Source of the DNA: Flavobacterium lindanitolerans
GTDB taxonomy: Bacteria > Bacteroidota > Bacteroidia > Flavobacteriales > Flavobacteriaceae
Direction: 5' to 3'
Assembly: GCF_002846575.1 (NCBI RefSeq)
Contig: NZ_PJND01000007.1
Location: 1,612,001-1,676,000, forward strand
DNA length: 64,000 nucleotides
Shown here: positions 1 through 64,000 of the stretch, one piece after another
How the letters are laid out: every line of letters starts with the position of its first letter
How positions within the stretch are numbered: position 1 is the first letter of the stretch
Made by a program: the position numbers and the translations under genes
Notes under the pieces: generated by a model
What the model saw: only the letters and a program-made list of their open reading frames with translations
Database searches by the model: none
What the model was told of the DNA's origin: nothing

Positions 1-148
1 ATATGTCTGCTGCAACATATTTTACATTTTGGATGTCGGATTTTTTCCCGTTTCTTGAAATTGCTGTTATTTCATGATGACGGTTGGCCAGTTCGGCGGT
101 AATTTTTGAGCCTACAAATCCGGTGGCTCCAATAATTGCGATTTTCAT
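1..148 (-). CDS. NAD(P)-binding (NmrA/YwnB-like) protein, N-terminal fragment
   Basis: Only the first 49 codons are inside the window; the gene runs off the left edge. The protein opens with MKIAIIGATGFVGSKI, a Rossmann-fold GATGxxG dinucleotide-binding loop, followed by a second strand ending in ISRNGKK. This is the start of the atypical SDR or NmrA family, which includes flavin reductase-like and quinone-reducing enzymes; the substrate cannot be told from this piece. It lies 57 bases downstream of an Rrf2 regulator on the same strand. That arrangement recalls the ywnA-ywnB pair of Bacillus subtilis, so the two are probably co-transcribed. Confidence 0.8.
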   Translation of the reverse strand, partial: MKIAIIGATGFVGSKITAELANRHHEITAISRNGKKSDIQNVKYVAADI

Positions 149-205
149 AATAGTATATGTTTTAAAAGTAATAAAAAAAGTTACAGTTTAGTTTAAAAAA
201 AATAG

Positions 206-613
206 CTAGAACTTATCTGAAAATTCAGTCAGTGAAATCGTACCTAATTGCTTGATGATTTTATCGTTAATATCTTCATATAGTTCGTCCAATTTTTTAT
301 TGATGTTTTTTCCAACCGGACAATCCGGATTTGGGTCATTTTTAGAATAGCCCAAAGTCACTTTTTCAAAAGTCATTTTGAAAATGTCGTCAAGGTTAAT
401 CTTCGCAGCGGGTTTTAATAATTTTGTACCGCCATTTTTTCCTTCTTTGCTTTCTACAATATTGTGTTTTTTGAGGTTGGCAATTTCTTTTCGAATCAGT
501 ACCGGATGCAGGTTCATGCTCCCTGCAAGGAATTCTGAGGAAAGATATTCGTCAGGAAACTTAGACAGAAGGGTCAGGATATGAAGCGTTATTGCAAACT
601 TGCCGGAAATCAT
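206..613 (-). CDS. Rrf2 family transcriptional regulator
   Basis: A 135-residue DNA-binding protein of normal Rrf2 length. The winged helix-turn-helix fills roughly residues 8-65 (FAITLHILTLL, LHPVLIRKEIANLKK) with the usual glycine-rich wing KEGKNGGTKL. The three cysteines that hold an iron-sulfur cluster in IscR or NsrR are absent. There is one cysteine, C98 in NPDCPVG, which suggests a YwnA-like thiol or redox sensor rather than a cluster protein; that part is inference. It is the first gene of a probable two-gene unit with the NAD(P)-binding protein. A palindrome overlaps its own promoter, which fits autoregulation. Confidence 0.88.
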   Translation of the reverse strand: MISGKFAITLHILTLLSKFPDEYLSSEFLAGSMNLHPVLIRKEIANLKKHNIVESKEGKNGGTKLLKPAAKINLDDIFKMTFEKVTLGYSKNDPNPDCPVGKNINKKLDELYEDINDKIIKQLGTISLTEFSDKF

Positions 614-628
614 ACTGTAATAAAATAT

Positions 629-662
629 GTTACAAATTTATAACGATTTTATTTCTTAACAA
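629..662 (-). promoter_or_regulatory. Promoter and candidate Rrf2 operator
   Basis: Read on the minus strand there is a -7 element TAAATTTG (640-633) and a TTG at 662-660, spaced 19 bases, matching the Bacteroidota TTG-N17-23-TAnnTTTG promoter. A near-perfect 16-base palindrome, GTTACAAATTTATAAC (629-644), with only the fifth and twelfth bases unpaired, covers the -7 element. It is well placed for autorepression by the Rrf2 protein. Confidence 0.55.
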
Positions 663-718
663 ATATTTTGGCTTTTTTTTATGATTCCGGGATGACTGAT
701 AAATTGTAGGTAATGCCG

Positions 719-780
719 TAAATTTGCACTGTTTTCATCAATAAAAAAAACAAAAGACGGGATAGGTCTTAAACCTCCGT
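719..780 (+). promoter_or_regulatory. Leader of the AEC transporter gene: -7 element plus hairpin
   Basis: TAAATTTG at 719-726 is a perfect -7 match, though no TTG sits at the expected distance. In the transcribed leader, ACGG (757-760) pairs with CCGT (777-780) and AGGT (764-767) with ACCT (773-776), giving a hairpin with a three-base bulge that ends 15 bases before the ATG at 796. It could affect translation; nothing in it resembles a known riboswitch. Confidence 0.35.
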
Positions 781-795
781 AATTTGAATATAAAA

Positions 796-1707
796 ATGGA
801 TAGTATTATCTTGTTGTTTTTGTGCCTGCTGGTAGGATTTGTACTGCAAAGAGCTAAAAATTTCCCGGCGAATTCACATCAGGTATTGAACCAGTTCGTG
901 ATTTATATCTCATTGCCGGCTCTGGCATTATTCTATATTCCTAAGATTGAAATCAGTTCCAAACTTTTATTTCCATTGGGTATAGCCTGGCTGGGTTTTT
1001 TATTTTCTTTCCTGTTTTTTTCGGTATTAGGAAGTTATTTCAAATGGTCGAGAAAATTAGTGGGTTGCCTTATTCTGATGGGTGGTTTAGGAAATACGGC
1101 TTTTGTTGGTTTTCCCGTAATAGAGGCTTTATATGGCAAAGAAGGAATGGAAACGGCTATAATTGTAGACCAGCCCGGTACGTTCGTAGTCATGGCAACT
1201 TTAGGGATTATTGTAGCATCGCTCTATTCAAGAGGTACTCCAAATCCCAAAGAAATTGTTTCAAAAATTTTGCTTTTTCCTCCTTTTCTGGCCTTTTTTG
1301 CAGCTTTGCTGATGAATGTCTTGGATGCCGATTTTAATGAAAACCTACAATTGGTTTTTCAGCGATTGGGAAGTACGGTAACACCAATAGCCCTTGTAGC
1401 GGTAGGTTTACAGATAAAAATACAGGAAAAAAGCAGGCATTGGAATTTTTTGGTTTTGGGATTGTTTTTCAAACTGATGATTACTCCGGCATTTTTTTAT
1501 GTCTTATATAAAATAATTTTTAACGGAAACGGAATCGAAACAGATGTTGCGATATTGGAGTCGGCTATGGCACCCATGATTACAGCATCAATCATTGCTT
1601 CAAATTATGGGCTCAAACCTAAGCTCAGCAGTATGATGATTGGCATTGGTATTCCGCTTTCGTTTATAACATTGGCCTTTTGGTATTGGGTTTTAATTAC
1701 TTTTTAA
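796..1707 (+). CDS. AEC (auxin efflux carrier) family transporter
   Basis: An inner-membrane carrier of the AEC family (TC 2.A.69), about 303 residues, with eight to ten hydrophobic helices over the whole length. The family signature appears as GGLGNTAFVGFPV near residue 95 and TPIALVAVGLQI near 197. Characterised members move dicarboxylates such as malate or malonate; the substrate here is unknown. A TTG 12 bases upstream is an alternative start, but the ATG at 796 is preferred because hydrophobic sequence begins directly after it. The next gene, an MFS pump, begins six bases after the stop, so they form a transport operon. Confidence 0.85.
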   Translation: MDSIILLFLCLLVGFVLQRAKNFPANSHQVLNQFVIYISLPALALFYIPKIEISSKLLFPLGIAWLGFLFSFLFFSVLGSYFKWSRKLVGCLILMGGLGNTAFVGFPVIEALYGKEGMETAIIVDQPGTFVVMATLGIIVASLYSRGTPNPKEIVSKILLFPPFLAFFAALLMNVLDADFNENLQLVFQRLGSTVTPIALVAVGLQIKIQEKSRHWNFLVLGLFFKLMITPAFFYVLYKIIFNGNGIETDVAILESAMAPMITASIIASNYGLKPKLSSMMIGIGIPLSFITLAFWYWVLITF

Positions 1708-1713
1708 AAAAAT

Positions 1714-2928
1714 ATGAAAGCAACAGATTTGAATTTTCAAGCTCAGGATAATAAGGAAGTAGCGCAAAAAACGGTCTATTCCATTCTTTTCTCTATAGCT
1801 TTTGCACATATGCTGAATGATTTGCTTCAGGCGGTCATTCCGTCTGTTTATCCCATATTAAAAGAAAGCTATAAGCTGTCATTTACGCAGATAGGACTGA
1901 TTACTTTTGCCTATCAGATGGCAGCTTCAATCCTGCAGCCGTTTGTAGGGTTTTATACAGACAAAAAGCCACAGCCTTATTCGCAGATTTACGGAATGCT
2001 TTTTACCTTATCAGGAATTATCCTGCTGTCTTATGCCTCGAATTTTTATGTCATCATACTTTCGGTAATTCTGGTAGGGATAGGTTCCTCCATTTTCCAT
2101 CCGGAAGCTTCCCGAATTTCATTTCTGGCTTCAGGAGGCAAACGCGGACTGGCACAGTCGGTTTTTCAATTAGGAGGAAATGCAGGTACCGCTATAGGGC
2201 CTTTATTGGTGGCGTTGCTGGTAGTGCCAAATTCACAGCGCTATATTTTGTTTTTCGTGATAATAGCCACTCTGGCATTGTTAGTTCTGGGCAGGATTGC
2301 ACGCTGGTATGATAATCATCTTACTTTAAGAGCTAAGAAAAAAATAGAAGTCATTTTGCCGGATTTGTCAAAAAACAGGATTGTCCTGACTGTCATCATT
2401 TTGCTGGTATTAATCTTTTCGAAGTTTTTCTACATGGCCAGTATGTCCAGTTATTTTACGTTCTATCTGATTGAAAAATTTAATGTCTCTGTTCAGGATG
2501 CCCAATTCCACCTTTTCCTGTTTTTGGCTTCCTGTGCTTTAGGAACATTGTTAGGAGGACCGTTAGGCGATAAGTTTGGTCGAAAATATGTCATCTGGTT
2601 TTCGGTTCTGGGAGCGGCTCCGTTTGCGTTATTCTTGCCTTATGCCGATTTGTTTTGGACCGGTATTTTGTCTGTGGTTATAGGAATCATCATTTCTTCT
2701 GCTTTTCCTGCAATTCTGGTATATGCACAAGAACTATTGCCTAAAAAACTGGGCATGGTTTCCGGCCTTTTTTATGGTTTTGCTTTCGGAATGGGCGGGC
2801 TTGGGTCGGCCTTGTTAGGCTATACAGCAGACCATATTGGAATTGAAGCGGTATATAAAATTTGTGCTTATTTGCCACTGATTGGAATTATTGCCTTATT
2901 CCTTCCAAACCTCAAGAAGAAAAAGTAA
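1714..2928 (+). CDS. MFS transporter, fosmidomycin-resistance (Fsr) type
   Basis: A 404-residue, roughly 12-helix major facilitator. The Fsr subfamily is recognised from GIGSSIFHPEASRISFLASG at about residues 128-147, followed by GLAQSVFQLGGNAGTAIGPL. The loop 8-9 motif GGPLGDKFGRKYV is also present. Family members export fosmidomycin and other small compounds, but the native substrate is not known. A 40-residue hydrophilic N-terminus precedes the first helix. Six bases after the AEC gene stop, so probably translated from the same mRNA. Confidence 0.88.
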   Translation: MKATDLNFQAQDNKEVAQKTVYSILFSIAFAHMLNDLLQAVIPSVYPILKESYKLSFTQIGLITFAYQMAASILQPFVGFYTDKKPQPYSQIYGMLFTLSGIILLSYASNFYVIILSVILVGIGSSIFHPEASRISFLASGGKRGLAQSVFQLGGNAGTAIGPLLVALLVVPNSQRYILFFVIIATLALLVLGRIARWYDNHLTLRAKKKIEVILPDLSKNRIVLTVIILLVLIFSKFFYMASMSSYFTFYLIEKFNVSVQDAQFHLFLFLASCALGTLLGGPLGDKFGRKYVIWFSVLGAAPFALFLPYADLFWTGILSVVIGIIISSAFPAILVYAQELLPKKLGMVSGLFYGFAFGMGGLGSALLGYTADHIGIEAVYKICAYLPLIGIIALFLPNLKKKK

Positions 2929-3000
2929 GCTGTCTGCCATTTTTATCTTGTTAATTTTTTGTAAATTTATAGGGCGTGAAACCCATAAATTACAGCTATT

Positions 3001-3432
3001 ATGATGAAAATTTTTAGCACGGCCCAAAACAAGAATCTTTCCAATATCATGCTTTTTGTTGTGAGGGCTACGGTGAGCAGCTTTATGCTGGTGCATGGTG
3101 TGGAAAAATTTGATACGCTTTATGCAGGTGGGCCGTTTGAATTTCCAGATCCTTTGGGAGTAGGCCCGGCAGCATCGCTATCATTGGCGGTATTTGCCGA
3201 AGTTTTGTGTTCGGGATTGCTATTGGTCGGATTTGCAACACGCCTGGTAACGATTCCGCTGATTATCACGATGTATTTTGCAGTTTTCGTAATTCACGGA
3301 TCGCACGGTTTTGAAAAACAGGAACTGGGCGGATTGTATCTTCTGATTTATGTTCTTTTACTGGTGACAGGAAGCGGAAAGTACTCCGTAGATCATTTTA
3401 TTTATAAAAGAACCAGACCCGAAAAACCTTAA
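3001..3432 (+). CDS. DoxX family membrane protein
   Basis: A 143-residue, four-helix inner-membrane protein of the DoxX family. Recognisable parts are VVRATVSSFMLVHGVEKF near residue 20, a loop rich in glycine and proline, and SLAVFAEVLCSGLLLVGFATRL near residue 65. DoxX relatives act with thiol or quinone-linked oxidoreductases, but their biochemistry is mostly undefined. The gene opens with two consecutive ATG codons, and either could be used. It stands alone, 72 bases after the MFS gene and 90 before the oxidase gene, both on the same strand. Confidence 0.85.
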   Translation: MMKIFSTAQNKNLSNIMLFVVRATVSSFMLVHGVEKFDTLYAGGPFEFPDPLGVGPAASLSLAVFAEVLCSGLLLVGFATRLVTIPLIITMYFAVFVIHGSHGFEKQELGGLYLLIYVLLLVTGSGKYSVDHFIYKRTRPEKP

Positions 3433-3522
3433 TTTTATTTGTGACAAAAACCCTTTTGCGACATTATAAAGCAATCAAATAAATAGTATTTTTGAATTCT
3501 TAATGATTTTGAAATTGCTATC

Positions 3523-4935
3523 ATGAAAACCGAACTGCTTTCCAAAGAAGTAATCAGCAGGCTACAGCAAATTGTTGGCCCGTCTTTTCTTTTTTTAGAT
3601 GAAGAAACCCGAAATAATTATGGGCGTGACGAAACCGAAGATTATGTTTTTCCTCCGGGTGTAGTGCTGAAACCTGCTTCTGCCGAAGAAATTTCGGCTA
3701 TCCTAAAGCTGGCTAATGACTATAAAATTCCCGTAACTCCAATTGGAGGTAAAACAGGATTGAGTGGTGGCGCTTTGAGTATTCATCAGGGTATTGGACT
3801 TTCGATGGAACGTTTCAATAAAATCCTTCATATTGACGAGCAGAATCTTCAGGTTATGGTTGAGCCGGGTGTAGTAACGCAGACGCTGCAGGAAGCCGTT
3901 CTGGAAAAAGGATTATTTTATCCGCCAGACCCGAGCAGTCGCGGTAGCTGTTTTATTGGCGGAAACGTTGCCGAAAATGCAGGTGGAGCAAGAGCTGTAA
4001 AGTATGGCGTAACCAAAGATTATGTTTTGAACCTTGAAGTGGTATTGCCAACAGGAGAGATTGTGTGGACAGGAGCGAATACGCTAAAAAATTCAACAGG
4101 CTATAATCTGACGCAATTAATGGTTGGCAGTGAAGGCACATTAGGTGTTATTACCAAAATTGTGATGAAGCTGTTGCCTAAAAATACGCATAATGTGCTA
4201 ATGCTTGTTCCGTTTTTTAATTCCAGCCAGGCTTGTGAAGCGGTGGCTCAGATTTTTAAGGCCGGAATAACACCAAGTGCCCTGGAATTTATGGAGCGTG
4301 ACGCTATTGACTGGACATTGCGTTTTATTGATGGTGTCAGTCTGAACATTAAAGATGAGGTTGAGGCGCATTTGTTGATTGAAGTCGATGGAAATTATCC
4401 GGACGTGCTGTTTTCTGAAGCCGAAAAAATTACAGAGGTTCTGGAACAATTTGCCATTGATGAAATTCTTTTTGCCGATTCCGAAGACCAGAAAAATGCA
4501 TTATGGAAATTGAGAAGAGCGGTGGCAGAAGCCGTAAAATCGAATTCGGTTTATAAGGAAGAAGATACGGTTGTGCCACGATATGAACTTCCGAGGCTTT
4601 TGGAAGGTATAAAATCTATCGGAAATAAATATGGCTTTAAGTCGGTTTGTTATGGACATGCGGGCGATGGCAACCTCCATGTGAATATTGTCAAGGGTGA
4701 TATGTCTGATGAAGACTGGAAGACTGAAATTCCGAAAGGAATCCGTGAGATTTTTGAACTGACGGTTTCGCTCAAAGGAACCTTGTCTGGCGAACATGGT
4801 ATTGGTTATGTGCAGAAAAACTACATGGATATTGCTTTTTCACCAACGCAATTGTTATTGATGAAGAACATTAAAAATTGTTTTGACCCGAATAATATCC
4901 TAAACCCTGGCAAAGTATTACCGGATTCTATATAA
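3523..4935 (+). CDS. FAD-linked oxidase (GlcD-type glycolate oxidase / D-lactate dehydrogenase)
   Basis: A 470-residue flavoenzyme of the p-cresol methylhydroxylase/GlcD superfamily. The FAD-binding PCMH domain covers about residues 35-215, with GGKTGLSGGAL as the pyrophosphate loop, PDPSSRGSCFIGGNVAENAG and NSTGYNLTQLMVGSEGTLG. The C-terminal FAD-oxidase cap ends with CYGHAGDGNLHVNI and GTLSGEHGIGYVQK. The enzyme should oxidise a 2-hydroxy acid, with D-lactate or glycolate most likely, passing electrons to the respiratory chain. No iron-sulfur partner (GlcF) is adjacent. TATTTTTG at 3487-3494 could be its -7 element, without a matching TTG. Confidence 0.88.
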   Translation: MKTELLSKEVISRLQQIVGPSFLFLDEETRNNYGRDETEDYVFPPGVVLKPASAEEISAILKLANDYKIPVTPIGGKTGLSGGALSIHQGIGLSMERFNKILHIDEQNLQVMVEPGVVTQTLQEAVLEKGLFYPPDPSSRGSCFIGGNVAENAGGARAVKYGVTKDYVLNLEVVLPTGEIVWTGANTLKNSTGYNLTQLMVGSEGTLGVITKIVMKLLPKNTHNVLMLVPFFNSSQACEAVAQIFKAGITPSALEFMERDAIDWTLRFIDGVSLNIKDEVEAHLLIEVDGNYPDVLFSEAEKITEVLEQFAIDEILFADSEDQKNALWKLRRAVAEAVKSNSVYKEEDTVVPRYELPRLLEGIKSIGNKYGFKSVCYGHAGDGNLHVNIVKGDMSDEDWKTEIPKGIREIFELTVSLKGTLSGEHGIGYVQKNYMDIAFSPTQLLLMKNIKNCFDPNNILNPGKVLPDSI

Positions 4936-4967
4936 AAAAAGGAGCTTCATTTGAAGCTCCTTTTTTT
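4934..4967. terminator. Bidirectional intrinsic terminator
   Basis: GGAGCTTCA (4941-4949) pairs perfectly with TGAAGCTCC (4952-4960), flanked by a seven-A run on one side and a seven-T run on the other. It sits between two convergent genes and can end both transcripts. Confidence 0.9.
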
Positions 4968-4968
4968 A

Positions 4969-6225
4969 TTATAGGTTAGCCGATTTTGCTTTCGGCAGTA
5001 ATCGGTTAGCCAGTTTTCCAATAGTAAGTCCTTGTACGATAATAGAAAATACGACCACAAAGTAAGTAATCGCCACTATAATTTTTTTATGTGGTCCTTC
5101 AGCAATCGATAGTGCCAGGGCGATGGAAACACCGCCACGGAGTCCGCCCCATACCATTATTTTTATGGTTGAAGATTCAAATTTCTTTTTAAAAGGAATG
5201 ATTTTCGTTGGAATCCAAATTGATATAAGTCGACAGAGTAGTACAATGAAGATACAAATCAATCCAATAGACCAGAAGCTTAGGATATTTGGGATTAACA
5301 ATAACTCAAAACCGATAAAAAGGAAAAGAATAGCGTTGAGAATCTCATCAATCAATTCCCAAAATTTATTCAGGTAGTCTTTGGTAGTGGCAGACATAGC
5401 TGTCTTTTTTCCGTAATTTCCAATAATGATTCCTGCTGCAACCATGGTTAATGGTCCGGAAATATGCATGGCCTGAGCAATCAGATAACCGCCCATAACA
5501 ACCGATAAGGTAATCAATACGGACACTTTATAATCGTCTACTTTTCGCATGGCTTTGCTGGACTGTATACCCAAAATCGTTCCAAGAATAAATCCACCCA
5601 AAGCTTCTCTTATGAGTAGCCATGAAACGTGAGGTAATGAAAAGTCGCTTGCCGGGTCTTGTGCCAATTTTAAAATTACGGCAAAAACCACAACCGCGAC
5701 ACCGTCATTAAACAGAGATTCTCCCGCAATTTTTGTTTCCAGTGATTTTGGAACTTTGGCGTCTTTCAGTATGCTGAGTACGGCAATAGGATCTGTAGGC
5801 GAAATCAGGGCTCCAAAAAGCAAACAGTAAATAAACGGAAGGTCTATATGGAGCAGGTCTGTAACAAAGTCCAGAATAAGTCCGATGGCCAGTGCCGATA
5901 TTAATACGCTAATCGTTGAAAAAACCATGACAGGACCGCGCTGTTCACGCAAATCTTTAAGATTGACATGAATAGCACCTGCAAACAAAAGGAAGTTAAG
6001 CATGGCACCCATCAATACTTCCGTAAAATCAAATTCTGAAAATAGTTTTGAAAAGTTTGTAAATGTTTCCGGAAAAATATTACCGGTTACTACCAGCAAT
6101 ATGGAACTGATCATGGCAATAATCATGATTCCGATGGTGGCGGGCAATTTTAGGAAACGGATGTTGAGATAGGCAAAAAATGATGCGAGTACGATTAGGA
6201 CTGAAAAGGAGTAGTATAATTCCAT
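4969..6225 (-). CDS. Na+/H+ antiporter, CPA1 (NhaP) family
   Basis: A 418-residue integral membrane protein with about 12 helices. It shows the CPA1 core: [20 protein letters not shown] near residue 140 with the conserved TDP, and [14 protein letters not shown] near 168 with the ion-binding Asn-Asp pair. A further signature, [14 protein letters not shown], lies near residue 360. It should exchange cytoplasmic sodium, or another monovalent cation, for protons. The usual C-terminal cytoplasmic regulatory tail is missing, and the protein ends soon after the last helix. TATATTTG (minus strand, 6254-6247) lies about 20 bases before the ATG and is a plausible -7 element. Confidence 0.9.
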
Positions 6226-6310
6226 AAGTTGATTTTGGCTTTTTTACAAATATAAAAAACGAGCGCAAAAACAGGGGCTCATTGCAGTTTTTTGACAAAA
6301 TTTTGGCAAA

Positions 6311-6339
6311 AAAAATCCCCAACATACGTGGGGATTTTT
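6311..6339 (-). terminator. Intrinsic terminator of the small lysine-rich gene
   Basis: AAAAATCCCC (6311-6320) pairs with GGGGATTTTT (6330-6339) around a nine-base loop. On the minus strand it is followed by a T run. It ends four bases after the stop of the small gene at 6343-6453. Confidence 0.85.
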
Positions 6340-6342
6340 TCA

Positions 6343-6453
6343 TTAATCTCTTTTTGGGTTATTTTTTTTGTCTCTTTTTTCAGCCTTTTTTTCTTTAGCA
6401 GTTTTTGCAGGCTCTTTCTTTACATTTTTCTTAACGTCGTGACTCTTTGCCAT
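6343..6453 (-). CDS. Small lysine-rich protein (36 aa)
   Basis: An intact 36-codon frame starts MAKSHDVKKNVKKEPAKTAK and contains only hydrophilic, mostly basic residues (about 16 lysines), ending KNNPKRD. Support for a real gene is the ATG start, the strong intrinsic terminator directly behind the stop, and clean spacing between neighbours. I recall similar short basic proteins from other Flavobacterium genomes, but this is memory and was not checked. It is probably intrinsically disordered and may bind nucleic acid. The function is unknown. Confidence 0.65.
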   Translation of the reverse strand: MAKSHDVKKNVKKEPAKTAKEKKAEKRDKKNNPKRD

Positions 6454-6506
6454 AGTTGTACAGTTTTAATTACTATTATTTGAACCGGACAAAAGAGGAA
6501 ATTATC

Positions 6507-7079
6507 TTATAATCCCAGTTCGGTTTTTATTTTTCCTTCAAATAGTTGGGTAAAAATCTGCTCGTTATAAATCAGGTATTTCCATTCTTTTTTGGTGAGA
6601 TTGTCTGATATGGCAATCATTTTAGCCCCGGTCTTAATGTTCATGGTCTTGTTTGTCGGATCATAAGATACATTTTCAGTCTTCATTGCTTTTTTGAACA
6701 TATCAATATATTCCTGAATTTCCAGATTGGGTATTGCCTCATCCCAAATAATCTGCATGGTGTTGTCATGGTTGATTACAGAAAAAAACTGGTCACCAAT
6801 CTTTTTGATGTCTCCAAAAGTAAAATTAGCAGGTGCATCTACCATCTTGATTTTAAATCCTTGATTGGCCTCAAAAGGTTTTTTTAGAGATTCAAGCAGG
6901 GCTTCTTTTGGAGCTATATCATATAATTTCGGATAGATCATATCCATCATCTGTTCGTATTGGTGGCTGACGGTATAATCATAGAATTTCTGAGCATTTG
7001 CTTTTAATGAAGCCATATTCTGAGAAAAACTCTTGACAGAAATCAATAAAAACAGAGCCAGACACACTATTTTTTTCAT
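6507..7079 (-). CDS. Secreted protein of unknown function
   Basis: A 190-residue protein with a clear Sec signal peptide (MKKIVCLALFLLISVKSFSQ) and a likely cleavage site after the FSQ motif common in Flavobacterium exports. The mature part has no family that I can name. It begins with a helix, SLKANAQKFYDYTVSH, and is mixed alpha/beta afterwards, which resembles small NTF2-like secreted folds; that is a guess. A TATATTTG -7 element (minus strand, 7098-7091) lies just upstream of the ATG. It is a single-gene unit; the terminator at 7104 belongs to the gene before it. Confidence 0.7.
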   Translation of the reverse strand: MKKIVCLALFLLISVKSFSQNMASLKANAQKFYDYTVSHQYEQMMDMIYPKLYDIAPKEALLESLKKPFEANQGFKIKMVDAPANFTFGDIKKIGDQFFSVINHDNTMQIIWDEAIPNLEIQEYIDMFKKAMKTENVSYDPTNKTMNIKTGAKMIAISDNLTKKEWKYLIYNEQIFTQLFEGKIKTELGL

Positions 7080-7103
7080 GTTTTTTATTTCAAATATAAA
7101 TTA

Positions 7104-7137
7104 AAAATCCTCTCACAGTGGGAAGTGAGAGGATTTT
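7104..7137 (-). terminator. Intrinsic terminator of the amidase gene
   Basis: AAAATCCTCTCAC (7104-7116) pairs perfectly with GTGAGAGGATTTT (7125-7137) around an eight-base loop, 20 bases after the amidase stop. On the minus strand the following bases are T/A-rich, and the -7 element of the next gene follows immediately. Confidence 0.88.
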
Positions 7138-7156
7138 AGGTTTTATTTATCATTTT

Positions 7157-7756
7157 TTATCGGGCAAGATATTCCAATATTTTTTGGGCTATTTCTTTTT
7201 GTCCGCTATTGCTGCTCAGGTAGCTTCTGTCATTGGCATTCGACAGAAACCCCAATTCCAACACAACAGCCGGGCTTTTGGTATTTTTTAGTAAATACAT
7301 TGGTGCGATTTTTACGCCTCTGCTTCTTAGCTTGTTGTCAGAAAGTACAGAAATCAGTTCTTCTGCATGGGCTTTTGAAGCTTCAAACCGTTCGTTTTGC
7401 TCGCTTACGTAAGCTTCTATTCCATTAGCTTCTTCGTTGGTGTTTTTATTTACGTGTAAAGAAATTACCAAATCAGGTTGTAGTTTGTTGATTTTTTCAG
7501 TTCTTTCCTGCAATGAGCTAAACTCGTCATTGTCCCGGGTTAGAATAATCTCTATTTCAGTATTCCTGTTTTGAGAAGCTATCTGTTTGGCGATATTGGA
7601 AACAATTTGTTTTTCGGAATAAAATCCATGGGTAGCGCCTATGTCTTGCCCTCCATGTCCGGCATCAATGACGATTCGCTTTTTGCTTTCTGGTGTCGTA
7701 AACGACAAGATAGAAACGAGCACGGCTGCTCCTAAAAATTTCCAGGTGTTTTTCAT
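7157..7756 (-). CDS. N-acetylmuramoyl-L-alanine amidase (Amidase_3)
   Basis: A 199-residue exported peptidoglycan hydrolase that cleaves the bond between N-acetylmuramic acid and L-alanine. After a signal peptide (to about residue 20), the Amidase_3 domain fills the rest. It starts RIVIDAGHGGQDIGA with the first zinc histidine, then a glutamate in YSEKQIV and ISLHVN with the second histidine. Near the C-terminus VVLELGFLSN carries the catalytic glutamate. It has no extra binding repeats, so it is a minimal AmiC-type enzyme acting in the periplasm. It is followed by its own terminator. Confidence 0.9.
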   Translation of the reverse strand: MKNTWKFLGAAVLVSILSFTTPESKKRIVIDAGHGGQDIGATHGFYSEKQIVSNIAKQIASQNRNTEIEIILTRDNDEFSSLQERTEKINKLQPDLVISLHVNKNTNEEANGIEAYVSEQNERFEASKAHAEELISVLSDNKLRSRGVKIAPMYLLKNTKSPAVVLELGFLSNANDRSYLSSNSGQKEIAQKILEYLAR

Positions 7757-7849
7757 ACGTTTTAAGTTTAGGGTTAAAGCATTAACTCTACAACGATGAA
7801 TGTATGAAAATATTTGCTAAAAGAGATATAAATTTTAAAGAAAAAGTTT

Positions 7850-8308
7850 TTATCTTTTATCTTTTGCCAGCATCATATGTAAAATAGGATAGGGCTTTCC
7901 ACAGCCGTCCACTTCAGACGAAGCCACAGTATGAAACCCGAACTTTTCATAAAAACCTACTGCCTGTTCATTGTCCTGGTTAACGTCTACTTTGGTAATA
8001 CTAAGATTTTCTAAAGCATGTGTTAGCAATATTTTGCCAATTCCCTGACCTCGAGCCTCTGCACAAACGAATAGCATTTCCAGATTGCCGTCAGCAGTAC
8101 CCATAAAACCAAGAATCTGGCCATTTTCATCTTTAAGGCCTATTAATGTGACAGCACTGAAATACTGAGGAACCAGGTTTTTATAAAATTCAAAATCTTC
8201 TTCCTTGAGGAAATCGTGTGTGGCTTTTACAGACGATTCCCAAACGGAAAGTATTTTGCCATATTCCGGTTCGGTTACATTTTCCAGGGTATAGTTTGAG
8301 AGTGGCAT
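7850..8308 (-). CDS. GNAT family N-acetyltransferase
   Basis: A 152-residue acetyltransferase. The acetyl-CoA-binding motif is seen as LEMLFVCAEARGQGIGKILL near residues 75-94, with the RGQGIG pyrophosphate loop. The C-terminal NEQAVGFYEKFGF motif and the ending PILHMMLAKD are typical of the YjaB/PhnO-like group. The acceptor is not predictable. It lies 27 bases downstream of an acidic hypothetical gene on the same strand and may be co-transcribed with it. Confidence 0.88.
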   Translation of the reverse strand: MPLSNYTLENVTEPEYGKILSVWESSVKATHDFLKEEDFEFYKNLVPQYFSAVTLIGLKDENGQILGFMGTADGNLEMLFVCAEARGQGIGKILLTHALENLSITKVDVNQDNEQAVGFYEKFGFHTVASSEVDGCGKPYPILHMMLAKDKR

Positions 8309-8335
8309 TTTTTCTTTTATGTATATTTTGTAAAA

Positions 8336-8827
8336 CTATAATTTTAATATCTCGTCTGCCTTTTTGCAACGAATGTTCAATTCTTCACACAATTCTTTGA
8401 TACGTGGCACGTCTTCTCCGTAAACAAGCATTAGCTGTATAGTATCGGCATAGCTGTCGCCAATTTCAATAAGTTCCAGTTCCGGAAATTCTTTCTGAAG
8501 TTCTGTTGAAACCCATTCGATATAATCTGCCGTGTTCAGCTTTTTTTCATACGGATAGGGAGGAAGTGCACCATCGAGTTCATCGACAATCAATTCATGG
8601 ATTTCATCAATTTTATCACCCACAATCATAAATTCACCTATTTCGTTAGAAACGGCAAACTGTATGACACCGTCAGGGTCGCCTTCCAGAAGCCATTCTG
8701 CTCCGTTTTCTGTGAGATATTGTTCCGGATTATCGACAGCCAGTTGCAAGTTCTCCCAAATTTCGTTTTCGTTTTCTATGTCAAAATCAGCTAAAAGCAG
8801 ATTGATGAGTTCTTTTATTTTTTCCAT
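8336..8827 (-). CDS. Acidic cytoplasmic protein of unknown function
   Basis: A 163-residue, strongly acidic protein with no signal peptide or membrane segment. The N-terminal half contains ENLQLAVDNPEQYL and GAEWLLEGDPDGVIQF; the C-terminal half has alternating strands and helices. I do not recognise a family with confidence. It follows the epimerase gene by 33 bases on the same strand, so it may be read from the glycan operon without being part of the pathway. Confidence 0.65.
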   Translation of the reverse strand: MEKIKELINLLLADFDIENENEIWENLQLAVDNPEQYLTENGAEWLLEGDPDGVIQFAVSNEIGEFMIVGDKIDEIHELIVDELDGALPPYPYEKKLNTADYIEWVSTELQKEFPELELIEIGDSYADTIQLMLVYGEDVPRIKELCEELNIRCKKADEILKL

Positions 8828-8860
8828 TTTTCTTTGATCTTATTGTCGATTCGCCATGTC

Positions 8861-10042
8861 TTATCCTACTAAGTCAACAGGCGTTGGAAATGAAGTGTTA
8901 ACCGAATTTTCTTTAGTCGTTTTTAAATTCATCTTTTGTATTTCTTCAATTATTTTGTCAACAGCAGTTCCATTACCAAAAGGGTTGTTTGTTAGGCATT
9001 TACTTTCGTAATATTCAGGGTTGTTTAATAGGTTTTTAGCCTCATTAACAATAGTATCGTGAACAGGTCCTACTAAAATAGAAGAACCTATCTCCACGGC
9101 TTCTTGCCTTTCTGTAGAAAAGCGGGTAACCAAAACCGGTTTTCCTAAATATGGGGCTTCTTCCTGAATTCCTCCTGAATCAGTTATGATAAGATATGAA
9201 TTATCCAGAAGGTATACAAATGATAAATAATCAATCTGACCAACAAGAAAAACATTTGAAATATTACCAAGTTCATCCTCAATATGTTTTTTGCTATTTG
9301 GATTGTGATGTATTGGGAATAATACCTGAATATTTTCTGTAGCTACCAAAGTTTTAATTGCCTTACATATATTATCAATTCCTTCCCCATGATTTTCACG
9401 GCGATGGGCAGTGACTATTACTAACTTTTTGTCTTTTTGAAGGAAAGGGAATTTTTGGAGTACTTCCTTTTCTAAAGAAGGATCTTGTTTGATCCTGTCT
9501 TTTATAAAAAATAAGGCATCAACACCTGTATTGCCGCATAATACTATGTTTTCTTCGGGAATATTTTCATTCAACAGATTTTGCTCGGCTCTCGCAGTAG
9601 GCGCAAAATTTATATTTGAAATCATTGCAGTTACTCTACGAGACATTTCTTCCGGAAAAGGGGAATAGATGTCACCGGTTCTCAAACCTGCCTCTATATG
9701 GATTACTTTTACTTTTTCATAAAAAGCGGCCAAACATGTGGTAAACGAAGTAGCTGTATCTCCTTGTGAAACCATAAGATCAGGCTTAAATTCAACAATC
9801 AGTTTTTGTAATCCGATTAAGATTTTAGCAGATAATTCGCTAAGACTTTGATTGGGAGACATGACATTTAAGTTATAATCAGGTTTCACACCAAAAACAG
9901 CGAGAGCCTGATCCATTATTTCAGCATGTTGACCTGTAGAGCATATTGCTACTTCAAATCCTTCTATTTCGCGTAATTTTACTGCTAGAGGGACAGTTTT
10001 AATTACTTCTGGTCTTGTTCCAATGACGATTAATACTTTCAT
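8861..10042 (-). CDS. wecB: UDP-N-acetylglucosamine 2-epimerase (non-hydrolysing)
   Basis: A 393-residue cytoplasmic enzyme that interconverts UDP-GlcNAc and UDP-ManNAc, supplying ManNAc-type sugars for surface polysaccharide. Family features are GTRPEVIKTVPLA at residue 8, VSQGDTATSF near 93, HIEAGLRTGDIYSPFPEE near 117-134, VTAHRRENHGEG near 213 and ITDSGGIQEEAPYLGKP near 285. The last 17 residues are a hydrophilic tail beyond the usual end. The start overlaps the end of the GT4 gene by 44 bases, so they are translationally linked. Confidence 0.93.
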   Translation of the reverse strand: MKVLIVIGTRPEVIKTVPLAVKLREIEGFEVAICSTGQHAEIMDQALAVFGVKPDYNLNVMSPNQSLSELSAKILIGLQKLIVEFKPDLMVSQGDTATSFTTCLAAFYEKVKVIHIEAGLRTGDIYSPFPEEMSRRVTAMISNINFAPTARAEQNLLNENIPEENIVLCGNTGVDALFFIKDRIKQDPSLEKEVLQKFPFLQKDKKLVIVTAHRRENHGEGIDNICKAIKTLVATENIQVLFPIHHNPNSKKHIEDELGNISNVFLVGQIDYLSFVYLLDNSYLIITDSGGIQEEAPYLGKPVLVTRFSTERQEAVEIGSSILVGPVHDTIVNEAKNLLNNPEYYESKCLTNNPFGNGTAVDKIIEEIQKMNLKTTKENSVNTSFPTPVDLVG

Positions 10043-11228
10043 GTTTGTTGACGTTTTTATAAATTTCTAAAGTTTGTTGTGCGATGGTTTCCCACGAATA
10101 TTTCTTTCTGAATTCGAGGGTTTTGATTGGCAAATTTGTATCAGGCCAATTACTGACTATCCGGGTGATTTCCTCGGCTATTTTTTGAGCATTTTTTTGA
10201 GGTACTAACCAACCATTTTCGTTTGTTTTGATGATTTCAGGAAGTCCTCCCACATCAGTTGCTAAAACGGGTATTCCACAAGAAATAAGTTCGATTGAGA
10301 ATAGGCTCATTCCTTCCATGAGCGAAGGAATGACTCCTATATCGCTTATATTTATAAGAGGAATTAATCCGTCATGATCTACATTTCCATAGAGCCTAAA
10401 ATCAACACCAACTGATTGGTCTAATTCAGCCTGAACTTGTTTTCTATATATAGGGAAGTCTTCAGCATCATTTCCAGCAAATAAAAAAACAGATTTCTGC
10501 TTTATATCATCACTCAATAAGTTGAGTGCTTTTGCTAGATATAAAACTCCTTTTGTTGGGGCCCATCTTCTGGCGCATAGAAATACTACTTTTTCTTCCA
10601 GTTTTTGCACTGTCTTTAATTTTAATTTTTCTTTAGATCCGATTTCCCGAAAACCATCAGTATCAAATCCATTTGGAATAAAATAACTATTATTCTGGCT
10701 AGGCAGGAGGTTATGGCTTGGGGCAATAATGGCGTTGAAATGAGCTAAAAAACGTTGCTGAAAATAACGGGTTATTTTGGTTTTTTTCAGGAATAGGTAT
10801 TCACCATAATGGTTGGTAAATATGATCATGAATTTCTTTGAAACCTTTTTACTCAACCGAACGCTCGAAAGATAGTCATGCTGGTGTATTATATCCGGAT
10901 GAATATCTTTGATAAGGTTTAGTTTTTTAGAAATCCTGAGATTTTGTCGTATTCTATCAAAAGGTGTAATTGTAAAACCCAGCCCTCCGCTTTCAAATTC
11001 TTTAAGCTGTTGGGCTATTTTATAAATTGGATCTTTGATTTCCAACAGGTACCAATCAATACCATTGCGATTTTCAACGGTCAAATAATCTCTGTTCGAT
11101 AAGGAATAGGTCATAACACTCGGAATAAGTCCTAGTTTTTGCTGCTGCTGTGCCAAGTATTTGATATGGTATTCAACACCGCCAATCTGCCCTTTGTTTT
11201 TTTCGCGATAAATATGGAGGATTTTCAT
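9999..11228 (-). CDS. Glycosyltransferase family 4
   Basis: A 409-residue GT-B fold glycosyltransferase. The N-terminal domain has GGVEYHIKYLAQQQQK near residue 16 and IIHQHDYLSSVRLSKK near 113. The C-terminal GT4 domain has FIPNGFDTDGF near 180, VVFLCARRWAPTKGVLYLAK near 213 and the donor-binding run from PSLMEGMSLFSIELISCG to VLATDVGGLPEI. The conserved E-x7-E glutamates are in the last stretch. It most likely adds one sugar to a lipid-linked glycan. It is the middle gene of the three-gene unit, starting at the stop of the deacetylase gene. Confidence 0.9.
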   Translation of the reverse strand: MKILHIYREKNKGQIGGVEYHIKYLAQQQQKLGLIPSVMTYSLSNRDYLTVENRNGIDWYLLEIKDPIYKIAQQLKEFESGGLGFTITPFDRIRQNLRISKKLNLIKDIHPDIIHQHDYLSSVRLSKKVSKKFMIIFTNHYGEYLFLKKTKITRYFQQRFLAHFNAIIAPSHNLLPSQNNSYFIPNGFDTDGFREIGSKEKLKLKTVQKLEEKVVFLCARRWAPTKGVLYLAKALNLLSDDIKQKSVFLFAGNDAEDFPIYRKQVQAELDQSVGVDFRLYGNVDHDGLIPLINISDIGVIPSLMEGMSLFSIELISCGIPVLATDVGGLPEIIKTNENGWLVPQKNAQKIAEEITRIVSNWPDTNLPIKTLEFRKKYSWETIAQQTLEIYKNVNKHESINRHWNKTRSN

Positions 11229-12064
11229 TAAATATATTTGCTGATATTGTGTAAACTGTCTACTTTATAGCCTTTCTTTATGCTGATTTCTATCATTTTA
11301 GAAAGAATTTCGAACTCTTTGATGCCAATATAAAACGGATGATCAAATACCATTTTATATTTTCCTTCGCTGTCAAGCTGTCTTTCAAATTCAGATAAAA
11401 TTTCTTCAGATGAATAACCCAACGCTCTCAAATTCTCGACAAATCCAACGTTTCCATGTTGTCCTAAAACATTAGTAGGAAAATGAATTAGCCCCGAAAC
11501 TTCCGGATTTGGTTGTTTACCTGTGAAATATTCATCCGCTAAAACTGAAAAGCCTCTTTGTCTGAGTACGTTGCCTATCCCCAAAGGAGATTGCCAGCAA
11601 GGTGATGCAAAAGAAATTGGCTGCGGAAGTTGGTGTTGTCTGAAATATCCAAGTCCGTAGTCTATTTCCTGAAGGATTTTTTCTTCATTCCAGTTTTTAG
11701 CGTTTTTTTCCCATAGTGTATGGTTTTTCCCTCCATGTAGCCCAAGTTCATGCCCATGGTTTATTATATCTTGGAGTATTTTCTTTTGTATAGCTCCTAT
11801 TTTAGGGTTGAGCAGTAAGGCGACAATACTATTGGTTACTCCAAGTTTGCTAAACATTGAAAAAGTTCCTTGTGTTGTTTTATTAGAAAACCCGTATTTA
11901 AACTTTTCTTTTAGAAATGAAGACCGATCGAATGATCTTCCCATACTTACAAAAAAAGTACATTTTGCATTATAATTCTCAAATAGCTTAAGAAGATTAG
12001 GAACCCCTTTTTGGAGGCAGATATGCGTATCTATATCAAATCTAAAACAAATATATTTTTCCAC
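11228..12064 (-). CDS. ArnD-like polysaccharide deacetylase family protein
   Basis: A 278-residue protein with the NodB-homology fold. FRFDIDTHICLQKGVPNLL near residue 7 matches the metal-binding Asp region of ArnD, the undecaprenyl-phosphate formyl-L-Ara4N deacetylase. NHGHELGLHGGKNH near 105 supplies the His-x5-His region. It ends with FDHPFYIG, in the ArnD style. It could remove a formyl or acetyl group from a lipid-linked sugar. The start codon is GTG at 12064. The stop overlaps the GT4 start by one base (TAATG). It is first in the glycan operon; no other arn genes are present. Confidence 0.82.
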   Translation of the reverse strand: MEKYICFRFDIDTHICLQKGVPNLLKLFENYNAKCTFFVSMGRSFDRSSFLKEKFKYGFSNKTTQGTFSMFSKLGVTNSIVALLLNPKIGAIQKKILQDIINHGHELGLHGGKNHTLWEKNAKNWNEEKILQEIDYGLGYFRQHQLPQPISFASPCWQSPLGIGNVLRQRGFSVLADEYFTGKQPNPEVSGLIHFPTNVLGQHGNVGFVENLRALGYSSEEILSEFERQLDSEGKYKMVFDHPFYIGIKEFEILSKMIEISIKKGYKVDSLHNISKYI

Positions 12065-12244
12065 TTCTACGATTTAAAAAACTATAACGGGTTAAAAATA
12101 GCTTGCAGTATTTTTACTACTATTTTAAAATGCTAAAAATAGATTATTTTTTATTCCGAAGTAATGATCCTTAATTAAAAATATTTAACCTGAATGTTTT
12201 AACCATTAGCCCTTTTTGTAAACAGCTTTTTTTCTGTATCATCA

Positions 12245-12547
12245 TTACAAAGCTGCACCACTGTCTGCAAAAAGCGGAGAATAAATCACGTTTTCAGGTA
12301 AGACTTTATTTGCTATATCCAATTCAGCATTAGAATTATCTGTTTCTTTTGGCTGTATAATTATGGTATCTTCTTTTGCAAGTTTCTCCAATAATGTGTC
12401 CGTTTTCGTCTTTATATCAGCTTTTTGCATTAATGGCTGCTTTTGTTTAGGAGTAAAAGGAATTTTATTTCCTGTAAAGCATGGCACTACTGTTATGTAT
12501 GTACATAAAATGAGTGTAAGCCTGGATAGGAAATTAATTCTTAACAT
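12245..12547 (-). CDS. Small secreted protein of unknown function
   Basis: A 100-residue frame with an N-terminal hydrophobic segment (LSRLTLILCTYITVVPC) that could be a signal peptide or single anchor. A lysine-rich, low-complexity stretch follows, ending in VIYSPLFADSGAAL. No family is recognised. It stands alone between 180 and about 500 bases of non-coding DNA. The frame may be real given its length and coherent export signal, but support is modest. Confidence 0.45.
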   Translation of the reverse strand: MLRINFLSRLTLILCTYITVVPCFTGNKIPFTPKQKQPLMQKADIKTKTDTLLEKLAKEDTIIIQPKETDNSNAELDIANKVLPENVIYSPLFADSGAAL

Positions 12548-12751
12548 GATGTTTTTGTTGAAGCTTCTAGTTATTATAATGGGGCGGTAGACTTGGGCTA
12601 ATCTGAAACAAAGTTTTTTATTAATCCTAAATTATCCTAGCGTAAAGTAATAAGTGGTACAGATGCCGGATAACTGGTAAATATGGAAGAATAAATGGTA
12701 ATGGACAGTATTGCTTTTTTGTCCAAATTGCATTTTTAACATGAGAATTAA

Positions 12752-13051
12752 AATTCGATAATAGTAAGTTTGAGTATTTCGCTGATTTTCAATAAGTCCA
12801 TTTATGATTATGAGATTACAGATTTCAGACATGTTTCTTCCAACCGTTATAATGACATAAGTGTTGGTTTGCTAACCAATAGCGATGTTTTTCTTGACAG
12901 GAAAGACAAACAAAAAGTATTAAAGGATAAAATATGGAAAGACATCAAGGGTGAATTCAGCCGAATTGTATTTCCAGTTTATTTAAGTCTTAATGAGGTA
13001 AAGGATACGACCAATGCACTAATCGTAAAGAACAATAGTCAGACGACAAAT
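12752..13051 (+). other. Open frame without a proper start; possible gene remnant in a 540-base gap
   Basis: The stretch 12,548-13,091 has no clear gene. Within it a plus-strand frame is open from the stop at 12,749-12,751 onward. It encodes a plausible hydrophilic sequence containing YDYEITDFRHVSSNRYND and FSRIVFPVYLSLNEVKDT. There is no ATG; the first candidate start is TTG at 12,770. The frame runs on through the inverted repeat at 13,052-13,078, which real genes rarely do. It may be the 3' part of a decayed gene. I do not recognise the family. Confidence 0.25.
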
Positions 13052-13078
13052 AAAAAAAGCCCAACATTTGTGGGGCTT
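13052..13078 (-). terminator. Intrinsic terminator of the ArsR-SRPBCC-hydrolase operon
   Basis: AAGCCC (13057-13062) pairs with GGGCTT (13073-13078), with ACA/TGT pairs inside a small loop. On the minus strand the stem is followed by seven T. It lies 14 bases after the hydrolase stop. Confidence 0.75.
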
Positions 13079-13091
13079 GAATACATCTTTT

Positions 13092-13976
13092 TTAGTCCTG
13101 TTTTTTTTTATTGAGAAATTTTTCGAGCAACGGGACAATAAATTCCTTGCTTTTTGTTTCGGGTTTTAATGTTGTGATTTCGCCTATATATTCTCCATGA
13201 CCACCGGGAATAATAGCCAGTTGGCTGTTTGAAATCAATTGGTGCATTTCAACGGCATGTTCTGGTGTCATGACATCGGCATCACCAACAACAATCAACG
13301 TTGGAACTTTGATAGATTGTAGCTTTTCGTTGCTGATGTCTTTAAAATCAACCATTCTTTTGGCGCATTTGTCACCCATGGTTTTCAGGTTTTCAGGATG
13401 TTCTGCCGCTTTTAAATAAGCATCTTTATAAAGTTGCGGCATTTGGTCTAATGTGGCATTTTTCATAAAGTCCCAAAATTGTGATGGCACACCATTACGT
13501 TTGCACAGGGCAGAACCGGCAATTATTTTTCGAACACGTTCCGGATGACGGATTGCTATTTGCAGGGCAGTAGTACCGCCGTTGCTAAAACCAAAAAAAT
13601 CTGCTTTTTCGATTTTTAGATAATCGAGTAGTGCGATTACATCATCCGCATCCTGTTCAAAAGAAAGTTCGGCATTTCTGTCGCTTGTATGTCCGTGTGC
13701 TTGCAGTTCGACACCAATCAATAGTCTGTTTTGGGTGAGCAACGGAATGATGCTGCCAAAAGTGGTTTGTATGGTAGAACCACCACCGTGAATCAGGACA
13801 AGCGGTTTTCCCTGCCCGTAAATTTCATAATACATTTGAATGCCGTTTACATTGGCATAGCCATTTTTAGAAGGGGTTTCCATAAGCGAAGTTTTTTGAG
13901 TGGTTTTAGTTTGCCTGCTACTGCTACAAGAGAGCAGAAATAAAACAATAAAAACACCGATTATTTTTGCTTTCAT
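13092..13976 (-). CDS. Alpha/beta hydrolase lipoprotein
   Basis: A 294-residue hydrolase with a lipoprotein signal, FIVLFLLSCSSS, that places lipidation on C17. The catalytic triad is visible: nucleophile Ser in GFSNGGTTA (about residue 133), Asp in VVGDADVMTP (about 234) and His in IPGGHGEY (about 260). The oxyanion motif VLIHGGGS is near residue 60. The natural substrate is unknown; it resembles 3-oxoadipate enol-lactonase-like esterases. Its ATG overlaps the stop of the SRPBCC gene by four bases, so it is the last gene of an ArsR-controlled operon. Confidence 0.88.
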   Translation of the reverse strand: MKAKIIGVFIVLFLLSCSSSRQTKTTQKTSLMETPSKNGYANVNGIQMYYEIYGQGKPLVLIHGGGSTIQTTFGSIIPLLTQNRLLIGVELQAHGHTSDRNAELSFEQDADDVIALLDYLKIEKADFFGFSNGGTTALQIAIRHPERVRKIIAGSALCKRNGVPSQFWDFMKNATLDQMPQLYKDAYLKAAEHPENLKTMGDKCAKRMVDFKDISNEKLQSIKVPTLIVVGDADVMTPEHAVEMHQLISNSQLAIIPGGHGEYIGEITTLKPETKSKEFIVPLLEKFLNKKKQD

Positions 13977-14464
13977 AACATTTCGTTGAGACGGTTAAAC
14001 ATCTGAATCCAGCTTGGATACGCTCCGGTTGTTTTGGCAAGTGATTCCGAAACGGTTTGGTGTAATGTGAGCTTAGTCTTTCCATCGAGGTCTTCAAAAG
14101 TAAGCGTAACCTTGGTTATGGCTGGCCAATTGGTATCCATGCCCATATCAATAGGATTAACATCTTTGCCATTCTCGTCTGTGACTTGCATTGTAAAGAC
14201 AATTTTTTCCGGTACCGTAATTTCGAGATAGGTTCCTTTGCACCAACAGTTGCCATGTTCCGGATTGTAAATACAGGAATGGAATTGTCCGCTTTCACGA
14301 ACATTTATTGATGCGAAATTAATAGAACAGCCGACCGGAGCATACCATTTTTCAAGTTGCTTAGGGTCTGTCCAAGCATCAAAAACCAGTTTCCTGTCGG
14401 CATCAAATATATGGGTGATGTGTACTTCGTTTTGAGTACTCTTATCTTGTGGTTGTATCTTCAT
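13973..14464 (-). CDS. SRPBCC / AHSA1-like domain protein
   Basis: A 163-residue protein of the START-like SRPBCC fold, 'activator of Hsp90 ATPase homologue 1-like' group. Typical features are VHITHIFDADRKLVFDAWTD near residue 14 and LEKWYAPVGCS near 36, plus a long C-terminal helix. Such proteins bind hydrophobic ligands in a cavity and are commonly encoded next to ArsR-type regulators, as here. It overlaps the ArsR gene by 23 bases and the hydrolase by four. Ligand unknown. Confidence 0.87.
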   Translation of the reverse strand: MKIQPQDKSTQNEVHITHIFDADRKLVFDAWTDPKQLEKWYAPVGCSINFASINVRESGQFHSCIYNPEHGNCWCKGTYLEITVPEKIVFTMQVTDENGKDVNPIDMGMDTNWPAITKVTLTFEDLDGKTKLTLHQTVSESLAKTTGAYPSWIQMFNRLNEML

Positions 14465-14786
14465 TATCTTTTGATTTTAAAGTTTCCAAATGATTTTCTA
14501 AAGCAGCAAAACGGCTTGTCCAAAATGCTTTATATTGCTCAACCCAGACTGAAACTTCTGACAACTTATCAAGCCTGGCTTCGCAAATGCGTTCGCGTCC
14601 TTGTTTTTTGATTTCTATTAAGCCGCATTCCATCAATATTTTGATATGAAGCGAAACCGCCTGTCGTGTCACATCAAATTTTTCTGCAAGGCTATTCACA
14701 TTCTGTGGCTTTTGGGCTATCATACCAATAATCTGCCTACGTGTTGGGTCTGCAATGGCTTGAAATACGTCGCGTCTTGTTTCCAT
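14442..14786 (-). CDS. ArsR family winged-helix regulator
   Basis: A 114-residue repressor-type protein starting METRRDVFQAIADPTRRQII. The recognition helix is VTRQAVSLHIKIL near residue 45, followed by the wing KKQGRERICEARL. No metal-binding cysteine motif (ELCVCDL) is present, so it belongs to the non-metal, SRPBCC-associated branch. The frame is open further upstream, but those codons would lie within the promoter, so the ATG at 14,786 is chosen. It is the first gene of the operon with SRPBCC and hydrolase genes. Confidence 0.9.
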   Translation of the reverse strand: METRRDVFQAIADPTRRQIIGMIAQKPQNVNSLAEKFDVTRQAVSLHIKILMECGLIEIKKQGRERICEARLDKLSEVSVWVEQYKAFWTSRFAALENHLETLKSKDNEDTTTR

Positions 14787-14797
14787 AATCATTAATA

Positions 14798-14844
14798 TGC
14801 AAGTATGTGATTGCAAATTTAAACGAAAGCATTTGCTTGCGCAA
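14798..14844 (-). promoter_or_regulatory. Promoter and candidate operator of the first ArsR operon
   Basis: Minus-strand TAAATTTG (14821-14814) and TTG (14844-14842), 20 bases apart, form a full Bacteroidota promoter. An inverted repeat TGCAA-N8-TTGCA (14798-14815) covers the start region. The half-site resembles GTTGCA in front of the second ArsR gene near 24,600, which suggests related repressor sites. Confidence 0.6.
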
Positions 14845-14898
14845 ATTTTTTTTATGAAAAAATTAGTCGAAAGTCAAAAAGTCTAAAATCAAAAAAGC

Positions 14899-15100
14899 TT
14901 AGTTATTGGAGTTTTCTTCCAGTTCTTGTAAATAGGTAAGAAGAAAATAAAAATCTTCGATAATGGTTTGGAAATTATCGGGTAGAATTAGATTTTTTTT
15001 GGTTGAGGTAGTTGAATAGTATATAATTCAGGCTTTTTTGTAGGCTGTTGGATGTGGTAAATTCGAAAAGATTTATGTGGCTTAGGTCTGTTGTTTTCAT
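14899..15100 (-). pseudogene. Small gene interrupted by a one-base shift in an A8 tract
   Basis: From the ATG at 15,100 the frame reads MKTTDLSHINLFEFTTSNSL and continues to codon 34, where it meets eight A (T8 on the plus strand, 14,993-15,000). It then stops after 41 codons. Removing one A would continue the frame with ILPDNFQTIIEDFYFLLTYL to a TAA at 14,901-14,899, giving a 66-residue protein ending QELEENSNN. Both halves look coding. Possible reasons are a true inactivating indel, a reversible slippage tract, transcriptional slippage, or a sequencing error. No family is recognised. Confidence 0.55.
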
Positions 15101-15668
15101 GTGTAATTATTTGAAAACAAAGATGAGGGATTATTTTTAAAATGTTGTAATATAGGAAGTTGACAGGTGTGGAATTACATTAAATTAATTGATTGTCGGA
15201 AACTGTACACCAAAAAGATTCTTAATATGTAAGCCATATAGCTTGCCATGTTTTGCGGCTCTGCACCTTTGCTAGCAACTATTTTCACGCAGAGTTGCAA
15301 AATCAGTAATAATAATTTTGTTTTACATATTCGGAATTCCATTCAAACATACATAAACAGCCATACAAAGAGTTATAATTATTTCTACTATCCACAAAAA
15401 CTTTATGTTGATATATTTAATATGAATTGCTATTCGATCAATAACTATCAATATAAAAACCTAAAAGCGAATATAATAGCAACAACACCTGCCCATACCG
15501 CCTTTATTTTCAAAGAAAATATAATTTACTGCTGTAAGAACAAGAAATATTTCTAAAATCCCGAAAACGATTAAAAAAGGAGTGGGTTAAATAGCTTCAT
15601 GAAGTAAATATCTAAAAACTATTTGAAAAGGAATTGAAAAGAAGTAAGATATCAGTTAAAGTTGCCTT
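15101..15668. other. Non-coding interval of about 570 bases, no gene supported
   Basis: No convincing gene was found. The longest plus-strand frame (about 100 codons from 15,248) is rich in Asn, Ile, Tyr and Lys, as expected of AT-rich non-coding DNA, and has no promoter. On the minus strand there are two short hydrophobic frames, one ending AIIFAFRFLY and one containing FLWIVEIIITLC. They could be remnants of a small membrane-protein gene, but chance is as likely. Confidence 0.4.
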
Positions 15669-16793
15669 TTAAACTATATAAAGCAAATACCCCAAAATTC
15701 CTCCCCCAATGACTACAAAGGCACTGTTGATTTTGCGGAATTTGAAGACAATAAGCGAACTGATTATCCCAATAACGATTGTTCTCCAGTCTGTGATACT
15801 GTCTTTTGCCATTTCATAGCAAACCGTAATGATGATGGCTACAGAGGCTACATTTACTGCATCTAAAAATACGGACAATAATTTTGAGCTGCGCATTTTT
15901 TTCATCAGCGGATGGAGCAAAGCCACAAAAATAAATGAGGGCATAAAAATAGCCAGAGTAGAAATAAGTGCGCCTGACGGCCCGTTGATCTGGTATCCTA
16001 TAAAGGTAACCGAGGAAAAAACAGGTCCCGGTGTGAATTGTCCAACGGCAATGGCGTCTATAAGCTGTTGCCTGCTGAGCAGTCCAGTTGCGACCAGTTC
16101 TGCATCTAAAAAAGCAAATAATACATATCCGCTACCATAAAGTATAGCACCAATCTTTAAAAAAATAAGAAAAAGATTGAGGTTTTTAGCAGACACAACT
16201 TCAGAATCTGAAATTTGCAACAAAGTGATAGGAATAAACAAACCCGCAGTTCGCTGTTGATTTATAAAGTGTATTGCCATTGCTAATATTCCGGCTCCGA
16301 ACAATAAAAAAACTTCATTAATTCCGTATAAAGACAGCAATAGTACGCTAAAACCAATGGCCCACAACTGCAGGTTTTTTAAAGATTTTTTAGCCAACGG
16401 ATAAATGGCAGCCAATATTACTGCTATTATGGCCGGTTTTATTCCGTATATGAATGGTTGTACTTCCGGAAGTTGGCCATATTGCTGATAGAGCCATGCA
16501 AAAAATAAAGTGATACTAACGGCAGGGAGTATAAAGCATAGTCCTGCTATTAATAAACCTTTCCAACCAGCCCTGTCTTGTCCTATATGAATTGCCATTT
16601 CGGTACTGTTAGGTCCGGGAATCAGATTTGTAGCGCCTATCAGATCAAGAAAATGCTGTTCAGACATCCAGCGTCTTTTGGTTACAAGTTCCTGTTGCAT
16701 CATAGCGATATGGGCCGCAGGACCTCCAAAGGCTGTAAATCCTAATTTTAGAAAAACTTGTGTAAGTTCTTTCAGGCGATGCTCTTTTTTCAC
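15669..16793 (-). CDS. chrA: Chromate transporter, CHR family
   Basis: A 374-residue inner-membrane protein with two homologous CHR domains fused head to tail. The first has FTAFGGPAAHIAMMQQELV near residue 18 and NLIPGPNSTEMAIHIG near 55. The second, after about residue 205, has FLKIGAILYGSGYVLFAFL and QFTPGPVFSSVTFIGYQING. Characterised members export chromate using the proton motive force. No chrB regulator is adjacent. The function assigned is family-level and some relatives have other roles. Confidence 0.9.
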   Translation of the reverse strand: MKKEHRLKELTQVFLKLGFTAFGGPAAHIAMMQQELVTKRRWMSEQHFLDLIGATNLIPGPNSTEMAIHIGQDRAGWKGLLIAGLCFILPAVSITLFFAWLYQQYGQLPEVQPFIYGIKPAIIAVILAAIYPLAKKSLKNLQLWAIGFSVLLLSLYGINEVFLLFGAGILAMAIHFINQQRTAGLFIPITLLQISDSEVVSAKNLNLFLIFLKIGAILYGSGYVLFAFLDAELVATGLLSRQQLIDAIAVGQFTPGPVFSSVTFIGYQINGPSGALISTLAIFMPSFIFVALLHPLMKKMRSSKLLSVFLDAVNVASVAIIITVCYEMAKDSITDWRTIVIGIISSLIVFKFRKINSAFVVIGGGILGYLLYIV

Positions 16794-16847
16794 GCTTTTG
16801 GTTTATATGTTAGCTACTGATACAAATGATAGTATCGTTTTAAATTA

Positions 16848-17261
16848 TCAAATAAATCCCAATTGCTTCATAATGCTCGTTCTGTCATAGGCCTGTGTAT
16901 GTCCTGCAATTTTTCCATCTAGGATATGATAAAACGTCATGCCTTGTGCTTCTATCTTTCTGTTCGTTGCCGGCCATTCGCCTATTTGGCCGGTATTTGT
17001 TCCGGTCATAATCCAAGTGATGGCAACCACATTGCCGTCTGATATGGCGGTCTTGATGTCGAAATGTACATCAGGGAATGGGCCAAAGGTATGATGCAGT
17101 CGTGTTGCAAATTCGTCATGTTTCAACGTTTTGCCTTCCCAGGGGTCTGCATTGTCGAGATGAATGGTATATTCCGGAGCCAGATATTTAGGGATGTCCT
17201 CCAATTTTTTTTCGTTCCAGATACGTTGCATGAATTCCCGTATCAATGTTTCGTTTGCCAT
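16848..17261 (-). CDS. SnoaL-like ester cyclase family protein
   Basis: A 137-residue alpha+beta barrel protein of the SnoaL-like group. Typical sequences are FMQRIWNEKKLEDIPKYLAP, the central VAITWIMTGTNTG and the final strand IAGHTQAYDRTSIMKQLGFI. Family members catalyse or bind polyketide-like or other small ligands; many are of unknown function. It precedes the chromate transporter on the same strand by 54 bases and has its own promoter at 17,317-17,346, so the two may form a unit. Confidence 0.82.
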   Translation of the reverse strand: MANETLIREFMQRIWNEKKLEDIPKYLAPEYTIHLDNADPWEGKTLKHDEFATRLHHTFGPFPDVHFDIKTAISDGNVVAITWIMTGTNTGQIGEWPATNRKIEAQGMTFYHILDGKIAGHTQAYDRTSIMKQLGFI

Positions 17262-17316
17262 TCTTATTGTCTGTTGTTATCGCTGTATCTGAGCAATTAA
17301 TAATTTAAAAATTTAT

Positions 17317-17346
17317 CAAATATAGCCTGCTTACGAATCTTGCCAA
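17317..17346 (-). promoter_or_regulatory. Promoter of the SnoaL-like gene
   Basis: On the minus strand TTG (17346-17344) and TATATTTG (17324-17317) are 19 bases apart, a full match to the Bacteroidota promoter. It lies about 55 bases upstream of the ATG at 17,261. Confidence 0.6.
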
Positions 17347-17418
17347 AATATTTTTACGAGAATTAAAATGTTGCTATCTTGCCGCGCATTTTAACAAACT
17401 AACTAAAAAAACGAACTA

Positions 17419-18348
17419 ATGAAAACTAAAATTACAGCCTTTGCAACGCTGTTTCTATTTGTCCTTTTGATGGGATGTTCAGGCGGAGATGATGGCGGTT
17501 CAAATTGCGGAAAAGTAGAATCGGTTACTTTTTCTACTACTCCGGTTGCGGTAACGCTTTACTTTACTGGCGGTACTAATGCCAATTCCTTTAAGGTAGA
17601 ATATGGTCCTACCGGATTCAGACAAGGAACAGGAACATCTGTAGTGACTTCAAATACACAGATAGAAGTTACCGGACTGGTTCCTTCTACAACTTATGAT
17701 TTTTATATTACCGGAATTTGCAGCGACACAGAAAACAGCACCCCTTATAAGCTTTCAAGTGTTACAACACAAGCCAGTCAATGTACTGGAACTACCTCAG
17801 TACAGTTTGGTCAATTATATCCGAATGAGATTGACCTTCAATTTACCTATTCAGGCGGATATGCAGAATATTACGAAGTGGAATATGGACCGGTAGGATT
17901 TACTTTAGGAACCGGAACCAAAGCAACTACTTCTTTCGGGACTTCTTCAAAAACTCTTACAGGAATCCAGGCTTCAACAACCTACGATTTTTATGTACGT
18001 TCTTATTGTGCATCGGGCGAAAAGACTCCTTTTGTCAAATTCAGCTATACAACTATGAATGGATGTCCGAAACCTACTAATTTGTCAAGTTGGATTGTTT
18101 CAGGAAGTTGTAATAGTGGTACCGCAACCAGAGCTTTTTCATGGAGCTATTTAGCTGGTACGCCACAAAGTTATACGATTTCTATCGTTCAGGGAGCTAC
18201 TGATAATCCTGCTGAAGGAAATACTTTTGTTACTTCTACAACCGGTATATCTATTTCAAATATGTTCTGTAATTGGAGGGCTTTTTATGTAAGAGCCAAT
18301 TGTACAGGCAATGATAGCAGTGAATGGGCTGGTCCTTATTATTTTTAA
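17419..18348 (+). CDS. Fibronectin type III-like lipoprotein (copy 1)
   Basis: A 309-residue lipoprotein; FLFVLLMGCSGG gives lipidation at C20. Two fibronectin type III-like modules follow. Each carries the pattern VEYGPxGFxxGTGT and ends in STTYDFY (about residues 30-120 and 130-215). A cysteine-containing C-terminal module ends SSEWAGPYYF. It probably sits on the cell surface and binds protein or carbohydrate; there is no enzymatic motif. A paralogue follows directly downstream. Confidence 0.8.
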   Translation: MKTKITAFATLFLFVLLMGCSGGDDGGSNCGKVESVTFSTTPVAVTLYFTGGTNANSFKVEYGPTGFRQGTGTSVVTSNTQIEVTGLVPSTTYDFYITGICSDTENSTPYKLSSVTTQASQCTGTTSVQFGQLYPNEIDLQFTYSGGYAEYYEVEYGPVGFTLGTGTKATTSFGTSSKTLTGIQASTTYDFYVRSYCASGEKTPFVKFSYTTMNGCPKPTNLSSWIVSGSCNSGTATRAFSWSYLAGTPQSYTISIVQGATDNPAEGNTFVTSTTGISISNMFCNWRAFYVRANCTGNDSSEWAGPYYF

Positions 18349-18370
18349 GAAATTTTGGGAAAGAATCAAA

Positions 18371-18403
18371 GAAGAGACTTTTTTTGGGGAAGTCTCTTCT
18401 TTT
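18371..18403 (+). terminator. Intrinsic terminator after lipoprotein copy 1
   Basis: GAAGAGACTT (18371-18380) pairs perfectly with AAGTCTCTTC (18390-18399) around a nine-base loop and is followed by TTTTG. It separates the two lipoprotein genes into different transcripts. Confidence 0.85.
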
Positions 18404-18496
18404 GTTTAGTGTTTATCATCTAATTTTTTCGGAGAATATAATATGATTATCTTTCATATCAGAATTTTAATAAATTAACTTAATTAACAGGCACGA

Positions 18497-19420
18497 ATGA
18501 GTAGTAAAATTACAAGTATTATTTCTATATTTATTTTTATCCTTTTTATAGGATGTTCCAGTGAAGATGGAGAATCTGGTAATTGTGGCGAGGTAATAGA
18601 TGTTTCTTTTAATGTATATTCTTCTACCAGTCTAAGTCTTACTATAAAGGCCGGTCATAATACAGGTTCGTTTAAAATTGAATATGGACCTGCTGGTTTT
18701 GCGAAAGGCACAGGAGTTTCAATAACTACTTTAAATACAGTTTATGATATAGGAGGACTAATACCTTCAACAAGTTATGATATCTATGTTACAGGTATTT
18801 GTGATGGAGTTGAAAACAACGCTTTTTATAAGCTATCGAATGTTACCACAAGACAAAGCAGATGCGCAGGTAATACGGAATTAGATTTCTTTCAGTTTAA
18901 TCCTAATGAATTAATTCTTCAATTTCTATACAGAGACTCAGCCCCTTCTCATTATGAAGTTGAATATGGTTTGGCAGGTTTTACATTAGGCACAGGAACC
19001 CGAATTAGTACCGTTTATTTGCAAAAAACAATCACGGATTTCCAAATGGATAAGGATTATGATTTTTATGCAAGGACGTTTTGTAGTCCGTTTGAAGCGA
19101 CTCCTTTTATTAAGTATACCTATAGGACTGTTGTTCCATGTCCAAAACCAACCAATTTAAGGAGCAATTCGATTATTGGATTATGTGATTCTCCGGATGC
19201 AAGAAAATCTATTGGATGGGATCATCAATATGGATCGTATCAAAATTTTGTAGTTTCTCTTATTCGTACTGTTGGTGAAACACCAGGAGCAAATACAATA
19301 ACTACAGGTAATAATGGAGAAATACTTCATGGCCCATTTTGTGAATGGATTGGCTTTTATGTTAAAGCAAATTGTAATGGTGGATCAAGTAGTGAATGGG
19401 CCGGCCCTCATTATTTTTAA
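18497..19420 (+). CDS. Fibronectin type III-like lipoprotein (copy 2)
   Basis: A 307-residue paralogue of the upstream gene with the same plan: lipobox FILFIGCSSE, two modules with IEYGPAGFAKGTG and VEYGLAGFTLGTGT, and the C-terminus SSEWAGPHYF. Sequence identity is spread along the whole length but codons and many residues differ, so the duplication is not recent. It has its own terminator. Function unknown; probably a surface-exposed binding protein. Confidence 0.8.
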   Translation: MSSKITSIISIFIFILFIGCSSEDGESGNCGEVIDVSFNVYSSTSLSLTIKAGHNTGSFKIEYGPAGFAKGTGVSITTLNTVYDIGGLIPSTSYDIYVTGICDGVENNAFYKLSNVTTRQSRCAGNTELDFFQFNPNELILQFLYRDSAPSHYEVEYGLAGFTLGTGTRISTVYLQKTITDFQMDKDYDFYARTFCSPFEATPFIKYTYRTVVPCPKPTNLRSNSIIGLCDSPDARKSIGWDHQYGSYQNFVVSLIRTVGETPGANTITTGNNGEILHGPFCEWIGFYVKANCNGGSSSEWAGPHYF

Positions 19421-19440
19421 GAAACTTTAAAACAATAACA

Positions 19441-19477
19441 AAAAGCGGGCTTCTTTTTAAAAGAAACCCGCTTTTTT
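19441..19477. terminator. Bidirectional intrinsic terminator
   Basis: AAAAGCGGG at the start pairs with CCCGCTTTT at the end, and TTCTTTT with AAAAGAA inside. A T run lies on the plus side. It separates lipoprotein copy 2 from the convergent DUF3667 gene. Confidence 0.85.
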
Positions 19478-19497
19478 ATTTATGCAAAACTTGTTTA

Positions 19498-20289
19498 TTA
19501 TTTTTTAGGAATAAACATTTCCGGATTATTCATAACCATCCATATCGCTATCCCAAAAATGATCATTATGTAAATTACAAATCCTATCGCTAATGCCAAT
19601 AATACTTTAATAATAATATCACCGATACTTTTTTGTGTATAATATTCCTTATAAAACCATACCATAATGAACGGATAAGCAATGAAGGTTGAGAGCGTCA
19701 TGAAAGTCACAAAGATTGCTGGTGTATTCTTTAACAGGTATAAGATTGGAAAGAAAACAACAATGGAAAGAATAGTATAGTAAATCAAAGTATAGGTGTT
19801 CATAATTACATGTTCGTAATAATTCTCTCCCCATTTTTTGAATACCAGGGCTGTTACAATCGAAGCCAACGGAATTAACAGTAACATGATTATTGAGCTA
19901 TAGGACGACAATAAAGACATAGCATCATGCATCCCGGGCATGGTTAATTTCTGTTGCCCATAGATTTGTTGCATGTAATTTTCCATTATTACATCTGACT
20001 TGATGACTTTAAAGGAAAGGAAGGCAGAAATACCGCTCAATACAAACGCCAGTAGAATAGGTTTGTAATGGTTAACCCTATCACCATCGATAAATTTTTT
20101 TGCCGTTTTTCCAGGGTTTCTAGCAACATTTTTTAGGGAATAGAAAAAGCCTTTATTGGTATGTACGGCCAGATATTGCACTTCATCAATCAGGTATTTA
20201 CGGTCAATCCTTTTGTATTTTTTTTGTCCGCAGTTGCTGCAAAAATTTTCAGTTATAGGACGGCTGCAGTTCAGGCAATTGTTTTCCAT
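19498..20289 (-). CDS. DUF3667 zinc-ribbon membrane protein
   Basis: A 263-residue protein. A small zinc ribbon opens it (CLNCSRPITENFCSNCG, residues 5-21, two CxxC pairs). A conserved linker follows, then about five transmembrane helices from residue 80 on. This is the DUF3667 architecture common in Bacteroidota, of unknown function. It is followed upstream on the same strand by a two-helix small membrane protein 24 bases away, so the two are probably expressed together. Confidence 0.85.
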   Translation of the reverse strand: MENNCLNCSRPITENFCSNCGQKKYKRIDRKYLIDEVQYLAVHTNKGFFYSLKNVARNPGKTAKKFIDGDRVNHYKPILLAFVLSGISAFLSFKVIKSDVIMENYMQQIYGQQKLTMPGMHDAMSLLSSYSSIIMLLLIPLASIVTALVFKKWGENYYEHVIMNTYTLIYYTILSIVVFFPILYLLKNTPAIFVTFMTLSTFIAYPFIMVWFYKEYYTQKSIGDIIIKVLLALAIGFVIYIMIIFGIAIWMVMNNPEMFIPKK

Positions 20290-20313
20290 TTTTAAAGATT
20301 TATTGGAAAGTTA

Positions 20314-20562
20314 TTATTTGGAGTTTCGCGATTTGATTTCTGTATTAAGTTGGCCAAAGCGAATATAATTTGGAAGCATCGTTAGTATACAACCCGGAAT
20401 AATGGCAATAAGTGCGAAATTTTTACTCTTCATACCCATGAAAAGAAGTCCGACACAGGCCAGAAACATTATGATACTGAATGCAATCAGGACACTTTTT
20501 AGTGTGTTTTTTTGTTTGTGCAGCTCTTCCAGTGTTAATTCAGAGAGTTTGTTGGTTTTCAT
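20314..20562 (-). CDS. Small membrane protein, two helices
   Basis: An 82-residue protein with a charged N-terminus (LTLEELHKQKNTLKS). Two transmembrane helices follow (about residues 25-45 and 50-66), then a basic tail. It fits the redox-inactive, YrhC-like small membrane proteins only in general shape; no family is assigned. It lies directly upstream of the DUF3667 gene on the same strand, which suggests a functional or at least transcriptional link. Confidence 0.7.
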   Translation of the reverse strand: MKTNKLSELTLEELHKQKNTLKSVLIAFSIIMFLACVGLLFMGMKSKNFALIAIIPGCILTMLPNYIRFGQLNTEIKSRNSK

Positions 20563-20612
20563 ATGATTGGATATTGTTTTCTCATTATGTTAAAAACATG
20601 CCAAATATAATA

Positions 20613-20642
20613 AATCCCCAATTGCAATTGCTAGTGGGGATT
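20613..20642 (-). terminator. Hairpin, possible terminator
   Basis: AATCCCCA (20613-20620) pairs with TGGGGATT (20635-20642) around a 14-base loop that itself contains a repeated CAATTG. The T tract is weak on both strands, so its role as a terminator is uncertain. Confidence 0.4.
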
Positions 20643-20711
20643 ATTATTTCTAAATTAAAACGGATTATCATCCGTAGTAATTATATTGCCCAACAAAAAA
20701 TCCAAAAAAGA

Positions 20712-20739
20712 AACAGACTGCCTTTTTTGACAGTCTGTT
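20712..20739 (-). terminator. Intrinsic terminator of the 50-residue membrane protein gene
   Basis: AACAGACTG (20712-20720) pairs with CAGTCTGTT (20731-20739) around a ten-base loop. On the minus strand it is followed by a TTTCTTTTTT tract. The nearest gene ending on that strand is at 20,845. The interval 20,563-20,844 holds only these hairpins. Confidence 0.7.
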
Positions 20740-20844
20740 ACGATGTTTATTTATCCAAGCTTCTTAAATTACTGTTTTTATGTAGAAGATTCTTAAAACG
20801 TTATCAAAGAGTTTTTGGATATTGACTATTGTTTGTTTGAAACA

Positions 20845-20997
20845 TTATTTCCCATATTTCTGTTCGTATTGAGCAGGGGTCAAATACTTAGTGTCAGAAA
20901 TTTTATTTACTTTATTTGAAGCAAATAAAGTTGTCAAAACCAATGCTATTCCAGAAACGAATAGCAATAAACTTTTTTTAGTTATTGAATTTTTCAT
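20845..20997 (-). CDS. Small single-helix membrane or secreted protein (50 aa)
   Basis: A 50-codon gene starting MKNSITKKSLLLFVSGIALV. It has a basic N-terminus and one hydrophobic helix (about residues 9-26), followed by a polar tail ending YLTPAQYEQKYGK. The clear signal-anchor shape, an ATG start and a terminator about 100 bases downstream support a real gene. No family is recognised. It lies between the nitronate monooxygenase operon end and the DUF3667 pair, all on the minus strand. Confidence 0.6.
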   Translation of the reverse strand: MKNSITKKSLLLFVSGIALVLTTLFASNKVNKISDTKYLTPAQYEQKYGK

Positions 20998-21074
20998 GGC
21001 TTATAAATTTTAGATGTTTATAGTTATAAAAATAAAAAAAAATATTTTAATTTAAAATAAATAGGATTACCTAC

Positions 21075-22148
21075 TTAATACTGGAATAACTTATTAGTTT
21101 CTGTAATTAAATCCTTCATCAACTCATCAGCTTTATGATGTTTTAGAGTTGCAGTGTTTTGTCCAGACCAAAAGTTGATCATGTCTGTTCTTCCTTGTGC
21201 CAGAGCGGCTGCTCTTAAAGGAGCAATTAATTTGGTTTGTAAAGGAAATGGCAATACTTCAGTTTCAAACTTTACTTCGTCAGCTATTTTGTTGGCAACC
21301 ATTCTGCCCATTCTTCCTGTGAGTGATTTTGAAAGAACCGTATGTTTTGGACTGCCGGAAAGCAATACCTCTTTATGTAGAGGAGTAGCGCCTGATTCGT
21401 CAGTAACCATAAAGGCAGTGCCTAACTGAACAGCATCAGCTCCCAGCATCAGTGCCGCGGCAATACCTTTGGCATCTGTAATTCCTCCGGCAGCAATGAT
21501 TGGTGTAGTTGTTTTGGCTTTTAGCTGCTGAATAAGTGTAAAGAGTCCGGTCTGAGAGTCCTGAGCCGGCCTAAGAAAAGACGGACGGTGACCTCCGGCC
21601 TCAAATCCGGAAGCTACAATGGCATCAACTCTGGCTTCTTCTAATGCCAATGCTTCATCGAGTGTTGTTGCTGCACCTATTGTTTTGATGCCCAGCCTGC
21701 GTGCTTCTGCAAGAATTTCTTGGGAAGGTATGCCAAATATAAAACTAAATACAGCCGGGCGAATTTCAAACAAAACTTCTACCTGTTTTTCAAATTTGAA
21801 AGGAATGTCTGTTGATAATTCCGGCAATGGAATATTCAATTCGTCAAAGTAAGGCTTAAATAGTGCCTTTACCTTGTCTAAAGATTCTTTTGGATAATCA
21901 GTCAGGCTTTTGTCAACGTCTGATACCCATAAATTAATGTTATAAGGTTTATTAGTTTTAGCTTTGATTGCTTTCCCTGCTTCTCTTATTTCTTCAGGAG
22001 ATAGGGTATAGGCTCCAAAACTTCCTAATCCGCCTGCATTGGAAACGGTGGCAAGAAGTTCTGCAGTCGAAAAACCACCACCCATAGGACCTTGCAATAT
22101 CGGGTATTGGATGCCTAGTAATTCTGTTATTTTGGTTTTATTCCACAT
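21075..22148 (-). CDS. Nitronate monooxygenase family flavoprotein
   Basis: A 357-residue TIM-barrel FMN enzyme that oxidises alkyl nitronates such as propionate-3-nitronate. Features are LLGIQYPILQGPMGGGFS at residue 9, AIVASGFEAGGHRPSFL near 183 with the conserved GGH, and IIAAGGITDAKGIAAALMLG near 217 for phosphate binding, followed by AVQLGTAFMVT. It ends a four-gene unit with tautomerase, SDR and NTF2-like genes, starting three bases after the latter's stop. Detoxification of a nitro or reactive carbonyl compound is a reasonable inference. Confidence 0.9.
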   Translation of the reverse strand: MWNKTKITELLGIQYPILQGPMGGGFSTAELLATVSNAGGLGSFGAYTLSPEEIREAGKAIKAKTNKPYNINLWVSDVDKSLTDYPKESLDKVKALFKPYFDELNIPLPELSTDIPFKFEKQVEVLFEIRPAVFSFIFGIPSQEILAEARRLGIKTIGAATTLDEALALEEARVDAIVASGFEAGGHRPSFLRPAQDSQTGLFTLIQQLKAKTTTPIIAAGGITDAKGIAAALMLGADAVQLGTAFMVTDESGATPLHKEVLLSGSPKHTVLSKSLTGRMGRMVANKIADEVKFETEVLPFPLQTKLIAPLRAAALAQGRTDMINFWSGQNTATLKHHKADELMKDLITETNKLFQY

Positions 22149-22151
22149 GAT

Positions 22152-22529
22152 TTATTCCTTTACGTGTGTCAATAGTTTGTTTACGATAACCCATTTTCCG
22201 TCAATCAAAGAAAGGCTGAGCAGGTCGTAATAATTGTATTCAAAAATAGGAACGTGGGTTTTCGCAACGGCAATCGTATTGATAATTTCTATGGAGATGA
22301 TTTCCATACCAAATTTGGCACCCAATTCATTAGGGCTTTTGCGATTTTTTACACCTTCCAAATATTGCTCAAGCATTTTGAAATAAGGTTCTCCATTTAT
22401 ATCGCCGGATAAAAATGCCATCGGATGGAAAGCGCTTCGGAGCAGATGGATGTCTCCTGCAAAAATACCATTAAAATAATTTTCCAGCACAGAAGTTATC
22501 TGTTTTCTGTTTTCGTCTGTAGTTTTCAT
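22152..22529 (-). CDS. NTF2-like (putative lumazine-binding) protein
   Basis: A 125-residue cone-shaped NTF2-like fold protein. The pattern ITSVLENYFNGIFAGDIHLL, then FHPMAFLSG and the last strands LSLIDGKWVIVNKLLTH, matches the group annotated as nuclear transport factor 2-like or lumazine-binding. It could be an enzyme or a ligand carrier. It lies 21 bases after the SDR gene and three before the nitronate monooxygenase gene, so it is clearly co-transcribed. Confidence 0.82.
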   Translation of the reverse strand: MKTTDENRKQITSVLENYFNGIFAGDIHLLRSAFHPMAFLSGDINGEPYFKMLEQYLEGVKNRKSPNELGAKFGMEIISIEIINTIAVAKTHVPIFEYNYYDLLSLSLIDGKWVIVNKLLTHVKE

Positions 22530-22550
22530 TTTTTGGTTTTAAGAGGTAAA

Positions 22551-23297
22551 TTAAGAAATACGATGCCCGGCAACATGTCCGCCATCTAGATTAATCGTTT
22601 CTCCGGTTACAAAATTACTTTCGGCAAGATATAAGGCCAGTTCTGCTACGTCCTGGGTTTCGCCAATTCGATTAAGGAGATGTAATCCCGCAAGATTATC
22701 AGCATCAGCAACCCCAATTTTTGACTGTAACGGACTTCGTATAATACCGGGAGCTATAGTATTGATACGGATGTTGTTTCTTCCAAATTCAGCAGCAAGC
22801 TGTTTCGTAAGTGCATGAATGCCACCTTTGCTTGAAATTGGGGCGGTTGCCGGAAAACCGTCAATGGCATGGTCAACCAATACGGTGCCTATGTTGATGA
22901 TGGCTCCTCCGTCCTGAGTAAGCATTTGCCTGATGGCAGCCTGACTTGTGAAAAAAGTTCCTTTGAGGTTGATATCTAAAAAACGGTCCAAATCTTTTTC
23001 GTCTATTTCCAGAAAAGGCTTCGGTTCGAAAACTCCTGCATTGTTTATCAATACATCTGCGCTACCAAAATGTTTGACGGCTGTTCCGATAAGCTGTTGT
23101 CCTACTGATATGTCGCTTATATCTCCGGCTATCGGTACGAGATGCTCTTCGTGTCCCAAATCTTTTTGGGCGTTTTTAAGATTATTTGCATTAGCAGAGT
23201 TGATTACTACATTGTATCCTTTTTCTAAAAATAGCTTTGTAATAGATTTTCCGATTCCGGTTGATGCGCCTGTTATTATTGCTGTTTTTGTTTTCAT
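22551..23297 (-). CDS. SDR family oxidoreductase lacking the canonical catalytic tyrosine
   Basis: A 248-residue classical SDR fold. The cofactor motif TGASTGIG is at residues 9-16, NNAG near 86, and the C-terminal TGETINLDGGH is typical. At the active site, however, the YxxxK motif is replaced: the conserved lysine is in ISSKGGIHALTK, but position K-4 is proline, and the usual catalytic serine is threonine in NIGTV. An ordinary dehydrogenase mechanism is therefore doubtful. It could be a ligand-binding or altered-activity member. It is the second gene of the tautomerase operon. Confidence 0.88.
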   Translation of the reverse strand: MKTKTAIITGASTGIGKSITKLFLEKGYNVVINSANANNLKNAQKDLGHEEHLVPIAGDISDISVGQQLIGTAVKHFGSADVLINNAGVFEPKPFLEIDEKDLDRFLDINLKGTFFTSQAAIRQMLTQDGGAIINIGTVLVDHAIDGFPATAPISSKGGIHALTKQLAAEFGRNNIRINTIAPGIIRSPLQSKIGVADADNLAGLHLLNRIGETQDVAELALYLAESNFVTGETINLDGGHVAGHRIS

Positions 23298-23308
23298 TGT
23301 TATTAATT

Positions 23309-23533
23309 TTAAGAATTGTTTTTTTGTGCCGTAATACCTTTTTCGCGGAGAATCGAAACCTGTTCTCCGGCAAAACCCCAGTCGTCAAGTTCTATTTCCT
23401 GTAGGACTATATGAGTAAGATTGGGGTCTTTGCCTAATATATCGCTAATGAGATTTGTCACTCCGGCAATCAATTGCTGTTTCTGTTCTCTTGTAACACC
23501 TTCACGGGTTAGTTCAATTTTTACATAAGGCAT
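23309..23533 (-). CDS. 4-oxalocrotonate tautomerase family protein
   Basis: A 74-residue small tautomerase. The correct start is the ATG at 23,533, which gives MPYVKIELTREG and places the catalytic proline at position 1 after methionine removal. Thirteen more codons are open upstream but would bury the proline. Family members tautomerise or dehalogenate small unsaturated acids. It is the first gene of the operon with SDR, NTF2-like and nitronate monooxygenase, 11 bases before the SDR gene. Confidence 0.88.
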   Translation of the reverse strand: MPYVKIELTREGVTREQKQQLIAGVTNLISDILGKDPNLTHIVLQEIELDDWGFAGEQVSILREKGITAQKNNS

Positions 23534-23569
23534 GGTCTTGTACTTTAAATAATTTATTAATTTATAGTA

Positions 23570-23615
23570 CAAAGGAAAGGAGGAATTTTAGGAGGGATGA
23601 GTGACATAGGTCACA
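23570..23615 (-). promoter_or_regulatory. Promoter of the tautomerase operon with a CRP-type binding site
   Basis: GTGA-N6-TCAC at 23601-23614 (GTGACATAGGTCAC, followed by A) matches the core of the Escherichia coli CRP site TGTGA-N6-TCACA. A TTCCTTTG (-7-like, one mismatch) lies on the minus strand at 23577-23570. With a start site a few bases further on, the palindrome is centred near -44, close to the usual -41.5 position of a class II activator. The Crp/Fnr gene next door is the obvious candidate regulator. Confidence 0.55.
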
Positions 23616-23627
23616 TTCCGTAGCAGG

Positions 23628-24206
23628 CTATTTTGAAGAATTGTACAACCTGCTGAGGGTTTCTCTTGAAACACCCAGATAGGCTGCGATCAGATGTTTC
23701 GGAACCATATTGTAGAGGGCAGGGTAGAGTGCCATTAGTTCCTCATATCGGGTTTTGGCATCGTTATTCATGAAAGAAAGGAGTCTTTTTTGTGCCGCAA
23801 CATAGCCTTTGTTCGTTCGCCATCTGAAAAAATATTCGACCTGGTGTAATTCACGACATATTTTCTCTCTGGCTTCATTAGTAATCGAAAGGACTTCTGC
23901 ATCTGAAATACAGTCAATAGTAATGGTGGCCTTGGCTTTGTTGTATAAAGCGGCGTAGTCTGATGTCCACCAGGTAGGCATGGTAAACTGAAGGATATGC
24001 ATTTTAATATTGTCGTTCATAAAAAATGTTTTCAGACAACCGGAAAGGACAAAGTATTCTTTTTCGACATCATCACCTTCATTGATAACAACCTCACCTT
24101 TTTTAAAAGATTCGGCTTTAAAATGCGAAAAGAAATGTTCAAACTCCTCTTCTGATAAGGAAGCGGTTTTTGCAATATGCTGTTTTAAGATTTCTTTGCC
24201 TTCCAT
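23628..24206 (-). CDS. Crp/Fnr family transcriptional regulator
   Basis: A 192-residue regulator. The cyclic-nucleotide-binding-like beta-roll spans about residues 20-120 (KKGEVVINEGDDVEKEYFVL). It lacks the cAMP-contacting RAL motif, so the ligand is uncertain. The C-terminal helix-turn-helix reads HLIAAYLGVSRETLSRLYN, whose SRETLSR recognition helix carries the Arg-Glu-x3-Arg contacts that in CRP read TGTGA. A matching site lies 13 bases beyond its stop, in front of the tautomerase operon. No cysteines typical of Fnr are seen. Confidence 0.88.
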   Translation of the reverse strand: MEGKEILKQHIAKTASLSEEEFEHFFSHFKAESFKKGEVVINEGDDVEKEYFVLSGCLKTFFMNDNIKMHILQFTMPTWWTSDYAALYNKAKATITIDCISDAEVLSITNEAREKICRELHQVEYFFRWRTNKGYVAAQKRLLSFMNNDAKTRYEELMALYPALYNMVPKHLIAAYLGVSRETLSRLYNSSK

Positions 24207-24253
24207 TTTAATATGTTTATTATGGCTATGACCTTTGTTTTGAAATTGCTATA

Positions 24254-24568
24254 CTATTGTTCTTTTATTGCATCCAGTAAATCATCCAATTGGCTAAAAC
24301 GGCTTTCCCAGATTTTTTTGAACTGCTCGAGCCATTTGTCTATTTCTTTCATCTTGTCGATTTCAAGTTGGTAATAAATTTCCCTACCCTGATGTTCTTG
24401 CTTTACCAATTCGCATTCGGCCAGTATTTTCAGATGTTTTGAGACGGCCTGACGTGTAGTGTCAAAATGTTCTGCCAGGGCATTAGGTGTCATGGGCTGT
24501 AAAGCAATCATGGCGATAATGGCTCTTCTGGTAGGATCTGCAATTGCCTGAAAAATATCTCTTCTCAT
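24254..24568 (-). CDS. ArsR family winged-helix regulator, orphan
   Basis: A 104-residue regulator closely related to the one at 14,442: MRRDIFQAIADPTRRAIIAM, then DTTRQAVSKHLKIL and the wing EHQGREIYYQLEI. It has no metal-binding cysteines. Unlike the first ArsR gene it has no adjacent SRPBCC partner; the next gene on the strand is the Crp/Fnr regulator 47 bases away. Its promoter carries three GTTGC-type half-sites, suggesting autoregulation. Confidence 0.9.
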   Translation of the reverse strand: MRRDIFQAIADPTRRAIIAMIALQPMTPNALAEHFDTTRQAVSKHLKILAECELVKQEHQGREIYYQLEIDKMKEIDKWLEQFKKIWESRFSQLDDLLDAIKEQ

Positions 24569-24594
24569 ATTGTCTTATTTGATAATCAGTAGAA

Positions 24595-24640
24595 GCAACT
24601 AATTGGTTGCAAATTTAAATGCAACTTTTCGCTATCACAA
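24595..24640 (-). promoter_or_regulatory. Promoter and candidate operator of the orphan ArsR gene
   Basis: Minus-strand TTG (24640-24638) and TAAATTTG (24617-24610) are 20 bases apart. A perfect inverted repeat GTTGCA-N8-TGCAAC (24606-24625) spans the -7 element, and a further GCAAC half-site lies at 24595-24599. This is a typical repressor layout. The gap upstream (24,641-24,843) shows no gene. Confidence 0.6.
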
Positions 24641-24843
24641 ATGTTTTAATGTTTATTTTAATGAATGGTTGTGTTTAGCGGGTCAATAATTGAGCAAAAG
24701 CACTAATGTGTTCGTCAGATTTAAAAAAATAACACACTCTGTCTCTCCGGTTTTTGTTTTCAATGGATTGCTTTGTTGGTCACTCCCCTATAGAATGATT
24801 TCTATCAGCCGGATTGTTTCATGGTTTAATTATTATAATGAAA

Positions 24844-25215
24844 CTATGACTTAAAAAACTCACCAAAATGCCATAATATGCCCGATGGGTCATGTAGGAA
24901 ACATTCTCTTCCCCAATCGTGATTGCGGATAGGAACGAGTTTTGCATTTTTGTATTTTGAAGTAAGGTCTAATGACAAAAGGTTGTCCCAACAGTCCTGT
25001 ACATCTTCTACTTCTAAAAAAATCATGGTATTGTCTATCCAGTCTTTCACATAAGCATCCTGCAGGTAAAAACCTAAACCTTCCTGTGTTTTGAAAAAGG
25101 ACATATTAGGAAACAGTTCGACTTCTTCAAATCCTAAATCTTTGTAAAAGCTACGGGATATTTCAAAGTTTTGGGCCCCGATAAAAGGACGAATAGAAGT
25201 GGTTTTAATTTTCAT
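24844..25215 (-). CDS. VOC superfamily (glyoxalase/bleomycin-resistance-like) protein
   Basis: A 123-residue single-module VOC protein. It shows RPFIGAQNFEISRSFYKDLG near residue 9, GLGFYLQDAYVKD near 46 and the last strand FLHDPSGILWHFGEF near residue 108, where metal ligands are usually found. It could be a ligand-binding or antibiotic-resistance-like protein; the substrate is unknown. The gene overlaps the end of the upstream membrane-protein gene's frame by 11 bases, so translation is coupled. Confidence 0.83.
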   Translation of the reverse strand: MKIKTTSIRPFIGAQNFEISRSFYKDLGFEEVELFPNMSFFKTQEGLGFYLQDAYVKDWIDNTMIFLEVEDVQDCWDNLLSLDLTSKYKNAKLVPIRNHDWGRECFLHDPSGILWHFGEFFKS

Positions 25216-25720
25216 GGCTTTCTTTTTCTATAAATTTAGTGAAATTCTTTGCATTTGTCAGAAGAAGATAACCAATTATGATTTTTATAAAATGATAAAT
25301 AAGCCATCCGGTTTGCGGATAATCTTTCAAAAGTTCTTTCTGTTGCAAGAAGGTGATTAGGGTTGAACAAAAATTTGGCAGGCTTTCTATCAATATTAAT
25401 GCGCCTATTATAATTATTGAAATAGTTAGGACAGTTGTGCTTTTGATTGTAATATCTATTCTTTCTTCTTTGAAATTATCTTTGAGTTTTAGCTTCTCAA
25501 TAATCCAGCCTGTTTTAAAAAGGAATAGCCGTATTATAATTACCAAAATAATGATGGTCGTACAAGACATTACTAAAAGTAATAGCAAGTTTTGAAAATC
25601 AATACTTCCATTGATAGAAGAAATCATTGAAAAAAATTGAGGGACTACAGAAATGCAACTAAATAATAACCATAATCCTATGGTTTTAAGGAGCAATTTC
25701 CAAAACGTGTCAATTAGCAT
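25205..25720 (-). CDS. Four-helix membrane protein of unknown function
   Basis: A 171-residue hydrophobic protein with four predicted transmembrane helices (about residues 8-30, 45-68, 93-115 and 138-155) and basic loops between. The layout resembles DUF2975-type membrane proteins, often paired with small regulators, but no such regulator is adjacent. It overlaps the VOC gene and follows the DUF4180 gene by 27 bases, all on the minus strand, so the three probably share a transcript. Confidence 0.65.
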   Translation of the reverse strand: MLIDTFWKLLLKTIGLWLLFSCISVVPQFFSMISSINGSIDFQNLLLLLVMSCTTIIILVIIIRLFLFKTGWIIEKLKLKDNFKEERIDITIKSTTVLTISIIIIGALILIESLPNFCSTLITFLQQKELLKDYPQTGWLIYHFIKIIIGYLLLTNAKNFTKFIEKESHEN

Positions 25721-25747
25721 ATTTTTATTTTTTAAGTTAAAGATTGT

Positions 25748-26107
25748 TTATTTTGAAAATTTTTCCAAACCTTCAGATAAAGAAGAGAGAAAATAAATCT
25801 GTCCCATTTTATTACTTTCAAAAATAAAATCTTTCAGGCTTTTACTCTCATATTTGCTGAAATCTCCCACAATGACAAGACGGACACGATAGGTTGAAAA
25901 TTTTTGGAGTATTTCGCCCGCAATTCCTGTTTTCAGGTCAAAAAAAGCCGAAGTGATGTTTTTCTCATAGATTATGATTTTGTCAAAACCTTGATAATAT
26001 AGGTTGCCAAGCAAATCCAATCCGTCATCAGTAGTTTTGATTATTTCATCATTTGAAATTATTTCAGCTATGTTGGTATCGTTTAGAGTATGGGTTTCTA
26101 TTTTCAT
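25748..26107 (-). CDS. DUF4180 domain protein
   Basis: A 119-residue soluble protein starting at the ATG at 26,107 (MKIETHTL). A DUF4180-type sequence is recognised from DDGLDLLGNLYYQGFDKIIIYEKNI and LKTGIAGEILQKFSTYRVRLVIVGDF, described here only in pieces. The family is widespread and its function unknown. It is the first gene in a likely operon with the four-helix membrane protein and the VOC protein. Confidence 0.75.
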   Translation of the reverse strand: MKIETHTLNDTNIAEIISNDEIIKTTDDGLDLLGNLYYQGFDKIIIYEKNITSAFFDLKTGIAGEILQKFSTYRVRLVIVGDFSKYESKSLKDFIFESNKMGQIYFLSSLSEGLEKFSK

Positions 26108-26199
26108 AATCAAATAATGATAGAAGTTGGTTTTCCAGGACTTTTTTATGTCAGTGGTTAATTTCTGTTTTTGTTTGTACGTCTGATTATGATGGTGTT

Positions 26200-27306
26200 T
26201 TATTTCACGTTTTTTTGAATTAGTTTGAGGGCCTCAGCCTTAAGAATATCGTATGGAACATCATCGTTAAATCCTAAACCTGAATTAATATGCGTAGAAC
26301 CAATATTGGCACAAAGCATATATTTTGCACCTCCTAATTCAACAGAGACAGGAGAGAATTCTGTTTGTGCCGTAAACACCACTTCATTATTCTTATCTAT
26401 GACATAAAATAGGTGCTTATTGTAGATTTTTCCTTTGTTTTCGTCTTCATATCGTTCAAAGACCTGTATTAAATAATCTTTCCACTTGAACCGATCAAAG
26501 CAAAACATGTCTTCCATATTGTCTTTTAATAGACCTTTTTTATGGGCTTCATATAATTTGTTTCTATAAGGGGTGGCTTTGCCATATTGTTTATTGTTAT
26601 AATAAATTTGAATGAGTTTGGCATAAGAATGATAATCATTAGGGACTAATTGAATAAGCTCTATGAAAGAGAATTCCGCTTTTCCGTAATTACCTTTTAG
26701 AGATTCCAATAGGCCAATATTATATACCGTATTTATATAAGAATCCGAGTCTTTTGCGATTTTTGATTTTGCAACATAAAAAGCATCTAATGCCTTTTCG
26801 TTTTCTTTCTGATCAGAATATATTTGGGCTATCATGGAGTATGGCCTATCAATACAATTTTTTTGTTCTGTTGCCTTTATATAATTTTCAAGGGCTAATT
26901 TGTCTTTTTTGAGATTGTAATAAGAGTCGCCAAGGCCGCTATAAAAAACGGAATCGTCAGGTTTTAGAGCAATTGCTGCCTGAAAACTTTTTATAGCCTC
27001 ATCATATCGTTCCATATAATTTAATGCAGAAGCTTTGATATAATGAGATGCAGCATTAGTTGGGTCTTTTTGAATTGAAGAATTAATAAATTGCATGCAA
27101 TTATTATCATCTCCTTTCATATAATAAGCAAGCCCGATATAATATAGAGATTTGGCAGAGTAGTCTTTAGATTTTGATGCATGTTCAATAATTTGGTCGT
27201 ATTTATTATTGTCTGATAAAAGCTTCAATTCCTCTGCCATGTTATCTTGGGCAAAAAGAGGCAAATTGATAATCATCAAAATAATCGACACTAAGACTTT
27301 CTTCAT
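26200..27306 (-). CDS. Secreted TPR-repeat protein
   Basis: A 368-residue protein with a signal peptide ending LPLFAQ (about residue 20). Tetratricopeptide repeats cover roughly residues 25-240; clear ones are AKSLYYIGLAYYMKGDDNNC, AASHYIKASALNYMERYDEA and SVFYSGLGDSYYNLKKDKLA. The C-terminal 120 residues form a separate domain, with GGAKYMLCANIGSTHINSG. It is probably a periplasmic or outer-membrane scaffold. The C-terminal domain is unrecognised. Single gene, no clear promoter match. Confidence 0.78.
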   Translation of the reverse strand: MKKVLVSIILMIINLPLFAQDNMAEELKLLSDNNKYDQIIEHASKSKDYSAKSLYYIGLAYYMKGDDNNCMQFINSSIQKDPTNAASHYIKASALNYMERYDEAIKSFQAAIALKPDDSVFYSGLGDSYYNLKKDKLALENYIKATEQKNCIDRPYSMIAQIYSDQKENEKALDAFYVAKSKIAKDSDSYINTVYNIGLLESLKGNYGKAEFSFIELIQLVPNDYHSYAKLIQIYYNNKQYGKATPYRNKLYEAHKKGLLKDNMEDMFCFDRFKWKDYLIQVFERYEDENKGKIYNKHLFYVIDKNNEVVFTAQTEFSPVSVELGGAKYMLCANIGSTHINSGLGFNDDVPYDILKAEALKLIQKNVK

Positions 27307-27387
27307 TTCTACTGTTTTAGAGATTTTATAAATGCTATTTTATTTGCTAAAAATAAGAAAAATTGTATATAAAGATAGAGTTAGTAA

Positions 27388-27420
27388 AAATCTCCGACTA
27401 CAATTTGCAATCGGAGATTT
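27388..27420 (-). terminator. Intrinsic terminator of the NTF2-like gene
   Basis: AAATCTCCGA (27388-27397) pairs perfectly with TCGGAGATTT (27411-27420) around a 13-base loop, followed on the minus strand by TTACTAAC. It ends the transcript of the gene at 27,470-27,883. Confidence 0.8.
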
Positions 27421-27469
27421 ATATTTAGCCCAAACCTGAAACCTGAAATCTTAAATCAAAAATCCCAAA

Positions 27470-27883
27470 TCATTTACTCAAAGCATTTACAAGTCCATAA
27501 CTGTCTTCCAACAGACGATAGCGAACAATTAAGCCATCTTCAATAGTGAAATGTATCGAAAATAAAGTTTCATATATTTTTCCGGTCCTCGTCATACGGG
27601 AAGAAAATTCGCCTGTTACTACAGCAAGATTACCTTCCGTAAAGATCGGGTCGATCTTGGCACTCAAAGGTTCTGTGTTTGCCCATAGTAATTCGAAAAA
27701 AGCTTTAATTTCTGTTTTAGTGCTTTTCTTTCCGAGCCAGGGAGCCACATCTTCATTTCCAGGAATAAACCAATCTACATTTTCAGGAAAGAAAGTAAGC
27801 AGTTTCTCCAAATCTCTTTGACCGAGTGCTCCAAGATAGTTTTGTATTGTGTTTAGTGTCTGTTGTTCAGCAATATTATTCAT
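27470..27883 (-). CDS. SnoaL/NTF2-like protein
   Basis: A 137-residue NTF2-like fold protein. Parts typical of the family are IQNYLGALGQRDLEKLLTFF near residue 12, VDWFIPGNEDVAPWLGKKS near 31 and the final strands IHFTIEDGLIVRYRLLEDSY. It belongs to the 'nuclear transport factor 2 family' annotated as limonene-epoxide-hydrolase or ketosteroid-isomerase-like; activity unknown. A TATATTTG -7 element lies on the minus strand at 27916-27909. It is the third NTF2-like gene in this window. Confidence 0.82.
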   Translation of the reverse strand: MNNIAEQQTLNTIQNYLGALGQRDLEKLLTFFPENVDWFIPGNEDVAPWLGKKSTKTEIKAFFELLWANTEPLSAKIDPIFTEGNLAVVTGEFSSRMTRTGKIYETLFSIHFTIEDGLIVRYRLLEDSYGLVNALSK

Positions 27884-27943
27884 AAGGTTATAGCAATTTT
27901 ATATACTTCAAATATAAAAAATCGAAGAGTAAATTTTGAAAGA

Positions 27944-30900
27944 TTATCGTTTCAAAGAGAAATGTCCTTTATGTTTTTTTCCATTTTTTCTGCTGGCTAC
28001 AAACCAATAATCAGTTGAAGGGAGTTCTTGTCCATTATATTTTCCATCCCAAGAGTCCATATGGTTTAATGTTTTTAAAAATTTACCATAACGATCAAAA
28101 ATATCGACTTTTAGTCCAGGCTCAAAAGAAGAAAAATTAATAGACCAATTGTCATTATATCCGTCATTATTAGGTGTGAAAAACCGAGGATACATCAATA
28201 AAGCTACATCGTCTTTAACTATTCCACATCTGTTTTTATCACGAACATATACCATATATACCCCGCTAGCTAATCTTGAAAAAACATTACTGGCTTGATA
28301 ATTTATCCCATCAATTGAAAATTCATAATCTCCTAAACCGTTTGTATTTATAACGATTGTATTCTCTGTATCTGTCCAGTCTTGAATGTCAATTGTTGAA
28401 ATTGTCGCAGCGTTTGATAAAATGACAGTGAAATTTTTTGTTGACGAACAGATGATATTTCCATGTCTTTTAGTTACCGTTACGGAATAAATTCCAGCTT
28501 GTGAAATAATTATGGATTCTGAATTAGAGCCTGTTGACCATAAGTAGCTGTCAAATCCCGTACCGGCATTAACAGTAATAATTCTTCCTTCACAAAGAGC
28601 TACTGTGTCAGGAATGGTCAGTATAGGGCTTTTCAATAAATTTATACTTAACTTAACAACTTGATGGCATCCTCCAGTTGAAGTAAGCCTCACATAAATT
28701 TCACTTAGGTCGCCAGTTAAATTGTAACTTGTTGAAGAATTAATTAATTCAGAACTAATTTCGTTCGTGGCACCAAGTAAGGAACGGTAATAATTGAATG
28801 TATAAATTGAAGTGTTAGAAATTAGGTTTGTATTGTAATCTGCTAAATTGATAATTTCCAGACCATCATTTAAATTGTCACATATTGATGCGGAATAATC
28901 ATTCGCATTTAGAGTATTTGTCAAAAGAACAGTAACAGGAAGTCTATTAATGCTTTCGCAATTATTTATTGTTTGGCTCGCATAATAGATTTCTCCATTC
29001 ACCAATATTTCTGTTGAAGGGAGTGCTGTACCACTTGAATCATACCAAATAATATTACTGCCGTTTATGGCTATATTAGTGAGGGTTGGACTATCTGTAG
29101 AGCAAAATGTTTGAGTTGAATCTCCAGTTGGAATAGCAGTATTTTGAATGCTGATTGTGATTGGAATTCTTGAGCTTTCACAACTATTAATAGTTTGAGA
29201 TGCATAATACGTTGTTCCGTCAATTAAAAGTAAATTGCTAGCAAGTAGATTCCCTCCAATTTGAGAGTCGTACCATTGTATGTTGCTACCATTTATAATG
29301 ATATCGTTTAAAGTGGCATTTTGTTGTTGGCAGAATGTTTGCGGAGATGATAAAACTGGAGACGAAACCGAATTTATTGTCACATTAATTAAAGTTCTAT
29401 TACTTTCACAACCACCTGTGGTCTGAGATGCATAATAATTAGTGTTATTTTGTAAAATCGTGGTTGTAGGCAAACTATGGACATCAGTAAGGGATGAATA
29501 CCATCTGATATCTTGACCAAGAGCAATTAAACTTGAAATTGTAGCTCGTTCGCTTTCACAAAATACTTGATTTGCTGCAATGGGAGCAACAGGACTTTGA
29601 CTTATGTTTACTGTTACAGGTAATCTTGGACTAGATTCTGGACAAGTTCCGGTTTGCTTTGAAGCGTAATAAGTCTGTGCATTTATTAAAGCGGTAGTAG
29701 GGTTTAATAAATTTCCCGAAGTAGGAGAATCATACCATTTTATTGAACTAGAATTTGGAGTTAAATTTGCAATTGTGGGATTTCTGGAGGAACAGAATGT
29801 TTGGTTGTTATCTCCAAGTGGTGGTGAAGAAGTGGTACATGGACCGAGTTTTTGAAGAAAACCATCAAGGTTGTAAGTTATTGAATTAAAAGATTTTAAC
29901 GAAGTGAATGTGGTGGGAGAAGGATCAAAATCGCAAACTCCGGAAAATTCCCCAAACAAATAATTATTATTATTTATGACCTTAATTTGTTTTATTTGAT
30001 ATCCAAGGCAAATATTATAAGAACTTTGTAAAGGTAATTCTTGTCCAAACTTTATTACATTATCAAAATTCCTATTGGAATCAAGTTTTAGATAGAAGAT
30101 ATCGCCATAATTTGATGGAGTCAAATTATTAATGTTACTGGATGGGTCAAAATCAACGGTAGCGTTAAAAGTTCCCCCAATGAAAAAATTACCCAGATCA
30201 TCTGTTGTAAGGGCAGTAAAAGAAATATCGCCCCCTACAGGTACCTGAAATTGCTTTACATCTAAAAAAGTACCATCCAAATTTAAAAATATAATAAAGC
30301 GATTGTTCCCTGAAATAGAAACTACTCCAGAAGAAGGGTCAACATCAACAACAGCTTGAAAATCATGTTTCCTGCCAAGTAATGTAATGCCATTGTTTGA
30401 AACATGAAAATCTTTTTGTGCTTGGTTTATAAAATTTTTCTGCCAGATAATAGAATTGGTTGAATTATCAATATTATATAGAGTATAATCGCTAAAATTA
30501 TTCTGAAGATAATTGATATTGCCATCAGGTCTGACAATCAATTTATTATAAGAATTGTCACTTGAGTTAAATTGTTTTACCCATGCAAAACTTCCATCAT
30601 TATTTATTTTTAGAATATAATTCCCAATCCCATTCCCGTTCGAATTTAAAGATAAGCTTGGATTGTTGTCGATTATAAAGTTCCCAATGAAAAAACCACA
30701 TAAAAAAATATTGTTTTGATCATCTAAGTCAAATGATCTAGTGTACAAAATGTCAGTTCTATTATTTCCATAAACTTGAGGGATGCTTTTTGTAGATATT
30801 ATATTACCATCAGGTGATATCTTTACAATCTTTATGAATGAATCTATAACATTTGTACTACTATTATATTCATGTATGCTTAATAAAGCATATATGTTGC

Positions 30901-31261
30901 CGTCTTTCCCAATTTTAATATCATAAGCATGATCTGATCTTCTATAATTTCCAAATGTCATCCCCCATATGTAGTTTCCATCGCTGTCAACTTTAATCAG
31001 ATAGGTGCCTTGAAAATTCTGAACATGTGAATTGTCAATAATTTCTACGCCATCAATTGTAGGATCCATATCAAACAATGGTGATTCAGTATCGCCTATT
31101 AAATATGAATTTTCATTACTGTCAACGGCTAATCCTATGGCAAAATCATTGTAATCTGATACGATTCCCTTTATTTGTCTGACCCATTGAAAATCTTGAC
31201 CTAACGATTCGGTTTGTATAATGATGGATAAAATAATAAATGAAAGTATTTTTTTAATCAT
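27944..31261 (-). CDS. Type IX secretion (type B sorting domain) surface protein with Ig-like repeats
   Basis: A 1,105-residue exported adhesin-like protein. A signal peptide (about residues 1-21) is followed by a beta-propeller-like region (about 25-465) with repeated patterns such as GNYIWGMTFGN and GTFNATVDFDPSS. Four Ig-like modules follow at about 480-775, each opening QTFC or QVFC and holding WYDS and YYASQT. Two more beta-domains precede the C-terminal type B sorting domain: FFTPNNDGYNDNWSI, VDIFDRYGKFLKTL and GHFSLKR. The protein is secreted by the type IX system and attached to the surface. Confidence 0.92.
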   Translation of the reverse strand: MIKKILSFIILSIIIQTESLGQDFQWVRQIKGIVSDYNDFAIGLAVDSNENSYLIGDTESPLFDMDPTIDGVEIIDNSHVQNFQGTYLIKVDSDGNYIWGMTFGNYRRSDHAYDIKIGKDGNIYALLSIHEYNSSTNVIDSFIKIVKISPDGNIISTKSIPQVYGNNRTDILYTRSFDLDDQNNIFLCGFFIGNFIIDNNPSLSLNSNGNGIGNYILKINNDGSFAWVKQFNSSDNSYNKLIVRPDGNINYLQNNFSDYTLYNIDNSTNSIIWQKNFINQAQKDFHVSNNGITLLGRKHDFQAVVDVDPSSGVVSISGNNRFIIFLNLDGTFLDVKQFQVPVGGDISFTALTTDDLGNFFIGGTFNATVDFDPSSNINNLTPSNYGDIFYLKLDSNRNFDNVIKFGQELPLQSSYNICLGYQIKQIKVINNNNYLFGEFSGVCDFDPSPTTFTSLKSFNSITYNLDGFLQKLGPCTTSSPPLGDNNQTFCSSRNPTIANLTPNSSSIKWYDSPTSGNLLNPTTALINAQTYYASKQTGTCPESSPRLPVTVNISQSPVAPIAANQVFCESERATISSLIALGQDIRWYSSLTDVHSLPTTTILQNNTNYYASQTTGGCESNRTLINVTINSVSSPVLSSPQTFCQQQNATLNDIIINGSNIQWYDSQIGGNLLASNLLLIDGTTYYASQTINSCESSRIPITISIQNTAIPTGDSTQTFCSTDSPTLTNIAINGSNIIWYDSSGTALPSTEILVNGEIYYASQTINNCESINRLPVTVLLTNTLNANDYSASICDNLNDGLEIINLADYNTNLISNTSIYTFNYYRSLLGATNEISSELINSSTSYNLTGDLSEIYVRLTSTGGCHQVVKLSINLLKSPILTIPDTVALCEGRIITVNAGTGFDSYLWSTGSNSESIIISQAGIYSVTVTKRHGNIICSSTKNFTVILSNAATISTIDIQDWTDTENTIVINTNGLGDYEFSIDGINYQASNVFSRLASGVYMVYVRDKNRCGIVKDDVALLMYPRFFTPNNDGYNDNWSINFSSFEPGLKVDIFDRYGKFLKTLNHMDSWDGKYNGQELPSTDYWFVASRKNGKKHKGHFSLKR

Positions 31262-31338
31262 GAATATTAATCGTTTTTCGTTGTTGAGCTTGTATATGCT
31301 TTTTTGCTATTTTATTTGTATCGATTATACATATAATT

Positions 31339-31370
31339 AAGTCCCCAACTACATCTGTAGTTGGGGACTT
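31339..31370 (-). terminator. Strong hairpin after secA
   Basis: AAGTCCCCAACTACA (31339-31353) pairs perfectly with TGTAGTTGGGGACTT (31356-31370), a 15-base stem. The T tract is poor on the minus strand (AATTATATG) and better on the plus strand, so it may act as a weak terminator or mRNA-stabilising hairpin behind secA. Confidence 0.7.
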
Positions 31371-31407
31371 ATTTTTATTACTGGTCTGAAAATCTCAAGC
31401 CTAAAAT

Positions 31408-34400
31408 TTACTCATTCACTATAACCCATTCACCAGAAGCCAAAAGACTTTCTGCCTTTTTGTATTTCATAGTTTCGGTTTTGCCGCTCATGACATGCTT
31501 CACGGTAACATTGTCGTTACGGTTGATTTTTGGCATATCACGTACGATAGTTTCCGTCACCTGAGGTCTCTGTGTTTGTCCGGCTTCACGGTTTGCAGCA
31601 GCAGCTTCGTCAGTATTTGGAATCTCGTCTTTTGAAGTCTTGTAGTTTTCTTTTGGACGGGCAACTTCTCTTGCTTCGTGGATTTCAGGATTGTTCTGTT
31701 GTGGCAGGTCTCCTTTGAATAAGAAAGAGATTACTTCTTTATTGACATTGTCAATCATGTTTTTAAACAGGTTGAAAGCTTCGAACTTGTAAATCAATAA
31801 AGGGTCTTTTTGTTCGTGTACTGCTAACTGAACAGACTGTTTCAATTCGTCCATTTTGCGCAGGTGCTTTTTCCAGGCTTCATCAACAATTGCAAGCGTG
31901 ATGTTTTTCTCGAAATCGCTTATCAATTGAGCTCCTTCCGTTTCGTATGCCTTTTTCAGGTCGGTTACGACATTAAGGGTTTTGATTCCATCAGTAAACG
32001 GAACAACGATTCTTTCGAACTGGTTGCTTTCGTTTTCAAAAACATTCTTGATGATAGGGTAGGCTTCTCTTGCACTTCTAGCGGTTTTTTCATTATAGAA
32101 TTCCAAAGCCGACTTGTATACTTTTCCTGTCAGTTCCTGAGCTGAAATTTTTGCGAAATCAGCTTCATTTACCGGAGAGGTAATAGAGAAATAGCGAATC
32201 AATTCGAATTCGAAGTTTTTGAAATCATTGGACGCTTTGTTCGCCTCAACAATCACTTCGCAAGTGTCATACATCATGTTGGCAATATCCACTTTCAGAC
32301 GCTCTCCGTGCAAAGCATGGCGACGACGCTTGTAAACTACTTCACGTTGGGCGTTCATAACGTCATCATATTCCAAAAGACGCTTACGTACACCAAAGTT
32401 GTTTTCTTCTACTTTTTTCTGTGCTCTTTCGATAGACTTTGTCATCATAGAGTGCTGAATTACTTCGCCTTCTTTCAAACCAAGTCTGTCCATAACTTTA
32501 GCAACTCTTTCTGAACCGAATAAACGCATCAGGTTATCTTCAAGAGAAACATAGAATTGTGAGCTACCCACATCTCCCTGACGTCCGGCACGACCTCTCA
32601 ACTGACGGTCAACACGACGCGAATCGTGACGCTCCGTACCAACAATGGCTAAACCACCTGCTGCTTTTACTTCTGGAGAAAGCTTGATATCCGTTCCACG
32701 ACCTGCCATGTTGGTAGCAATAGTCACAACTCCGGCTTTACCAGCTTCTTCAACGATTTGCGCTTCCTGCTTGTGCATTTTAGCGTTAAGTACGTTGTGA
32801 GGAATGTTTCTCATCTTGAGCATACGGCTCAATAATTCTGATATTTCAACAGAAGTAGTACCAATCAATACCGGTCTTCCGGCAGCAGAAAGCTGGGTAA
32901 CATCTTCAATTACCGCATTGAATTTTTCACGGGTACTTCTGTAAATTAAATCTTCTTTATCTTTTCTGGCAATTGGCTTGTTGGTTGGGATTTCAACAAC
33001 ATCCAATTTGTAGATTTCCCATAATTCGCCTGCTTCCGTAACTGCCGTACCGGTCATACCTGCCAGTTTGCTGTACATCCTGAAGTAGTTCTGTAATGTA
33101 ATGGTAGCAAATGTTTGGGTAGCCGCTTCGATTTTTACGTTTTCTTTTGCTTCAATTGCCTGATGCAATCCGTCAGAATAACGACGTCCGTCCATAATAC
33201 GTCCGGTCTGTTCGTCAACAATCAATACTTTGTTGTCGATGATAACATATTCTGTATCTTTTTCAAAAAGGGTATAAGCTTTCAAAAGCTGCGTTAAAGT
33301 ATGGATACGCTCGCTTTTTACGCTGAAATCCTGAAAAAGTTTTTCTTTTTCTTCGGCTTCAGCATCTTTGTCAAGATTCATTTTTTCGATTCTTGCAATT
33401 TCAGTTCCGATGTCTGGCAGAATGAAGAAATCATTGTCAGTGTCTCCGGAAAGGAATTTGATTCCATTATCTGTCAATTCAACCTGATTGTTTTTTTCTT
33501 CAATCACGAAATACAAAGCTTCATCAATCTTGTGCATTTCGCGGTTGTTATCCTGCATGTAGTGGTTTTCAGTTTTTTGAAGCAGTTGTTTTACCCCTTC
33601 TTCACTCAAAAACTTGATTAAAGCTTTATTTTTTGGTAAGCTTCGGTAAGCTCTTAGTAATAAAAACCCGGCTTCTTTAGTATTGCCTTCTTTTAATTGT
33701 TTTTTAGATTCTGCTAAAAACCCGTTTGCTAACTGTCTTTGTAAGTTTACCAGATTTTCAACTTTTGGCTTTAGCTCGTTGAACTCGTGACGGTCACCTT
33801 GAGGAACCGGACCTGAAATAATCAACGGAGTTCTGGCATCATCTACCAAAACCGAATCGACCTCATCGACAATTGCGTAATTATGTTTTCTCTGTACCAG
33901 TTCTTCCGGAGTATGAGCCATATTGTCTCTCAAATAATCGAAACCAAATTCGTTATTTGTTCCATAAGTAATATCAGCATTATAAGCCTTTCTTCTTCCT
34001 TCAGAGTTTGGCTGGTAGTTATCAATACATTCTACCGTAAGTCCGTGGAATTCGAAAAGAGGCGCTTTCCATGCGCTATCACGTTTTGCAAGGTAGTCGT
34101 TCACGGTTACAAGGTGAACACCATTTCCTGTAAGTGCATTCAGGTATAACGGAAGCGTAGCAACCAATGTTTTACCTTCACCCGTTTGCATTTCGGCAAT
34201 CTTACCCTGGTGAAGTACGGCTCCTCCAATTAATTGAACGTCGTAGTGAATCATGTCCCAGGTAATTTCTTTTCCTGCGGCATTCCAGCTATTAGCCCAT
34301 ATTGCATTATCGCCTTCGATAGTGATATAGCTTTTCGTAGCAGAAAGTTCCAGATCTTTTGGTGTTGCCTTTACTGTTACATGCGTATTCTCTTTAAATC

Positions 34401-34764
34401 TTCTGGCTGTTTCTTTTACAACGGCAAAAGCTTCAGGAAGGATTTCCATCAAGGTCTTTTCGGAAATATCGTAAGCTTCTTTTTCCAAAGTATCGATTGA
34501 AGCATAGATGTCTTCTCTGGCATCAATGTCCTGTGTTTTCTCTACTTCGAGTTTGTAAGAGGCAATTTTTGCATCTTTCTCAGCTCGTGCTTCCTTAATT
34601 CTCTCCTTGAAGTAAATAGTTTTTGCTCTTAATTCGTCGTGCGAAAGAGCAGCTAATGTTTCTTCGTGTGCTTTTATCTTCGCGATAATCGGCATGATGG
34701 CTTTTACATCCTTTTCCGATTTATCACCTACAAAAGCTTTTAATATGCTGTTGATGAAACTCAT
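31408..34764 (-). CDS. secA: Preprotein translocase ATPase SecA (long Bacteroidota form)
   Basis: The 1,118-residue motor ATPase that drives Sec-dependent export. Walker A is MQTGEGKTL at about residues 192-200, DEAD-box Walker B VDEVDSVLVDDARTPLI near 300, and motif VGTERHDSRRVDRQLRGRAG near 735. The extra length against the 900-residue E. coli protein comes from an insertion in the first ATPase half and an extended C-terminus. The usual zinc-binding CxCxSGxxxKxCxG tail is absent; the protein ends SGEWVIVNE. TAAATTTG (minus strand, 34803-34796) is its likely -7 element, close behind the terminator of the preceding gene. Confidence 0.96.
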   Translation of the reverse strand: MSFINSILKAFVGDKSEKDVKAIMPIIAKIKAHEETLAALSHDELRAKTIYFKERIKEARAEKDAKIASYKLEVEKTQDIDAREDIYASIDTLEKEAYDISEKTLMEILPEAFAVVKETARRFKENTHVTVKATPKDLELSATKSYITIEGDNAIWANSWNAAGKEITWDMIHYDVQLIGGAVLHQGKIAEMQTGEGKTLVATLPLYLNALTGNGVHLVTVNDYLAKRDSAWKAPLFEFHGLTVECIDNYQPNSEGRRKAYNADITYGTNNEFGFDYLRDNMAHTPEELVQRKHNYAIVDEVDSVLVDDARTPLIISGPVPQGDRHEFNELKPKVENLVNLQRQLANGFLAESKKQLKEGNTKEAGFLLLRAYRSLPKNKALIKFLSEEGVKQLLQKTENHYMQDNNREMHKIDEALYFVIEEKNNQVELTDNGIKFLSGDTDNDFFILPDIGTEIARIEKMNLDKDAEAEEKEKLFQDFSVKSERIHTLTQLLKAYTLFEKDTEYVIIDNKVLIVDEQTGRIMDGRRYSDGLHQAIEAKENVKIEAATQTFATITLQNYFRMYSKLAGMTGTAVTEAGELWEIYKLDVVEIPTNKPIARKDKEDLIYRSTREKFNAVIEDVTQLSAAGRPVLIGTTSVEISELLSRMLKMRNIPHNVLNAKMHKQEAQIVEEAGKAGVVTIATNMAGRGTDIKLSPEVKAAGGLAIVGTERHDSRRVDRQLRGRAGRQGDVGSSQFYVSLEDNLMRLFGSERVAKVMDRLGLKEGEVIQHSMMTKSIERAQKKVEENNFGVRKRLLEYDDVMNAQREVVYKRRRHALHGERLKVDIANMMYDTCEVIVEANKASNDFKNFEFELIRYFSITSPVNEADFAKISAQELTGKVYKSALEFYNEKTARSAREAYPIIKNVFENESNQFERIVVPFTDGIKTLNVVTDLKKAYETEGAQLISDFEKNITLAIVDEAWKKHLRKMDELKQSVQLAVHEQKDPLLIYKFEAFNLFKNMIDNVNKEVISFLFKGDLPQQNNPEIHEAREVARPKENYKTSKDEIPNTDEAAAANREAGQTQRPQVTETIVRDMPKINRNDNVTVKHVMSGKTETMKYKKAESLLASGEWVIVNE

Positions 34765-34810
34765 GGGTTGTTATATTTCTATTTATAAAATGTTGCAAAT
34801 TTAAGCAAAA

Positions 34811-34834
34811 AAAAAGCCTCTATTGAGACTTTTT
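34811..34834 (-). terminator. Intrinsic terminator of the DUF2795-like gene
   Basis: AAAAAGCCTC (34811-34820) pairs with GAGACTTTTT (34825-34834) with a one-base mismatch and a four-base loop; nine A upstream give a T run on the minus strand. It directly precedes the secA promoter. Confidence 0.75.
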
Positions 34835-34851
34835 CATTGTGTTTATTATTT

Positions 34852-35073
34852 TTAATACTCATCCTCGTTCCAAAGATAATCTTCGTCAGTTGGATAGTCA
34901 GGCCATATCTCTTCCATTGATTCGTAGATTTCACCTTCGTCTTCTATGGACTGAAGGTTTTCCACTACTTCTAAGGGTGCTCCAGCTCTAATAGCATAGT
35001 CGATAAGTTCGTCTTTGGTTGCAGGCCACGGCGCATCACTTAAATAGGATGCCAATTCTAATGTCCAATACAT
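34852..35073 (-). CDS. DUF2795 domain protein
   Basis: A 73-residue, acidic soluble protein. The DUF2795-type core YWTLELASYLSDAPWPATKD and LIDYAIRAGAPLEVVENLQS fills most of the length, and the C-terminus EIWPDYPTDEDYLWNEDEY is typical of the Flavobacterium form. The function is unknown. It has a full promoter 25 bases upstream and a terminator downstream, so it is a single-gene transcript. Confidence 0.85.
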   Translation of the reverse strand: MYWTLELASYLSDAPWPATKDELIDYAIRAGAPLEVVENLQSIEDEGEIYESMEEIWPDYPTDEDYLWNEDEY

Positions 35074-35098
35074 CTGATATCGATTTAATAGTTTTATG

Positions 35099-35128
35099 CA
35101 AAAATAATTTTTTTACTGAAATAGTCAA
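35099..35128 (-). promoter_or_regulatory. Promoter of the DUF2795 gene
   Basis: On the minus strand TTG (35128-35126) and TATTTTTG (35106-35099) are 19 bases apart, a full match to the Bacteroidota promoter, about 25 bases before the start codon. Confidence 0.6.
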
Positions 35129-35140
35129 GTAAAATTGTAT

Positions 35141-35260
35141 TTATTTTAAAAAAGTCAAGAACGTTTTTTCTGGCTTCCAGACCGGATTATGCGGTTTCGG
35201 ATTTTTATCCTGTTTTTTAACCGCTATTGCCTTCTGACGTTTCGATTCAGCTCGTTTGGA
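35141..35260 (-). other. In-frame 39-codon extension after the adenosyltransferase stop
   Basis: Directly behind the TAA of the adenosyltransferase gene, in the same frame, 39 sense codons follow to a second TAA. They begin SKRAESKRQKAIAVKKQDKN and end EKTFLTFLK. The composition (basic, then PKPHNPVWKPEK) looks like a real small protein, but there is no ATG, GTG or usable TTG at its beginning. It could be a small gene that lost its start, for example if TAATG became TAA, or an extension reached by stop-codon readthrough. I do not know the family. Confidence 0.45.
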
Positions 35261-35833
35261 TTACTGCTTTTCAGGAATCCATTTTACCTCATCGGCCTTA
35301 AGGTCGTAGGACAACTTTCGTGCCAGTACAAAAAGGTAGTCAGAAAGTCGGTTTAAGTACTTAATTACAAGTTCATCTGTAGGTTCCTGCTCGTTTAAAT
35401 GGACTGAAAGTCGTTCTGCACGACGGCAAACACAGCGTGCAATGTGACAATATGACACGGTTGTATGTCCGCCAGGCAGTACGAAATGCGTCATGGGTGG
35501 CAGAGCGCTTTCCATGTCATCAATTTCATTTTCAAGCAATTCAATGTCGGCCTCGGTTATTTTTGGAATATTTAGTCTTGGTTTCCCGTTTTTTAGAATT
35601 TCTTTTTCAGGCGGTGTAGCCAAAATGGCACCAACAGTAAATAATCTGTCCTGAATCCGAATTAAAATATCTTTATAGTGGCTGTTTATTTCCTGGTCAC
35701 GTATCAGCCCGATGTAGGAATTAAGCTCATCGACAGTGCCATAACTTTCGATTCGGATATGGTGTTTAGGAACCCTGTCGCCTCCAAAAAGGGCTGTAGT
35801 GCCCTTATCTCCGGTTTTTGTATATACTTTCAT
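35261..35833 (-). CDS. Cob(I)yrinic acid a,c-diamide adenosyltransferase (PduO type)
   Basis: A 190-residue ATP:corrinoid adenosyltransferase that makes adenosylcobalamin. The true start is ATG at 35,833, giving MKVYTKTGDKGTTALFGGDR, the phosphate-binding N-terminal motif of the PduO/MMAB family. A further start codon upstream would add 20 residues before it. Other family positions are SYGTVDELNSYIG near residue 31 and CRRAERLSVHLNE near 135. There are no other cobalamin biosynthesis genes here; it likely serves salvage or a B12-dependent mutase elsewhere. Confidence 0.92.
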   Translation of the reverse strand: MKVYTKTGDKGTTALFGGDRVPKHHIRIESYGTVDELNSYIGLIRDQEINSHYKDILIRIQDRLFTVGAILATPPEKEILKNGKPRLNIPKITEADIELLENEIDDMESALPPMTHFVLPGGHTTVSYCHIARCVCRRAERLSVHLNEQEPTDELVIKYLNRLSDYLFVLARKLSYDLKADEVKWIPEKQ

Positions 35834-35905
35834 TGTTTTGCAATTTTTTAAATTTCTGTAAAGCACAGTCCAATAACCTGAACTGCAAATCATACTGAAG
35901 AAAAG

Positions 35906-36589
35906 TTATTTGTTTGGTTTGTCACTTTCTACGATGCCGTCGCGAAGTCGTATGATTCTGTGGGCATAGGCGGCAATATCTTCTTCGTGAGTAACCAGAA
36001 TTACTGTGTTTCCATTGGCATGGATTTCATTGAAAAGATTCATGATTTCTACAGAAGTCTTACTGTCAAGATTTCCTGTTGGTTCATCCGCTAAGATAAT
36101 AGATGGTCTGTTGACTAAGGCTCTTGCCACAGCAACACGCTGTCTTTGCCCTCCCGAAAGCTGATTCGGTTCATGGTCCATCCTGTCTTTTAATCCTACC
36201 TGATTTAAGACTTCTTCAGCCCTTGCAGAACGTTCCGATTTGGAGTATCCGGCATAAATCATAGGTAAGGCCACATTATTAAGAGCAGTTGTTCGGGGCA
36301 GAAGGTTGAACGTTTGGAAAACAAATCCTATTTCCTTGTTACGGATTTCCGCCAGATTGTCATCACTCATCTGGCTTACATCTTTTCCGTTCAAAATATA
36401 TTGCCCTGATGTTGGAGTATCAAGACAGCCCAGAATATTCATTAAAGTAGATTTTCCGGAACCGGAAGGTCCCATTAACGCAACATATTCTCCTTTATTG
36501 ATGTTAAGGTCAATTCCTTTTAAAACATGGATGATTTCATTTCCAAGTACAAAGTCTCTTTTTATATTGGTTATCTTGATTAATGACAT
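35906..36589 (-). CDS. ABC transporter ATP-binding protein (LolD/MacB type)
   Basis: A 227-residue ATPase starting at ATG 36,589 ([16 protein letters not shown]); 17 more upstream codons are open but unlikely. It shows Walker [10 protein letters not shown] near residue 42, Q-loop [10 protein letters not shown], signature [16 protein letters not shown] near 143 and Walker [13 protein letters not shown] near 163. This is the LolD/MacB subgroup, which powers lipoprotein release or macrolide and peptide export. The permease partner is not adjacent, so the pairing must be elsewhere. Confidence 0.92.
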
Positions 36590-36774
36590 AGCTTTAATTT
36601 GAGCCCTAAAAGTAATGAATTTTTGCAAAAGCGAATTCATTTTAAGATTTTAAGACGAAATTAATAATTCTGACCTTTTGTATTAAATTAATCATAATAT
36701 TTTAACTAAAAATGTGTAAATAATTTTTTATAACTAAATTTATGTAAACCAATTTTTAATTAAAACCACCAATT

Positions 36775-37455
36775 ATGAAAAGGATTAATCTATTTTTAGG
36801 AAGTGCAATTATTGCAGTTGCTTTTGCCTCATGTAAAAGCGAAAATGAAAAGCAGGCTGAAAAAACAGTAGATGCTTATGAGAAATATGTAGATTCTGTA
36901 ACCAATGTTGCTGTTGCCGATGCGAAAGCAAACTGGCAATCGATAGAGGTTTCTTATAACCAGAAAACAGCCGATGCCGAAGCTGCACTTGCAGAAATGA
37001 AAGACAAGGCAAATGCTGAAGCCAGACTTGAAAAGTCAAAAGCAAAATATGCCGGTTTAAAATCAAAATTAGAGGCTGAAGCACAAGCCGAAAAAGAAGC
37101 CCAGGCCGCAAATCCTGCCAACAGAAAACAGTTGTTGAGAGATGCTTATTTTGGAGCCGGAAAAATAGGCGAAGACATGGATTTTTCATGGGTAAACAAG
37201 GACAATATCCTGAGAGTGTATAATGATTTTTACAATGAGTTTGATAAAAATAAGGATACGTATTCAAGAGAAGATTTCGATGAAATAAAGGCAATGTATG
37301 AGGCTTTGGATGCTCATAAGAATAAAGTTGAAAAAGAAGGACTTTCTTCTAAAGACAATTTGAAAATTGCCGAGTTGAAATTCAAATTTGCTCCAAAATT
37401 CAAATGGGAAAGAATGGGGGCGAAAGCAGAAGAAAATAAAAAAGCAAAGGAATAA
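36775..37455 (+). CDS. Coiled-coil lipoprotein
   Basis: A 226-residue lipoprotein; AIIAVAFASCKSEN gives lipidation at C20. Most of the mature part is an alanine-, lysine- and glutamate-rich helix, likely a coiled coil (about residues 25-125, for example ADAEAALAEMKDKANAEARL). A more compact C-terminal region follows (IGEDMDFSWVNKDNILRVY). It probably anchors in the outer or inner membrane and spans the periplasm. Not assigned to a family. Confidence 0.72.
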   Translation: MKRINLFLGSAIIAVAFASCKSENEKQAEKTVDAYEKYVDSVTNVAVADAKANWQSIEVSYNQKTADAEAALAEMKDKANAEARLEKSKAKYAGLKSKLEAEAQAEKEAQAANPANRKQLLRDAYFGAGKIGEDMDFSWVNKDNILRVYNDFYNEFDKNKDTYSREDFDEIKAMYEALDAHKNKVEKEGLSSKDNLKIAELKFKFAPKFKWERMGAKAEENKKAKE

Positions 37456-37482
37456 TCACATTTAGATTGGTTTGAGTTAGGT

Positions 37483-37512
37483 ATGGCTGTTCGTTTAGAA
37501 CAGCCATTTTTA
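37483..37512 (+). terminator. Intrinsic terminator after the coiled-coil lipoprotein
   Basis: ATGGCTGTTC (37483-37492) pairs perfectly with GAACAGCCAT (37498-37507) around a five-base loop, followed by TTTTA. Confidence 0.9.
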
Positions 37513-37601
37513 TTTGTGATAGCTTTAACTGACGATTAACAGGTTGAAAATTAAATATTTGGTAAATTTATGTAATGTCTAACCAATAAATAATAGAAAC
37601 C

Positions 37602-37853
37602 ATGCCGAACAAAAGCCCAGGTCCGCAAATTAAAGATAAGGACCAATATGAAGCATTGCGTGACAAAGGTTATAGCAAAGAAAAGTCTGCCCGGATAGCA
37701 AACAGCAAAGGTGCCGAAAAAAGAGGAGGCCATGCTAAAAAATATGAAGACCAGTCAAAAAAAGAAATCTATGCCGAAGCTAAAAAAGTAGGAATCGAAG
37801 GCCGTTCAAAAATGACCAAAGGCGAACTGATTAAGGCGTTACGAAGGAATTAA
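37602..37853 (+). CDS. Small basic DUF7218/Rho_N-like protein
   Basis: An 83-residue basic protein. The first half (IKDKDQYEALRDKGYSKEKS then ARIANSKGAEKRGGHAKKY) matches the small DUF7218-type proteins. The second half, KKEIYAEAKKVGIEGRSKMT followed by KGELIKALRRN, resembles a Rho N-terminal or SAP-like helix-extended-loop-helix nucleic-acid-binding domain. A role in nucleic-acid binding under stress is inferred from relatives. The stop region overlaps the convergent methyltransferase gene by four bases. Confidence 0.78.
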   Translation: MPNKSPGPQIKDKDQYEALRDKGYSKEKSARIANSKGAEKRGGHAKKYEDQSKKEIYAEAKKVGIEGRSKMTKGELIKALRRN

Positions 37854-38677
37854 GGCAATAAGCCCCATAATTTACGCAAGCCCAGTATGCTGTTCAGGAA
37901 AAAAGAATTTGAGGTGCGAAGTATGAAATGTTCTTTCTCCTGTTCTCTCCTAAAAAAAACAAGACCCCATTGGAATGTGTCAATTGTGACAGTAACCTTT
38001 GGGTGTTTTTTTATGATTTCCCAGGCTTCTTCCATATCTGCCGACCAATGAATGTCATCAAAAATCCAGACAGTTTCGTTATGCGCGGTTGATAATAGTG
38101 AATCAAAATACTGCAATGTGGCTATTTTGGAATGATTTCCGTCAAAATAAATGAAGTCATAGGAGTCTGACTTTTCGGTTTCCAAATACGATTCAAATTT
38201 GCTGACAACAGAATCAATGCCCAAATCAAATTTATCAAATTGCTGTCGGGCAATTTTTGCGGTTTCAGGACAACCTTCTAAACTTGTGATTTGTGCTTTT
38301 GGATTTCCAAAAGCCAAAGCAGAAGTGGCCAGACCAAGCGAGGTGCCTATTTCCAAAATAGTTTTAGGCTCGAAATAGTTTACAATCCGAAACAAAAGTC
38401 GGGCATCTTTTCCGGATATTCCCGCGTTTTGAGCTATCTTGTTTATCGCCCGTGTGTTGGATTTGAAAACTCTTGAACCGGCTCCGAAATCAGTAACTTC
38501 AATCGTGTTTTTGTTTTGCAGTAACGATTCGCGATATTTTTTTAAAAGAGTATATTCTGTATATTCATTTTTATCATAAAAGCATTTACGGAGCAAATCA
38601 AACACAAACGGTGAATGCACACCGTGGGAATTGTTTGAATTCCATAGAAATTTCAGATATGATTTCAGAAGATGCAT
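37850..38677 (-). CDS. SAM-dependent methyltransferase (class I)
   Basis: A 275-residue methyltransferase. Motif I is TILEIGTSLGLATSALA near residue 105, the acidic SAM ligand is in ITSLEGCPE, and FIYFDGNHSK near 175 and WIFDDIHWSADMEEAW near 200 resemble the catechol O-methyltransferase-like Methyltransf_24 family. An N-terminal 90-residue helical region precedes the fold. Substrate unknown. It lies ten bases after the ABC-F gene on the same strand and is probably co-transcribed with it. Confidence 0.85.
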   Translation of the reverse strand: MHLLKSYLKFLWNSNNSHGVHSPFVFDLLRKCFYDKNEYTEYTLLKKYRESLLQNKNTIEVTDFGAGSRVFKSNTRAINKIAQNAGISGKDARLLFRIVNYFEPKTILEIGTSLGLATSALAFGNPKAQITSLEGCPETAKIARQQFDKFDLGIDSVVSKFESYLETEKSDSYDFIYFDGNHSKIATLQYFDSLLSTAHNETVWIFDDIHWSADMEEAWEIIKKHPKVTVTIDTFQWGLVFFRREQEKEHFILRTSNSFFLNSILGLRKLWGLLP

Positions 38678-38687
38678 GTTGTTTTAA

Positions 38688-40547
38688 TTATTCTTCCATC
38701 TTGGCAGAAAGTTCAAACCAACGTTCTTCTTTCGCTTCGATTTTTAGAATGATGCCCTGAAGCTCATTGGCTTTTTTCTCAATATCGGCATCGGCAACCT
38801 TTCCATCAGAAAATAGCTGTTCGATTTTTGCTTTCTCAATTTCCAGATCCTTGATTTCGCGTTCAATTTTCTGATATTCTTTCTGTTCGTTAAAAGAAAG
38901 ACCGGAAGAAACATTTTGCTGTTTCCAATTGTTTTTTTCTTTAACGGTTTCTTCTTTAACGGGCTCAACGCTATCTTCATAAGCACGGAAATCAGAATAG
39001 TTGCCCGGGAAATTTTCAATAACGCCTTCGCCGCGGAAAACAAACAAATGGTCTACGATTTTATCCATAAAATAACGGTCGTGCGAAACAACCAGCAAAC
39101 AACCCGGATAATCCAGAAGGAAACTTTCGAGTACGTTTAAAGTCACGATATCCAAATCATTGGTTGGCTCATCCAGAATTAAAAAGTTCGGATTCTGAAT
39201 CAATACCGTACAAAGGTAAAGCCGTTTCAGCTCGCCACCGCTCAATTTTTCTACATAGTCGTATTGCTTTTTATTGTCAAAAAGGAAACGTTCGAGCAAT
39301 TGTGAAGCCGAAATAATCTTGCCTTTTGTTAACGGAATATATTCGCCAAATTCCTTGATAACATCGATTACACGCTGGCCGGGTTTAGGATTAATCCCAC
39401 TTTGTGTGTAATATCCTATCTTAATTGTGTCTCCTACGACTACTTTTCCGGAATCTAAAGGAATAGTTCCGGTCAGTACATTCAGGAAAGATGATTTACC
39501 TGTTCCGTTTTTACCAATAATCCCGATTCGTTCACCACGCTGGAAATCGAAGCTGAAATTGTCCAGAATAATTTTGTCTCCAAAATGTTTTGTGACCTTA
39601 TGGAGTTCAATAATCTTGCTTCCCATACGCTCCATGTTGATTTCAAGTTCAACCTGGTTTTCCTTACGGCGACTTTCAGCCTTTTGTTTGATAACATAAA
39701 AGTCATCCTGACGCGATTTGGATTTGGTAGTTCGGGCTTTGGGCTGCCTGCGCATCCATTCCAATTCTTTTTTGAAAAGGTTTTGCGCCTTGTCTATACT
39801 TGAGTTTTCGGAAGCAATCCGCTCTTCTTTCTTCGCCAGATAATAAGAATAATTGCCTTTATATTGGTATAGCTTTCCATTGTCAAGCTCTATGATTTCG
39901 TTGCATACGCGTTCCAGAAAAAAACGGTCGTGCGTCACCATAAACAAGGTAATGTTTTCTTTGGCAAAATAACTTTCCAGCCATTCAATCATTTCCAAAT
40001 CTAGATGGTTGGTGGGTTCGTCCAGAATCAGCAGGTCGGGACGGTTGATGAGGACGATAGCCAATGAAAGACGCTTTTTTTGTCCTCCGGAAAGATTTTT
40101 AACTTTCAGCTTAAAATTTTCCAGTTTTAACTTAAACAGTATTTGCTTAAACTGTGTTTCAAAATCCCATGCGTTGAATTGGTCCATGCGGTCAAAAGCT
40201 TTTTGGTAAGCTTCTTCATCTTCGGGATTCTCTAACGCTTTTTCATATTGGTGAATTACGTCCAAAACTTCATTATCAGATGCGAAAATACTTTCTTCAA
40301 TGGTCAGTTCGTCCTGAAGATTGTGGTCTTGTGACAGGAAAGCCATCTTGATGTCTTTTCGCATAATGACCTGTCCGGTATCCGGCTCGTCGTCTCCATT
40401 GATAATTCTCATGATGGATGTCTTGCCTGTACCATTTTTAGCAATAAAAGCAATTTTTTGGTCCTTATTGATTCCAAATGAAATGTCCTTGAAGAGTGTA
40501 CGCTCTCCAAAAGATTTTGAGATATTTTCGACTGATAAGTAATTCAC
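38688..40547 (-). CDS. ABC-F family ATPase (Uup-like)
   Basis: A 619-residue ribosome-associated ABC-F protein with two ATPase domains and no membrane part. The first domain has AKNGTGKTS near residue 34, LSGGQKKRLSLA and ILDEPTNHLD. The second has GKNGTGKSS, LSGGELKRLYL and ILDEPTNDLD. A C-terminal coiled coil (about 545-619) marks the Uup subfamily. GTG at 40,547 is chosen because the -7 element at 40,563-40,570 covers the upstream TTG. Such proteins act on translating ribosomes; a role in antibiotic protection is not implied. Confidence 0.93.
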   Translation of the reverse strand: MNYLSVENISKSFGERTLFKDISFGINKDQKIAFIAKNGTGKTSIMRIINGDDEPDTGQVIMRKDIKMAFLSQDHNLQDELTIEESIFASDNEVLDVIHQYEKALENPEDEEAYQKAFDRMDQFNAWDFETQFKQILFKLKLENFKLKVKNLSGGQKKRLSLAIVLINRPDLLILDEPTNHLDLEMIEWLESYFAKENITLFMVTHDRFFLERVCNEIIELDNGKLYQYKGNYSYYLAKKEERIASENSSIDKAQNLFKKELEWMRRQPKARTTKSKSRQDDFYVIKQKAESRRKENQVELEINMERMGSKIIELHKVTKHFGDKIILDNFSFDFQRGERIGIIGKNGTGKSSFLNVLTGTIPLDSGKVVVGDTIKIGYYTQSGINPKPGQRVIDVIKEFGEYIPLTKGKIISASQLLERFLFDNKKQYDYVEKLSGGELKRLYLCTVLIQNPNFLILDEPTNDLDIVTLNVLESFLLDYPGCLLVVSHDRYFMDKIVDHLFVFRGEGVIENFPGNYSDFRAYEDSVEPVKEETVKEKNNWKQQNVSSGLSFNEQKEYQKIEREIKDLEIEKAKIEQLFSDGKVADADIEKKANELQGIILKIEAKEERWFELSAKMEE

Positions 40548-40562
40548 TGTAGAAATTTTTTG

Positions 40563-40570
40563 CAAAAGTA
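40563..40570 (-). promoter_or_regulatory. -7 element of the ABC-F gene
   Basis: TACTTTTG on the minus strand is a perfect TAnnTTTG match. No TTG lies 17-23 bases upstream. It places the mRNA start close to the GTG at 40,547 and rules out the TTG start at 40,565. Confidence 0.5.
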
Positions 40571-40745
40571 ACTTTTTAAAACCAAAATAGAAGCGAAATT
40601 AATTTTCAAGCAAAGACGTAAAGAGAAAACAATTCGGAGTAAACGTTAGCGATTAATCTGTTTAATCATTTAATCTGTGGCTAAAAAAACAAAAGCTATG
40701 AATCGAAGAAAAGCATATCTCCAAATTTGATACATTTATAGAGCA

Positions 40746-41141
40746 ATGGGAAAACAGGAAACTATGGATATAGTAAACGAAATCGACAATTCTTATCTGA
40801 AACAGCCGGAGCCTTTTCGAAGCTGTCTGTTAGCTCTGAAAGATATTATACTTTCACAGGATACTGATATTACCAGTGTGTTGAAATATGGCATGCCTTT
40901 CTTTTGTTATAAAGGAAAAATGCTTTGCTATTTGTGGATACATAAAAAACAAAAGCAGCCTTATATTGGTTTTATGGAAGGGAGATATTTGGATTATCCG
41001 GAACTGGTTGTCGAAAATCGTTCGCGGATTAAAATATTGCTATTCGAGCCCGATCAAGACCTGCCGGTTGAAAAGATTGAAGACATTTTGAAAGGAGCAT
41101 TGGATTTATATAAATCGGGGAAAATAGCGTTAAAGAAGTAG
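40746..41141 (+). CDS. DUF1801 domain protein
   Basis: A 131-residue protein of the YdhG/YjbR-like alpha+beta fold. Characteristic parts are IVNEIDNSYLKQPEPFRSCL near residue 10, SVLKYGMPFFCYKGKMLCYL near 45-64 and QPYIGFMEGRYLDYPELV. DUF1801 proteins are soluble, widespread and of unknown function, some with iron or nucleic-acid links suggested. It is followed 59 bases on by the DUF4833 gene on the same strand. Confidence 0.85.
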   Translation: MGKQETMDIVNEIDNSYLKQPEPFRSCLLALKDIILSQDTDITSVLKYGMPFFCYKGKMLCYLWIHKKQKQPYIGFMEGRYLDYPELVVENRSRIKILLFEPDQDLPVEKIEDILKGALDLYKSGKIALKK

Positions 41142-41200
41142 TTCGGCTATTTAAGGTTGGAAAAACTTTTGTTATATTCGTGAAACCTAAATATTTGGAA

Positions 41201-41716
41201 ATGAAAAAAATATGGTTTTTGCTTTTTGTTTCGTTAAGCATGCAGGCTCAGAAAGGTTATCCCACTCCCACAATAACAGACAATCATTTATTTTATATTC
41301 AGCATAGCAAAAACCACAATACATTTGTTTATGAGGCTAATTTTGATGACAGCAAGTTTGATGATACTGAACCCATAAAAATCCACAGAGTAGCCTACAC
41401 CAAAGGTGGCGTAAAAGAAGAACTTACCAAGATACAGCGAAAATTGGCTTATGGAGTAGATGTACGGAAGCTTAAAGAAAATCATTATGAATTCACTTTG
41501 GTTTCCTATCCGGACAAGAAGCTTTATTTGGAGCTGGGCCCAAAAGACAAACCGCAGGTAAAGACGGTTGTAAATGGTAAAAAAATGATACTGGCCAGGA
41601 TGTATCTTTCTATGGAAGAATCAAAGAGCATAAAGCCAAAGGTTGAATATATTGATTTCTATGGTATCGACCCGGAAACCAAAAAAGAAATAAAAGAACG
41701 TTTTTTTATGAAATAA
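41201..41716 (+). CDS. DUF4833-like secreted protein
   Basis: A 171-residue protein with a signal peptide (MKKIWFLLFVSLSMQAQ). The start ATG at 41,201 is preferred over an upstream in-frame start that would precede the signal. The body reads LFYIQHSKNHNTFVYEANFD and IHRVAYTKGGVKEELTKIQR, typical of the DUF4833 family found in Bacteroidota. The family has no known activity. TATATTCG near 41,173 resembles a -7 element with one mismatch. Confidence 0.75.
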   Translation: MKKIWFLLFVSLSMQAQKGYPTPTITDNHLFYIQHSKNHNTFVYEANFDDSKFDDTEPIKIHRVAYTKGGVKEELTKIQRKLAYGVDVRKLKENHYEFTLVSYPDKKLYLELGPKDKPQVKTVVNGKKMILARMYLSMEESKSIKPKVEYIDFYGIDPETKKEIKERFFMK

Positions 41717-41752
41717 AAAGGGTGGTTAACAGCCTTTGGGAGTATCTTTCCA

Positions 41753-41783
41753 TTGGAGCAATCTAAAAAACTGCTTATATTTG
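41753..41783 (+). promoter_or_regulatory. Promoter of the GT2 gene, almost touching the start codon
   Basis: TTG (41753-41755) and TATATTTG (41776-41783) are spaced 20 bases, a full Bacteroidota promoter. The ATG follows only four bases after the -7 element, so transcription would begin at or next to the start codon and yield a leaderless message. Confidence 0.6.
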
Positions 41784-41787
41784 CTCA

Positions 41788-42948
41788 ATGCAGTTATCCG
41801 TTATCATCCTTAACTACAATGTCCGTTATTTTCTTGAACAATGCCTGTTGAGCGTTCGTGAAGCCATTCGCGGACTCGATGCGGAAATTATTGTGGTAGA
41901 TAATAATTCTCAGGACGATAGTTGCCGGATGGTAAAAGAGCGTTTTCCGGATGTAATCTTAATTGAGAATAAGGAAAATGTCGGTTTCCCTAAAGGAAAT
42001 AATATTGGCGTAGAAAAAGCCAAAGGGAAATATGTATGTATTCTGAATCCCGACACAGTTGTTGCGGAAGATACGTTTACTAAAATTTTGGCTTTTGCCC
42101 AAAGTCAGGCGAATTTAGGAATAATAGGATGCAGGCTGATTGACGGAACGGGTAATTTTTTGCCGGAATCCAAAAGAAGCATCCCAACTCCCTGGATTTC
42201 TTTTACGAAAATATTCGGGCTGTATAAACTGGCACCAACTTCCAATTGGCTGGGACGTTATTATGCAGGTCATTTGCAAGAGAACCAGACAGGCACAACA
42301 GATGTTTTGGTAGGCGCTTTTATGGTTTTGGAAAGAGCGCTTTATAATGAAGTGGGCGGATTTGATGAGAGGTATTTTATGTATGGAGAAGACATTGATT
42401 TTTCCTATACCGTGCTTAAGAATGGAAGGTCGAATTATTATTTTCCTGAAACCAGTATCATCCATTACAAAGGAGAAAGTACGGTAAAAGACGGAACTTA
42501 TATGAAGCGATTCCAACAGGGAATGGAATTGTTTTATGAAAAGAATCTTAAAGCTTCGCCATTTTTTTCGTTGTTTATGAAATTGGGGACGCTTTTCTTT
42601 TCATTTATGAAGACGTTTCAGGGAAAGCCAAAACAAAAATCCAGGCCGGAAAGCTATATTTTTATTTCAGACAATTCTGCGGTCAAGGAAAAATTACAGA
42701 ATAAGCTCAAAAAAAATATACAAATCCAGAAATTTGAAAACCAAAAAGCAGTATTTTCGCAAACGTTTTCGGGTCTGGATCCGGTAGAAATGATTTTAGA
42801 TGCTGATTATCTCACGTTTAAAGAATGCATTTCGATTATGGAAATGTATAAAAACAAAAATCTGACATTTAAGATTCTGCCCCAAAGTTCCAACTTTATT
42901 ATTGGAAGTAACAGCAATAATGAGCGGGGAGAGTTTATCCTGTTTTAA
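41788..42948 (+). CDS. Glycosyltransferase family 2
   Basis: A 386-residue GT-A fold transferase of the rhamnosyl- or mycolyl-like group. The catalytic domain starts at residue 3 (LSVIILNYNVRYFLEQCLL), with DNNSQDDS near 35, NVGFPKGNNIGVEKA near 62, NPDTVVAEDTF near 84 and GGFDERYFMYGEDIDF near 190. The ATG cannot move downstream without losing the fold's first strand. A second domain of about 110 residues follows residue 270. It likely builds a cell-surface glycan. It is not linked to the glycan operon at 8,861. Confidence 0.9.
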   Translation: MQLSVIILNYNVRYFLEQCLLSVREAIRGLDAEIIVVDNNSQDDSCRMVKERFPDVILIENKENVGFPKGNNIGVEKAKGKYVCILNPDTVVAEDTFTKILAFAQSQANLGIIGCRLIDGTGNFLPESKRSIPTPWISFTKIFGLYKLAPTSNWLGRYYAGHLQENQTGTTDVLVGAFMVLERALYNEVGGFDERYFMYGEDIDFSYTVLKNGRSNYYFPETSIIHYKGESTVKDGTYMKRFQQGMELFYEKNLKASPFFSLFMKLGTLFFSFMKTFQGKPKQKSRPESYIFISDNSAVKEKLQNKLKKNIQIQKFENQKAVFSQTFSGLDPVEMILDADYLTFKECISIMEMYKNKNLTFKILPQSSNFIIGSNSNNERGEFILF

Positions 42949-43095
42949 AGAGTATAACAGGAAATTCCGGAGCTGTAGAATGTAAAAAGATGTGTTTAAA
43001 AAAAGTCTTGTAAAATTATATAATTCATGGCATAACCTGAAAATTATCACTAATTTTGCAAGCAGAAAATAAAAATTCACCATTAGGTTAACAAT

Positions 43096-44406
43096 ATGGC
43101 AAAATTTGAATTGAAACTTCCAAAAATGGGAGAAAGCGTTGCAGAAGCAACAATTACCAACTGGCTAAAAAAAGTAGGCGACCCAATCGAAGCTGACGAA
43201 GCGGTATTGGAAATTGCTACCGATAAAGTAGATTCAGAAGTGCCTTCTGAGGTCTCTGGAGTTTTGTCTGAAATTCTTTTTAACGTTGATGATGTTGTAA
43301 AAGTAGGTCAGACAATTGCTTATATTGAAGTTTCTGGAGGTGTTGCGGTAGAAGCACCAAAAGAAGAAGCCCCGGCGTCAGTAGCTGAAATTGAAAAAAC
43401 AGTAGAAACTGCACAGCAAACCGTTGCTGCTCCGCAAGACTTTTCAGGTTCAGATAAATTCTTTTCTCCATTGGTAAAAAATATTGCCAAAGAAGAAGGG
43501 GTGACGGTTGCCGAGTTAGAATCAATTCAAGGCTCCGGAAAAGATGGAAGAGTAACCAAAGATGATATATTAGGCTATGTTGCCAATAGAAAAGAACCAA
43601 AAGCAGTAAGTCAGCAAGTTCCGGCCCAGGCTCCTGTTGCCCAGATGTCAAGCCCGGCTCCAAAAGCAACAGCGGCAGTTCCTGTTTCTGTAAATGGAGG
43701 TGATGAAATCGTGGAAATGGACAGAATGCGAAAGCTGATTTCCGGCTATATGGTAGCATCTGTACAGACTTCGGCTCACGTACAGTCGTTCATTGAAGTA
43801 GATGTAACCAACATCGTAAAATGGAGAGACAAAGTGAAAAATGCGTTCGAGAAGAGAGAAGGCGAAAAGCTGACTTTCACGCCAATTTTCATGGAAGCTG
43901 TTGCGAAAGCATTAAAGGATTTCCCTGGAATGAACATTTCTGTTGATGGGGAATTTATTATCAAGAGAAAAAATATCAATCTGGGTATGGCGGCAGCCCT
44001 GCCAAATGGAAACTTAATTGTTCCGGTAATCAAGAATGCAGACCAGCTAAACCTTGTTGGTATGGCAAAAGCAGTTAATGATTTAGGAAACAGAGCCAAA
44101 GCAGGCAAGTTGAAACCGGACGATACACAAGGCGGAACGTATACAGTAACTAACGTGGGTACTTTTGGTAGCGTTTTTGGAACGCCAATCATCAACCAGC
44201 CACAAGTGGGTATCCTGGCTTTGGGTGCTATCCGTAAAGTGCCGGCGGTAATTGAAACTCCTGAAGGTGACTTTATTGGAATCCGTCAAAAAATGTTCCT
44301 TTCTCACAGTTATGACCACCGTGTTGTTGACGGTGCTTTGGGAGGAAGCTTTGTAAAGCGTGTAGCAGATTATTTGGAAGCTTTTGATGTCAATAGAGAT
44401 TTTTAA
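43096..44406 (+). CDS. Dihydrolipoamide acyltransferase (E2) of a 2-oxoacid dehydrogenase complex
   Basis: A 436-residue E2 component. The lipoyl domain (1-80) carries the attachment lysine K44 in EIATDKVDSEV. A peripheral-subunit-binding domain lies near residues 120-160 (SPLVKNIAKEEGVTVAELES). The catalytic CAT domain (about 210-434) ends with HSYDHRVVDGALGG, holding the active His and Asp. It could belong to the branched-chain or 2-oxoglutarate complex; E1 and E3 are not here. TAATTTTG at 43051-43058 is its likely -7 element. Confidence 0.92.
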   Translation: MAKFELKLPKMGESVAEATITNWLKKVGDPIEADEAVLEIATDKVDSEVPSEVSGVLSEILFNVDDVVKVGQTIAYIEVSGGVAVEAPKEEAPASVAEIEKTVETAQQTVAAPQDFSGSDKFFSPLVKNIAKEEGVTVAELESIQGSGKDGRVTKDDILGYVANRKEPKAVSQQVPAQAPVAQMSSPAPKATAAVPVSVNGGDEIVEMDRMRKLISGYMVASVQTSAHVQSFIEVDVTNIVKWRDKVKNAFEKREGEKLTFTPIFMEAVAKALKDFPGMNISVDGEFIIKRKNINLGMAAALPNGNLIVPVIKNADQLNLVGMAKAVNDLGNRAKAGKLKPDDTQGGTYTVTNVGTFGSVFGTPIINQPQVGILALGAIRKVPAVIETPEGDFIGIRQKMFLSHSYDHRVVDGALGGSFVKRVADYLEAFDVNRDF

Positions 44407-44428
44407 TTGACTCATTTATATATAAAGA

Positions 44429-44453
44429 AACCTCTCAAACGAGAGGTTTTTTT
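44429..44453. terminator. Intrinsic terminator after the E2 gene
   Basis: AACCTCTC (44429-44436) pairs with GAGAGGTT (44441-44448) around AAAC, followed by TTTTT. It lies between convergent genes and mainly serves the plus strand. Confidence 0.9.
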
Positions 44454-44474
44454 ATGCGATAAGTTTTGTTTGCT

Positions 44475-45416
44475 TTATTCAAGAATTAAAGATGCTGTAG
44501 TCTCCCTAACAAATATGATGGAATCAAAATCAGATCCTGGCAGTATAGGCAGTGCCCTGTCATTTGTCCATACAGAATAGATATTGGTGATTTTGTTTTT
44601 GTTTTGCGCAAAAGGATTTGCTTTATTTGGATTGAAAGAAAGAAAGAATTGGCTGTATTTCACTTTAGAGAACAATCCGGAAAATGTATCCGAACCTGAT
44701 TCAAAACTATGTTTTGTAATTTTTCCTTCCGCAATCACATTTACGTTTCCTTTATAGGTGTCAAATCCCAAGGCATAATATCTATCCTTCAGTTTTTGTT
44801 TTAAATACCCACCCATAGCTTCTACTTCAGCCATTGTTTTATCTTTTGCGATATGCACATTATGACCCCAGATAATTGCTTTTGATGTATCGCTTTTTTG
44901 TGCTTCAATAATTATTTCTGCCATGTTTTTGTCTCTTGTAAGAGGGTCGTGCCAAAAATCTTCACTGTCAAATCCAAAAAGAATAACTTTTTTGTCTGCA
45001 GGCTGGTTCTGATTGTATTCTTTTAGCCATTGGAAAAGATTAAAAATTTCCTGTGTATTGTAAAGCATGAGTTTTTCCATCAGCATTTTCAGATTTCCGT
45101 TTCCCTTTTGGAGATAGTCGTTGATTGAGATGATATTAAACTGTGTAAGTTCAAAACCGATTAGCTTATAATTGTTGTTTGTGATTAAATGTTTGATGAT
45201 TTCAGTCTTTAGTATATGGAATTCATGGGTTCCGTGTGAAGCCTCGCCAAGTCCTATAATTGTGTTGTTGTTTAATTCCGAATCCAAAAATGAAAAATTT
45301 TTGACTGACCCTAGAGGGATTGCATTCACATTAATCCATTCCAAATCCTTGTTTTGTGAATAAGCAAACGGGCTAACAATAATAATGATAAATGCGAGGA
45401 TTGTTTTTATTTTCAT
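44475..45416 (-). CDS. Erythromycin esterase family protein
   Basis: A 313-residue secreted or periplasmic protein with a signal peptide to about residue 20. The family core is seen as IIGLGEASHGTHEFHILKTE near residue 53 (catalytic Glu and His), VILFGFDSEDFWHDP near 145 and KAIIWGHNVHIAKDKTMAE near 178. Known members hydrolyse macrolide rings, but many relatives have other functions. The protein is about 80-100 residues shorter than typical (400) because the segment between the first and second half is compact. It ends SLILE. Confidence 0.85.
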   Translation of the reverse strand: MKIKTILAFIIIIVSPFAYSQNKDLEWINVNAIPLGSVKNFSFLDSELNNNTIIGLGEASHGTHEFHILKTEIIKHLITNNNYKLIGFELTQFNIISINDYLQKGNGNLKMLMEKLMLYNTQEIFNLFQWLKEYNQNQPADKKVILFGFDSEDFWHDPLTRDKNMAEIIIEAQKSDTSKAIIWGHNVHIAKDKTMAEVEAMGGYLKQKLKDRYYALGFDTYKGNVNVIAEGKITKHSFESGSDTFSGLFSKVKYSQFFLSFNPNKANPFAQNKNKITNIYSVWTNDRALPILPGSDFDSIIFVRETTASLILE

Positions 45417-45594
45417 GGTAGAGCTGTTAATTGCAGCAAGTATGAAGTAAATCTAATGAAAAACATGGCAAGAGTAGTTTTTTTTCACAAAATTTTGAAT
45501 ATACTGGAAAATAAGAAATTGAAAATAAGAGAATTGATTTTTGTTGCTTTTGTAAACAGTAAATTTTAGAACAAAAATTCATTACAAAAACAGT

Positions 45595-45602
45595 TATCTT
45601 TG
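45595..45602 (+). promoter_or_regulatory. -7 element of the exonuclease-cinA cluster
   Basis: TATCTTTG, a perfect TAnnTTTG match, lies 20 bases before the ATG at 45,623. The upstream TTG is not well placed. Confidence 0.45.
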
Positions 45603-45622
45603 CAATCCATAAAAACAAGAAA

Positions 45623-46399
45623 ATGGAACTTAAACTAACAAAGCCGATTTGTTTTTTTGACCTCGAAACCACAGGAATCGATATCTGTAAAGACAGGATT
45701 GTAGAAATATCAATATTTAAAGTTTATCCTAACGGAAATAAAGAAAGCAGAACATGGCTGGTAAATCCGGAAATGCCAATTCCGCCACAAACAACAGCCG
45801 TTCATGGAATCACAAATGAAAAGGTAGCTAATGAGCCAGTCTTTAAAGAATTGGCAGCCACCATTCACAATATGATAAAAGATTCTGATTTGGCCGGATT
45901 CAACTCTGACCGGTTTGATATTCCTCTATTGGCAGAAGAAATGCTGAGAGCCGGGCTGGATTTTGACATGAAAAATCGCGTAGCTGTTGATATCCAGACT
46001 ATTTTCCATAAAAAAGAAGAAAGAACTTTAAGTGCGGCTTATAAATTTTATTGTGGACTAAGTCTGGAAAATGCTCACTCTGCAGAAGCGGATACCCTTG
46101 CTACTTATGAAATCCTAAAGGCACAATTGGAGCGCTATGAAGACCTGCCAAAAGATATGAAGTCTCTTTCGGAATATACTACCAGAAAAAAATCGGTTGA
46201 TTTTGCGGGATTCATTGCTCTGGATAAGGATAATGAAGAGATTTTTACGTTCGGGAAACACAAAGGTGCCAAAGTTGAAAAAGTTCTTGAGGCTGAACCC
46301 GGTTATTTCGGTTGGATACAAAATGCTGACTTCCCGTTATATACTAAAAAAGTACTGACGGCAATAAAGCTAAGAAAACTGAATAATAAATTGAACTAA
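45623..46399 (+). CDS. DnaQ-like 3'-5' exonuclease
   Basis: A 258-residue DEDDh exonuclease, in the family of DNA polymerase III epsilon. Exo I is FFDLETTGIDICKDRIVEIS (catalytic Asp and Glu near residue 10-12), Exo II AGFNSDRFDIPLLAEEM near 92, and Exo III NAHSAEADTLATYEIL near 150. The C-terminal 60 residues (FTFGKHKGAKVEKVLEAEPG) form a small extra domain seen in related nucleases. It probably acts in DNA proofreading or repair. First gene of a run with FAH, Hpt and cinA genes. Confidence 0.9.
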   Translation: MELKLTKPICFFDLETTGIDICKDRIVEISIFKVYPNGNKESRTWLVNPEMPIPPQTTAVHGITNEKVANEPVFKELAATIHNMIKDSDLAGFNSDRFDIPLLAEEMLRAGLDFDMKNRVAVDIQTIFHKKEERTLSAAYKFYCGLSLENAHSAEADTLATYEILKAQLERYEDLPKDMKSLSEYTTRKKSVDFAGFIALDKDNEEIFTFGKHKGAKVEKVLEAEPGYFGWIQNADFPLYTKKVLTAIKLRKLNNKLN

Positions 46400-46429
46400 C
46401 ATTTAAATGCCGAAAACAATATAGGACTT

Positions 46430-47041
46430 ATGAAAATAATCTGTGTTGGAAGAAATTACGCCAAGCATATAGAAGAATTACAAAATGAAAGACCTGCGGA
46501 GCCGGTGATTTTTCTTAAACCGGATACCGCTATATTGCCAAAAAACTTTCCTTTTTTTATACCGGAATTTAGCAGTGATATCCATCATGAAGTCGAAATT
46601 CTTGTGAGAATAAATAGAGTTGGCAAATATATTGAGCCTAAATTTGCTCATAAATATTATGACGAAATTGGATTAGGGATTGATTTTACAGCTCGTGATG
46701 TTCAGTCTGCGCTTAAAGAAAAAGGGCTTCCCTGGGAAAAAGCAAAGGCATTTGATGGTTCGGCCGTGATTGGAGAATTTTTGCCAAAATCTCAATTCAA
46801 TTCACTAGAAAATCTTACATTTGAATTGACCAATAACGGAAAACCAGCCCAAACCGGAAATACAAATCAGATGCTTTGGAAAATTGACGAATTGATTTCC
46901 TATGTTTCACAATACTTTACATTAAAAATAGGGGATATCATATTTACAGGTACTCCGGAAGGAGTCGCAAAAGTCAATCCGGACGATATTCTTGAAGGAT
47001 ATTTAGAAGGGCATAAATTATTTAGAATACAGGTAAAATAA
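46430..47041 (+). CDS. Fumarylacetoacetate hydrolase (FAH) family protein
   Basis: A 203-residue FAH-fold enzyme of the acylpyruvase (YcgM/FAHD1) type. Metal ligands are in SDIHHEVEILVRI near residue 43 and GIDFTARDVQSALKEKGLPW near 79, with KAFDGSAVIG after it. The C-terminal IIFTGTPEGVAKVNPDDILE is the second family block. It could cleave acylpyruvates or decarboxylate oxaloacetate. Its stop overlaps the start of the Hpt gene by one base (TAATG). Confidence 0.9.
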   Translation: MKIICVGRNYAKHIEELQNERPAEPVIFLKPDTAILPKNFPFFIPEFSSDIHHEVEILVRINRVGKYIEPKFAHKYYDEIGLGIDFTARDVQSALKEKGLPWEKAKAFDGSAVIGEFLPKSQFNSLENLTFELTNNGKPAQTGNTNQMLWKIDELISYVSQYFTLKIGDIIFTGTPEGVAKVNPDDILEGYLEGHKLFRIQVK

Positions 47042-47385
47042 TGGCGATACACTATAATCTGGCAAAAGTCTACGAGATTTCAGATAACGACAGCGAATTC
47101 GTTCAGGATATCATAAATCTTTTCGTGACTGAAGTTCCGGCCGACCTGAAAAATGTAAAAAAAGGAATAAAAGAAAAAGACTATAAGCTGGCCTACGGAT
47201 TTGCCCATAAGATTAAACCTACTCTGGACTTGTTGGGAATGACCGTAGCTTTTGAAGAAATTCTTCTTGTGGAAGACTGGACGAAACGTGAAGGGAAGAA
47301 AAAAGAAATCAAGGATACTTATAAAAGTATTGCCGACAAAGTCGAAAAAGCAGTAAAGGAAATCAAGAAAGACTTTAACTTGTAA
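47041..47385 (+). CDS. Hpt (histidine phosphotransfer) domain protein
   Basis: A 114-residue single-domain Hpt protein. It shows [20 protein letters not shown], then [16 protein letters not shown] with the phospho-accepting His at position 56. The residues after the His differ from the canonical HxLKGSS, having KIKPTL, but the four-helix pattern is intact. It would relay phosphate between a hybrid kinase and a response regulator, none of which is encoded here. It overlaps the FAH stop and precedes cinA by 31 bases. Confidence 0.85.
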
Positions 47386-47416
47386 TTCTGGCTGTAAGCT
47401 TCAAAAATCAAAATCC

Positions 47417-48679
47417 GTGAAAGCAACCGTAGTAACTATAGGAGATGAAATCCTTATTGGGCAAATCATCGATACCAATTCTGCTTTTATTGCAAAATCA
47501 TTAGATAAAATAGGGATTGACATTCACGAAGTCATTTCTATCAGTGATAGCAGGGAACATATACTGGAAACGCTTAAGCGTCTTCAGAATCAGGTGGATT
47601 TGGTTATCCTGACCGGAGGTTTGGGGCCAACCAAAGACGATGTCACTAAAAAAACACTGTGCGAGTATTTTGAAGACCAATTAATTGTGGACGAAAAAGT
47701 TCTTGCTCATGTAACGGAACTGATAGAAGGTTTTTATAAACGCCCTATTTCACAGATGAATAAAGACCAGGCCCTTGTTCCGTCAAAAGCCGAAGTATTA
47801 TTTAATAAGGTTGGGACGGCGCCCGGAATGTGGCTTAAAAAAGAAAATACTGTTTTTGTTTCTTTACCGGGAGTGCCTTATGAGATGCAGCACCTTATAG
47901 AGAATGGGGTAGTGCCAAAGGTAATCGAAGAATACAAACGACCATTTATCATCCATAAAACAATCCTTACCTACGGACAAGGGGAAAGTCTTGTTGCCGA
48001 AAGGATTGAAAACTGGGAGAACAATCTTCCTGAATTTATAAAGCTTGCCTATCTGCCAAGTCCGGGAAGGGTGAGATTGAGAATGTCTGCACGTGGAACA
48101 AATGAGCAGCTGCTACAAAAAGCGATAGAGGAAAATACAGATTCGCTATCAAAAATCATTGGAGATATTATTGTAGGGTATGATGAGAATGAAACCTTAG
48201 AGGTGATTCTGGGCAGACTGCTGACTAAAAATAAAATGACAATCTCTACCGCTGAAAGTTGTACTGGTGGGAAAATTGCGCAATTGATGACTTCAATCCC
48301 GGGTTCATCGTCTTATTTCAAAGGAAGTATTGTGAGCTATGCTACAGAAGTCAAAGCAGAAGTACTCAAAGTCCCTCAGGCGCTTATTGATACCTATTCA
48401 GTCGTAAGCCGTGAAGTGGCGATTGAAATGGCATTAGGTGTTCAGAAACTGCTGAAAACAGATTATGCTATTGCTACTACTGGAAATGCAGGTCCTGAAA
48501 AAGGGGATTCTCCGGCAGAATTGGGTACTGTTTTTATTGCTCTTGCAACCCCTTATCCGGCTCCGGATAATATAATTTGTGAAGAATTTAATTTTGGTCA
48601 ACCTAGGGAAAAAGTCATTGACAGAACTGTAAATAAGGCTTTTGGTATGCTTCAAAATGAAATTTTGAAAATCAGATAA
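47417..48679 (+). CDS. cinA: CinA family protein (NMN deamidase-related)
   Basis: A 420-residue protein that starts with GTG. The N-terminal molybdopterin-binding-like domain spans about 1-170 ([36 protein letters not shown]). A middle linker follows. The C-terminal CinA domain (about 255-410) has [20 protein letters not shown] and [13 protein letters not shown], the active site of nicotinamide-nucleotide amidase. It recycles NMN produced by DNA ligase. Sits at the end of the exonuclease-FAH-Hpt run; an imperfect stem and T tract (48674-48698) may end transcription. Confidence 0.92.
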
Positions 48680-48706
48680 GATTATCTCATTTTTTTGGCA
48701 TCGTTT

Positions 48707-48736
48707 TTGGTCTTTTCTTGGAAATTTATATTTTCG
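48707..48736 (+). promoter_or_regulatory. Promoter of the DUF4476 gene
   Basis: TTG (48707-48709) and TATTTTCG (48729-48736, one mismatch) are 19 bases apart, 60 bases upstream of the ATG at 48,797. Confidence 0.45.
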
Positions 48737-48796
48737 CCCGCAAATAATTTTTTAATCCCCCTTTTTTAACATATTAAAAAAAATTAATTATTTTTT

Positions 48797-49699
48797 ATGA
48801 GAAAACTTTACTTTGCTATTGCTGCAGCTTTAACCACAGCATTTGCTTTCGCCCAGGCTCCAACTGGAAATTTGACTATTTTTTCAGAAGACGGAGATCG
48901 CTTCTTTCTGGTATTGAATGGAGAGTTGCAAAATGACATCCCGCAAACAAATATCCGTGTTGAAGAACTCAACCAGCCATATTATAATGCCAAAATACTT
49001 TTTGAGGATAAATCGCTTGTTGAAATAACAAAAAAGAATCTTGCGATTGCTGATATAGACGGAGAATACATGGATGTTACCTATAAGATAAAGAGAGATA
49101 AAAACAACAAGAACAAACTAAAACTTAATTTTTTCTCTGAAATTCCGGTAGACCGCCAATATAGGGCTCCACAAAATGTTCATGTAGTGCATTATGGTGC
49201 TCCACAGCCTGTGAGTACGGTATCACAAACTACAACCACAACCACTGTTGGTAATACCGGAATGGGAGTGGGAGTAAATGTTGGGGGAGTAGGTGTGAAT
49301 ATCAATATAAAAGAGCCAAATGGCATTTATACAGAAACAACCACTAGAACAGTAACGCATGGTCAGCCACAGGTTAATTATGCCCCACCGCTAAAAGGAT
49401 GCAACAATAAATATCCGATGGGTTCAACTGACTTTAATAGTGCCCTGACATCTGTAAAGAAACAAGGTTTTGACGAAACCAAGCTAAAAGTGGCTAAACA
49501 GATTGTTTCTGCAAATTGCTTGGATGTAAATCAAATAAAACAAATCGCTAATACGATCAGTTTTGAAGAAAACAAATTAGATTTTGTTAAGTTTGCCTAT
49601 GATTATTGTACAGAAAAGAAAAATTATTTCAGACTGAATGATATATTTTCGTTCAGTACAAACGTAGATGATCTAACAGAATACATCCGAAATAAATAA
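48797..49699 (+). CDS. DUF4476 domain protein, secreted
   Basis: A 300-residue protein with a signal peptide ending TAFAFAQ. A beta-rich N-terminal region (about 20-130) and a glycine/threonine-rich linker (VGVNVGGVGVNINIKEPNG) separate it from the C-terminal DUF4476 domain (about 215-298). The last contains DFNSALTSVKKQGFDETKLK and FAYDYCTEKKNYF. The family is found in Bacteroidota and has no known function. The last helix resembles a small calcium-free EF-like bundle. Single-gene transcript. Confidence 0.8.
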   Translation: MRKLYFAIAAALTTAFAFAQAPTGNLTIFSEDGDRFFLVLNGELQNDIPQTNIRVEELNQPYYNAKILFEDKSLVEITKKNLAIADIDGEYMDVTYKIKRDKNNKNKLKLNFFSEIPVDRQYRAPQNVHVVHYGAPQPVSTVSQTTTTTTVGNTGMGVGVNVGGVGVNINIKEPNGIYTETTTRTVTHGQPQVNYAPPLKGCNNKYPMGSTDFNSALTSVKKQGFDETKLKVAKQIVSANCLDVNQIKQIANTISFEENKLDFVKFAYDYCTEKKNYFRLNDIFSFSTNVDDLTEYIRNK

Positions 49700-49786
49700 A
49701 ATCTATAATTTGAAATACAGGATTTTTGCCTTTTGCAGGCTGTATATGGAATCGAAAAAGATTTTAAAAAAAAGAAGTAGAATGTT

Positions 49787-49817
49787 TTGTAAATACAGTT
49801 TCTTTTTTGTTTCTTTG
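49787..49817 (+). promoter_or_regulatory. Promoter of the rpmB operon
   Basis: TTG (49787-49789) is 20 bases from TTTCTTTG (49810-49817), a TAnnTTTG match with one mismatch, ending 36 bases before the ATG of rpmB. Confidence 0.5.
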
Positions 49818-49853
49818 CACCCTGATTTTGAATAACGATAAAAGATAAGCATA

Positions 49854-50090
49854 ATGTCAAGAGTTTGTGACCTTACAGGTAAAAGAGCGATGGTTGGAAA
49901 TAATGTTTCCCACGCGATGAACAAGACTAAGAGAAAATTTTCTGTAAACTTAGTTAAGAAACGTTTTTATCTTCCTGAAGAAGATAGATGGATTACTCTT
50001 AGAGTAGCTGCATCTACAATAAAAACTATTAACAAAAACGGAATTGCTGCAGTTTTGAAAGAAGCTAAAGCTAACGGATTTATTAAATAA
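49854..50090 (+). CDS. rpmB: 50S ribosomal protein L28
   Basis: A 78-residue bL28, starting [20 protein letters not shown]. It has the conserved [19 protein letters not shown] block and ends ANGFIK. It has a single cysteine (C5), so it lacks the zinc-binding CxxC set. First of the rpmB-rpmG-DUF4295 operon, 27 bases before rpmG. Confidence 0.97.
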
Positions 50091-50117
50091 TAATCCTTCC
50101 TCTAAATATATAGCAAG

Positions 50118-50300
50118 ATGGCAAAGAAAGGTAATAGAATCCAGGTAATTTTAGAATGTACAGAGCACAAAACTAGTGGTCAGCCAGGTACATCAAGATA
50201 CATAACAACAAAGAACAAAAAGAATACTCCGGACAGATTAGAGATTAAAAAATTCAATCCAATCCTGAAGAGAGTAACTGTTCATAAAGAAATTAAATAA
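50118..50300 (+). CDS. rpmG: 50S ribosomal protein L33
   Basis: A 60-residue bL33. It shows [20 protein letters not shown] and ends [17 protein letters not shown]. It has one cysteine and no paired CxxC motifs, so it is the zinc-independent form. Between rpmB and the DUF4295 gene, spacing nine bases to the latter. Confidence 0.97.
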
Positions 50301-50309
50301 TTATTAGTC

Positions 50310-50462
50310 ATGGCAAAGAAAACCGTAGCAACGTTACAGACAGCTTCTAAGAGATTAACAAAAGCTATCAAAATGGTAAAATCTCCTAAAACTGGTGCAT
50401 ACACTTTTGTTGAAAGCGTTATGGCTCCTGAATTAGTTGATGATTTTTTGAAAAAGAAATAA
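50310..50462 (+). CDS. DUF4295 family small protein, likely ribosome-associated
   Basis: A 50-codon gene, MAKKTVATLQTASKRLTKAI, ending ELVDDFLKKK. It is basic and lies nine bases after rpmG within the same operon, before the terminator. DUF4295 is restricted to Bacteroidota and always seems to accompany rpmB-rpmG. I recall a Bacteroidota-specific large-subunit protein reported in a Flavobacterium ribosome structure and think this may be it, but cannot confirm the match. Confidence 0.9.
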   Translation: MAKKTVATLQTASKRLTKAIKMVKSPKTGAYTFVESVMAPELVDDFLKKK

Positions 50463-50481
50463 TCGTTTAGACATTATATAG

Positions 50482-50515
50482 AAAAGCTACTTTCATTCGG
50501 AAGTAGCTTTTTTAT
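50482..50515 (+). terminator. Intrinsic terminator of the ribosomal operon
   Basis: AAAAGCTACTT (50482-50492) pairs perfectly with AAGTAGCTTTT (50501-50511) around an eight-base loop, followed by T-rich sequence. Confidence 0.9.
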
Positions 50516-50630
50516 TTTTATATTTGTTCAAAATTTAAAGAAAGTATGCCGTTGGGTTATTTTCTTGAATTTTTGGACCGTTAGGAAAACTTTATCTAAT
50601 AATCCGAAAAAAATCTAACCGAATCACAAA

Positions 50631-51584
50631 ATGAGTTTTTTTAAAAAAATATTTTCATCAGAAAAAAAAGAAAGCCTCGACAAAGGGCTTGAAAAAACAA
50701 AAACATCTTTCTTTTCAAAGCTTACTAAAGCCGTAGCCGGTAAATCAAAAGTAGACGATGAGGTTTTGGACAATCTGGAAGAAGTTCTGGTTTCATCGGA
50801 TGTTGGCGTAAATACAACCTTGAAAATTATCGAACGTATCGAAGAACGTGTTGCTAATGACAAATACCTGGGTACGGATGAACTAAACCAGATTCTTCGT
50901 GAAGAAATTGCAGGACTATTGTCTGAAACCAACTCAGGAGAAGCTACCGAATTTGAAATTCCTAAAGACAAAAAACCATATGTTTTGATGGTAGTTGGCG
51001 TAAATGGAGTAGGAAAAACAACAACCATTGGAAAATTGGCTTACCAATTCAACAAAGCAGGATATAAGGTGGTTCTTGGTGCGGCAGATACCTTTAGAGC
51101 AGCAGCAATAGACCAATTGCAAATCTGGGCAGACAGGGTTGGTGTTCCAATCGTAAAACAACAAATGGGAAGCGACCCGGCTTCCGTAGCATTTGACACA
51201 TTACAGTCGGCAGTAGCCCAAAATGCCGATGTTGTCATTATAGATACCGCAGGACGTCTGCACAATAAGGTGAATTTGATGAACGAATTGACCAAAGTAA
51301 AACGCGTTATGCAGAAAGTAGTAGCCGATGCTCCCCACGATGTACTTTTAGTACTTGACGGCTCTACCGGGCAAAATGCTTTTGAGCAGGCCAAACAGTT
51401 TACGGCGGCAACAGAGGTTTCTGCCCTAGCGGTAACTAAATTAGACGGAACTGCAAAAGGCGGTGTTGTTATTGGAATTTCTGACCAGTTCCAGATTCCG
51501 GTAAAATACATAGGGGTTGGAGAAGGTATTGAAGACCTCCAGGTATTTAACAAAATAGAATTTGTAGATTCTTTCTTTAAATAA
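50631..51584 (+). CDS. ftsY: Signal recognition particle receptor FtsY
   Basis: A 317-residue SRP GTPase. An N domain (about 20-95) precedes the G domain. G1 is GVNGVGKTTTIGKLA near residue 124, G2 and G3 are DTFRAAAIDQL and VIIDTAGRLHNK, G4 is TKLDGTAKGG near 268, and the closing motif is YIGVGEGIEDLQVF. The acidic membrane-binding A domain of E. coli FtsY is absent, as is usual in Bacteroidota. It targets ribosome-nascent chain complexes to the Sec translocon. Confidence 0.96.
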   Translation: MSFFKKIFSSEKKESLDKGLEKTKTSFFSKLTKAVAGKSKVDDEVLDNLEEVLVSSDVGVNTTLKIIERIEERVANDKYLGTDELNQILREEIAGLLSETNSGEATEFEIPKDKKPYVLMVVGVNGVGKTTTIGKLAYQFNKAGYKVVLGAADTFRAAAIDQLQIWADRVGVPIVKQQMGSDPASVAFDTLQSAVAQNADVVIIDTAGRLHNKVNLMNELTKVKRVMQKVVADAPHDVLLVLDGSTGQNAFEQAKQFTAATEVSALAVTKLDGTAKGGVVIGISDQFQIPVKYIGVGEGIEDLQVFNKIEFVDSFFK

Positions 51585-51627
51585 ATTCCAATTATTACAA
51601 GCACTTTAACAACTTAACAAACTTAAC

Positions 51628-52851
51628 ATGAAATTAAACCATTATTTGGCTTTTTTAAGCCTTTTGTCTTTCTTTTGTGTCTCAGCCCAAAATACTCAAA
51701 AAGGATATCTGATTGATAGAAACAATAAAAAGACTGAAGTTCTTTTTAAGGAAACGGACTTTTCTGATAATACTGCAATACGATACAAACTATCAGAAAA
51801 TGGAGCTTATCAAAGTATTGATAATAATATAGTGGAATATGGTATTGGTAATGATTATAAGTTCGTGAGAAGAAACGTTAAACATGATAAAATGTTTACT
51901 GAAATTTCTACTTTAAAAGAACCTACATTGGTAAGTGAAGAGTTGTTTCTGAATGTTATTGGAGAAGGTGGTGACATAAATTTATATTCTTATTCTGATA
52001 AAGGAAGAACAAAGTTTTTTTATGAAATCAAAGGTTCAAATGAAATAGTACAATTTATTTATAAAAGATATTCAGAAGATAATAGTTCCCAAAAAGAGAA
52101 TAACTATTTTAGAAATCAATTAAATAACATTCTAAAGTGTGAAACTTTGCAGATAGGTGATTTCCTTAATTTAAAATATAGAAAAGAAGATTTTATTAAA
52201 ATATTTGGAAAATACAATGAGTGTAAAAAACAAGATGCTCAAGTATATGAAAATAAATCCGCAAAGAAGCCAAAAATTAAATATAGTGCTTTGGTAGGTC
52301 TTTACCAATCTAGTTTTGCAGTTGAATTTTCTGGAGGTGAATCTGAAAAGGAAACAAAAACTACTATTGGATTTGGTGGAGAAATTGCATTGGTTTTTCC
52401 TTCTGAGAAGACCGAAGTTTTTATTCGTGCAGAGTATGAGAGCTATTCAGGAAGGTCACGATATAGCAACCATTTGACAGGTACAGCCAGACAAGAAAAT
52501 AATTTTTTACTGGAATCCAGTTTCATTAATGTAAATGCTGGTGCCCGATACAATTTTATTTTAAATAATAAAAATAAAATTTTTATTGAAGGAGCAGTAG
52601 GTGTAAATACGCCATTTGACGACATTATATATACTGTTACTTTTCCAGAGGCTACCGGAGGGGCAGAAAATGTTGAACTAAAGTCAGCGTATGCTACAAA
52701 AACGAATGCCTATTTTAATTTCGGTATTGGATATACATACAACAATCAAATCAGCCTTACTCTTAAAACAGATACCAACAGAAACTTATTGACAGATGAT
52801 ACCACTAAGTTTTCCAGAATGGGTTTAAATCTTAAATACACATTTAACTAA
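51628..52851 (+). CDS. Outer-membrane beta-barrel-like protein
   Basis: A 407-residue exported protein with a signal peptide ending FCVSAQ (about residue 21). The N-terminal half (25-210) is mixed, with GYLIDRNNKKTEVLFKETDF, a pattern frequent in Bacteroidota membrane proteins. The C-terminal half (about 215-407) alternates short strands, such as EVFIRAEYESYSGRSRY and YNQISLTLK-like ends, and finishes MGLNLKYTFN, as expected of an outer-membrane beta-barrel. Function unknown. It is followed ten bases on by a two-helix protein gene. Confidence 0.7.
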   Translation: MKLNHYLAFLSLLSFFCVSAQNTQKGYLIDRNNKKTEVLFKETDFSDNTAIRYKLSENGAYQSIDNNIVEYGIGNDYKFVRRNVKHDKMFTEISTLKEPTLVSEELFLNVIGEGGDINLYSYSDKGRTKFFYEIKGSNEIVQFIYKRYSEDNSSQKENNYFRNQLNNILKCETLQIGDFLNLKYRKEDFIKIFGKYNECKKQDAQVYENKSAKKPKIKYSALVGLYQSSFAVEFSGGESEKETKTTIGFGGEIALVFPSEKTEVFIRAEYESYSGRSRYSNHLTGTARQENNFLLESSFINVNAGARYNFILNNKNKIFIEGAVGVNTPFDDIIYTVTFPEATGGAENVELKSAYATKTNAYFNFGIGYTYNNQISLTLKTDTNRNLLTDDTTKFSRMGLNLKYTFN

Positions 52852-52860
52852 TAATTTTTA

Positions 52861-53070
52861 ATGGCCTTTTCGATACATAATGTAAAACCGCTTCATCTGT
52901 ATATTTTATTTGTACTCCTGATTTTCATTTCAACTTTTTTTGAAGGTAAAGTACAAATAGTGTATTATGTATTTGTCATTTTGGGTTGGGCTTCATTTTT
53001 TATGGCTGCTCGAAATTTTATAAAGCAAAGAAAAGGTAAGGCAAGAAAAGTCACTGCCAAGAAGAAATAA
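52861..53070 (+). CDS. Small membrane protein, two helices
   Basis: A 69-residue protein. Helix 1 is LHLYILFVLLIFISTFF (about residues 12-28), helix 2 IVYYVFVILGWASFFM (about 33-50), and the tail is strongly basic (KQRKGKARKVTAKKK), likely in the cytoplasm. Ten bases after the beta-barrel gene, so part of the same transcript, ended by the terminator directly behind its stop. Confidence 0.7.
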   Translation: MAFSIHNVKPLHLYILFVLLIFISTFFEGKVQIVYYVFVILGWASFFMAARNFIKQRKGKARKVTAKKK

Positions 53071-53107
53071 AAATAAATGCGCTAATTAATCAGCGCATTT
53101 ATTTTTT
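53071..53107. terminator. Bidirectional intrinsic terminator
   Basis: AAATAAATGCGCT (53071-53083) pairs perfectly with AGCGCATTTATTT (53092-53104), followed by TTTT on the plus strand. It overlaps the stop region of the convergent serine hydrolase gene. Confidence 0.88.
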
Positions 53108-54158
53108 TCCATAAAACTTCATCGAAATCGGATAAAGCTAAATTGACGTTGTCAGCTGCCTCGCCCATTCGTACAATTACCATCTTTCGGCTGGGAATTA
53201 CATAAATTTTCTGGTCATTTTTACCCAGCGCCATAAACATATCATTTGGACCTTCCGGAATTATGCTTCCCGGAAACTGTATTTGTGTTTGTGGTAAATG
53301 ATAACTTGACTTTCCGTTTAGCCACCATAAATAACCATATCCCAAATTAATGTTTTGAGACGTATTTGTCGCAGCAGTACAATAACTTTCATTTACTATT
53401 ACTTCATTATTCCATTTTCCTTTATTGAGCATAAGGAGGCCAAAACGGGCCATGCTTCGGGTAGTGCTCCAATATACGCTATTGTTTCCTGATTGAATCC
53501 AGGCGCCATTCATTCCTATTTTGTTTCTTAGTTTTGTGTTGAAATAATTACTGTAGGTCGTTGAAACGGCTGAAGCTACAACGTCTTGCAGTTTTACATA
53601 AACGTTATGATAAGCCCACCGTGTTCCTGCATCTGCCTTGTAGGTAAGACAATCAGGTTCCACACAGTCACCATTGTCAATGTCTTCAAGCCCGGAGGTC
53701 ATAGTAAGCAGATGTTTGTTTGTAATCAGGTTTTCTTTCGTAACGGGAAGGCTTGTCCATCCCTGGCCCAGATAATCTGAAACCCTACCATTACTATTCA
53801 GATGGCCTTCCTGTTCTGCAATTCCAACCATGGTTGCCGTTAATGTTTTTCCAGCACTTGCCCAATACCAATTGGATGTGGCAGAATGGCCATTAAAATA
53901 ATTTTCCATGACTATCTTGCCGTCGACCAAAATAATAAAGCCTTTGGTGTGCTTTTCTTCCAAATAGGAAAGGAGCGGAGTAACTGCATTTTCATTCCAT
54001 CCTAATGAACTCAATGATTTTGTCTCCCACAAAGCGCTTTCTTCCAAAGGAGGAAAGTAGATTGTAGATTCCGGAGGATTAGAACTAGAACTGTCACTTT
54101 CAGAACTACAGCTGATTAAAGCTAAAATAAAGAGCAAAGAATAACCTATTTTTTTCAT
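53082..54158 (-). CDS. Serine hydrolase of the class C beta-lactamase family, lipoprotein
   Basis: A 358-residue lipoprotein (FILALISCSSES, lipidation at C17). The penicillin-recognising fold is seen from the active-site ASAGKTLTATMVG (SxxK, near residue 97) and WAYHNVYVKLQD (YxN, near 183). A C-terminal VIPSRKMVIVRMGEA closes the sheet. The third KTG-like motif is not obvious. Such proteins are DD-peptidase or esterase-like (EstB) more often than true beta-lactamases. A serine-rich linker follows the lipid site. Confidence 0.87.
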   Translation of the reverse strand: MKKIGYSLLFILALISCSSESDSSSSNPPESTIYFPPLEESALWETKSLSSLGWNENAVTPLLSYLEEKHTKGFIILVDGKIVMENYFNGHSATSNWYWASAGKTLTATMVGIAEQEGHLNSNGRVSDYLGQGWTSLPVTKENLITNKHLLTMTSGLEDIDNGDCVEPDCLTYKADAGTRWAYHNVYVKLQDVVASAVSTTYSNYFNTKLRNKIGMNGAWIQSGNNSVYWSTTRSMARFGLLMLNKGKWNNEVIVNESYCTAATNTSQNINLGYGYLWWLNGKSSYHLPQTQIQFPGSIIPEGPNDMFMALGKNDQKIYVIPSRKMVIVRMGEAADNVNLALSDFDEVLWKKINALIN

Positions 54159-54265
54159 AAGGACAGGATTTATTATATATAGACTTTAAAAATACCAAAT
54201 AGTTTAAAGCCGGAAACTTTTTTATCATAGCAAATAGTGGTAATTTTATTTTTTAAAATAATGAA

Positions 54266-54706
54266 ATGAAAAAAGGAGTTTTATTGCTGTTTGCCGCAGT
54301 AGTTACCATAGCTTGCAACCAGAACGTATCAAAAGAAGATGCCAAAAAATTAAATGGCTATTGGGAAATTGAAAAGGTAATTTTGGCTGACGGTTCAGAA
54401 AAAGATTATAAAATCAATACAACCTATGACTTTTTTGAAATCGGGAACAATTACAAAGGGTTCCGTAAAAAAGTGAGTCCACAATTGGATGGAAAATTTT
54501 TGACAGATGATACTTCCGAAGCGGTTGAAATTGTAGAAAAAAACGGTAAAGTATATTTAGATTATAAAACTGACTATGCAAAATGGGAAGAAGAACTGAA
54601 GTCAGTTTCTGAAAACCAGATGACGATTGTCAACCCACAAAAAATAGAATACCAATATAAAAGAGCAACCCCAATAAACCTGCTAGATGGCAAAGAGGCT
54701 AAATAA
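54266..54706 (+). CDS. Lipocalin-like lipoprotein
   Basis: A 146-residue lipoprotein; LLLFAAVVTIACNQN gives lipidation at C17. A small beta-barrel follows, with LNGYWEIEKVILADG near residue 30, GKFLTDDTSEAVEIVEK and a final strand. This matches the lipocalin-like (DUF4488-type) proteins common in Bacteroidota. Its last 20 bases overlap the DciA-like gene, so translation is coupled. Confidence 0.75.
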   Translation: MKKGVLLLFAAVVTIACNQNVSKEDAKKLNGYWEIEKVILADGSEKDYKINTTYDFFEIGNNYKGFRKKVSPQLDGKFLTDDTSEAVEIVEKNGKVYLDYKTDYAKWEEELKSVSENQMTIVNPQKIEYQYKRATPINLLDGKEAK

Positions 54707-54983
54707 TGAAAATTCAGTAGGCGATGTCCTGAAACACATCATAGAAGCAAACAAACTGCAACCCGGAATTGACCGTATTGCCGTAAAAGAAGCATGGATT
54801 TCGCTAATGGGAAATGGTGTGAACAGTTATACTAAAGATGTGGTTTTAAGAAACAATACGTTGTATGTAGAACTTACTTCGGCTGTATTGCGTCAGGAAT
54901 TAAGCTATGGAAAAGAAAAAATCATAAAGATGATAAACGAGGAATTCCGTCGCGATATCGTAAGGGAGATTGTTTTTAGATAG
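54687..54983 (+). CDS. DUF721/DciA-like protein
   Basis: A 98-residue protein. NSVGDVLKHIIEANKLQPGI near residue 8, then AWISLMGNGVNSYTKDV and LYVELTSAVLRQELSYGKEK, match the DUF721 (DciA) KH-like domain. DciA loads the replicative helicase DnaB in bacteria without DnaC. Such a role fits here, but short DUF721 proteins vary. It overlaps the lipocalin-like gene and is convergent with ndk, separated by a terminator. Confidence 0.85.
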   Translation: MAKRLNNENSVGDVLKHIIEANKLQPGIDRIAVKEAWISLMGNGVNSYTKDVVLRNNTLYVELTSAVLRQELSYGKEKIIKMINEEFRRDIVREIVFR

Positions 54984-55003
54984 GTTTTGTAAATTAAAAA
55001 CAT

Positions 55004-55038
55004 AAAAAAATCCGTTTCAATTTGAAACGGATTTTTTT
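55004..55038. terminator. Bidirectional intrinsic terminator
   Basis: AAAAAAATCCGTTTCAA pairs with TTGAAACGGATTTTTTT across 55,004-55,038, with T/A runs on both sides. It ends the ndk transcript and the DciA-like transcript. Confidence 0.9.
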
Positions 55039-55050
55039 ATTGTATTTTGA

Positions 55051-55470
55051 TTAAAACTGCTCTCTTCCTGAAAAGTGAAAAGCACCTTCAATAGCAGCGT
55101 TTTCATCGCTATCAGAACCGTGAACCGCATTCTCTCCAATTGATTTTGCATATTTCTTACGGATAGTTCCTTCAGCAGCATCTGCAGGATTCGTAGCACC
55201 AATAAGTGTTCTGAAATCTTCAACAGCATTTTCTTTTTCTAAAATTGCCGCTACAATCGGACCTCTTGTCATGAACTCAACCAATTCTCCAAAGAAAGGT
55301 CTTGCGCTGTGAATTGCATAAAATTGCTGAGCATCAGCTACAGTCAATTGAGTCAATTTCAAAGAAACAATTTTAAAACCACCTTCAGTAATCATGTTCA
55401 AAATTCCACCGATGTGTCCGTTTTCAACCGCATCTGGCTTAATCATTGTGAATGTTCTATTCGTTGCCAT
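55051..55470 (-). CDS. ndk: Nucleoside diphosphate kinase
   Basis: A 139-residue NDK that transfers phosphate from NTPs to NDPs. It begins with [20 protein letters not shown], the fold's first strand and Kpn-loop start, and holds [20 protein letters not shown] near residue 55. The active-site His is in [17 protein letters not shown] near 117. The length is normal for bacteria. A TACTTTTG -7 element lies about 25 bases upstream. Confidence 0.96.
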
Positions 55471-55494
55471 TATATTTTTTGTTTAGATTTGGCG

Positions 55495-55529
55495 CAAAAG
55501 TAGTGTTTTTGACAGAAAACGAAAAACAA
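55495..55529 (-). promoter_or_regulatory. Promoter of ndk
   Basis: TACTTTTG (minus strand, 55502-55495) is a perfect -7 match. A TTG lies at 55529-55527, spaced 24 bases, one more than the usual range. Confidence 0.45.
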
Positions 55530-55580
55530 TCGCAAGAATTAGCAACAGAAAATTTTGTATTCGGTTTGTATGATACCCAA

Positions 55581-57176
55581 CTAAAGAATGACGATTTTGA
55601 ATTCCTGTTCCAGAGGGTGCAATTCTTCGAATAATTTATATAAAAGAACTTCGCCATAACCTAAATAGAATTCAGAAAAATTTACAATTCTTTCCTGTAA
55701 GCTCTGGTTTGGAAATAGTTCATTTTGCAAATCTGAAATCCGTTCCAATTCTTCCTGGTGTTTTTTCTTTTCAGCTTTTAGCAGTCGTTTCTCCAGATTT
55801 TCCAAACCTTTAATCTGTTTGACTTCCTGTGCTTTAACCGCGCCTGTAAAAGACTTATCTGTTTGTTCGGCTATCTTGTTAAGGCTCTCAAACTGTTGTC
55901 TTAAAAAATCTTTTTGTGCTGTAAAATCAATTGGAAACTCAGAAAAAGTTTTTACCTTGAAATTCATTAACTCCTGCTGTTTTGAAAATAAGTCTTTCCA
56001 GGACAGGTTAAGCTTATCGGCTTTTTTGACTTGTTTTTCTGTAGCCAATAAAACAGAGTTTCTTAGGAGTAGTATAGGAAAAGTAACATTTGCTGCTTCA
56101 AAGTATGATTTCAATTCCAGCCAATAGGCTAATTCACCGCCTCCTCCTATGTAGCAAAGATTAGGAAGAATGACTTCCTGATACAAAGGACGCATGATAA
56201 CGTTAGGGCTGAATTTTTCAGGATGGTTTTTTAGCAATTCCAGGATTTCTGCTTCTGTAAACTTTAATTCGGTATTGTTCACATAATAGAAACCGTTTTG
56301 CAGAATAATGCGTTCACGAAAATCATCTTCAATATAAAAGAGGTTGATTTCACGCGGATTGACCTGTATGTTGTAATTTTTTAGCTTTTCAGATGTTTCC
56401 AGAACCTTTTTATGAGCTGTCTGGTTTAAGAGTTCTTCTTTAACATAAGGAGCAAAATGCTTTTTGAGCTCTTTAGAATCGGCATCCAGAATGACCAATC
56501 CGGTTTTTCCGAATAATTCATTGGCTAAAAATCGGGTTGCATCTGCAAGATTATTGTGGCGGACATACGATTCTTCGAATAGTTTTTTTAAATATTCAGC
56601 ATTTTTTCCGATGCCCAATTCCAATGAAAAAACTTCAAAAACTTCTTCAAGTCCTTTAGTTGAAAGCCGTCCAACAGGCCCACCGCTTTCCGTATTCCAA
56701 CGCACTTTTTTTCCATGCAGGTTGAAATAATTGATTTCTTCAAAGTCATGGTCTTCGGTAGCCATCCAATAAACCGGTACGAAATTGTATTCGGGATATT
56801 TTAATTTTAATTGTTTGGTAAGGTTGATAGTAGAAACAATCTTATACAAAAAATATAATGGTCCGGTAAAAAGATTGAGCTGGTGTCCGGTCGTTACCGT
56901 AAATGTTTTTGGGTTTTCCAAAGCCAGAATGTTCCATTTTGTCAGGTCGGAAACAGAGAGTCCGGAATATTGTTTTTCCAAAATAGAAACTAAAGTTTTA
57001 CGCTTTACAATATCCGAATTGAAATTTTTCTCCTTTTCAAGAAGTTGTTTCTCAAAATTTTCTAAAGAAGGAAACCGATGATAAAGCGACTGTAGGTCTG
57101 ATTTTTGATTTAAATAATCGTTGATTAAGGAAGTAAAGTAACCAGATTCTTGATAGCTGATACAGTCGGTTGGCAT
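55581..57176 (-). CDS. bshC: Bacillithiol biosynthesis cysteine-adding enzyme BshC
   Basis: A 531-residue protein thought to add cysteine to glucosaminyl-malate, the last step of bacillithiol synthesis. Family positions are TVTTGHQLNLFTGPLYFLYK near residue 96, YWMATEDHDFEEINYF near 137, PNVIMRPLYQEVILPNLCYI near 330 and GGGELAYWLELKSYF. A coiled coil occupies about 445-495. Neither bshA nor bshB is here. Upstream lie short repeats and no clear promoter. Confidence 0.92.
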   Translation of the reverse strand: MPTDCISYQESGYFTSLINDYLNQKSDLQSLYHRFPSLENFEKQLLEKEKNFNSDIVKRKTLVSILEKQYSGLSVSDLTKWNILALENPKTFTVTTGHQLNLFTGPLYFLYKIVSTINLTKQLKLKYPEYNFVPVYWMATEDHDFEEINYFNLHGKKVRWNTESGGPVGRLSTKGLEEVFEVFSLELGIGKNAEYLKKLFEESYVRHNNLADATRFLANELFGKTGLVILDADSKELKKHFAPYVKEELLNQTAHKKVLETSEKLKNYNIQVNPREINLFYIEDDFRERIILQNGFYYVNNTELKFTEAEILELLKNHPEKFSPNVIMRPLYQEVILPNLCYIGGGGELAYWLELKSYFEAANVTFPILLLRNSVLLATEKQVKKADKLNLSWKDLFSKQQELMNFKVKTFSEFPIDFTAQKDFLRQQFESLNKIAEQTDKSFTGAVKAQEVKQIKGLENLEKRLLKAEKKKHQEELERISDLQNELFPNQSLQERIVNFSEFYLGYGEVLLYKLFEELHPLEQEFKIVIL

Positions 57177-57251
57177 AGTTGGAATTTTTTTGTAAAAATA
57201 AATAAAATTACTGCATGAATAAGTAGTTTAACAAAGGCTTTAAGATAGTTG

Positions 57252-57310
57252 ATAGTGGATAGTCGATAGCCTATAGTGGATAGTCGATAGAGGGTAGTGG
57301 ATAGTTGGGA
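57252..57310. repeat. Short 21-base direct repeats
   Basis: The unit ATAGTGGATAGTCGATAG occurs at 57252-57269 and 57273-57290, with a degraded third copy from 57,294, giving a 21-base period. It lies in the 450-base gap between bshC and the small peptide gene. On the minus strand the pattern is CTATCGACTATCCACTAT. It encodes no credible gene. Confidence 0.7.
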
Positions 57311-57422
57311 AATGCCGGAGTTAAAGTGAAAAAGATAAATAGTTAGAGTGGAGTTTTGGTTGAAAACAAAAAATAAAAAATAAAGTTTTTCATTGTACAT
57401 CTAAATTTTCTTTGCGAAATTT

Positions 57423-57542
57423 CACCTTAGCACCTTAGCACCTTAGCACCTTAGCACCTTAGCACCTTAGCACCTTAGCACCTTAGCACCTTAGCACCTT
57501 AGCACCTTAGCACCTTAGCACCTCAGCACCTTAGCACCTCAG
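57423..57542. repeat. Tandem array of 15 CACCTTAG octamers
   Basis: Fifteen head-to-tail copies of the eight-base unit CACCTTAG fill 120 bases. Copies 13 and 15 are CACCTCAG; the rest are identical. The period is not a multiple of three, so no frame repeats cleanly. The array ends 15 bases before the TTG of the promoter at 57,558. Such runs can change length by slippage. Confidence 0.95.
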
Positions 57543-57557
57543 AAACTTTAAAAAAAT

Positions 57558-57589
57558 TTGCATAATTCAAAAAATATTCTAAATATTTG
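57558..57589 (+). promoter_or_regulatory. Promoter of the 27-residue peptide gene
   Basis: TTG (57558-57560) and AATATTTG (57582-57589, one mismatch to TAnnTTTG) are 21 bases apart. Transcription would begin near 57,595, about 33 bases before the ATG at 57,628. Confidence 0.5.
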
Positions 57590-57627
57590 CACTCGAAAAA
57601 TTAATAACACTTTTAAAACGAAGAAAA

Positions 57628-57711
57628 ATGACTGTATTGGCATTATCATTTCAAAGCTACTCACCAACAGGATTTGGTGCTGTGCGTCTTCGTGGCTTAT
57701 TTCAATCTTAG
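57628..57711 (+). CDS. 27-residue peptide, possible leader peptide
   Basis: A complete short ORF: MTVLALSFQSYSPTGFGAVR followed by LRGLFQS and TAG. It has a promoter 39 bases upstream and a strong terminator 21 bases downstream, so it forms a compact transcription unit. Within the ORF CACCAA (57662-57667) pairs with TTGGTG (57674-57679). The last codons can pair with the 5' arm of the terminator. Residues R20-L21-R22 form an Arg-x-Arg motif of the type known to stall macrolide-bound ribosomes. Possible leader peptide for the rtcB operon; no family recognised. Confidence 0.5.
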   Translation: MTVLALSFQSYSPTGFGAVRLRGLFQS

Positions 57712-57768
57712 AAATTATTTTTTAGATATATAAAAAAGCCCGAAGCATTTTAGATTCGGGCTTTTTTT
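57689..57768 (+). terminator. Intrinsic terminator with a possible antiterminator arm (attenuator)
   Basis: The terminator stem is AAAAAAGCCCGAA (57732-57744) with TTCGGGCTTTTTT (57755-57767), loop of ten bases, followed by T and A. The sequence TTCGTGGCTTATTT (57689-57702), inside the peptide ORF, can instead pair with all 13 bases of the 5' arm, with one bulged T and one A-A mismatch. The two structures exclude each other. Confidence 0.6.
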
Positions 57769-57810
57769 ATTCTAGACACTTCAAAATTTTCCCGAAAAAT
57801 AGTTCCATTA

Positions 57811-57829
57811 TTTATCCCGAAAGGATAAA
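57811..57829 (+). other. Hairpin upstream of rtcB
   Basis: TTTATCC (57811-57817) pairs with GGATAAA (57823-57829) around the five-base loop CGAAA. It is followed by AAGATTTG (57829-57836), one mismatch from a -7 element. It could be part of a second promoter region or a structured leader of rtcB. Confidence 0.4.
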
Positions 57830-57912
57830 AGATTTGGCATGCTTATGTTTCATTTCCATAGTATTTGGAATTCACGTAAGTCTGCACAGAATAATTACAA
57901 TTAATAAAATTT

Positions 57913-59304
57913 ATGGGAAATAAATTATCTGGAAAAGACCTGATTAAATTGGGCTTTCCAAAAAATAATTCAATAAATATCGCCCTTGGGCAAATAAACA
58001 GATATAGAAAAAGAGAAAAAAAGGAATCCATTCTGGCAGAAGCGAAAGAGGTTTTGCTGCATCCGGAAAAATTCAACGGACATGGAACATGGGGAAAAGT
58101 GGCTGAAGGTCTGGTTAATCCCGTGCAAGTAAGAATGCATCAATTGAAAACAACAAGGGCTCCCTTTACGATTTTTGGAGAAAATGAAATCGATGAACAG
58201 GCCAAGTTTCAATTGTATGACTCGCTCAAACTGCCAATTTCAATAGCAGGAGCCTTAATGCCTGATGCACATTCGGGATATGGTTTGCCAATTGGAGGCG
58301 TTTTGGCAACAGACAATGCTGTGATTCCATACGGAGTTGGTGTCGATATTGGTTGCCGTATGAGCCTTTCTGTTTTTGACCTTCCGGCATCATTCCTAAA
58401 AGGGAAAGACGACCAGCTACAGGCCATATTGAAAGACCATACCAAATTCGGGATGTATGAGACACATGCAATTAAGGCAGACCATGAAGTGTTTTACAGA
58501 AAAGAGTTTCAGGACATTCCCCTGTTAAAACGTCTTTTGGATAAGGCTTACAAACAGCTTGGTACGTCAGGAGGAGGCAACCATTTTGTGGAATTTGGAA
58601 TCGTCAAAATTAATAATCCGCTACGCGAATGGAAAATAGAAGCAGGCGAGTACTTTGCTGTTCTTTCTCATAGCGGTTCGCGCGGATTAGGAGCCAATAT
58701 TGCAAAGCATTATACCTATCTGGCAACAAAACAATGCCCGTTGCCTAGGAATGTACAGCATTTGGCCTGGCTTGACCTCAATACGCATGACGGACAGGAA
58801 TATTGGCTCGCAATGAATCTGGCGGGTGATTATGCCAAAGCCTGCCATGACGATATTCACAGAAGAATTGCCAAAATACTCGGAAAAAGAGTGGTAGTAA
58901 CCATTGAAAACCATCACAATTTTGCATGGAAGGAGATGGTAGATGGCAAGGAGTGCATTGTCCATAGAAAAGGGGCGACTCCGGCTGCAGAAGGACAATT
59001 GGGGATTATTCCGGGTTCAATGACAGTACCGGGCTATATTGTGAGAGGAAAAGGAAATGCTGAAAGCTTAAATTCAGCTTCACATGGAGCCGGGAGATTG
59101 TTTTCAAGGGCAAAGTGCAAAGGTACTTTCACACAAAGCGAAATCAACAGAGTGCTGAAAGCAAATGAAGTTACACTTATTGGTGGCAATATTGACGAAG
59201 CTCCTATGGCTTACAAAGACATTACGAAAGTAATGGAAAACCAAAGCGAGTTGGTAGAAATACTGGGAACTTTCACTCCAAAAATTGTCAGGATGGACCG
59301 ATAA
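57913..59304 (+). CDS. rtcB: RNA ligase RtcB, PrfH-associated
   Basis: A 463-residue GTP- and manganese-dependent RNA ligase joining 3'-phosphate or 2',3'-cyclic phosphate ends to 5'-OH. Active-site residues are visible: MPDAHSGYGLPIGG (116-129), C148 in GVDIGCRMSL, GGNHF (N223, H224), H253 in SHSGSRGLG, H334 and H335 in IENHHN, and the guanylylated H391 in SASHGAGRLFSR. The RtcB group encoded next to prfH is reported to repair cut 16S rRNA. The gene lies 12 bases before prfH. No RtcR regulator or RtcA is present. Confidence 0.95.
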   Translation: MGNKLSGKDLIKLGFPKNNSINIALGQINRYRKREKKESILAEAKEVLLHPEKFNGHGTWGKVAEGLVNPVQVRMHQLKTTRAPFTIFGENEIDEQAKFQLYDSLKLPISIAGALMPDAHSGYGLPIGGVLATDNAVIPYGVGVDIGCRMSLSVFDLPASFLKGKDDQLQAILKDHTKFGMYETHAIKADHEVFYRKEFQDIPLLKRLLDKAYKQLGTSGGGNHFVEFGIVKINNPLREWKIEAGEYFAVLSHSGSRGLGANIAKHYTYLATKQCPLPRNVQHLAWLDLNTHDGQEYWLAMNLAGDYAKACHDDIHRRIAKILGKRVVVTIENHHNFAWKEMVDGKECIVHRKGATPAAEGQLGIIPGSMTVPGYIVRGKGNAESLNSASHGAGRLFSRAKCKGTFTQSEINRVLKANEVTLIGGNIDEAPMAYKDITKVMENQSELVEILGTFTPKIVRMDR

Positions 59305-59316
59305 AAAAGTAAAAAA

Positions 59317-60006
59317 ATGGAAAAGATAATTCAGATAACAGCGGGCCGTGGGCCTGCAGAATGCACTTGGGTAGTTGCCCAGGTGCTTAAAAAAGTGTTG
59401 GCAGAAGCACAGGAGCTACAGCTTGAAGCTGTTTTATTGCAACGCCAGGCAGGTTCTGAAAATGGAACAGTTGAAACCGCTACAGTTTCTGTAAAAGGAA
59501 AAGACGTGTCAATGTTTGTAGCCTCCTGGGTTGGAACTATCCAATGGATAGGCCAAAGCCAGTTCAGGAAGATGCACAAGCGTAAAAACTGGTTTATTGG
59601 GATTTTTGAAATCGAAAACCAAAAAAGCCAGACGATTTCAGAAAACGAAATCCAATATCAGGCAATGAGAAGTTCAGGAGCCGGTGGACAACATGTGAAC
59701 AAGGTGAGTTCTGCTGTCAGGGCGACACATTTGCCAACAGGAATTACTGCGGTTGCGATGGACAGCCGGTCACAGCACCAAAACAAAAAACTGGCAACAG
59801 AAAGATTATTTAAAAAACTAGAAAGCGAAAATTTGCAGCAGCTCAAGGAACAGGTAGGCAAACAATGGGAAAACCAACTGAATATACAACGCGGAAACCC
59901 GATAAGGGTATTTGCCGGAACCGATTTCAAGAAGAATAAAATTGAGAAAAGCTATAAAGGAACCCGCAGAAAATTAAAAACAGATTTAAGAAATGAAAAC
60001 AATTGA
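59317..60006 (+). CDS. prfH: Peptide chain release factor homologue PrfH
   Basis: A 229-residue release-factor-like protein with a GAGGQ motif at residues 121-125 (RSSGAGGQHVNKVSSAVR). It lacks the N-terminal stop-codon-reading domain of RF1/RF2, as PrfH does; the first 100 residues form a smaller domain with FVASWVGTIQWIG. PrfH releases peptides from ribosomes damaged in the decoding centre so that RtcB can reseal the 16S rRNA. The stop codon overlaps the start of the next gene by 14 bases. Confidence 0.93.
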   Translation: MEKIIQITAGRGPAECTWVVAQVLKKVLAEAQELQLEAVLLQRQAGSENGTVETATVSVKGKDVSMFVASWVGTIQWIGQSQFRKMHKRKNWFIGIFEIENQKSQTISENEIQYQAMRSSGAGGQHVNKVSSAVRATHLPTGITAVAMDSRSQHQNKKLATERLFKKLESENLQQLKEQVGKQWENQLNIQRGNPIRVFAGTDFKKNKIEKSYKGTRRKLKTDLRNENN

Positions 60007-60502
60007 TAAATATGTATTTCAGGCTTTAGATAGCTATCCCTATTCACTCGAAGAAACCATTGAGTCATTGGATTACGCTTTTTCCTATGATGCTAAAAAT
60101 ACAATGGTGCTTTGTCTTTATGGAAGAATCCAGGCGGAGCAATTGCTGAATTATGAAGCCGCTAAAAATTATTTTGAAGAGGCTTTTACAATTAATATTC
60201 ATGCACTTGAGGTTTATCCTTATTATATACAGACGCTTATCTTAAATGAAGATTATGAAGAAGCGATGCGATTAATTGATTTTGCACTTACAATCAAAGG
60301 CATAAGTAAAGCCGATATTTTTGTAAAGAAGGCCATACTTTTTGAAGTACAGCATAAATTCAAAAAAGCAATGAAAGAAATCAGAAATGCAAAGCTGTAT
60401 TCAATTCATTATGATTCTGAGTCTGTGATTCGGGATGTTGAAAAAAGAATCAAGGGTAAGATGGAATTGATAAAAATGAAAGCCAAAAAGAAATCAAATT
60501 AA
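59993..60502 (+). CDS. TPR-like protein coupled to rtcB-prfH
   Basis: A 169-residue all-helical protein with tetratricopeptide-like repeats: TIESLDYAFSYDAKNTMVLC, then AAKNYFEEAFTINIHALEVY and EEAMRLIDFALTIKGISKAD. The C-terminus is basic (KGKMELIKMKAKKKSN). It starts 14 bases inside the end of prfH, so translation is coupled, and it is followed by the operon terminator. TPR proteins bind partner proteins or RNA. Its position suggests a scaffold for the ribosome-repair pair, which I infer from coupling alone. No family name is assigned. Confidence 0.85.
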   Translation: MKTIDKYVFQALDSYPYSLEETIESLDYAFSYDAKNTMVLCLYGRIQAEQLLNYEAAKNYFEEAFTINIHALEVYPYYIQTLILNEDYEEAMRLIDFALTIKGISKADIFVKKAILFEVQHKFKKAMKEIRNAKLYSIHYDSESVIRDVEKRIKGKMELIKMKAKKKSN

Positions 60503-60509
60503 TTTTAAA

Positions 60510-60538
60510 AAAGGCTGCCAAATAGGGCGGCCTTTTAT
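60510..60538 (+). terminator. Intrinsic terminator of the rtcB-prfH-TPR operon
   Basis: AAAGGCTGCC (60510-60519) pairs with GGCGGCCTTT (60526-60535), one G-U pair, loop of six bases. It ends the operon seven bases after the TPR stop. Confidence 0.8.
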
Positions 60539-60583
60539 ATTCCTGCTTAAGAATGACGTTTTTATGTTTCCAATAAATTCCCC

Positions 60584-60617
60584 TAGTTTTGTGTTTGTGT
60601 GAGAAAATTTTTTCACA
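60584..60617 (+). promoter_or_regulatory. Promoter elements and palindrome before the membrane protein gene
   Basis: TAGTTTTG (60584-60591) is a perfect -7 match. Immediately after it TGTGAGAAAA (60598-60607) pairs with TTTTTTCACA (60608-60617) with one mismatch. A second -7 match TAAGTTTG is at 60702-60709. The palindrome would lie at the mRNA start, a usual place for a repressor site or a stabilising hairpin. Confidence 0.4.
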
Positions 60618-60741
60618 TCTTTTTTCATTTGTTAAACTATCCGAATACTAAAAACGTATAAAAAATCGGCTTAAAAATTTCTTAAATTTAACAAGAAGTG
60701 CTAAGTTTGGAAGGAAATATAAATAAAAGATTAAACCTTAT

Positions 60742-61434
60742 ATGAGAGCACTTAAAATCATTTCTGACTTACTTCCTATTCCAAGTTACACGGTAATATT
60801 AATCTGTTTTTTCTTTCCTTTTATAACAATCAAATGTGGCACAACAGAATTGGTTTCTGTTACAGGTTTTGATTATGTAGTAGGAACGGATATAAAAGAA
60901 AAGACGAAAAAAAATGAGTTTTCTAGAATGATGGAAAACCAATTAGGAAAAAACTTGTTTAGTGCAGCTGAAACCGATTTGGATTCCCTAGACGTTGATG
61001 AGGATGGAGATCCGATAAAAGAGGAGAGTTTGTTTCCTGAAGAAACAGCTGAGGAAAAAAGTAGCAGAATAGTTATGATGGTCATGATGGGGATTCCATT
61101 TTTTATGGCCATAGCAGGATTGATTTTCAGTTTTGTCAAAATCAGACGTAAAGGCCTGCTTCATATTGTTATTTCTTCTCTTGGGTTCTTAGTATTGCTC
61201 TTTTTTGGAATGATAATCAAAAGTTCCGATGAACTGAATGCTGTTACTTCTATGGCAGAAGGAATGGGAGGCGGAATGATTTCCATAGGTATGGGTACTG
61301 CATACTATTTAGCTACTATACTGTTCCTGTTGATAATTATGTTTTTTGGTATGCAGAAATACCTGAAAAACCTCTATAAGGAAGAACAGGCCATCCGCGA
61401 AGAAGCACTGGATGAATTTTTCACGAAAGAATAA
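60742..61434 (+). CDS. Membrane protein of unknown function
   Basis: A 230-residue protein with four transmembrane segments: residues about 12-28, then after a hydrophilic, acidic loop of about 80 residues (SLDVDEDGDPIKEESLF) at 112-130, 138-155 and 190-208. The loop probably faces the periplasm. The C-terminus is acidic and charged (EEQAIREEALDEFFTKE). No family is recognised. It has its own promoter region and a terminator directly after it, so it is a single-gene unit. Confidence 0.7.
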   Translation: MRALKIISDLLPIPSYTVILICFFFPFITIKCGTTELVSVTGFDYVVGTDIKEKTKKNEFSRMMENQLGKNLFSAAETDLDSLDVDEDGDPIKEESLFPEETAEEKSSRIVMMVMMGIPFFMAIAGLIFSFVKIRRKGLLHIVISSLGFLVLLFFGMIIKSSDELNAVTSMAEGMGGGMISIGMGTAYYLATILFLLIIMFFGMQKYLKNLYKEEQAIREEALDEFFTKE

Positions 61435-61440
61435 TTTATA

Positions 61441-61463
61441 AAACTCCCAAACGGGAGTTTTTT
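61441..61463 (+). terminator. Intrinsic terminator after the membrane protein gene
   Basis: AAACTCCC (61441-61448) pairs with GGGAGTTT (61453-61460) around AAAC, followed by TTT. Confidence 0.88.
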
Positions 61464-61495
61464 CGTTTTATACAGGCACTTTCATAAATAAGCAA

Positions 61496-61503
61496 TATTT
61501 TTG
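61496..61503 (+). promoter_or_regulatory. -7 element of the radical SAM gene
   Basis: TATTTTTG, a perfect TAnnTTTG match, lies 19 bases before the TTG start codon. No TTG at the -33 position was found. Confidence 0.45.
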
Positions 61504-61522
61504 CGACTTAATATAACCTGTT

Positions 61523-63715
61523 TTGAATCCGACCGTTTTTCTAATTACGCCACCTTTTACTCAGCTGAATACACCGTATCCGGCAACGGCCTATATTAAA
61601 GGTTTTTTGAACACAAAGAACATTTCTTCTTTTCAGGCTGATTTGGGCATTGAGGTTATATTAGAATTATTTTCCAGAAAAGGATTAACCGACCTGTTTT
61701 CGGAAGCTGAAAAAGCAACGGATAAATCGGATAATGCAAAACGGATTCTGGCATTACGGGAGGAGTATATTAAGACAATCGATTCGGTCATGCTTTTCCT
61801 GCAAGGCAAAAACCCAACCCTGTCGCATCTGATTTGTCAGGAAGATTTTCTTCCCGAAGCTTCCCGGTTTTTACAGCTTGAAGAATTGGACTGGGCTTTC
61901 GGAACTATGGGAACTCAGGACAAGGCTAAACATTTGGCGACTCTCTACCTTGAAGATATTTCTGATTTTATCGTTGAATGTGTCGATGAAAATTTTGGAT
62001 TTAGCCGCTATGCAGAGAGAATGGGACGTTCTGCCAATTCTTTTGATGCGCTTTACGACATGCTGCATAGGGAGCCTACTTATATTGATAGACTATTACT
62101 CGGAAATTTGGATAGGAAAATGAAAGAATTGCAACCAAAGCTGGTCTGCTTTTCAGTTCCTTTTCCGGGAAATTTATACAGTGCCTTTAAAAGCGCCCAG
62201 TTTATCAAAAAACAGTATCCCGATACCAAGATTGCCATGGGTGGTGGATTTCCAAACACGGAATTACGCTCTTTGTCTGATATCAGGGTGATGGAATTTT
62301 TCGATTATATCACTCTCGATGACGGCGAAGCTCCTATTGAAGAGCTTATTCTGAATATTGAAAATCCTGAATATGATTCATGGAAGAGGACATTTCTTTT
62401 GGTTGACGGAAAAATTGCCTATAAGAATAATTCTTCCAAAAAAGATTACAAGCAATCGGAAGTGGGAACACCTGATTATTCAGACCTGCTCTTAGATAGT
62501 TATATTTCGGTTATTGAAATTGTCAACCCCATGCACCGTATGTGGAGTGACGGGCGTTGGAATAAGCTTACTATGGCGCATGGATGCTATTGGGGTAAAT
62601 GTACGTTTTGTGATATTTCACTGGATTATATAAAAGTATATGAGCCGGTGGCGGCCAGGTTACTTTGCGACAGAATGGAGGAGCTTATTGCGCAAACAGG
62701 GCAGAATGGTTTTCATTTTGTTGACGAAGCTGCACCTCCGGCATTGATGCGGGCTCTTGCATTGGAAATTTTACGCAGAAAATTGGCGGTTACCTGGTGG
62801 ACGAATATCCGTTTTGAAAAGAGTTTTACCCGTGATTTGTGCCTTTTGTTAAAGGCCTCAGGCTGCATTGCTGTTTCAGGCGGTTTGGAAGTAGCTTCAG
62901 ACAGGCTGTTGGAGCTAATTCAAAAAGGTGTTACTGTAGCACAGGTTGCACGGGTGACACGAAATTTTACGGAAGCGGGAATAATGGTACATGCTTATCT
63001 GATGTATGGTTTTCCAACACAAACGGCCCAGGAAACAATTGACTCCCTGGAAATGGTACGCCAGTTATTTGAAATGGGGGTTTTGCAATCCGGTTTTTGG
63101 CACCAATTTGCGATGACGGCTCATAGTCCTGTGGGAATGTATCCTGAAAAATTTGGCGTACTAAAGGAGACAGAAGTTTTGGGTAGCTTTGCTAACAACG
63201 ATATTGTACATATTGATAAAACAGGAACAGACCATGATGCCTTTAGTTATGGCTTAAAGAAATCGCTCTTCAACTATATGCACGGTATCTGTTTTGATTT
63301 TCCGCTTCAGGACTGGTTTGATTTTAAAGTACCCCGAACCAAAATTCCAGGCGACTATATCTATAATGCCATACATGAAGATGAAAACAGTTTCGCCAAA
63401 CCAACGGCAAAAGTGATTTGGTTAGGTAACAGGCCTGTGATTTCAACCTATACTAAATCTAAAAAAAGAAATTCATGGGAAATGGCTTCTCTTGATTTTC
63501 ATACTAAAAAAGAAGCTTTTGCCATTTCTGTGGGAAAAGAACAGGGAATATGGTTGGGAGCTATATTGGAGAAAATCGCGGTTTCAAACCTGAAAACGTA
63601 CACCTATCAGGAGATTAAAACGGATTATGAAAACTCGGGGTTCGAAGATTTTGAACTGTTTTGGTATAGTAAGTCCATCAATTCATTGAAGGAACAGGGC
63701 TTGCTGGTGCTTTAG
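61523..63715 (+). CDS. Radical SAM protein with B12-binding-like N-terminal domain
   Basis: A 730-residue protein starting with TTG (NPTVFLITPPFTQLNTPYPA). The N-terminal region resembles the cobalamin-binding-like domain of B12 radical SAM proteins but lacks an obvious DxHxxG motif. The radical SAM core begins near residue 355 with HGCYWGKCTFCDIS. The cysteines are spaced CX4CX2C rather than CX3CX2C. Glycine-rich CIAVSGGLEVASDRLLELI near 450 is the SAM-binding part. It could modify a small molecule or peptide; no substrate clue is nearby. Its end overlaps the convergent edge gene by four bases. Confidence 0.85.
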   Translation: MNPTVFLITPPFTQLNTPYPATAYIKGFLNTKNISSFQADLGIEVILELFSRKGLTDLFSEAEKATDKSDNAKRILALREEYIKTIDSVMLFLQGKNPTLSHLICQEDFLPEASRFLQLEELDWAFGTMGTQDKAKHLATLYLEDISDFIVECVDENFGFSRYAERMGRSANSFDALYDMLHREPTYIDRLLLGNLDRKMKELQPKLVCFSVPFPGNLYSAFKSAQFIKKQYPDTKIAMGGGFPNTELRSLSDIRVMEFFDYITLDDGEAPIEELILNIENPEYDSWKRTFLLVDGKIAYKNNSSKKDYKQSEVGTPDYSDLLLDSYISVIEIVNPMHRMWSDGRWNKLTMAHGCYWGKCTFCDISLDYIKVYEPVAARLLCDRMEELIAQTGQNGFHFVDEAAPPALMRALALEILRRKLAVTWWTNIRFEKSFTRDLCLLLKASGCIAVSGGLEVASDRLLELIQKGVTVAQVARVTRNFTEAGIMVHAYLMYGFPTQTAQETIDSLEMVRQLFEMGVLQSGFWHQFAMTAHSPVGMYPEKFGVLKETEVLGSFANNDIVHIDKTGTDHDAFSYGLKKSLFNYMHGICFDFPLQDWFDFKVPRTKIPGDYIYNAIHEDENSFAKPTAKVIWLGNRPVISTYTKSKKRNSWEMASLDFHTKKEAFAISVGKEQGIWLGAILEKIAVSNLKTYTYQEIKTDYENSGFEDFELFWYSKSINSLKEQGLLVL

Positions 63716-64000
63716 TTGGTCATAGCTTTCTTTTCGCTATCTTCTTTCATTTTTAAATATTTGGCTGCCTGGTCTTTGGATAACAATTTTAAAATTTCTA
63801 CGTCAATCTTGTCCATTATTTCACGCATTTTATCTTTTTTTTCCTGAACATGCAGATTGCTTTTGGAAATTTCCTCAATGCTGTTTTTGTTGTCGTTTAT
63901 AATTGCTTTTACGGCAGCAAATTGTAAGCCGTCCAGTTTTATTTCCTTATCAAGATATGTAGCCCAGTTTTCTCCCATGTCTACTTTTTCATTGCTGTTT
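63712..64000 (-). CDS. Spy/LTXXQ-like small secreted protein, C-terminal part
   Basis: The frame is open to the right edge, so the 5' part is missing; the ATG at 63,978 is not the real start, as seven more sense codons precede it. The sequence is helical: LDGLQFAAVKAIINDNKNSI, then EKKDKMREIMDKIDVEILKL and LSKDQAAKYLKMKEDSEKKA. This is the pattern of small periplasmic Spy/CpxP-like proteins of Bacteroidota with an N-terminal signal. It converges with the radical SAM gene, overlapping by four bases. Confidence 0.6.
   Translation of the reverse strand, partial: NSNEKVDMGENWATYLDKEIKLDGLQFAAVKAIINDNKNSIEEISKSNLHVQEKKDKMREIMDKIDVEILKLLSKDQAAKYLKMKEDSEKKAMTN

Follow-up and report, generated by a model that had tools for sequence, protein, structure and literature searches.

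A putative leader-peptide transcription attenuator of the rtcB-prfH ribosome-repair operon in Flavobacteriales

The rtcB-prfH ribosome-repair operon in the window, a 64,000-nucleotide stretch of the Flavobacterium lindanitolerans genome, is very probably controlled by a ribosome-mediated transcription attenuator. A preliminary description of this DNA had proposed a leader-peptide attenuator here, and comparative evidence from related leaders supports that reading. In the proposed mechanism, a healthy ribosome would quickly arrive at the UAG stop codon of a short leader ORF and cover the RNA segment at its end (segment 2), so that segments 3 and 4 would form a terminator and transcription would end before rtcB. 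A ribosome stalled or crawling in the first half of the ORF would leave segment 2 free and, near the start, would also cover segment 1. Free segment 2 would then pair with segment 3 ahead of the synthesis of segment 4, letting RNA polymerase continue into rtcB-prfH. When initiation fails, pairing between segments 1 and 2 may protect the terminator, which is the least sure step. The sensed signal would be a general failure of elongation, such as ribosomes cleaved in the decoding centre might be expected to show, and not a particular amino acid or drug; this is suggested by the lack of a residue run and the low conservation of the peptide. The operon would thereby sense its own stalled ribosomes.

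Layout of the leader and its operon

The features described here lie on the forward (+) strand of the window. A probable Bacteroidota-type promoter (57557..57589) opens the leader, with TTTG at 57557-57560 and a -7 element, AATATTTG, at 57582-57589; the latter has the relaxed form [TA]AnnTTTG and is one mismatch away from TAnnTTTG, which we take to be the Bacteroidota -7 consensus. Segment 1, CGAAG (57619..57623), is situated at the translation start site and competes with segment 3 for segment 2. The leader peptide ORF (57628..57711) comprises 27 codons, ends in UAG (57709-57711) and would encode the peptide MTVLALSFQSYSPTGFGAVRLRGLFQS. Its final codons contain segment 2, CTTCG-T-GGCTT-A-TTT (57688..57702), in which CTTCG, a bulged T (57693), GGCTT, a mismatch (57699) and TTT follow one another; its partner is either segment 1 or segment 3, in the latter case over 57732-57745. 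Segment 3 (57732..57746) is the terminator 5' arm and the antiterminator partner of segment 2, and segment 4 (57755..57768) combines the 3' arm, TTCGGGC, with the U-tract of a predicted hairpin of -16.7 kcal/mol. Segment 5, TCCCGAAA (57790..57797), has a putative role, since its sequence complements segment 4 and, in part, the start of rtcB; a second copy is found at 57815-57822. Between the terminator (~57732-57768) and rtcB lie 144 nt of leader. The promoter, ORF and terminator are all present as the preliminary description claimed, and the complement of the terminator 5' arm at the ORF end, with its one bulge and one mismatch, proved one base longer than stated there. The CGAAG before the start codon and the CCCGAA within segment 5 (57790-57797), after the terminator, are two elements beyond that description.

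The first gene, rtcB (57913..59304), encodes an RNA ligase of the PrfH-linked kind (Pfam RtcB, 8e-83), and its nearest NCBIfam models, RtcB_rel_intein2, PRK09588 and release_rtcB, each score under their cut-offs. It is followed by prfH (59317..60006), encoding peptide chain release factor H, which matches TIGR03072 at 230.5 bits against a cut-off of 166.65 and carries GGQ in its translation. A gene for a TPR-like protein (59993..60502; TPR matches below cut-offs) overlaps the end of prfH and probably belongs to the same operon; a TPR gene beside RFH-RtcB has been described (PMC6514570). Upstream of the leader, bshC is divergent, and tandem CACCTTAG-type repeats occupy 57424-57545, just upstream of the leader promoter. 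No Rfam family exceeded its gathering score in the window, where 57200-58100 gave sub-threshold matches alone, and a known Rfam family was thus ruled out as the identity of the leader.

Taken singly, the sequence complementarity in the window is modest and not exceptional. The 2:3 duplex reaches -14.5 kcal/mol, compared with shuffle means of -8.4 and -9.0, and shuffles did as well in 0/50 cases in one run and 1/50 in another. Among the terminator-like hairpins of the window, 6 of 71, the leader's included, have an upstream complement reaching -14.5 (5/70 of the others). The best of these, at 44428, follows an ORF that presumably encodes a 2-oxoacid dehydrogenase subunit, and no leader was seen there. 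The leader folds better than its shuffles (z -4.0, a value that includes the terminator), and the 1:2 and 4:5 duplexes were matched by 7/100 and 10/100 shuffles, respectively. The case for the attenuator consequently rests on relatives.

Distribution of the leader and its association with prfH

A tblastn search with the leader peptide identified 52 of 299 genomes of the genus, with one copy each. Among the 30 matches made into loci, rtcB was nearby in 30/30, in most of them ~200 or ~915 nt downstream, and the ~915-nt loci carry a basic gene, here called gene X (~248 residues), between leader and rtcB. Across the order, covariance model R1 found the leader at 54 bits or more in 83 of 395 genomes; among the matches listed, the next ones scored 47 bits or less, and the four of these weak matches that were fetched had no rtcB. 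The leader was followed by rtcB in 82 of the 83 genomes (74 of the 75 fetched, on the same strand, and all 8 others). PrfH exceeded its curated cut-off in 81/395 genomes, and all 81 had the leader, leaving 0 genomes with prfH and no leader; two genomes, G601 and G604, had a leader with no PrfH over the cut-off. The association gives a Fisher p of 6e-83, taken without regard to kinship. The G601 leader (L100) looks intact; neither rtcB nor prfH was matched in the 3.5 kb that follow it, and it is perhaps a relic of operon loss.

The association was also examined from the side of rtcB. In 30 of 46 rtcB matches, made into loci (L031-L060) and searched for prfH within the fetched DNA, 20 had both prfH and leader, 8 had neither, and 2 (L033 and L047) had a leader but showed no prfH up to 1.5 kb from rtcB. 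The 22 leaders scored at least 79 bits, compared with a best score of 26.4 bits in the 8 loci lacking one. Since the prfH loci all have the leader and rtcB loci without prfH mostly do not, the leader goes with PrfH and not with RtcB in general.

On a wider scale, a pattern scan of one genome per species (84,980 species) returned at least 119 stretches. Among the matches listed, 105 had rtcB within 1.65 kb, 6 had gene X next, 4 had too little DNA, and 4 had neither gene (in a Clostridia, a Myxococcales and a Phycisphaerae genome and in Flavimaribacter); these last four probably reflect chance. Model R2 matched 9 of 395 genomes in a class-wide sample at an E value of 1e-5, among them G976, from another order, in which a divergent leader precedes rtcB. 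In Capnocytophaga leadbetteri (L198), the leader precedes gene X and prfH, and rtcB lies 3.8 kb away; the leader thus keeps to the operon when gene order changes.

The operons vary in their additional genes. Gene X, which encodes a basic protein of ~248 residues, lies between leader and rtcB in 42/119 leaders (for example, L006:1750-2493). It had no Pfam or NCBIfam match, its sequence matches in the PDB were at chance level only, and its predicted structure (mean pLDDT 79) had no PDB fold match at E 0.001; perhaps it is the highly charged accessory protein of PMC6514570. Additionally, 32 of the loci L092-L169 have genes inserted between rtcB and prfH, namely NTase-like (~181 aa) in 25 and zinc-ribbon-like (~200 aa) in 8, with one locus holding both. 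NTase and ZnR accessory genes of RFH-RtcB operons had already been noted (PMC6514570).

Conserved pairings, the leader peptide and alternative explanations

Related rtcB-prfH loci have both the peptide and the terminator, and the covariation sought upstream of the operon was found, with compensatory changes in segments 2, 3 and 4 and fewer in the 1:2 pairing. In an alignment of 24 leaders (A2), the predicted antiterminator (2:3) was 92% paired, with 6/13 pairs changed on both sides, its covariation equalled in 0/500 shuffles and all five measures reached by at most 2/500. In the same alignment, the terminator (3:4) was 96% paired and had double-sided changes in 3/11 pairs, though the number of additional pair types was not above shuffles (312/500). 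In 40 more diverse leaders (A3), 2:3 was 84.5% paired, with 43 cells changed on both sides against 16.5 (0/500 shuffles), and two of the five measures were not above shuffles (83/500 and 289/500). For 1:2 in A3, 97.5% of cells were paired; a single pair varied at both positions, CG becoming UA in two sequences, and others had GU. Again, two of five measures were not above shuffles (49/500 and 481/500). The A3 counts for 1:2 and 2:3 are lowered because MAFFT misaligns segment 2 in L136 and L137, and likewise the start in L135. By eye, CTGAAG before the start is matched by CTTCAG at the ORF end in L132 and L138, GACTTT by AAAGTC in L131 and L134, and GCATTT by AAATGC in L136. Comparison thus shows a predicted antiterminator and an intrinsic terminator conserved with compensatory changes, and an alternative 1:2 hairpin conserved with few of them.

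A duplex search placed the best upstream partner of the terminator 5' arm across or against the leader ORF end in 118/118 leaders, with a mean of -17.2 kcal/mol compared with -9.0 in shuffles; 89/118 leaders beat all 50 shuffles. The partner begins between -36 and +1 from the stop codon and ends at -12 or later (118/118). Judged by the size of the ribosome footprint, it is therefore within reach of a terminating ribosome, at least partly. The best partner of the start-site region was likewise the ORF end in 118/118 leaders, 112 of them at no more than 5/100 shuffles. A hairpin with a T-run was present in 118 of 119 leaders; the script's rule missed it in L129, which was left out of the duplex, start-site and energy-gap counts (hence 118). 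Because many leaders are closely related, these counts do not represent independent events. L137 reads segment 2 in a different frame (its peptide ends in VVRFGVFVFS), and L141 has the segment after its stop codon; both keep the RNA and neither keeps the peptide. By this comparison, the conserved item is an RNA segment near the stop codon.

Predicted folds bear on the timing of the switch. When the two structures set against each other in the preliminary description were compared, the antiterminator proved weaker at equilibrium, where the terminator is favoured by 9.5 kcal/mol in the window (mean 11.5, range 2.7-18.5 over 118 loci) and has a probability of 0.96 in the full-length fold at every ribosome placement; this tells in part against the attenuator. 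However, the antiterminator dominates before the 3' arm is made: in RNA ending before segment 4, the 2:3 probability was 0.96-0.97 with no ribosome (37 C), 0.79-1.00 with a ribosome mask on the start codon or on codons 5-14, and 0 with a ribosome at codon 20 or at the stop. Because the terminator wins at equilibrium, the switch would have to be kinetic, acting during transcription, and in these models such a switch is possible. In the intermediate fold without a ribosome, 2:3 (0.96) beats 1:2 (0.03), so the no-initiation step, in which 1:2 would protect the terminator, is unsupported by equilibrium folding.

Segment 5 may add a second, translational lock, for which the evidence is suggestive only; once transcription has passed the terminator, the rtcB start could be left accessible by the pairing of segments 4 and 5. 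Against the 10/100 in the window, the 4:5 duplex stood at no more than 5/100 shuffles in 87/118 leaders, and among the 118 searched it was not found in L125 and L141. Pairing of segment 5 with the next gene start reached that level in 54/75 rtcB-first and 15/42 gene X-first loci, and, when 30-nt windows taken along each leader served as the comparison, the gene start came out best in 42/75 and 24/42. As gene starts are constrained by their proteins, this pairing is no firmer than suggestive. A conserved hairpin between segment 5 and rtcB was also considered and not supported (RNAalifold on 17 loci, -6.5 with a covariation term of 0.5).

The peptide itself is weakly constrained, as indicated by substitution rates. 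All 119 leaders have a frame starting at the same place, 25-29 codons long in 118 and 19 in the other. Base shuffling would leave 27.4/119 frames open (16.5/75 for leaders found by the RNA model), a comparison in which openness is partly by construction because the script that chose the frame read it to the first stop under a length limit; in frame +2, these bases run without a stop in 83/119 and meet one in 36/119. Calculated only for the unique ORFs of 27 codons (48) and 25 codons (43), dN/dS in the two length groups was 0.83 and 0.60 for the body (codons 2 to L-9) and 0.59 and 0.41 for the last nine codons. The stop is UAG in 113/119 leaders, compared with 4/40 window ORFs of at least 180 aa; if termination at UAG were slow and kept the ribosome on segment 2, this preference would be accounted for.

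Four other explanations were weighed. The leader could be an independent small gene or small RNA acting in trans, with rtcB read from its own promoter after the terminator. The terminated leader of ~170 nt could indeed be an abundant small RNA, and a TAGTATTTG stretch precedes rtcB in the window. However, the leader stays before rtcB in nearly every genome that has it, the peptide is weakly constrained, and the conserved 2:3 pairing would be left unexplained. Promoter counts point the same way. In the 90 nt before the leader ATG, the strict TAnnTTTG occurs in 83/119 leaders against ~4 expected and the relaxed form in 116/119 against 9.6; from the terminator to the next gene (the first 250 nt after the ORF where that gene is far; 117 leaders, without L129 and, for want of rtcB, L100, which were also left out of the segment 5 gene-start counts), the strict form is rare, at 3/117 against 12.5-13.5 expected, and the relaxed form is about at chance, at 22/117 against 26.3. 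Since the -7 element is enriched before the leader and its strict form is rare downstream, the clear promoter is the leader's, and weaker internal promoters may follow the terminator in some species. We consider the trans explanation improbable.

Drug- or peptide-specific stalling of the erm/cat type, in which a nascent chain with Arg-Leu-Arg would act together with a macrolide, appears very improbable. The Arg-Leu-Arg motif pointed out in the preliminary description is present in the window peptide and in 44/52 peptides of 25 residues, but in only 2/52 of 27 residues and 47/119 overall; since it is not conserved, stalling of this type is not supported. Moreover, the Leu-Arg-Gly codons coincide with segment 2, whose RNA L137 and L141 keep without the peptide, and a ribosome stalled at these codons would mask that segment, promoting termination. 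Because the peptide is weakly constrained and the motif is not conserved, the position of the ribosome is the likely signal in the attenuator proposed here.

An attenuator sensing amino-acid starvation, as before trp or his operons, would share the layout, and Phe is codon 2 in 108/119 leaders, encoded by both TTC and TTT; yet the window peptide has Thr there, no single-residue run was seen in the leader peptides listed, and the task of the operon is RNA repair and not the synthesis of an amino acid, which renders this explanation less credible still. Least probable of all is the binding of RtcB, PrfH or another protein to the leader RNA with an incidental ORF, for although segments 1, 3 and 5 share a protein-readable CCGAA(G)-like sequence, the frame has a like length in the 119 leaders, its stop is predominantly UAG, and segment 2 is tied to the stop codon.

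Related systems and other phyla

Mutually exclusive 1:2, 2:3 and 3:4 pairings are the hallmark of trp-type attenuators, and the rtcB-prfH leader has the same arrangement. In contrast to these, no control codons for a pathway product were seen in it, and its segment 1 lies at the start site, outside the ORF. By description, the closest known system is the PA5471.1 leader before armZ (PA5471, RtcB-like) and PA5470 (prfH) in Pseudomonas aeruginosa, which has in common a leader peptide and a predicted terminator before an RtcB-like/PrfH gene pair (PMC12057347, PMC13041342). There, completed translation is proposed to give the 3:4 terminator and ribosome stalling to give readthrough (PMC12057347, PMC13041342). 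Drugs that target the ribosome and defects in translation elicit a response from the system (PMC12057347, PMC13041342), and a deletion or an early amber codon there raises ArmZ (PMC13041342, PMC12057347). It differs in belonging to another phylum and in that its ArmZ is the MexZ anti-repressor, and a review calls for confirmation of the attenuation. The vmlR leader of Bacillus subtilis likewise comprises a uORF, anti-antiterminator, antiterminator and terminator and is induced by translation defects, combining transcription and translation attenuation (PMC9226507). However, it controls an ABCF resistance factor and owes its specificity to drugs that stall ribosomes on its uORF (PMC9226507).

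The operon itself has been described. The RFH-RtcB repair operons of PMC6514570 are the same operon, with like accessory genes (TPR, NTase, ZnR, charged), and the main text of that paper does not mention a leader peptide, attenuation or riboswitch. The RtcB-PrfH operon is also described in PMC1586002, in the covered parts of which terms for a leader or attenuation were not found, and RtcB2-PrfH protects E. coli from colicin E3 (PMC9223846). A flavobacterial transcriptome gave clues of leader-peptide attenuation before amino acid operons, and rtcB is absent from its main text (PMC9723704). No report of an rtcB-prfH leader in Bacteroidota was found in the literature within scope, which left aside most subscription papers and all bioRxiv preprints, nor did the literature covered on the operon yield a statement on an inducer of RtcB-PrfH outside Pseudomonas.

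Short ORFs before rtcB in other phyla offer a lead from sequence inspection. Seven of 46 plasmid-collection records with prfH were examined. A short ORF with a Shine-Dalgarno-like sequence precedes rtcB in E. coli (MTNPLSMTLCRPFQD), Proteus (MTTTNMNTLCGQSQK), Tritonibacter and Aureibacter; by the same rule, Skermanella had none, and no rtcB match was found in L332 and L334. On the E. coli plasmid (L330:1691-1738) and in Proteus (L331), these are 15-codon ORFs with a strong Shine-Dalgarno sequence before rtcB2-prfH, and they are absent from the gene tables, which are incomplete. In both, the ORF end can form 10 bp with the Shine-Dalgarno region (-16.4 and -15.7), and it also pairs downstream, with one compensatory difference. 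Only Tritonibacter showed a terminator-like hairpin on the coding strand.

It is conceivable, though we hold this only tentatively and think it rather unlikely as a whole, that sensing of ribosome failure through a leader peptide is the general wiring of rtcB-prfH reached in several phyla: in Flavobacteriales and G976, in Pseudomonas through PA5471.1, in E. coli and Proteus through the 15-codon ORFs, and perhaps in Aureibacter and Tritonibacter. The leader described here would then add a second lock acting on translation, with segment 5 closing the rtcB start except where segment 5 is captured by segment 4. Within its own order, the leader provides a sequence marker for PrfH operons. If the attenuator reading is true, the damage sensor would sit in the leader of the repair operon itself, and damaged ribosomes would call for their own repair.
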